Positions 1-23,879 of a stretch of DNA of 23,879 nucleotides are shown piece by piece (within the stretch, counting starts at the first letter, position 1; the number at the start of each line of letters is the position of its first letter). The DNA is from a virus. The notes beneath the pieces were generated by a model. The model had not been told where the DNA came from and made no database searches. It worked only from the letters and a program-made list of their open reading frames with translations. A program made the position numbers and the translations under genes. The stretch covers positions 1 to 23,879 of the IMG/VR virus record IMGVR_UViG_3300009506_000188, one strand, 5' to 3'.

Positions 1-1930
1 CATAATCGATCACAGTATTCTGATTAACATTCCAGAACCGCGTATCATCACTCTCAATGATGAATCGCTCGGCATAGTAATTGACTGTCCAGATCAATCC
101 ATTTGAGGCACTTGGATTATACTCCACCTGGATGATTGGTATAGTTGTGCTCATCAATGGATTACCGAGAACAGTAGATGGGAATGAAGTTGGATCACCT
201 GTTGTAAATTCCCAATCAAAAGTAGTACCATCTACAAATAAGTTGATTGGTGATGAAGCATGTGCATCAACAACATCCTGTAGTGCTGCTAGCAGGCTTG
301 CACGCTGGGTTGGTGTAAATGTCTTTCGAATTGGAACATCAGGGTTCCGTGACTCCAAAATTGTAAAGAAATCTGTGGTTGCTAGAATGGGCTCAATGTA
401 AGCATCGATCAACTCACTTAAATCCGTTGTGCTTGATTGCACAGCATTGATACGCTGATCAACGTACAGAGCACCATCCACACCAAACATTTTTGCACTC
501 TCATACGTGGTGGTTGGATCGTGCCATGCCAAGTACGATGAGTCCCCTGCAAAAGTTCTGTTGATAGCACGCAGCTTCAAGATCGAAGGGTCCTGAAGCA
601 TAAAAACGTTGTAGTCGCGGCTGTTTACCATACGATCCTGTGTATAGTAAACGGATGGTGCTACACGACGAATGTGATCAATATCTTCCGATGGAGAAGC
701 ATTCTGCAAAGAGTTGATCAAAGAGAAAGTAAAAGTTAGCGTCTGGACATTACCACTTGTGTCAACATATGTGAAACTCGATGTCTTGTTAACAACTGTG
801 TTTTCTGGAATGACAATTTCTTGGTTGGCTGATGCACGATACCATATATCAAACGTACCAGAAGGAATGTCAGAGAATTCACCATCACCAAACACAAGAC
901 GTACTTGGTCATTATCTAGCGTTTCAATTTCGTACTTCTGTCGTCTCGAGTTGGTGTTGAAGATAATGTTCTGAGCATTTGCAAGGTCAACTTCTTGCCA
1001 CTCACCAGAAACACCATCAGCAACAGTACCATCATCGATTGTTTCACCTGTGTCTGGATCAATGTTGTTCAACCAAACGTCAGTGTCGTTGATGTTGTTG
1101 ACATTGATATCAAAGGTCTGGTTTGGTGTTACACCATCAAATGCTGTTGTTAGTTTTGTTAGTCCACCCTGCTTGGTAAATGTGAAGAAACCAGTTGTGT
1201 CAGAGCCATCACCAAGACCATCTGATCCATATAGGATGCTGAATGAAGACGTATTATCTGGACGACGCTCCAAAGGACCATTTGAATCCAAAGCAGATGG
1301 AACCAACTCCATTGGAAACGACTCACCGGAAACGTTGGCACTATATGAGAATACTCCATTTGGAATTGGATTGTTGTCAACCTGATACAGCTCAAATATA
1401 ACATCATCCACCTGAACACGTTCTGTTGGAGAGACAGAACCATACTCCTGACGTAAGACGCGATTCAAGATCAAGATGAACTGCTCTTTCCAGTTGACGT
1501 TGTTTGTGTCATTCCAGTTAATTTTGGTGTTTGCAAGGTTAACGCTGTTGGAATCATAAACCGCTTCTGTGGTCTGGATCGATGTAATCTTCACAAGACC
1601 ACGAGCTGGTAAGTTACGAGCTGCTGTGTAGGAAATTAGTTTGGCTAGACGAAGAATAGATTCCTTACGTTGTGCCTGTGTGATGAAGTTTTCATGTGCA
1701 TTTAGATCTAGACGATATGCTAGCAGTTCGCCCACATACGCAAATAGTTCCATAAGTGCGATGAACTCACTTGACTCAATAAAGTCATTGAAGTCTTCAG
1801 GGAAATACAACTTCATGTAGTCAATCAAGGATTGCTTGATTGTGTTGTAATCAAAAGCATTGAAGTTTACAAACTGAAAAACTTCATATGCTCGTTCCCA
1901 TGCTTCTGCTCTGGATATAATTCTGCTCAT
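1..1930 (-). CDS. 6: Baseplate wedge protein gp6-like (C-terminus off window)
   Basis: This is a large structural subunit of the baseplate wedge, which in T4 forms the inner ring with gp25 and gp53. I translated it from the ATG at 1930-1928. The frame stays open to the left edge, giving 643 visible codons; T4 gp6 is about 660 residues, so little may be missing. The N-terminal part contains ESSEFIALMELFAYVGELLA followed by YRLDLNAHENFI (about residues 52-83), a signature of T4-type gp6 and the related baseplate-J family. A GAAGG ribosome binding site lies inside the end of the upstream gene, and the start overlaps the gp25 stop as TAATG, so the two are probably translationally coupled. It is the last visible gene of a leftward baseplate operon. 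I recognise the family with good confidence; the C-terminal boundary is not visible. Confidence 0.85.
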   Translation of the reverse strand, partial: MSRIISRAEAWERAYEVFQFVNFNAFDYNTIKQSLIDYMKLYFPEDFNDFIESSEFIALMELFAYVGELLAYRLDLNAHENFITQAQRKESILRLAKLISYTAARNLPARGLVKITSIQTTEAVYDSNSVNLANTKINWNDTNNVNWKEQFILILNRVLRQEYGSVSPTERVQVDDVIFELYQVDNNPIPNGVFSYSANVSGESFPMELVPSALDSNGPLERRPDNTSSFSILYGSDGLGDGSDTTGFFTFTKQGGLTKLTTAFDGVTPNQTFDINVNNINDTDVWLNNIDPDTGETIDDGTVADGVSGEWQEVDLANAQNIIFNTNSRRQKYEIETLDNDQVRLVFGDGEFSDIPSGTFDIWYRASANQEIVIPENTVVNKTSSFTYVDTSGNVQTLTFTFSLINSLQNASPSEDIDHIRRVAPSVYYTQDRMVNSRDYNVFMLQDPSILKLRAINRTFAGDSSYLAWHDPTTTYESAKMFGVDGALYVDQRINAVQSSTTDLSELIDAYIEPILATTDFFTILESRNPDVPIRKTFTPTQRASLLAALQDVVDAHASSPINLFVDGTTFDWEFTTGDPTSFPSTVLGNPLMSTTIPIIQVEYNPSASNGLIWTVNYYAERFIIESDDTRFWNVNQNTVIDY

Positions 1931-2301
1931 TACGCACCTTCAAATAGTATGTTCAAGTCAACGTCGTCGACAAGATCGAGTTCGATGTACAACAGCTTCA
2001 TGTGAACCTCAACGTAGTTCTGATCATATTGAGGATTCAAGTTGAATTCTAACAGGTCAACACGAGGGTCAAAGTTGACAACCGCTACCAAATCCTGCTC
2101 AAGAATGTCTAGTGTCTCTTCGTCAAGAGGCTCAAAAACCAAATCAGGCACAATCGAACCGTAGTTTGGCATCATCACGCGCTCACCACGACGTGTGAAA
2201 ATCTGGTTAAGGATATCCAGTTTCACCGCTTCTTGGTCGAGAACCCGGAGAGATTTGTTTCTCTCGTACTCGTAGCTGCTGTAACTTTTGTAGACTGCCA
2301 T
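1930..2301 (-). CDS. 25: Baseplate wedge protein gp25-like
   Basis: This is a small wedge protein of 123 residues (T4 gp25 is 132). In contractile tails gp25 links the inner baseplate ring to the first sheath ring and is one of the most conserved baseplate proteins. The sequence has the family pattern: RGERVMMPNYGS (about residues 38-49), then the conserved LVFEPLDEET segment (about 54-63) and a C-terminal strand-rich half. The start is ATG at 2301-2299 with a TAGGAAAA ribosome binding site. A NATAAATA-type late promoter on the minus strand (2330-2323) lies about 20 bp upstream, overlapping the gp5 stop codon, so this gene and gp6 may have their own late transcript. The gene overlaps gp6 by one base. 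Confidence 0.9.
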   Translation of the reverse strand: MAVYKSYSSYEYERNKSLRVLDQEAVKLDILNQIFTRRGERVMMPNYGSIVPDLVFEPLDEETLDILEQDLVAVVNFDPRVDLLEFNLNPQYDQNYVEVHMKLLYIELDLVDDVDLNILFEGA

Positions 2302-2322
2302 GTATTTTCCTAGTTCAATGGG

Positions 2323-2330
2323 TATTTATT
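2323..2330 (-). promoter_or_regulatory. Putative late promoter (AATAAATA) for gp25-gp6
   Basis: On the minus strand the sequence reads AATAAATA, differing from the T4 late consensus TATAAATA only at the first base. It sits 21 bp before the gp25 start, the same spacing as the perfect late promoter before the portal gene. It overlaps the gp5 stop codon. The role is inferred from motif and position. Confidence 0.45.
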
Positions 2331-3835
2331 TAACGGTGCCAGTTGTTATTTCGCCCCAAATTGTCACCCAAATCAACTTTATTTGCATTTCCACTTGTGT
2401 ATGAAAGTTCAAGCGTTGCTGATGTTTTCGTCATATTAAGCACCAAACTTACTATGTTGGACGATGCATCCTGATCTGTCTTTGCTGGATCATTTGAGAT
2501 GCGTCCCCAAGGCTCCTTGATTGGCACACGGCTTGTTGTGTACGCATAGTTTGGAGTGGTTAGTGATGCAGCGGTTAACGTTTTTGCATTTGTGGCTAGA
2601 CCATCATTCAAGTGAATTTCCGTGGCATCTTCATTTATATTGCCACCACTCAAGAAATCCATGTCATTGCTTGACTCCAAATTCAGCGTCGTGCCCGCAT
2701 CAACACTAAATGCCGAAGTTGATTGCATATACAGAGTTGTTCCAGTTGCCAAGTTGAAAGCTGTGCCAACTGTAATGTTGAAATGTCCAACTGTTCCTAT
2801 GTCAATATCTGACCCAACATCTATGGACAAGTGTGAACCCATCTGTACATCAACATTTGAGCCTGCTCTCAATTCAAAGTTTGTGTCCGCATGGATTCGT
2901 GTTTCTGTTTGTGTTCTCAGGTGAAAGGATCCAGCTGATATTCTAAACTCACCTTCAGTTGTAAAATTGAATCCTTTCAACGCATGAAATGACATGCGGC
3001 GGTCAGAATATACATCCACATTACCAGCACGATCCATCTCAACCCAATTCTTTCCTTCTGGAGTGCTCACATAGATTCGTTCATTGGTGTCATCCATGAT
3101 AATCTGATTGCCAGATGTTGTACGGAAACGAATCTTTCCATTCTTCAAACTATCATCCATCAAGATGGTGTGCATACCAGGAGTTGTTATGCTGTACACC
3201 TGTGAATCAAAGTTCCCATCTGTTTCATCAAAAACAAGATCTCCACGAATGCGACTCTTTTGATATCCTTTTCGACTATCAGTGGAGCGGTCATCTGCCT
3301 GTGAGCTTACGACCTTATTAATAACAGTGTTGCCAATCGACGCTGCTTGATTTTCTGCTGCACGTGTTTGCCATTCAGGTGAGCTCGTCTGCTGCTGGAA
3401 AGCTTCCTTCATGTTTGTCGAAAGAGGCTCGATTGGACTTTCTGAAGAAGATAGTGGACCATTCACACCACCATCTAGGAATCGTCCCATTGGAAGGGTG
3501 TGAGCCATGTGGTCTGGATGGATGCTACCAACCCATACACGGTGATTAGCATCACCATCTATCAGCATGCAGACAACCAATGATCCAACTTTGGGTATAG
3601 CCCACATTCCATACGCAACTGGTCCGGTTGTCGTTGCTTCTTCTGGACCTCGCGTACCACGCGTCAGGATACCTCCAAATGGTGAAACGTACGATGCCCA
3701 AGGAATGTTCACAATCTTAGTATCGTTTGTGTCACCCCACTTTGGACAACTAACGCGTAAACGACCCTGCTGTTGAGGATCATTCGTATCAACAACGGTT
3801 CCTACGGTTAAAATTGGATAATGTTCATCCATCAT
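2330..3835 (-). CDS. 5: Baseplate central spike/hub protein gp5-like, no lysozyme domain
   Basis: This 501-residue protein forms the needle under the tail tube. The N-terminal part (about residues 1-125) looks like the OB-fold of gp5/VgrG proteins: GTVVDTNDPQQQGRLRV at about 12-28, then IPKVGSLVVCMLIDGDANH and VWVGS. A linker follows, then from about residue 195 to 400 there are short strand repeats with alternating polar and hydrophobic residues (ITTPGMHTILMDD, TSGNQIIMDD, ISAGSFHL, MGSHLSIDVGSDIDIG), typical of the triple beta-helix spike. T4 gp5 carries a lysozyme domain between these two parts; no such domain is visible here. The C-terminal 80 residues, including VPIKEPWGR, are of unknown role. 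The start is a double ATG one base after the stop of the upstream gene. Confidence 0.75.
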   Translation of the reverse strand: MMDEHYPILTVGTVVDTNDPQQQGRLRVSCPKWGDTNDTKIVNIPWASYVSPFGGILTRGTRGPEEATTTGPVAYGMWAIPKVGSLVVCMLIDGDANHRVWVGSIHPDHMAHTLPMGRFLDGGVNGPLSSSESPIEPLSTNMKEAFQQQTSSPEWQTRAAENQAASIGNTVINKVVSSQADDRSTDSRKGYQKSRIRGDLVFDETDGNFDSQVYSITTPGMHTILMDDSLKNGKIRFRTTSGNQIIMDDTNERIYVSTPEGKNWVEMDRAGNVDVYSDRRMSFHALKGFNFTTEGEFRISAGSFHLRTQTETRIHADTNFELRAGSNVDVQMGSHLSIDVGSDIDIGTVGHFNITVGTAFNLATGTTLYMQSTSAFSVDAGTTLNLESSNDMDFLSGGNINEDATEIHLNDGLATNAKTLTAASLTTPNYAYTTSRVPIKEPWGRISNDPAKTDQDASSNIVSLVLNMTKTSATLELSYTSGNANKVDLGDNLGRNNNWHR

Positions 3836-3836
3836 G

Positions 3837-5915
3837 TTATCCTGAGTTTGCTCTTAGATATTCATCAACTGTCATATTGTCTGGGTCATCTGCAGGTGAT
3901 GTTGAGGTTGTATTTGTGGATCCGGGCGTCGTTGCTGTACCTGAACCAGATGTTTTGCTATTCTGGTTTGCTGTAATAGTTTGTGAGGACTGATCAGTCT
4001 CCGACACGTGTGTTTGCAAGTTATCATCTGGACTTGCTTTGGGGATGCTGACAATGTGCAGTAGCTGCGTGAACTCTCCTTCCTCAAACATTTGTTCCAC
4101 CGCATAGCAGTAGTAATAACCATTATACCAAAATGGTTCGCTGAAATCATTTGAGTCGGAGGCACCACCATAATAGGTGGATGGCATTTTGATGTTGATC
4201 TTGACAATTGCCGGAAGTATTTCCCAATATGGAAAGACTGAGGTACCGACAACCTTCATGCCCTTATCGTTAACTGTCACACCAGCTGCAACACGAGATG
4301 GTGGAGGATTCACTCCATCCATTAGTCCAGGGTTCCCATGAATCTTCACAACCGCATCCACATTTTCTAGGGCAGCATGTCTGTTGAGTTCTTCCTGAAA
4401 TGACAATGTTCGCTTTGGATTTGTAACGTGCTTAATAGATTCCTTTCGAACGATCGTGTTCAAAAAGATAGGTGTATTTGGTCGAAGCTGTCCATTGTAT
4501 GTTGCAACAACATTTAATGGACGCTTGTTTGCTGTTGATTCGCGAATCTTACCACCATCGGTGGATTGTCCAGCATTGGGTATGTTTTCTGTTGTCAACA
4601 GATTCTGGTAAAATGTCAAACCCATTTGCATCTTGAGATCAAAGTCTATGATGTCAACGTTACGACCAGTATACATATAGTCCAACTCAAGCAGGTTGTT
4701 GTACAACATGTCATCAAGATTTTCTACTTTATCACTGGTACGCTGCGACAAAATTTTTACGATATCATCACGAACAGCTAGTACGCGACGAAGCGTATAA
4801 ACAATCTTATATTCCGTATCTGTAGTTTCAATAGTTGTGGCAACTTTAGGAATATAACGATAATGGCGAGTGTTTGAACCCTCCCCAACAACAAGATCCT
4901 CTTGAACTTTTGGACATCGTTTGGCAATCGCTAAGATTGCTGCTTCAACGGATGTTTCTTTTGCAAGTTCAATAATACCACCTTTACCTGTTTCGCCTGT
5001 GTTTGTTGCTGCATCATGAAAATCTGTTACCAAATAATCTGGACCATTGAGTGGATCAACAGCCTTAATCACATATGTCACTTCACGACCATTGAACTTG
5101 ACTGGATTACCATTATCATCCGTCATGCTCTCAATCTTGCTTTTGATCTCGTTGTAGTACTTTTTATAGATGACACGGATCTGATTTTGAAGTTTACACA
5201 TGGCACCCGACAAGGTGTTGGCTTCACATCCACCTTCCGTTAATGAGGTGTCAATTTTGATACGATCATTGCTACGGATGATCTGTGGCTGCTTTGTTAC
5301 TCCATGATTGATACCAGCAAACTCCACCGTGTAGTCACCACCTGTTATCGTAAATGAGCCTGTGATTCCAGACATAAGGAACATCATTGGCTTAATGTTT
5401 GTGATTGGATCAGGAAAGTCATCATCTGCGTATGTTGCAGTGGCATGACCAATAAAGATTGTCTTCAGCATACAAATAACAGCATTAGGATCACTACCAA
5501 GTGAATCAGCAGCCTTAGTAAGAACATTCATAAAACGAATGCCCTGTGGTTCATTTATTTGCATTTCACCACCAGCATTGTATGTTCCAGTTTCATTTCC
5601 AACACCACCTGCTGGAGCGGCAACGGTGTTGTACCAGTTTGCTTTGGTGATTCGGAACTCCGCATCACGGGTTCCATCAATTAGAATAATGTATTTGCCT
5701 GAACGACCATTAGTAAGCTCAATGTTATATGGCTTATACTTTGCGTATGGATCATCAGGAGTGTTCACTCGATCTGCATCTTTTGAACGAGTGAAGTCAA
5801 GAAACCTATTAGATGAGGAAAGTTTCTCTGCTGTTTCGGTCGTATCACATAGTATCAGCATCTGCTGATAGTTATAGGACCTATATTTTGATAATGGATT
5901 GATTGGATTTGACAT
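3837..5915 (-). CDS. Probable baseplate hub protein (gp27-like position), 692 aa
   Basis: I do not recognise this protein with certainty. It sits between gp53 and gp5 in the baseplate operon, where a hub protein that mates with the gp5 OB-fold would be expected. Near the C-terminus (about residues 615-635) YYCYAVEQMFEEGEFTQLLH resembles the closing strand of gp27/gpD-type hub barrels, where a glycine-phenylalanine-threonine turn precedes a final beta strand. The N-terminal third contains TGSFTITGGDYTVEFAGINH, also strand-rich. The last 60 residues are low-complexity Ser/Thr/Gly/Asn. There is no signal peptide or membrane segment. The start is ATG at 5915 with a weak ribosome binding site; the stop lies one base before the gp5 start. 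It could instead be another baseplate subunit specific to this phage group. Confidence 0.5.
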   Translation of the reverse strand: MSNPINPLSKYRSYNYQQMLILCDTTETAEKLSSSNRFLDFTRSKDADRVNTPDDPYAKYKPYNIELTNGRSGKYIILIDGTRDAEFRITKANWYNTVAAPAGGVGNETGTYNAGGEMQINEPQGIRFMNVLTKAADSLGSDPNAVICMLKTIFIGHATATYADDDFPDPITNIKPMMFLMSGITGSFTITGGDYTVEFAGINHGVTKQPQIIRSNDRIKIDTSLTEGGCEANTLSGAMCKLQNQIRVIYKKYYNEIKSKIESMTDDNGNPVKFNGREVTYVIKAVDPLNGPDYLVTDFHDAATNTGETGKGGIIELAKETSVEAAILAIAKRCPKVQEDLVVGEGSNTRHYRYIPKVATTIETTDTEYKIVYTLRRVLAVRDDIVKILSQRTSDKVENLDDMLYNNLLELDYMYTGRNVDIIDFDLKMQMGLTFYQNLLTTENIPNAGQSTDGGKIRESTANKRPLNVVATYNGQLRPNTPIFLNTIVRKESIKHVTNPKRTLSFQEELNRHAALENVDAVVKIHGNPGLMDGVNPPPSRVAAGVTVNDKGMKVVGTSVFPYWEILPAIVKINIKMPSTYYGGASDSNDFSEPFWYNGYYYCYAVEQMFEEGEFTQLLHIVSIPKASPDDNLQTHVSETDQSSQTITANQNSKTSGSGTATTPGSTNTTSTSPADDPDNMTVDEYLRANSG

Positions 5916-5918
5916 ATA

Positions 5919-6263
5919 TTATACTGGCTGTCCACCCGTTTTCTTGTTCAAGAAGCCCAAAGAAACACGAGAAGGATCTGGTAATCTGATTTCTTTCCCT
6001 GCAAGAAATTCTTCATTAATATCTACTATGCTATTATATTGTAAAACTAACCACTGTAAATTTGCTCGTCCATACCAGTCAAATGCAAGACGGTCGGGAC
6101 GACGATCGTACTGTGGAGGAATAACTAAAAACAAATCTGAGGAATCTGGTGCAAAAGTATCGATGTCTCGTTCCCACCATCCAAGACGCTTTTCATACAC
6201 ATCTGTTTCACCACCCTGAACATATCGGGACTGACGACTTTCTACTGAGTTTCTTGATGCCAT
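5919..6263 (-). CDS. 53: Baseplate wedge protein gp53-like
   Basis: This 114-residue protein matches the T4 gp53 family, which clamps neighbouring wedges together around the hub and contains a LysM-like fold. The diagnostic stretch runs from about residue 49 to 95: PPQYDRRPDRLAFDWYG, then NLQWLVLQYNSIVD, then EEFLAGKEIRLPD. This is the RPDxLAxxxYG...L.W.....N.I.D...F..G..I..P pattern of the family. T4 gp53 is longer (196 residues), so this is a compact version that keeps mainly the LysM-like core. The start is ATG at 6263 with an AAGGAT ribosome binding site. It lies 9 bp after the gp48/54-like gene and 3 bp before the hub gene. Confidence 0.8.
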   Translation of the reverse strand: MASRNSVESRQSRYVQGGETDVYEKRLGWWERDIDTFAPDSSDLFLVIPPQYDRRPDRLAFDWYGRANLQWLVLQYNSIVDINEEFLAGKEIRLPDPSRVSLGFLNKKTGGQPV

Positions 6264-6272
6264 TTCTTATCC

Positions 6273-7031
6273 TTAGAAGTTTACCAATCGTCCATCTCGG
6301 AAATCTTGTATCGAGAACTGGTTGTACTCTTGTGGAGAGTGTGTTTCAGAAAGCTGAACATCAACTGTCATCAACCGAGGCATTGGCTGTCCATCCTCCG
6401 TTGGAATGTAATCAACATCTGAAGGATACGGAATTGTCAGGTTTGTCACAACAACAGGAACATTGTGAATGTTCGTCATAGTCAAACGCGTCTTCGATGA
6501 GTTTTGTCCTTGCGTTGTGTATTCACTGTTTGGTGAATATGCAGAGAGCAAAAGAACATCCGGTGGTGCACCTAATAATTCTGTTCCTCGTCCTTGACGC
6601 TGCTGCACCTTTTCGTCCGCCGATGCAGCGTTTGAGCTCTTAGCGTTACCTGCCGAGCTTGATGCACGGTTCTTAATGTTCTGTTTCCCCAAAGTTGATG
6701 AGTTACCAAAATATGGCATCGCCCAGCTACGAAGCAACCATAAAATTCTCATGTTGTCTGTTGCTTCTTTGACGGTACGAGAAACCAACTTGATATTTGA
6801 AATCTGGAATGTTCGAGATGACGTCGCACCATACACATAGATCTGACCTGGCATGTGCATTGGATCTAGTGTCTTGTAATTGACGTTTCGGTTTTCTGTG
6901 ACCTCAGGCGATACCTTAAACGTCACGGAACGATTGCGCCGAGCCGCTATATCCTGTGCCATGTAAGTGTAAGGATTGGCAACCTGTAAACGAACTTTGT
7001 ATTGGTTCGCAAATTCTGATGCTTCAGACAT
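6273..7031 (-). CDS. 48: Baseplate tail-tube junction protein, gp48/gp54-like
   Basis: This 252-residue protein most likely caps the baseplate and starts tail-tube growth, as T4 gp48 and gp54 do. The visible support is the family-like order of segments: RSVTFKVSPEVTENRNVNYK (about 34-53), MPGQIYVYGATSSRTFQISN (about 60-79), an Arg/Ser/Asn-rich loop, LGAPPDVLLLSAYS, NVPVVVTNLTIPYPSDVDYI and, near the end, VQLSETHSPQEYN. These resemble the tail-tube-like beta-barrel fold of this group. It lies between the nucleotidyltransferase-like gene (sharing a TAATG overlap) and gp53. I cannot separate gp48 from gp54 by eye, and it is shorter than either T4 protein (364 and 320 residues). Confidence 0.55.
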   Translation of the reverse strand: MSEASEFANQYKVRLQVANPYTYMAQDIAARRNRSVTFKVSPEVTENRNVNYKTLDPMHMPGQIYVYGATSSRTFQISNIKLVSRTVKEATDNMRILWLLRSWAMPYFGNSSTLGKQNIKNRASSSAGNAKSSNAASADEKVQQRQGRGTELLGAPPDVLLLSAYSPNSEYTTQGQNSSKTRLTMTNIHNVPVVVTNLTIPYPSDVDYIPTEDGQPMPRLMTVDVQLSETHSPQEYNQFSIQDFRDGRLVNF

Positions 7032-7639
7032 TATTCAATTCCCATCCCTCTGCGAACAAGTGCCATCAACTCAATCGCATCCTTGTGATCCAAACCTGTC
7101 ATTGCTCGAAAAGCACCCTCATCTCCTGATGCTGCTGCCTCACGTGCTTTTGTGCCACTGACCCCAGCAACATCACCTTCAGCATCTGGATCGCGGTGCA
7201 AAATCTTTGCCTCATACCGATCCATCTCCTCAGGACCAAAAATACGGCCGATCATCTTTTTGTAGTTGTCAGCACGGTCCGCACCCGTCACACCACCAAC
7301 AGGAACCTCATGGAACTGATCATGCAGATTGAATACAGCTTCGTAAGGATTTCTTGCGATGTGGATGTCAATGGCAGGAAACATTTTTTGTAAATACTCT
7401 TTTCGAACAGTACCTGGGAGAGGATTTCGTTCATCATACTTACCTGAATCAACAACAATAATCACCGGTTTTGCGCTTAGCTTTTGACCCAATGCTACCA
7501 ACTCTTTGATCATCAACTGATGACCTCGTGTTGGAGGGTTAAAACGCCCTGGAGCGATAACAACGGGTTGATCGTTGCTTGTGTCAAGCTTTTCTTTTTC
7601 AGCTTCAAGTAAGGTGTTATAGCGTTTGAAGTTTAGCAC
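7031..7639 (-). CDS. Nucleotidyltransferase-like protein (HxGH/cytidylyltransferase superfamily)
   Basis: This 202-residue protein belongs to the superfamily that includes NMN adenylyltransferase, phosphopantetheine adenylyltransferase and CTP-dependent cytidylyltransferases. The nucleotide-binding motif is GRFNPPTRGH at residues 31-40 and the second motif, SGTKARE, is at 161-167, corresponding to the ISSTxxR motif. Between them, VTGADRADNY (118-127) matches the G-x-D part of the NMNAT group. These enzymes transfer AMP or CMP from a triphosphate to a phosphorylated acceptor; the substrate cannot be told from sequence. The start is GTG at 7639 with a GGAGG ribosome binding site seven bases upstream. 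It heads the baseplate operon behind a perfect TATAAATA late promoter, so it should be made late, which is odd for a metabolic enzyme. Confidence 0.7.
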   Translation of the reverse strand: MLNFKRYNTLLEAEKEKLDTSNDQPVVIAPGRFNPPTRGHQLMIKELVALGQKLSAKPVIIVVDSGKYDERNPLPGTVRKEYLQKMFPAIDIHIARNPYEAVFNLHDQFHEVPVGGVTGADRADNYKKMIGRIFGPEEMDRYEAKILHRDPDAEGDVAGVSGTKAREAAASGDEGAFRAMTGLDHKDAIELMALVRRGMGIE

Positions 7640-7665
7640 GTGAAATCCTCCGTATCCTGTTGAGA

Positions 7666-7673
7666 TATTTATA
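7666..7673 (-). promoter_or_regulatory. Late promoter TATAAATA for the baseplate operon
   Basis: The minus strand reads TATAAATA (7673 to 7666), an exact match to the T4 late promoter element recognised by gp55 with gp33 and the gp45 clamp. It lies about 27 bp upstream of the GTG start of the first gene of the leftward baseplate operon. It immediately abuts the rightward sigma70-type promoter of gp55, so the two may interfere with each other. Confidence 0.7.
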
Positions 7674-7677
7674 ACTG

Positions 7678-7706
7678 TTGACCTAGAGTGAAAACCACAC
7701 TATAAT
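7678..7706 (+). promoter_or_regulatory. Sigma70-type early promoter for gp55 operon
   Basis: TTGACC at 7678-7683 and TATAAT at 7701-7706 are separated by 17 bp, a near-consensus host sigma70 promoter. It lies 61 bp before the gp55 start. The 11 bases TAACTGTTGAC around the -35 box are repeated exactly at the promoter at 12374. This is expected for early transcription of the regulatory and recombination genes by the host polymerase. Confidence 0.75.
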
Positions 7707-7767
7707 TGTTTACGAAATAGGTGTACATCACAACCATAATAACAACAGAGTGCACTAAAGGACATAC

Positions 7768-8517
7768 ATGCCCGCTCCTAAGAAACCTACAAAAAAGAGG
7801 GTCACTAAGAAAAAGACCCCCGTCAAAAAGAAGACTGCCAAGAAAAAAGTCGTCAAAAAGAAAGTAGCAAAAAAGAAAGTTGCTAAGAAAAAGGTGACTA
7901 AGAAGGCTGCGAAAAAGAAAGTTACCACCAAGAAAGTGGCGACTAAGAAACCTGCCGAAAAGGATTCTACACCACCTGTCGACGAGAAACCAGCAGCGCC
8001 TCCAAAGAAGAAGCGCAAAGCCAATTACCTGAATAACGCGGATTTGTTAGCCGAAACGATTCAGAGTCTCGAACAGGACAAGATGACGGAAAAACTAGCA
8101 CACATGCTTGTCACTCTCGTCGCTCGATATGGCAAAAAAGCAAACTTTGCAAACTACACATACAATGAGGATATGCAGGGTTATGCTATAATGGGGTTAG
8201 TGAAGACTTGGAAATCCTTCAATCCCGAGAAGAGCAAAAATCCATTTGCGTTTTACACTCAATGTGTTAAGAATTCATTTATCCAGTTCCTAAATCAGGA
8301 ACGGAAGCAGCGTAACATTCGCGATGAAATATTGGTAAATCAAGGGCTAACACCTTCCTTTACCTACACAAATGCGTACGAAGAACAGCAAAAGAACAGA
8401 GCATTTGCACACGATGAGCAGGATTTCGATGCGAATGAGAAGCAACGCAAAGAGCTTGAAAAAATGAGCAAAGATCTGGATGATAAAAACGAAGAGTCCG
8501 ATCTCTTAGAATTTTAA
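7768..8517 (+). CDS. 55: Late sigma factor gp55 with histone-H1-like N-terminal tail
   Basis: gp55 is the T4-family sigma subunit that directs host RNA polymerase to late promoters. The core, from about residue 86, has the family pattern: NYLNNADLLAETIQS, then KANFANYTYNEDMQGYAIMG (125-144), FNPEKSKNPFAFYTQ (151-165) and FIQFLNQERKQRN (171-183), corresponding to the sigma region 2-like part. The extreme C-terminus, ESDLLEF, resembles the hydrophobic clamp-binding end of T4 gp55. T4 gp55 is 185 residues; this protein has 249 because of an extension of about 85 residues made mainly of Lys, Ala, Val and Thr in KKxxxKK repeats, like histone H1 or bacterial H1-like proteins. The start is ATG at 7768 with AAAGGA five bases upstream. 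It is the first gene of the rightward early operon. Confidence 0.88.
   Translation: MPAPKKPTKKRVTKKKTPVKKKTAKKKVVKKKVAKKKVAKKKVTKKAAKKKVTTKKVATKKPAEKDSTPPVDEKPAAPPKKKRKANYLNNADLLAETIQSLEQDKMTEKLAHMLVTLVARYGKKANFANYTYNEDMQGYAIMGLVKTWKSFNPEKSKNPFAFYTQCVKNSFIQFLNQERKQRNIRDEILVNQGLTPSFTYTNAYEEQQKNRAFAHDEQDFDANEKQRKELEKMSKDLDDKNEESDLLEF
7795..7960 (+). repeat. Lysine-codon-rich degenerate repeats encoding KKK(V/T)(A/V/T) units
   Basis: Inside the start of gp55 the DNA repeats short units such as AAGAAAAAGGT and AAGAAAGTTGC that encode KKKVAKKKVAKKKVTKK-type sequence. The repeats are imperfect and in frame. Such arrays can grow or shrink by slippage, so the tail length may vary between related phages. 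Confidence 0.6.
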
Positions 8518-8551
8518 TACCCAAATAATAAGAACAATAAAAGGGTAGTTT

Positions 8552-9625
8552 ATGGGTGATAAACTCAAACGAGGTGCGTTCTTTACCGATATTCATTTCG
8601 GAAAGAAAGCCAACTCAATACAACACAACCAAGACTGCATTCGATACATTGAATGGTTCTGTGAGCAAGTCAAGAAAAATGACATTGACTACGTTGCGTT
8701 TCTTGGTGACTGGAATGAGAACCGAAGTGCGCTGAACATTCACACGCTTCACTACTCGTATCAAGGTGCCAAGATGCTAGATGATCTTGGTTTGCCTGTA
8801 TACTTTGTTGTTGGCAATCATGATTTGTACTATCGCAACTCGCGCGAAGTGCACTCCGTTATTACGCACGCGGAGTTCAAAAATTTTATCATTATCGACG
8901 AACCAACCATCGTTGAGGAGATAGAGGGCAGAGCGCTGTTCACACCATATCTGTTCCACGATGAATACCCATCTCTAACTGAGTATTTGAAGGTTCCATT
9001 TTGGGCTGGGCACTTTGAATTCAAAGGATTCGTCGTAACAGGTTACAACATCACAATGCCAACAGGACCAGACGCAAAGGACTTTGTAGGACCCAAACAC
9101 ATTGTTTCTGGGCACTTCCACAAACGCCAGACCCAACCCGATTCAAATGTTGTGTATATCGGTAACACCTTCCCAATGGACTTTGGTGATGCAGGTGACG
9201 ACGATCGTGGTATGATGATTTACGACCACGTTGACGATGAAATGTGGTTTGAGAATTGGGACGAGCTGCCTCGTTATATAAAGACAAGATTGACCGACAT
9301 TCTGGACAAAGAGAAGCGCCCTCAAATCCTATACCCTGATTCTCGTGTCAATTGCCTTGTTGATGTTCCTATCACTTTCGAGGAAAGTACTTACCTACGG
9401 CAAAGGTTCTCCGACGATTATCAGTTGCGTGAATTTGTTCTTGAAGAAGCACCTGACATTAAGGTTGCGTTATCAGAAACCGAAACTGACATCGATTGGG
9501 AGACAGTGGAACTGCAAGGGGTTGATGACTTGGTGCTCCTCATGCTTGAGGGCATTGAGAGTGAGCACATCGACAACGATCTTCTAATCCACCTATACAA
9601 AGAGATTAAGGTTCTAAATGATTAG
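8552..9625 (+). CDS. 47: Recombination endonuclease subunit gp47 (Mre11/SbcD-like)
   Basis: gp47 is the nuclease half of the T4 gp46/gp47 complex, which resects DNA ends for recombination-dependent replication and host DNA breakdown. The 357-residue protein (T4: 339) shows the calcineurin-like phosphoesterase motifs in order: TDIHFG (D13, H15), LGDWNE (D53), GNHD (88-91), AGHFE (H154) and SGHFH (186-190), which together bind two metal ions. The C-terminal 120 residues would form the adaptor that contacts gp46. The start is ATG at 8552 with AAGGG six bases upstream; this ribosome binding site can pair with TACCC at 8518-8522. The end overlaps gp46 by eight bases, indicating coupled synthesis. 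Confidence 0.93.
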   Translation: MGDKLKRGAFFTDIHFGKKANSIQHNQDCIRYIEWFCEQVKKNDIDYVAFLGDWNENRSALNIHTLHYSYQGAKMLDDLGLPVYFVVGNHDLYYRNSREVHSVITHAEFKNFIIIDEPTIVEEIEGRALFTPYLFHDEYPSLTEYLKVPFWAGHFEFKGFVVTGYNITMPTGPDAKDFVGPKHIVSGHFHKRQTQPDSNVVYIGNTFPMDFGDAGDDDRGMMIYDHVDDEMWFENWDELPRYIKTRLTDILDKEKRPQILYPDSRVNCLVDVPITFEESTYLRQRFSDDYQLREFVLEEAPDIKVALSETETDIDWETVELQGVDDLVLLMLEGIESEHIDNDLLIHLYKEIKVLND

Positions 9626-11408
9626 GTTTATATCAATTACGTTGCGAAACTTCATGTCGTATGGCAACAACACGACAGTCATCCAACTCGACAGAAGCGG
9701 AACAACACTTATAGTTGGTGAGAATCTCGACAACACATCAGGTGGTACTGGTGCCAATGGTGTTGGCAAAACCGTCATCATTAATGCTCTGTCGTACGCA
9801 ATATATGGCAAACCTGTATCAAACATTTCGCTCGACAACCTTGTTAACAACATTAACAAGAAGAATATGGAAGTTACGGTTACATTTGAGAAGGATGGAA
9901 CCTACTACCACATCAAGCGTGTCCGTAAATCAAAATCATATGCAGCCGGTAACTACGTCAAGTATTACGTCAAGGAAGGCTCTTATGACTTCACTGACGA
10001 AGACGAACAGACGCGGGATAGTGTATCCAACACAAACAAGGCAATCGAAGAAGTTATGGGAATTCCTCATGAGTTGTTCAGCCGTATCGTTGTGTTCTCT
10101 GCACTGCACGTTCCCTTTCTTGACCTTCCTGTTCGGCATCCGACACAGGCTTGTCAAACAAGAATCATTGAGGAATTGTTTGACCTTACAACGCTAACCG
10201 ACAAGGCAGAAGCGCTTAAGGTTTCAATAAAAGAACACGAACAGAGTATGGAGATTGCCCAAGCTCGTCTTGACCAGCTACAGCGTGAGCACGAAAGACA
10301 TTCCCAGCAGATTAAAACAGCTGAGCAGCGAGTTGTCACTTGGGAACAAAACAAAAAGAAACAGATCGACACACTTGAAGCAAAGCTTGCCAAGGTTGCT
10401 GACGTTGACGTTGAGGCAGAGCGTGAAGCTCACGAGAAGAAAAATATCCTCGAAAGCAACATAAACGCAAACATTGCTATGCAACGAGACGTGTCCGCTG
10501 AACTGAAACGTATTGAAAAGGACCTTGCCAAGTACCGAAAGGAACTTGGGCATCTGCAAGATGAAAAATGTCCTTACTGCTTACAGAAGTTTGCCGATGC
10601 AGACGAAAAGATCGAGGAACTACACGATAAGATCGCAGTGAAGAGCGAAGCCGCCAAAATAGCAGAGGAAGGCTTAGTTACGTACGATGCAGAGGCAGAT
10701 GACCTTAACAAGAAGTTAGCTGTTGTGAAAGAGACTATCACGGTGTCAAATTTAGATGAGCTTTTGGAGATTAAGAGCCAGACTTCAACTATCGAAGCTC
10801 GAATCAAGGAACTCAAAGATGACATTAACCCATTCATTGAGCCTCTTGATGAGCTTGAGACATTGGAACTCGATCCAATTAATTTGGACAATATCAACTC
10901 ACTATCCAAGACAATCGAGCACCAAAAATTCTTGCATAAGCTGCTTACCAAAAAAGACAGTTTCGTTCGTAAGGCACTTTTGAACAAGAACATTCCTTAC
11001 CTGAACATGAAACTTCAGCAGTACTTGATCGACCTTGGACTGCCTCACACCGTTGAGTTCACGCATGAGCTAACCGCTGTGATCAACCAGTTCGGTCATC
11101 CGCTTGACTTCGGTAACCTATCTAACGGTCAACGGGCTCGGGTGAATTTGGCATTGTCGCTTGCCTTCCGCGACGTACTGCAACAACTTCACACTAAAAT
11201 CAACGTTTGCATGTTCGACGAAGTACTTGATGTTGGTTTGGATGCAGTTGGCGTGCAGGCGGCTGCTAAGATGCTGAAAAGAAAGTCGCGAGATGAGAAA
11301 CTTTCCCTATATATTATTTCGCACAGAGATGAAATTAACGCCGCATTTGACAACGTAATGACAGTTCAAATGACGAAAGGATTCAGTTACATTAAGGAGG
11401 ATGCATGA
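9618..11408 (+). CDS. 46: Recombination endonuclease subunit gp46 (Rad50/SbcC-like ATPase)
   Basis: gp46 is the SMC-like ATPase partner of gp47. The 596-residue protein (T4: 560) has an N-terminal Walker A GANGVGKT (45-52), a long coiled-coil region rich in Glu, Lys and Gln (about 195-450) interrupted by the zinc hook CPYC at 318-321, an ABC signature LSNGQ near residue 501, and a Walker B with the D-loop in NVCMFDEVLDVGLD near 527-540. The hook cysteines are expected to dimerise two molecules around one zinc ion. All key residues are present, so the enzyme should be active. The start ATG lies inside the last codons of gp47 with AAGG upstream, and the stop overlaps the next start as ATGA. Confidence 0.95.
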   Translation: MIRFISITLRNFMSYGNNTTVIQLDRSGTTLIVGENLDNTSGGTGANGVGKTVIINALSYAIYGKPVSNISLDNLVNNINKKNMEVTVTFEKDGTYYHIKRVRKSKSYAAGNYVKYYVKEGSYDFTDEDEQTRDSVSNTNKAIEEVMGIPHELFSRIVVFSALHVPFLDLPVRHPTQACQTRIIEELFDLTTLTDKAEALKVSIKEHEQSMEIAQARLDQLQREHERHSQQIKTAEQRVVTWEQNKKKQIDTLEAKLAKVADVDVEAEREAHEKKNILESNINANIAMQRDVSAELKRIEKDLAKYRKELGHLQDEKCPYCLQKFADADEKIEELHDKIAVKSEAAKIAEEGLVTYDAEADDLNKKLAVVKETITVSNLDELLEIKSQTSTIEARIKELKDDINPFIEPLDELETLELDPINLDNINSLSKTIEHQKFLHKLLTKKDSFVRKALLNKNIPYLNMKLQQYLIDLGLPHTVEFTHELTAVINQFGHPLDFGNLSNGQRARVNLALSLAFRDVLQQLHTKINVCMFDEVLDVGLDAVGVQAAAKMLKRKSRDEKLSLYIISHRDEINAAFDNVMTVQMTKGFSYIKEDA

Positions 11409-11647
11409 AAGACTACTGGATGCTGTTTGGTTGGACCCTTGTTCAAACACAACCACAACAACATGACGATGACATCGAAACCGTTGAAGACGTTATCGAA
11501 AGACTTGATGACCTTTTTGACCTGATTGAAGATGTGCTAGGCAAAGACAATGATGTCTTCGTGCACGAGATTCCCGACGCAACTGAGGAGAAAGAGCCCG
11601 AAAGAGATGCAACTGATGCATACGATCGAGCCATGAAAGGGTTGTAA
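11405..11647 (+). CDS. Small acidic protein of unknown function, 80 aa
   Basis: I do not recognise this protein. It starts at the ATG overlapping the gp46 stop (ATGA) and has a strong AAGGAGG ribosome binding site at 11394-11400, so it is very likely translated. The protein is strongly acidic, with a central predicted helix (ETVEDVIERLDDLFDLIEDVL, about residues 24-44) that has regularly spaced Leu/Ile/Val and could be a short amphipathic or coiled-coil segment, and an acidic tail. It may be an accessory factor to gp46/gp47, judged only from the coupling. Confidence 0.7.
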   Translation: MKDYWMLFGWTLVQTQPQQHDDDIETVEDVIERLDDLFDLIEDVLGKDNDVFVHEIPDATEEKEPERDATDAYDRAMKGL

Positions 11648-11652
11648 GCATT

Positions 11653-11672
11653 TGGGTATTCGTATATACCCA
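11653..11672 (+). promoter_or_regulatory. Hairpin directly before the RuvC start codon
   Basis: TGGGTAT (11653-11659) pairs perfectly with ATACCCA (11666-11672) around a six-base loop. The ATG follows two bases later at 11674, and no Shine-Dalgarno sequence is visible. The hairpin may control RuvC translation or present the start codon next to a structured leader. Confidence 0.4.
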
Positions 11673-11673
11673 T

Positions 11674-12162
11674 ATGAAAACTCTAGGCATTGATCAAAGT
11701 TACACATGTACAGGAATAGTCGTCATCGTAGATGGCGAGGTTGTCCACAAGGCAACGTTTGCTTCACCAAAGGCATTGACCATATATCAGCGTGCCAATT
11801 ACCTTGCGAAGACTATTCTAACAGAGGCAGAGTTCCACAAACCTGACACCATAGGAATAGAAGGTCTTGCATTTGGAATGCGGGGTGATGCGACACGGGA
11901 CTTGGCAGGTCTACAGTTTGTTATCATGGATAAGCTTCAGTTTGAGGGTGGATACAAGGTAGACGTCGTCGCACCAAACGCTGTTAAGAAGTTTGCAACT
12001 GGCAACGGCAGGGCTAAGAAACAAGAATTATTTGAATCGTTACCCGAAAAAACCCAGAAAGAGTTTCTCGATTTTGGGGTGACTAAAACAAAAGGTCTTT
12101 ATGACTTAACAGATGCATATTGGATTGCAAAACTAACCGAAGACAACAACCAACCAAAGTAG
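11674..12162 (+). CDS. RuvC-like Holliday junction resolvase
   Basis: This is a 162-residue RNase H-fold nuclease of the RuvC family, which cuts four-way DNA junctions so that replicated, recombined phage DNA can be packaged. Acidic active-site residues are visible: D7 in LGIDQSYTCTG, E63 in IGIEGLAFG, and D144/D147 in the C-terminal YDLTDAYWIA helix, the usual DxxDA ending. T4 uses an unrelated enzyme, endonuclease VII (gp49), for this job, so this phage has a RuvC-type replacement or addition. It lies after gp46/gp47 in the recombination operon, which fits its role. The ATG at 11674 is the only sensible start but has no obvious ribosome binding site; a hairpin precedes it. Confidence 0.85.
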   Translation: MKTLGIDQSYTCTGIVVIVDGEVVHKATFASPKALTIYQRANYLAKTILTEAEFHKPDTIGIEGLAFGMRGDATRDLAGLQFVIMDKLQFEGGYKVDVVAPNAVKKFATGNGRAKKQELFESLPEKTQKEFLDFGVTKTKGLYDLTDAYWIAKLTEDNNQPK

Positions 12163-12172
12163 GAGACATTTA

Positions 12173-12370
12173 ATGGCAACTTACACATACAAGTGTAACG
12201 CTTGTGAGGAAATTTTTGAGACGCAGCAGAGCATGAAGGACGACCCACTGACAGATTGCCCATTCTGTGAAAAGGAAAACGTGCTCGAACGCATTATCGT
12301 TTCCACTGCTGGTGGCTTTCGGATTTGGGGACGCGGTGTTCATAGACCGACATCAAGTTTACGCTCTTAA
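12173..12370 (+). CDS. FmdB-like zinc ribbon protein
   Basis: This 65-residue protein has the FmdB-type zinc ribbon: CNAC at residues 8-11 and CPFC at 29-32, set in the usual TYxCxxCxxxFE....D.P...CPxC context. The cysteines should bind one zinc ion. FmdB-family proteins are small putative regulators of unclear function, and homologues occur in bacteria and phages. The start is ATG at 12173 with GTAGGAGA just upstream, 10 bp after the RuvC stop, so it is probably co-transcribed. The Arg/Ser-rich tail has no known role. Confidence 0.8.
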   Translation: MATYTYKCNACEEIFETQQSMKDDPLTDCPFCEKENVLERIIVSTAGGFRIWGRGVHRPTSSLRS

Positions 12371-12373
12371 CTG

Positions 12374-12402
12374 TTGACAAATGCCAAAAGTTGAGATATT
12401 AT
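12374..12402 (+). promoter_or_regulatory. Sigma70-type promoter before the 115-aa ORF
   Basis: TTGACA (12374-12379), a 17-bp spacer and TATTAT (12397-12402) form a near-perfect sigma70 promoter. The 11 bases TAACTGTTGAC (12368-12378) are identical to those at the gp55 promoter. A late-like AATAAATA (12412-12419) follows about 10 bp downstream, so the region could be read both early and late. Confidence 0.75.
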
Positions 12403-12411
12403 AGGTGAGGT

Positions 12412-12419
12412 AATAAATA
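12412..12419 (+). promoter_or_regulatory. Possible late promoter element AATAAATA
   Basis: AATAAATA lies just after the sigma70-type promoter and about 30 bp before the TTG start of the 115-aa ORF. It matches the other late elements in this window except for the first base. Because it lies in an early region, it may be a chance match in AT-rich DNA. Confidence 0.3.
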
Positions 12420-12448
12420 GTTTCGATTTAGATATAAGGAGAAGGAAG

Positions 12449-12796
12449 TTGTTGCCGGAAACGGTCCAAAAAGCTCTGGATTCGGATTTACATGATATGG
12501 TGCTATGGGCGTCTCTCCTCAATTTTTTCTCTGACAATCGATCGAAACTTTCCCTCCCCGAAAAAATTTCAATTTACAAGAAGTGCGAAGATTTCCGAAT
12601 TTTTTGGAGTCATCTGCACATAGACAAGAACGAAATTTTTCCAAACCACATCTACACAGACAACGAAATTCTAGACTACTACCAGACAATCTCCCAGACA
12701 AGAAAAACCCAACTCTCAGAACATAACAATAATCTCGCTACGGACAGCGATAGAGACACCAACTTACTTGGGAAGGCGCCAGCTCTGGCTGTTTGA
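12449..12796 (+). CDS. Hypothetical protein, 115 aa, TTG start
   Basis: I do not recognise this protein. The start is TTG at 12449 (another TTG follows directly), chosen because AAGGAGAAGGAA lies at the right distance and a strong promoter sits about 50 bp upstream. The sequence is rich in Trp, Phe, His and Asn, with helical segments such as DMVLWASLLNFFSDNRS (about 16-32) and EKISIYKKCEDFRIFWSHLH. There is no signal peptide or membrane span. The tail from about residue 85 is Asn/Asp/Ser-rich and probably disordered. A non-ATG start and a lack of family signals make it less certain than its neighbours. Confidence 0.5.
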   Translation: MLPETVQKALDSDLHDMVLWASLLNFFSDNRSKLSLPEKISIYKKCEDFRIFWSHLHIDKNEIFPNHIYTDNEILDYYQTISQTRKTQLSEHNNNLATDSDRDTNLLGKAPALAV

Positions 12797-13017
12797 TCAG
12801 CAGAGTTTACACACGAGCCTTGACGACATGATGTTGTTGCAATGACGCAACATTGATCTACTTGCCTTTGGGCATACTTGCGTTTTCTGATCTCGTTATG
12901 GTCGTAGACGACTGCGGTGCGAACCCGATTTGAGTACTGCTGGGGAAATTTGAGTTGGACCCCAATACGGGGGGAATTTTACATTATATTTAAGAACATC
13001 GATTAGTTAAAGGACTA
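12797..13017 (+). other. Intergenic region with short hairpins, no gene seen
   Basis: No ORF with a ribosome binding site is visible on either strand. Short inverted repeats include TGTTGC/GCAACA around 12833-12852, TGCC/GGCA around 12861-12872, GTCG/CGAC around 12901-12912, and CCCC/GGGG at 12960-12972 followed by AATTTT. None is a convincing terminator. The region could hold a small RNA or a leader of the helicase transcript, but this is only a possibility. Confidence 0.35.
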
Positions 13018-13092
13018 ATGCGAGGGATAAAATGCGAGGCGAAGCCGAAGTATTTTATCCCTTGTCATTGCAGGTCAGATGAAGTATACTAA
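13018..13092 (+). CDS. Possible 24-aa leader peptide overlapping the helicase start
   Basis: An ATG at 13018 follows AAAGGA and opens a 24-codon frame ending in TAA at 13090-13092, 14 bases past the helicase ATG in another frame. The peptide contains three cysteines, two of them in a C-H-C run. Its coding sequence contains the perfect 11-bp hairpin described separately. Ribosomes translating it would melt the hairpin and deliver themselves to the helicase start, as in leader-peptide control. There is no homology support, so this is an inference from layout. Confidence 0.3.
   Translation: MRGIKCEAKPKYFIPCHCRSDEVY
13023..13062 (+). promoter_or_regulatory. Strong hairpin upstream of the helicase gene
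   Basis: AGGGATAAAAT (13023-13033) pairs perfectly with ATTTTATCCCT (13052-13062). The loop contains a second small stem, GGC-GAA-GCC (13038-13046). It lies 16 bases before the helicase ATG. It could control translation, protect the transcript end or bind a protein. It is not a standard terminator because no T-run follows. Confidence 0.6.
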
Positions 13093-14698
13093 TCGGACTA
13101 TGGACAAAAACATTCTCGATTTCTTTCCCCTAAACTCTGAGCCCAGACCCAAACAGGTAGAGGCTCTCGAATGGTTAGCAAAACAAGACGCCAAGTACCT
13201 CCTACTTGAAGCTCCGGTTGGAGTTGGCAAATCCGCAATTGGAATTTGTTTCTCTCGTTGGTTGCAGGGGGAGATGGGCAGTTCCTTCATACTAACCCCA
13301 CAGCGTATCTTGCAGGAGCAATATGAGCGGTCTTTTGATCCAACCTTGTTGGCATCGCTCTTTGGTAAGGGCAACTACGACTGCAGTGGAAAGAATACTA
13401 CCTGCGATGTCGGCAGCTTGGTAAAACCAAAATGTAACAGCTGCCCATTTAGGTCAGCATTGGGACGTGCCAAGACTGCACCTAATTCGGTTTTCAATTA
13501 CAAGCTCGCAATGCTTCTTTATGCCTATACCCCAACGTTCAGTGCACAGAAAGACAAGCGTCGGCTTATGATCCTTGACGAGTGCCATACCGTCGAAGAG
13601 CACCTCGTTGAATTCAATGCAGTGACTGTCACTAAGAAGCGGTGTCAGAAGTGCAATATCCAGTTTCCAGATATGTCCGATTACAACTTGCTGTCAGCGC
13701 GTAGTTGGACTAAGGACGTGTATCTCCCAGCAGCTGAGGAAAGGCTGACATCCATGTTTCACGAAGTTGAGCCATTACTAGATAAAGGAGGTGATGACCT
13801 GACCCGATCGGAACTCAAGCGCATTCGTGAATACAGCAGATGGGAAGATCACGTCGATGAAATCCAAGAGTTCGTATTGACCCCTGAACAGGTCTTAGAG
13901 AAGGAATACGTGCTCGCATTTGATAAAACAATGTTCAAATACAAGCAGGTCACAGGTGCACGCAACTTCCATGACATACTTGAACCACAAGCTGACCGAT
14001 TCCTCTTCATGTCGTCAACGATACTGAATAAAGAAGGGTTTTGTCGTGATTTGGGTTTGCCACCCGAAGAGACTGCCTTTCTGTCGCTTGACTCGGAGTT
14101 CCCCATTGAGAACCGACATGTGATTTACGCTCCTGTTATGAAGATGAATGCAGCGTGGAACAAAGAGGAAAACGCAACCGATCGTAAGCACATGCTGAAA
14201 AAGATCAAGGACATACTTGCTTTCCATGAAGGCGAATCTGGGATCATTCACACCGCCAACTTTGCAATCGCAAAATGGTTAGTGGAACAACTTGATGGTA
14301 AAATTGATCACCAGGTTATTCACCACAACCCTGACAGTGGAGATGACCGCAATGCTGTCATTCGGCAGTTCACCGGAATCAAAAGACCATCGATTTTGAT
14401 CTCTCCGAGCATCACAGAAGGGCTTGACCTTTATGATGACTTGGCTCGTTTTGCAATCTTTGCCAAGGTTCCATTTGGATATCTTGGAGATCAGTGGATC
14501 AAGCGTCGGATGCAGATGTCTACTGAGTGGTACCAGCGCCGTGCACTGATTGACGTGATCCAAGGAGGAGGACGTGTTGTCCGCTCGAAAGAAGATTGGG
14601 GCGTTGTGTACATCCTTGACCAGTCGTGGGGCTATCTGTACAACATGACACACAATCGAATTCCACAGTGGTGGAAGGATGCTTATCAGGTTTTGTAA
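13079..14698 (+). CDS. XPD/DinG-like superfamily 2 helicase with Fe-S cysteines
   Basis: This 539-residue protein resembles Rad3/XPD/DinG DNA helicases, which unwind DNA 5' to 3' and need an iron-sulphur cluster. Visible motifs are: Walker A APVGVGKS (45-52), four clustered cysteines C102, C109, C119 and C122 between motifs I and II in the position of the XPD Fe-S domain, a DEAH-box variant DECH (167-170), SSTI after LFM (motif III-like), a C-terminal ISPSITEGLDL motif V, and QGGGRVVRS near 495 (motif VI). A second CxxC (C189, C192) follows motif II. The start is ATG at 13079; the next Met, at residue 8, has no better ribosome binding site. It ends 9 bp from a convergent gene. The role is probably in repair, recombination or replication; T4 has no direct counterpart that I know of. 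Confidence 0.8.
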   Translation: MKYTNRTMDKNILDFFPLNSEPRPKQVEALEWLAKQDAKYLLLEAPVGVGKSAIGICFSRWLQGEMGSSFILTPQRILQEQYERSFDPTLLASLFGKGNYDCSGKNTTCDVGSLVKPKCNSCPFRSALGRAKTAPNSVFNYKLAMLLYAYTPTFSAQKDKRRLMILDECHTVEEHLVEFNAVTVTKKRCQKCNIQFPDMSDYNLLSARSWTKDVYLPAAEERLTSMFHEVEPLLDKGGDDLTRSELKRIREYSRWEDHVDEIQEFVLTPEQVLEKEYVLAFDKTMFKYKQVTGARNFHDILEPQADRFLFMSSTILNKEGFCRDLGLPPEETAFLSLDSEFPIENRHVIYAPVMKMNAAWNKEENATDRKHMLKKIKDILAFHEGESGIIHTANFAIAKWLVEQLDGKIDHQVIHHNPDSGDDRNAVIRQFTGIKRPSILISPSITEGLDLYDDLARFAIFAKVPFGYLGDQWIKRRMQMSTEWYQRRALIDVIQGGGRVVRSKEDWGVVYILDQSWGYLYNMTHNRIPQWWKDAYQVL

Positions 14699-14707
14699 CG
14701 CTGAGCC

Positions 14708-14896
14708 TTAGTAGTTTGGATACGGTCTCTTCGATTCAGTTTCAAGCCTTTCCTTGATGAACTTTCCAATGACCTGGCGTTCAACTGGCGTTCGCCACAT
14801 TAGGTCATCGTACTGTATTCCACCTCTCATAAAGTATGCCAAACTGACGCATTCTTCTAAGAGTATTTTGCTTGAATGACGAAGTTCTCCAAACAT
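14708..14896 (-). CDS. 62-aa ORF, probable -1 frameshift extension of gp26-like protein
   Basis: The sequence contains LAYFMRGGIQYDDLMWRTPVE (about 19-39), a pattern I associate with small phage proteins near tail genes, but I cannot name the family. The ATG at 14896-14894 lies in the 3' arm of a hairpin and has no Shine-Dalgarno sequence. Its frame is open upstream without a stop back to the poly-T run at the end of the gp26-like gene. A -1 slip at T TTT TTT would join residue 268 of that protein to 14 linker residues and then to this ORF, making a fusion of about 344 residues. It is therefore more likely to be made as an extension than as a free protein, comparable to the T part of lambda gpGT. 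Confidence 0.6.
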   Translation of the reverse strand: MFGELRHSSKILLEECVSLAYFMRGGIQYDDLMWRTPVERQVIGKFIKERLETESKRPYPNY

Positions 14897-14918
14897 CCGC
14901 TGAATTTCTTCAGCGGAT
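14895..14918 (-). promoter_or_regulatory. Perfect 10-bp hairpin with GAAA loop downstream of the slippery site
   Basis: On the minus strand ATCCGCTGAA pairs perfectly with TTCAGCGGAT around a GAAA tetraloop, a very stable loop type. It begins 19 bases after the slippery heptamer, longer than the usual 5-9 bases for a frameshift stimulator, and its 3' arm covers the ATG of the 62-aa ORF. It could stimulate the frameshift, block internal starts, or both. Confidence 0.6.
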
Positions 14919-14931
14919 CCTAACCTCAGCG

Positions 14932-15741
14932 TTATGAAAAAAAATCTATCGGGTTCAACGAAGGCGATAGAGTTATTTCTTCTTCACAATCCCTGCACTT
15001 AACCTTTGCTGATACATCAGCACCCCACTCACTGACGATTGGAATCTTGGCTGTGATCTTTCGAATGTGTCCAGCAGAAAGCTTTCTCAACCACTCATCA
15101 ATGAATGCTCGTTCGGTGTATCCATCCACGCTAACAATCAAATCCAACAGCGAACCAAGGATACCAGATGACAAATCTTCGTCAGACACAGCATCATTGT
15201 TGACAGCCTGATAGAACTTCAGAACACTGTCGTATCGTGGAGGTTGTAGCAAGACAACCTGACTATTGGGAAGAACTAAACGATATTTCTCAGTTATGTC
15301 CCTTTCTTCAATTTTGCGTGTTTGCCGTAGAAATGTATCCAAGCCTACCAAGTACGAGTGACTTTTGGCATTTTCACATTTGTGCGTGTACTGAACTTCA
15401 ATGCTGTCACCGTATGTCACTTTACGGAGACACACCATCAAGTAATCAACGTCCTTTGCAAGCAAGTCCAAAGGCTTCTTAATTTGGGGGATGCAGCGTC
15501 TGAACACATCAACGATCGCTGTACCGTTAAGTAGTTTGTCGGGAGATTTCATTACAAGTTCATCCAATGTAACCATTGGAAAAACAACAACTTCACCATC
15601 TACCACATCATCAGCCAATTCTCCATTTTTATAGAAAAGACCCCTTGATGGTAGGGCAAAGGTTTCACCAGGGATTCGAGCGCGTTCGAGTAAAGGGTTA
15701 CGAACGGGTTCTTGTGGTGAGGGTGTTTCAACTGTTGACAT
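14932..15741 (-). CDS. 26: gp26-like baseplate/tail-assembly protein (PF12322-type)
   Basis: This 269-residue protein resembles the T4 gp26 family, annotated as baseplate hub or tail-assembly protein. Supporting segments are: ALPSRGLFYKNGE (about 29-41), matching the LPSxGxxY start of the family, an EVVVFPMVTLDELVMKSPD region, the central MVCLRKVTYGDSIEVQYTHKC, and a C-terminal CRDCEEEITLSPSLNP strand, where a zinc-ribbon-like cysteine pair precedes a terminal phenylalanine pair. The start is ATG at 15741 with AGGAGA. It is divergent from the tape measure gene and carries a slippery heptamer right before its stop. This makes a tail-assembly chaperone role, like gpG with a gpGT extension, attractive. 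T4 gp26 is 208 residues. Confidence 0.7.
   Translation of the reverse strand: MSTVETPSPQEPVRNPLLERARIPGETFALPSRGLFYKNGELADDVVDGEVVVFPMVTLDELVMKSPDKLLNGTAIVDVFRRCIPQIKKPLDLLAKDVDYLMVCLRKVTYGDSIEVQYTHKCENAKSHSYLVGLDTFLRQTRKIEERDITEKYRLVLPNSQVVLLQPPRYDSVLKFYQAVNNDAVSDEDLSSGILGSLLDLIVSVDGYTERAFIDEWLRKLSAGHIRKITAKIPIVSEWGADVSAKVKCRDCEEEITLSPSLNPIDFFS
14938..14944 (-). other. Candidate -1 ribosomal slippery site T TTT TTT
   Basis: The minus strand carries eight T residues (14944-14937). In the gp26-like frame they read GAT TTT TTT TCA TAA, so the heptamer T TTT TTT has exactly the X XXY YYZ form, two codons before the stop. The -1 frame continues TTC ATA ACG CTG and stays open into the 62-aa ORF. 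Polymerase slippage on the T-run would be an alternative way to make the fusion. Confidence 0.6.
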
Positions 15742-15790
15742 ATTGTCTCCTATCTTTATGAAGTATGGCTATTTACATATACTATATGGA

Positions 15791-15798
15791 TATTTATT
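15791..15798 (-). promoter_or_regulatory. Putative late promoter (AATAAATA) for gp26-like gene
   Basis: The minus strand reads AATAAATA, about 50 bp upstream of the gp26-like start. With the plus-strand CATAAATA at 15825 it forms a divergent late promoter pair in the 124-bp gap between the two tail genes. Confidence 0.45.
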
Positions 15799-15824
15799 TC
15801 GTGATATTCAGTTGTTTCCACTCA

Positions 15825-15832
15825 CATAAATA
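15825..15832 (+). promoter_or_regulatory. Putative late promoter (CATAAATA) for tape measure gene
   Basis: CATAAATA lies 33 bp before the GTG start of the tape measure gene. It differs from TATAAATA at one base, as do several other elements in front of late genes in this window. Confidence 0.5.
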
Positions 15833-15865
15833 CAGTTTGCAACCAGCTTTTTAGGAAAAATCATC

Positions 15866-17650
15866 GTGGCAGAATGGTGGGAAAATAAGAATACCGTCCG
15901 AGGTTTAGCAGCAACTATGGCTGCTGAGTTCAAGCGTGCAAACGTTGGATGCTGTGATGATCAGACAGCATCATCCAGCGGTCATCGTAGAAGCCAAGAA
16001 GAATTCAACCGTGAACAGGAACAAGCAACTGAACGCTTGGGCATATTTGGTAAAGTACTGCGTGGTGTGTCAAATGCGGGCAAAACGCTGCAAGATGTAT
16101 TCACTGTTGTTTTGGGTGATGTTGTTCGCCGAGGCGCAGAAGATTTTTCGGCTGCCATGGAGCAAGGTGTTGAAGCTAACAAAGCGTGGCGTACACAGAT
16201 GTATGCCATCAAGCTTGGTGACACTGCTTCCAATATAGCAAATCTTTCTGCTGAGACAAGACAGTCTGTATTGGCTATGGGTGGCTTTGAAAAGTGGGTT
16301 GATCGAATTAACAATGTGAACGAAGAGTATTTTGGCTACATCGGTAACACAGCTGACACGACTCGCTTTCTTGCCAAGCAGATGCAGCTACTTGGTGAGT
16401 ATGGTGTCAAACCAAGCCTAGATGCAATGAAAGATCAAAGTGTGATTGCTGGTGGCACTAACAGAACTCTCAAAGACACTACATCTCTATTGGTCAAGTT
16501 AGGTGTTCCTGTCAAGAGACAGCAGGAGATGCTGCGAACACTGTTGGAAGATGAAAACATCCAAAATAAACTCCGTGGTAAGAACACCACTGAAGAACGG
16601 CTATCTGTTATTCGAAACCTGATGGCTCGGCAAGCAGAGTACCAAGCTCTTGGTTTATCTACTGAACAAGCAATGAAAGCAAGCAAAGCTTTAGAACAGA
16701 TTGGTGGTAAGAAGCCAGTTGATCGTATCAAGATGGCGGCCAAAGCAACTGCAGCATTGAGTGCAATGGGTATTGAAGGTGCCGCACGTGTTGGTGATAT
16801 CATTCGTATGGGTCAGCGAGCCACTAAAGATGATCAAGAGTGGGCTCGTAAGCGTTTGGGAATGGCAGAAGATGTTTATGCTGAATCCAAGCAGCTTGGT
16901 ATGGGATATGAAATGACAATATCTGCGCTCTATGAGAAGGGCGGACTTGCAGATCTTCTTGGTGAAGGTGGTGTATTCTCCACAAAACTAAAACAGAATA
17001 TTCAGGTTGTTGACAAGGTTACAGACTCGTACAATGTTCTGGGTGATCAGGCAGACAAATTTTCCAAAACACTTGTTCATGGTATGATGCTCAGCCAAGA
17101 AGCCATCAACTTCTTAAACAGAACAGTCCCTGGATTGCTAACGCAGAAAGGTCCTTTGGGAGCTGGTGCACTTACTGCAATCGAAGGAGCTGTTAGAATG
17201 GCAGGTGCCCAAGGCATCATGACAGAAAAAGAAGGTAAAGAACTTATTGCTGCTGTCAAAGAAGGTGGAACTGAGTTTGCAAAGAGCCTTGGATTAGATA
17301 ACATGGCTGAAAAGATTGTGGATAATCCAATGGTGCAGGGCATTGGTAACATTAAGGATAGTGTTGTTGATTGGTACCATGATTGGAAGAAAACAATATT
17401 TGGTGATGAAAAGGAAGACAATCAGAAGAAGATTGAGGAACTCCAAAAGCAAAATGCTGACTCACTTGACAAAATTAGTAAACTCGTTGCACAGCAAAAT
17501 CAGCATTTCAGCAAGCTAACCCAGTACACTATTGATGCTGAGGCAAATAAGATCTCAAGTCGCAAGAAACAATTGGATGCTTTGGAAGGTATTAAGAGCC
17601 ACACCAAGCCAAAGGCTCAATTTGGAGGTCTTAGGGGCAATGCGGACTAA
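15866..17650 (+). CDS. 29: Tail tape measure protein, gp29-like
   Basis: This 594-residue protein most likely sets tail length, as T4 gp29 does (590 residues). It is predominantly helical, with many Ala, Gln, Lys and Glu heptad-like stretches (for example KVLRGVSNAGKTLQDVF near 64-80 and RIKMAAKATAALSAMGIEGA near 281-300), a Gly/Ala-rich hydrophobic stretch (GPLGAGALTAIEGAVRMAGA, about 430-449), and a final coiled-coil segment QKKIEELQKQNADSLDKISK. This composition and length are typical of tape measures, which show little sequence conservation. The start is GTG at 15866 with AGGAAAAA just upstream and a late promoter 33 bp before it. It is divergent from the gp26-like gene and followed by the portal gene, an arrangement different from T4, where gp29 follows gp28 in the hub operon. 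Confidence 0.65.
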   Translation: MAEWWENKNTVRGLAATMAAEFKRANVGCCDDQTASSSGHRRSQEEFNREQEQATERLGIFGKVLRGVSNAGKTLQDVFTVVLGDVVRRGAEDFSAAMEQGVEANKAWRTQMYAIKLGDTASNIANLSAETRQSVLAMGGFEKWVDRINNVNEEYFGYIGNTADTTRFLAKQMQLLGEYGVKPSLDAMKDQSVIAGGTNRTLKDTTSLLVKLGVPVKRQQEMLRTLLEDENIQNKLRGKNTTEERLSVIRNLMARQAEYQALGLSTEQAMKASKALEQIGGKKPVDRIKMAAKATAALSAMGIEGAARVGDIIRMGQRATKDDQEWARKRLGMAEDVYAESKQLGMGYEMTISALYEKGGLADLLGEGGVFSTKLKQNIQVVDKVTDSYNVLGDQADKFSKTLVHGMMLSQEAINFLNRTVPGLLTQKGPLGAGALTAIEGAVRMAGAQGIMTEKEGKELIAAVKEGGTEFAKSLGLDNMAEKIVDNPMVQGIGNIKDSVVDWYHDWKKTIFGDEKEDNQKKIEELQKQNADSLDKISKLVAQQNQHFSKLTQYTIDAEANKISSRKKQLDALEGIKSHTKPKAQFGGLRGNAD

Positions 17651-17678
17651 ACGTTTGCGTCCCCACGAGATTCCAAAC

Positions 17679-17686
17679 TATAAATA
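17679..17686 (+). promoter_or_regulatory. Late promoter TATAAATA before portal gene
   Basis: TATAAATA is an exact match to the T4 late consensus, 22 bp before the portal start, with AGGAAA as ribosome binding site between. It is the clearest late promoter on the plus strand. Confidence 0.7.
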
Positions 17687-17708
17687 GCGGAAACCTATAG
17701 GAAACAGC

Positions 17709-19388
17709 ATGACAGCACCAAAGTGGACCGGATTTTATAAGTTAATTGAGCCAAAGCCAAATGTCACCAAAGTAACGGACAATCAGTCTATTGGTGATCA
17801 GGGTGCTTATGGTAACTTCAGTTGGTACCAGCGTTTAGTACAGGGCTCTGCATCTCGTCTTACACGTTACCGCGAATACGACCTCATGGATAATGACGTT
17901 GAGGTTGCTCGCGCGCTTGATACGATCGCGGAGGAAATGACTGGCAACGAACCCAAAACAGACGAATGTCTGATCGTTCAGGTTGATGCTGAAAAGGAAG
18001 AAGCGGTCTCAAATAACACTGTTGTCACCTTAAAGGCCGCTCTCAAATATTGGTCACAAATTCACGATTGGGAAAATCGACTCTTCAAAGTTTCTCGTAT
18101 TGTTGTCAAGTATGGTGATTGTTTCTTCCGAAAAGTTAAACAAGAGCCAACCATCAAATGGCAGTACATACATCCAAAAAACATTGTTGGTGCACTTGTT
18201 GATGAAAAGGATGTTACAAATGTCCTTGGGTGGCAGGTTAAGACTGACTCAAAGAAAGTGAAGGCAAGCTACGGTGTTCCGGTAACAAATGCATCTAGTG
18301 ACATTGAAACGGAGCTCGTGCCATCGGATGAAATTGTTCGTTTCACACTCAGTGATGACATGTCAGATGCAGCACCATTTGGTGACTCTGTTCTCGGACC
18401 AGTTTACCGTGCACACAAGCAGAAAGAACTGCTTGAAGATGCTATTCTCATCTATCGTATTCAGCGTGCACCAGAGCGTCGTGTTTTCTACATTGACGTT
18501 GGTAAAATGCCTCCACAGCGTGTCAAGACATATCTGGAACAGATCAAGAATGAAATTAAGCAGAAGAAGGTTCCAAATATCAATGGTGGTAACAGCAACG
18601 TAGATTCCGTTTACAATCCACAGTCAATGAGTGAAGACTTCTTCTTTGCTCAGCGTGCGGATGGACGTGGCTCTAAGGTTGATACCCTGCCAGGTGGACA
18701 AGGTCTTGGTGAATTGGCTGATTTGGAATATTTCCAGAAGAAAGTGTGGCGTGGTTTGCGCATCCCAACATCCTACATGACAGAAGGTGCTGAAGGTGCT
18801 ATCTTTAATGATGGCAAGGTTGGCGTTGCATATATTCAGGAACTGCGTTTTGCACTATACATTCAGCGCTTGCAGGGATATGTTGAAAAGATCATGGATG
18901 AAGAGTTCAAGAAATATCTTCGTCGTTCAAATATTATAATTGATGAATCCATCTATCGTATTCGTTTACCAGAGCCTACAAACTTTGGTAAGTATCGTCA
19001 GCAGGAAGTTGATGCTGCTCTACTTGGAACATATGGTTCTGCAGATGCAATCCCATATCTATCCAAGCGTTACATCCTATCTCGCTACTTGCAGTTGGAA
19101 GATGAAGAGATCATCACAAATGAGCGTATGCTTCGTGAAGAGAAGGGCATGGATCCTGATGTTGCCAAGCCTGGTGATCTCCAGCTTCTGTATGGTGCTG
19201 GTGAGGAAGGTCTTGCTGGAGGCATGGGTGGCGTTGGTGGAATGTCAGCATTTGGTGGTCCAGCCCCAGTAGGTGCACCTGGTGAGGAAGGTCTTGGTGC
19301 GGAGGCTGGTGCCACACCTGAAGCTGGTGCAGCTGGGGGAGCAGCACCTGAAGCTGGTGTGGCAGGTCCTGCAGGAGCAGGTGGCTAA
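17709..19388 (+). CDS. 20: Portal vertex protein gp20
   Basis: gp20 forms the dodecameric portal through which DNA enters and leaves the head and on which the prohead is nucleated. The 559-residue protein (T4: 524) has the usual T4-type gp20 segments: NFSWYQRLVQGSASRLTRYR near the N-terminus, DNDVEVARALDTIAEEMTGN, IYRIQRAPERRVFYIDVGKM (about 255-274), DFFFAQRADGRGSKVDTLPG (about 311-330) and LRIPTSYM. These are regions commonly used as gp20 markers in aquatic phage surveys. The last 60 residues are a Gly/Ala/Glu/Pro low-complexity tail, probably flexible. The start is ATG with AGGAAA and a TATAAATA late promoter. It opens the head gene cluster. Confidence 0.95.
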   Translation: MTAPKWTGFYKLIEPKPNVTKVTDNQSIGDQGAYGNFSWYQRLVQGSASRLTRYREYDLMDNDVEVARALDTIAEEMTGNEPKTDECLIVQVDAEKEEAVSNNTVVTLKAALKYWSQIHDWENRLFKVSRIVVKYGDCFFRKVKQEPTIKWQYIHPKNIVGALVDEKDVTNVLGWQVKTDSKKVKASYGVPVTNASSDIETELVPSDEIVRFTLSDDMSDAAPFGDSVLGPVYRAHKQKELLEDAILIYRIQRAPERRVFYIDVGKMPPQRVKTYLEQIKNEIKQKKVPNINGGNSNVDSVYNPQSMSEDFFFAQRADGRGSKVDTLPGGQGLGELADLEYFQKKVWRGLRIPTSYMTEGAEGAIFNDGKVGVAYIQELRFALYIQRLQGYVEKIMDEEFKKYLRRSNIIIDESIYRIRLPEPTNFGKYRQQEVDAALLGTYGSADAIPYLSKRYILSRYLQLEDEEIITNERMLREEKGMDPDVAKPGDLQLLYGAGEEGLAGGMGGVGGMSAFGGPAPVGAPGEEGLGAEAGATPEAGAAGGAAPEAGVAGPAGAGG

Positions 19389-19389
19389 C

Positions 19390-19397
19390 GATAAATA
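19390..19397 (+). promoter_or_regulatory. Putative late promoter (GATAAATA)
   Basis: GATAAATA lies directly after the portal stop codon and 28 bp before the next ATG, with AAGGAG between. It is a one-base variant of the late consensus. Confidence 0.45.
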
Positions 19398-19424
19398 CGT
19401 AAAACACTATTTAAGGAGTCAAAC

Positions 19425-20438
19425 ATGAAAAACTTATTTGCCGCATTTGCAGGTTTTGTACTGCTTGTCGCATCAGCAACTGCCCTTGCATTGCAGGCAG
19501 GTGGTTACCGACTAACCATGACAGGGTCGGTTGATGGTGACACACCAATCTCTATAACAGAGGTTGAATTCCTTTCTGCTTCCAGTGATGTTTTTGAGGC
19601 CGATCTGGGATATTCTATTTGTGGTTGGGACCGCGTGATCGCAAGTGGCACTTACGCTGGAACATATCAGGTTGGTTGCGATACATTCTCAACAAATCGT
19701 CTTGGTGATCCAAACGTAACTATTGCAATTCCATCTGATTGGCGTACCGCAATCAAGACTCGTCGTCAGATATACACGATGCTTGATAACAACTTCAACA
19801 CATATTGGACAACAGCAGACAAAGTCACAGCAGATGACCCTTATAGCATTCAGTATACTATTCATACTGGCAATGATGTCCCTGCTCGTACTCTTCCATC
19901 AGTAACGGCTTACGCAATTACGATTCCAGTTGCCGACCTCAGTACTGGTGCCCCTATTGCTTGGACAGTAGAATACTTCGACGCGGCTGTTGGTAACTGG
20001 CTTCAGGACTCTGTTGTCACCTCTGATGACGTTAACTGGAGCTCTGCTGCTAGTGTTTGGAAAACTACACCAGATTTCAACTACGTAGATATCAGCAGCA
20101 CTATTACAGGAACTGACACGAGTGGGAACACGTTACAGTATGTTGTTGGTGCCGTTGAGGTTGTTTTGACTGAGCCAGGCACGTCTCCAGTGACCCTTGT
20201 TGATGGTACTGATTACACAGCTACTGATGGTACAACCATCACTCTTACAACTCCTCCTGCAACCGGTTCCACTTTGTCCGTAACGTCAACGTTGTACTAT
20301 CTTGTTGATGGCTCAACTTACAAATTGTGGAATGGCACTGATTGGGGTAGCGCACTTGGAAGCGCAGCTGTCACAACTGCTAAGACAAGAATCAGCGATG
20401 GTGCACGTCTTGGTTATCGCCTAGAATTCGACCTTTAA
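19425..20438 (+). CDS. Unknown protein with N-terminal signal-like segment, 337 aa
   Basis: I do not recognise this protein. The first 25 residues (MKNLFAAFAGFVLLVASATA) have a Lys followed by a long hydrophobic stretch and Ala-rich end, like a secretion signal with possible cleavage after ALA at 21-23. The rest is rich in Thr, Ser, Asp, Gly and Val with beta-strand patterns such as VTLVDGTDYTATDGTTITLT and YYLVDGSTYKLWNGTDWGS (about 285-303), reminiscent of tail-fibre or surface decoration folds. The start is ATG with AAGGAG at 19413-19418 and a late promoter variant upstream. It lies between portal and prohead core genes, where T4 has no such gene. It could be a head-surface protein or one exported to the host envelope. 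Confidence 0.7.
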   Translation: MKNLFAAFAGFVLLVASATALALQAGGYRLTMTGSVDGDTPISITEVEFLSASSDVFEADLGYSICGWDRVIASGTYAGTYQVGCDTFSTNRLGDPNVTIAIPSDWRTAIKTRRQIYTMLDNNFNTYWTTADKVTADDPYSIQYTIHTGNDVPARTLPSVTAYAITIPVADLSTGAPIAWTVEYFDAAVGNWLQDSVVTSDDVNWSSAASVWKTTPDFNYVDISSTITGTDTSGNTLQYVVGAVEVVLTEPGTSPVTLVDGTDYTATDGTTITLTTPPATGSTLSVTSTLYYLVDGSTYKLWNGTDWGSALGSAAVTTAKTRISDGARLGYRLEFDL

Positions 20439-20462
20439 TATAGGGAGCAGGGCAAAATCACG

Positions 20463-20470
20463 AATAAATA
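20463..20470 (+). promoter_or_regulatory. Putative late promoter (AATAAATA), first of two
   Basis: AATAAATA lies 18 bp upstream of a second element, CATAAATA at 20481. Together they precede the small core-protein gene. Either may be the functional one. Confidence 0.35.
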
Positions 20471-20480
20471 CCTCTAACAC

Positions 20481-20488
20481 CATAAATA
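20481..20488 (+). promoter_or_regulatory. Putative late promoter (CATAAATA), second of two
   Basis: CATAAATA lies 18 bp before the start at 20506, with AGAGGAGAA between. It is a one-base variant of the late consensus and is identical in sequence to those at 15825 and 23021. Confidence 0.5.
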
Positions 20489-20505
20489 GTAAGAGGAGAA
20501 TTTGT

Positions 20506-20661
20506 ATGGCTGACAGAGAAAAGCTAAATGCAATGCTTGATGCATTGATCAACAACAACCCTGAAGAGGCTCAGATCGCATTTCACGATTATTTGGGTGA
20601 TAGAATGCGTGAAGAGATGCACGGTGTTTCTGAAGAAGCACCAGATTCTGACGACGAGTAA
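20506..20661 (+). CDS. Small prohead-core-like protein, 51 aa (gp67-like position)
   Basis: This gene is short but convincing: ATG at 20506, AGAGGAG just upstream and a late promoter before it. The 51-residue product is acidic, starting MADREKLNAMLDALINNN and ending in EEAPDSDDE. Its N-terminal half shares the pattern L-x-AML-x-ALI...A...H-x-YL with the start of the next protein. In T4 the genes between portal gp20 and protease gp21 are the prohead core proteins gp67 and gp68, which are acidic and cut during maturation; position and charge suggest this is an equivalent. The next gene's AAAGGA overlaps the stop codon, so the two are closely coupled. Confidence 0.65.
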   Translation: MADREKLNAMLDALINNNPEEAQIAFHDYLGDRMREEMHGVSEEAPDSDDE

Positions 20662-20673
20662 AAGGATACTACA

Positions 20674-21735
20674 ATGAAGAAACATCTACGCGCCATGCTT
20701 GAAGCTTTGATTTCTGACGATACAGATGCAGCTTCCAAGCACCTTCATGCCTACCTTGCTGCTACCTCTCGTAAACTAGTCCTTGGTGAAGAAAAGGAAG
20801 AGATGGAAGACGAGAAGGAAGAAAAAGAAGAGAAGGAAGAGAAGAAGGAAAAGAAAGGTAAGAAGGAAAAGTCCGAAAAGGAAGAAGATGAGGACGAGGA
20901 TGAAGACGAAGATGAGGACGAGGATGAAGACGATGAGAAAGAAGAAGTCGACGAAGGTATCCTTGACCAGATCGACGAGGGTCTTCTAAACGAAATTTTT
21001 GAGATTGTCCTTGAGAAGAAGCCATCCGCTGGTATGACAAAGAAAGAGAAATCTGCTCTTGTCAAGAAAGCCAAAGCTGGTAAAGATATTGGTGAGAAGG
21101 GCAAGAAGTTCAAGGAAGTCGAAAAGAAAGCTGCAAAGCGTTATGGCTCTGAAGAAGCTGGCAAGAAAGTTGCAGCTGCTGCTATGTGGCGAAATGCTGC
21201 TGAGGCTATGGAGTTTGATAACAGCTGGGAATACAATTGTGATGGTGAAGTCTTTAAGAAGACTGTTCACAAGGATAATTCCCGTGGCTACAACAATCCC
21301 AAGGGTACAAAGCTAAGTGCTGATGCCAAGTCTGGTGCAAGTGAAAAGAAAGCTGATGCATACAAGACAAAGCCACACAAGAGCAACTCGATGGATGCTA
21401 AAGCTGAAGACAAGGGTGCAAAAGGTCTAAAGAAGGTTTCCAGCGATACAAAGAGCCCTCATGGTGATGGTATGAAGGAAGATCGTCGTACCGACAAAGC
21501 ACGCAACGTTCATGGTTCCCGTGATGGTAAAGAGCTAGCTGAAAAGTGGGCACATCCAGGCAAGATGGATACCAAGGAAAAGGGCAAGTACAAAGGTAAG
21601 ACTGAGGCAGAGCTGAAGTCAATGCTGAATGCACTCAAGAAGTCTGGTCCACATAAGAAGGGTTCCGCAGACTACGAGAAGCAGAATGAACTAGAATTTG
21701 CTCTTCGTGCAAAGCACAACTTTGGTAAAGTCTAA
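20674..21735 (+). CDS. Prohead-core-like polyampholyte protein, 353 aa (gp67/gp68 position)
   Basis: The protein lies between the portal and protease genes, at the place of T4 gp67/gp68. Regions in order: an N-terminal helix (MKKHLRAMLEALISDD) shared with the 51-aa protein; a Glu/Lys tract and then an Asp/Glu tract (about 45-92) encoded partly by a 24-bp tandem repeat; a helical segment with DEGILDQIDEGLLNEIFEIV; a Lys-rich domain containing GMTKKEKSALVKKAKAGKDI (about 115-134) and AAAAMWRN; a Lys/Ser/Gly-rich linker; and a C-terminal KGKTEAELKSMLNALKKSGP segment followed by HKKGS. The last two modules resemble ones I have seen in other phage proteins of unknown role. The acidic tract fits an internal core peptide. 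The start is ATG at 20674 with AAAGGA. Confidence 0.6.
   Translation: MKKHLRAMLEALISDDTDAASKHLHAYLAATSRKLVLGEEKEEMEDEKEEKEEKEEKKEKKGKKEKSEKEEDEDEDEDEDEDEDEDDEKEEVDEGILDQIDEGLLNEIFEIVLEKKPSAGMTKKEKSALVKKAKAGKDIGEKGKKFKEVEKKAAKRYGSEEAGKKVAAAAMWRNAAEAMEFDNSWEYNCDGEVFKKTVHKDNSRGYNNPKGTKLSADAKSGASEKKADAYKTKPHKSNSMDAKAEDKGAKGLKKVSSDTKSPHGDGMKEDRRTDKARNVHGSRDGKELAEKWAHPGKMDTKEKGKYKGKTEAELKSMLNALKKSGPHKKGSADYEKQNELEFALRAKHNFGKV
20887..20934 (+). repeat. Two 24-bp tandem repeats encoding Asp/Glu alternation
   Basis: Units 20887-20910 and 20911-20934 match at 23 of 24 bases (GATGAGGACGAGGATGAAGA is the shared start). They encode alternating Asp and Glu within the core-like protein. The near-identity suggests recent duplication, and the copy number may vary between isolates. 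Confidence 0.85.
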
Positions 21736-21760
21736 GCAACGCTAAACAAGGAAAAAGATC

Positions 21761-22396
21761 ATGGATCAGAAACTACTAATTGAATCTCTCGGTGCTGATG
21801 AAGCAGGCATCATCACAGAAGCAAGTCAAGACGGAAAGAATGTTTGGCTTTCTGGTGTGTACATGCAGGCAGAACTGAAGAACCGCAACGGTCGTGTTTA
21901 TCCTATTAAGGAGCTGACACGAGCAGTTGAAGGTGCACAGACAACCATTCGGGAGCACGGTGGTATTTTTGGTGAACTTGATCATCCTCAGACACTAACG
22001 ATCAACCTTGATCGCATCTCACATGTTATCACAGACCTTCGCATGGAAGGGAACAATGCTGTTGGTAAAGCCAAACTATTGGAAACTCCAATGGGTAAGA
22101 TTGCTCGTGAGCTTGTGAAGAGTGGTGTGAAAATTGGTGTCTCCAGTCGTGGTGCTGGTGCCGTTAATGAAAGTGGTGGTGTTACAGATTTCAACTTTGT
22201 TACAGTTGATCTTGTTGCTACACCCTCCGCTCCAGGTGCTGTTCCAGAGGCTGTTTACGAATCTCTGATGATGAACCAGAAAGGGCGCGTAGCTGTTTCA
22301 TTGGCAGAGACTGTAAAAGAGGATCCTGAGGCTCAGGCTTACTTCAAAAAGGCAATTCTAGATTTCTTGAACGAAGGACTTTTCGCTAAGAAATAA
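21761..22396 (+). CDS. 21: Prohead core protease gp21
   Basis: gp21 is the serine protease that cleaves scaffold and capsid proteins during T4-type head maturation. This 211-residue protein (T4: 212) shows the family segments: VYMQAELKNRNGRVYP (33-48), GIFGELDHP (68-76) with the catalytic His, and IGVSSRGAG (125-133) with the catalytic Ser, followed by FNFVTVDLVATPSAPGA. An N-terminal LLIE and several other (L/I)-x-E sites are possible self-cleavage points, since T4 gp21 cuts after such a Glu; this is inferred. The start is ATG at 21761 with AAGGAAA. It follows the core-like genes, as in T4. Confidence 0.92.
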   Translation: MDQKLLIESLGADEAGIITEASQDGKNVWLSGVYMQAELKNRNGRVYPIKELTRAVEGAQTTIREHGGIFGELDHPQTLTINLDRISHVITDLRMEGNNAVGKAKLLETPMGKIARELVKSGVKIGVSSRGAGAVNESGGVTDFNFVTVDLVATPSAPGAVPEAVYESLMMNQKGRVAVSLAETVKEDPEAQAYFKKAILDFLNEGLFAKK

Positions 22397-22405
22397 TCTT
22401 AATCG

Positions 22406-22413
22406 AATAAATA
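22406..22413 (+). promoter_or_regulatory. Putative late promoter (AATAAATA) for the 70-aa paralogues
   Basis: AATAAATA lies 10 bp after the protease stop and 46 bp before the first small paralogue. This allows the pair to be transcribed separately from the protease, to a level suited to structural proteins. Confidence 0.4.
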
Positions 22414-22459
22414 ATATTTGATTACAACTTTACAACAATTTTAAGGGAAGGAAAAAACA

Positions 22460-22675
22460 ATGGCACTACTAACTAATGGACGTCCAGCACCGCTGGCTCA
22501 GTACACTCTAGCAACACTACCTACTGCACTTTCCCATGTTGGTAGTCTAATTTTCGTCACGGACGCTAATTCTGGTTTGGGTGCGGTTGCCGTTTCGGTT
22601 TATGTTGCTGGTGGTTCTCCACTCACAGAAGCTGCTCAGTGGGTAGACGTTGTCGACTACACAGTTGTAGCTTAA
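22460..22675 (+). CDS. Small head-region protein, 71 aa, first of a tandem pair
   Basis: I do not recognise a named family. The start is ATG at 22460 with AAGGGAAGGAAA just before it, a strong ribosome binding site. The protein begins MALLTNGRPAPLAQYTLATL, continues HVGSLIFVTDANSGLGAVAVS and ends QWVDVVDYTVVA. The GSLIFVTDANSG...W.DV.. pattern resembles short beta domains seen at the ends of phage fibre and head proteins. It has a close paralogue directly downstream. Placed between protease and scaffold, behind a late promoter and before a terminator, it is probably a virion protein made in quantity, for example a head decoration protein. Confidence 0.75.
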   Translation: MALLTNGRPAPLAQYTLATLPTALSHVGSLIFVTDANSGLGAVAVSVYVAGGSPLTEAAQWVDVVDYTVVA

Positions 22676-22701
22676 TACTAAGTTTTAAAAGGAATACGCA
22701 A

Positions 22702-22914
22702 ATGGCTCTATTAAACAATGGACGTCCAGCTGGACTGGTCTCTTACACTCTAGCAACCTTACCTGTAGCAGCTGATCATGTTGGTAGCTTGGTTTTTGTA
22801 TCTGACGCAAACAGTGGTGTGGGTGCGGTTGCAGTCTCTCGCCAGGCTGGTGGTTCGCCTGCTGGTGAATCTGCCGATTGGTACGACATTGCCACATATG
22901 CAGTGGTTGCGTAA
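22702..22914 (+). CDS. Small head-region protein, 70 aa, second of a tandem pair
   Basis: This is a paralogue of the preceding protein, identical at about 49 of 70 aligned positions by eye, with one residue deleted in the middle. I chose ATG at 22702 because AAAGGA (22688-22693) sits at the right distance and the protein then aligns with its neighbour from the first residue (MALL.NGRPA); a longer frame reaching 22639 would run into the upstream gene. The DNA also shares exact blocks (AATGGACGTCCAGC and TACACTCTAGCAAC), which points to gene duplication. Divergence is mostly in surface-type residues, so the two may form a mixed assembly. A terminator follows. Confidence 0.75.
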   Translation: MALLNNGRPAGLVSYTLATLPVAADHVGSLVFVSDANSGVGAVAVSRQAGGSPAGESADWYDIATYAVVA

Positions 22915-22929
22915 CAAAAAGTTCAAATA

Positions 22930-22947
22930 AACCCAGCTATTTGGGTT
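22930..22947 (+). other. Hairpin AACCCA/TGGGTT after the small paralogues
   Basis: AACCCA (22930-22935) pairs with TGGGTT (22942-22947) around a six-base loop. It lies just upstream of the main terminator and may help end transcription or protect the RNA end. Confidence 0.4.
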
Positions 22948-22971
22948 GTTATAACTTTATAAAAAATAAGG

Positions 22972-23006
22972 GGTTTTTATCCTCGAAAGGGGATAAAAAC
23001 CTTTTT
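22972..23006 (+). terminator. Rho-independent terminator before gp22
   Basis: GGTTTTTATCC (22972-22982) pairs perfectly with GGATAAAAACC (22991-23001), followed by TTTTT (23002-23006). An A-rich run precedes the stem, so the structure could also end transcription from the other strand. It separates the paralogue pair from the scaffold gene, which has its own late promoter. Confidence 0.85.
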
Positions 23007-23020
23007 ACGTATATCACAGA

Positions 23021-23028
23021 CATAAATA
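23021..23028 (+). promoter_or_regulatory. Putative late promoter (CATAAATA) for gp22
   Basis: CATAAATA lies 15 bp after the terminator and 76 bp before the scaffold start. The implied leader is longer than for other late genes here and contains a perfect palindrome. Confidence 0.5.
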
Positions 23029-23044
23029 ACTAACGTAAAACAAT

Positions 23045-23060
23045 AAGTTTACGTAAACTT
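23045..23060 (+). promoter_or_regulatory. 16-bp perfect palindrome in the gp22 leader
   Basis: AAGTTTACGTAAACTT reads the same on both strands. It lies between the gp22 late promoter and its start codon, and ACGTAAA also occurs just upstream near 23033. It could be a binding site for a dimeric protein or form a self-pairing RNA. The function is unknown. Confidence 0.5.
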
Positions 23061-23103
23061 CATTTGAACAATATTAACTCTAAGTTACAGAGGAGCGAAA
23101 CAG

Positions 23104-23879
23104 ATGGAAGAACTACTTCAAAAATTGCTAGAGGCTGAAGTCCTTTCTGAAGATACAAAGAAAGAACTTGAAGATGCCCTAAGCACGAAGCTAAGTGAAG
23201 CTGTCGAGGAAGCCCGCAAGGCAACCGAAGCAGACGTTCGCACCGAGCTAACTGAGCAGTGGGTTCAGGAGCGTGACGCTCTGATCGAAGCTATTGACAC
23301 CAAGATTGGTGACTTCTTGCAGGATGAAATTTCCGAGCTTCGTGAAGACATCGATCGCTTCCGTGACCTAGAAGCTGAGTATGCAGAAAAGCTCGTTGAA
23401 GCTAAGTCCGAAATGGGTACAGAACTCAAGTCCGACCTAGCAGAATTGGTTGAAAAACTCGACGCATTCTTGGAAATTCGTCTAGCAGCCGAGATGGAAG
23501 AACTCCGTGAAGATATCGATGAAGCTCGTAAAGTCGAGTTTGGTCGTAAGGTCTTCGAAGCATTTGCATCGGAGTATGCTACCAACTATGCTGATGACGA
23601 GTCCCTAGAAGGAACTCTTCGTGAAACCGAAGAGCGTCTATCTGATGTTACATCTGCTCTTGAAGAGAGTGAGCGCAAGCTTGCCAAGATGGAGCGTGCA
23701 ACTAAGTTGGACGAAGTACTAACACCTTTGACAGGTCGTCAGCGTGAGGTTATGGAGGCTATCCTTCGTAACGTTGCAACTGAACAGCTTGAAGAAGGCT
23801 ATAAGACCTTCATCGGTCGCGTTCTACGTGAGACCGTTGAGGAGGCTTCAGAGAAGGAAGATACAGTACTAGCTGAAGA
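23104..23879 (+). CDS. 22: Prohead scaffold protein gp22-like (C-terminus off window)
   Basis: gp22 is the main scaffold of the T4-type prohead core, removed by gp21 cleavage. I translated it from ATG at 23104 with AGGAG at 23091-23095; 258 codons are visible and the frame is open at the right edge (T4 gp22 is 269 residues). The protein is acidic and almost entirely helical, with long Glu/Lys/Leu/Ala coiled-coil stretches (for example DFLQDEISELREDIDRFRDL, about 70-89, and TLRETEERLSDVTSALEESE near 181-200). A C-terminal LTPLTGRQREVMEAILRNVA segment resembles the LTESQKEKV...L...M part of T4 gp22. Its position right after the protease region, before the expected major capsid gene, supports the call. 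Confidence 0.85.
   Translation, partial: MEELLQKLLEAEVLSEDTKKELEDALSTKLSEAVEEARKATEADVRTELTEQWVQERDALIEAIDTKIGDFLQDEISELREDIDRFRDLEAEYAEKLVEAKSEMGTELKSDLAELVEKLDAFLEIRLAAEMEELREDIDEARKVEFGRKVFEAFASEYATNYADDESLEGTLRETEERLSDVTSALEESERKLAKMERATKLDEVLTPLTGRQREVMEAILRNVATEQLEEGYKTFIGRVLRETVEEASEKEDTVLAE

Follow-up and report, generated by a model that had tools for sequence, protein, structure and literature searches.

A probable programmed -1 frameshift in the gp26-like tail assembly chaperone gene of T4-like phages

The window, that is the whole stretch of 23,879 nucleotides (23.9 kb) analysed here, comes from the record of an uncultured virus and is T4-like, as judged from its portal, gp25, gp5-type and gp53-type genes; the portal gene (gp20, 17709..19388, plus strand) matches Portal_T4 with 4.6e-96. 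On the minus strand, positions 14932..15741 encode a 269-aa protein, which an earlier note made from the sequence alone had called gp26-like. We confirmed this identity, since the profile PF12322 (T4_baseplate, the family of T4 gp26 and gp51) recognizes the protein with 37.4 bits for a curated cut-off of 24.5 (E 2.9e-9); phrog_150, described as 'baseplate hub', is a second profile match. We propose that this protein is the short form of a tail assembly chaperone. The gene ends with GAT TTT TTT TCA TAA, which contains eight T in total. The in-frame heptamer T TTT TTT, read as GAT TTT TTT, is located at 14938..14944 (minus strand), where the earlier note had seen it, and the zero-frame stop TAA (14932..14934, minus strand) follows one codon later.

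Starting from the heptamer, the -1 frame continues without interruption over 76 codons and ends in a stop (14708..14938, minus strand), namely 14 linker codons followed by an ORF of 62 codons, and the stop lies at 14710-14708. Reading through this frame gives a fusion of 344 aa, as had been claimed, and the extension would be the C-terminal domain of a long form of the protein. The 62-aa ORF was listed mechanically (14708..14896, minus strand) and, based on the analysis of start signals, it is most likely not a separate gene: upstream of its ATG we found no Shine-Dalgarno match of at least four bases, in agreement with the earlier note. A search of PHROGs and Pfam with this ORF gave no match.

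A hairpin with a 10-bp stem and a GAAA loop, ATCCGCTGAA-GAAA-TTCAGCGGAT, occupies positions 14918-14895 of the minus strand, 19 nt past the heptamer, and this spacer is indeed longer than usual, as was remarked. The ATG of the 62-aa ORF (14896-14894) had been placed inside the hairpin; this holds for the A and the T, while the G is just beyond. The 91-nt region containing the hairpin has a folding z of -2.6, and the hairpin may stimulate frameshifting from the 3' side, but neither its position nor its sequence is conserved in relatives.

The neighbouring gene (15866..17650, plus strand) is divergent and encodes a protein of 594 aa, whose homologues of 585-1272 aa have a common core. It is plausible that this is the tape measure protein. 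Weak tape-measure profile matches were obtained for the neighbour in the Erwinia phage only, and the comparison of the 594-aa protein with T4 gp29 gave no significant match. The annotated tape measure protein of Atu_ph07 was considered as a guide and was uninformative, with 205 aa only. Elsewhere on the plus strand of the window, we observed a late sigma factor-like protein (7768-8517; Sigma70_r2, 8e-5), whose N-terminal tail is rich in lysine and akin to the histone H1-like HC2; two adjoining ORFs with similar N-termini (20506-20661 and 20674-21735), the second of which carries a long Lys/Glu/Asp-rich tract and stands directly ahead of the prohead protease gene; and two small ORFs that are tandem near-duplicates (22460-22675 and 22639-22914; MALLTNGRPAP... 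and MALLNNGRPAG...).

We then compared the locus with its relatives, which included 16 viral contigs, 10 named giant phages, 80 cyanophage-type and 4 Aeromonas-phage contigs, and others; DNA similarity searches with the region gave no match in phage records or in E. coli genomes. An in-frame T TTT TTY is present near the zero-frame stop, usually one codon before it, in 109 of the 111 loci scanned, a count that is not circular because nearly all of these loci were collected through the gp26 protein and not through the heptamer. S-PM2, P-SSM2, phiM19, OLIVR5, BUCT608 and Ah1 fit this pattern. The extension that follows the heptamer in the -1 frame has 58-80 aa across the scanned loci, one of them being cut by the end of its contig.

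The open -1 frame at these loci is not due to chance, because it extends over 58-80 codons in 52 of 52 non-redundant loci, whereas the +1 frame reaches 58 codons in 0 of 52, and because the wobble positions that make up the heptamer are fixed. Indeed, all 52 loci have T as the last base of the codon before Phe-Phe, for 29.7 expected from the codon use of each gene, and 51 have TTT as their first Phe codon, for 32.8 expected, the 52 loci being akin to each other and thus not independent trials. The residue encoded before Phe-Phe is variable (S, D, A, H, T, N, Y or F). In addition, most substitutions in the extension affect third positions of the -1 frame, a bias that is very clear in cyanophages and modest in the clade of the window.

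The two exceptions among the 111 loci are L016, with TCT TTC TTC, and Cygsa01; PhaxI and Vibrio phage 1.255 also have a gp26 gene with no perfect heptamer (positions 3309 of locus L042 for Cygsa01, 3714 of L134 for Vibrio phage 1.255 and 3807 of L131 for PhaxI). As Cygsa01, L016 and the two Ackermannviridae were read without a perfect heptamer, the site is not used by every lineage. In Cygsa01 and in Vibrio phage 1.255, where the heptamer is absent, the stop and a start codon overlap as TAATG, which suggests another route to the long form or a separate form.

It could be assumed that the 62-aa ORF is an independent small gene, with translation beginning at a start of its own or by re-initiation once the gp26 stop has been reached. 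The ORF does possess an ATG, such ORFs are listed on their own by annotators, and the TAATG overlap suggests that coupling may operate in the branch of Cygsa01 and Vibrio phage 1.255. However, the conserved -1 frame begins at the heptamer and not at the ATG, and a separate gene leaves the conserved heptamer unexplained. Moreover, the place of the first start varies among loci, in three of them no start occurs within 25 codons of the extension, and a start codon within 25 codons combined with a Shine-Dalgarno match of at least four bases was detected in only 4 of 26 giant-phage-type and 2 of 80 cyanophage-type loci. We consequently regard a separate gene as very improbable. The earlier note had held that its reading would be wrong if relatives had stops in the linker or if their small ORF stood by itself after a good ribosome binding site; in more than 100 relatives we observed no linker stops and almost no start with a Shine-Dalgarno sequence and, with a heptamer in 109 of 111 loci, the reading was not refuted.

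The RNA around the site also carries signals. The 60 nt past the heptamer are more structured than stretches lying upstream in the same loci, both in the cyanophage type (mean folding z -1.90, p = 4e-7) and in the giant-phage type (mean folding z -1.42, p = 0.0015). In the cyanophage type, a hairpin begins 6 nt past the heptamer, in which 76% of cells are paired, compared with 25-42% when it is slid, part of this excess arising by construction as the hairpin was picked by eye from the consensus; RNAalifold on the cyanophage set returned no consensus structure. Upstream of the heptamer, these phages have GAGGG or GAAGGG. This upstream motif and the hairpin at 6 nt are arranged similarly to the dnaX signal, whereas the window has only its hairpin at 19 nt, and a similar upstream motif, when sought there, was absent.

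Slippage could instead take place during transcription, on the T-run, and give the extension without the ribosome; the window has eight T and some relatives have nine. Nevertheless, most relatives have a run of only six T, in T TTT TTC, whose codon phase is exactly that of a tandem -1 slip, and RNA structure follows the site, so that we give this explanation marginally less credit still than the separate gene. Finally, a homopolymer error of sequencing or assembly in what is really one open frame, conceivable since T-runs are error-prone and the record is that of an uncultured virus, is already contradicted by cultured phages, whose finished genomes show the same -1 relation with a six-T run and differing stop codons and distances, and deserves next to no credence.

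Programmed -1 ribosomal frameshifting is thus the reading that we favour: judging from the sequences compared, it very likely yields both forms of a tail assembly chaperone of the T4 family (PF12322). Most ribosomes would end at the TAA and produce the 269-aa short form. A minority would slip back by one base at the heptamer T TTT TTT, where both Phe tRNAs would pair anew in the -1 frame, and would read 76 further codons to give the 344-aa long form with its C-terminal domain. By analogy with lambda G/G-T, abundant short copies may coat the tape measure protein and rare long copies may recruit tail-tube subunits.

As in lambda gpG/gpGT and other frameshifted chaperones (Xu 2004; PMC5009743), the short ORF has, close to its end, a slippery site that leads into an open -1 frame encoding a C-terminal extension, and the arrangement is conserved among the scanned loci and the named phages. 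The proposal that the gp26-like protein and its fusion are the equivalent of gpG/gpGT in a T4-like phage is supported by these relatives. In both cases a large gene adjoins, the tape measure gene in lambda and the candidate one in the window, which however is divergent; the heptamer here is T TTT TTY, and the two systems are likened by arrangement and not by sequence kinship. S-PM2, P-SSM2, phiM19, OLIVR5 and Aeh1 resemble the window, with the heptamer and a stop one to a few codons on, and their -1 extension was annotated as a small gp51 or missed. For the chaperone of Pseudomonas phage Adele (PMC12846349), a conserved poly-T -1 frameshift was likewise deduced from an open -1 frame in relatives, but its motif is GTTTTT and it belongs to another phage family.

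For T4, gp26 was described as the short tail assembly chaperone and gp51 as the long one (Vladimirov, Gautam and Davidson 2022, as cited in PMC10885494 and PMC12846349). Citing the same work, the PRFect paper (PMC10885494) mentions that some T4-like phages carry a short chaperone gene together with a long, fused one, and the Adele paper (PMC12846349) mentions poly-T slippery sequences in T4-like chaperone genes. Both T4 proteins belong to PF12322 (8.8e-64 for gp26 and 3.9e-52 for gp51), like the protein of the window, and gp51 alone has a C-terminal extension. A link by gene position was rejected because T4 has gp51 on the opposite strand, which left sequence as the basis for it. By hhalign, the C-terminus of gp51 matches the cyanophage extension (P = 2.5e-8), the Aeromonas-type extension (P = 6e-5) and, weakly, that of the window's clade (P = 0.003); the extensions of the two giant-phage groups match each other with 98.7% probability. 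A Phe-Phe column is common to all in the alignment: it is there that T4 gp26 stops, with EFFELL, and that gp51 goes on in frame, with VFKLL. T4 thus has the short and long forms in two genes, whereas the window has one gene with a -1 slip site. Solved structures related by sequence were not found, and a fold search of the PDB with a model of T4-type gp51 (pLDDT 84.5) gave no clear match.

In an unrooted tree of the short domain, T4-type gp26 and gp51 form one clade (97/92), beside phiAS5 and Aeh1 and within the frameshifting lineages. As the tree is unrooted, a duplication in the stem of T4 is the simplest reading and not a proof. We consider it likely that the ancestral state of the T4-like superfamily, several giant-phage lineages included, was one frameshifted chaperone gene, and that the T4 pair arose from one duplication which fixed the short and long forms, the slip site being lost. 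Enterobacter phage EC-F2 (L129, 5001-6294) has gp51-type and gp26-type genes in tandem on the same strand, a layout that would be expected after a duplication.

Sullivan et al. (2010; PMC3037559) reported that gp51 of cyanophages is short by about 200 N-terminal residues and that Aeh1 has no gp51. Both observations fit a -1 extension and, if the proposal is true, the ancestral frameshift accounts for the truncated appearance of the former and the apparent absence of the latter. Frameshifting of tail chaperones is itself already known; its occurrence in several giant-phage lineages, for which we found no report in open-access full texts, is possibly new, and so possibly is the tree that places the T4 two-gene arrangement within frameshifting lineages. 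T4 has been quoted as the exception to the conserved tail frameshift (Atkins 2016; PMC5009743), and our comparison suggests that it is rather a derived case within a frameshifting family. The small 'gp51' and hypothetical ORFs of many phage genomes gain a meaning, and the conserved dnaX-like signal of cyanophages is now open to testing.
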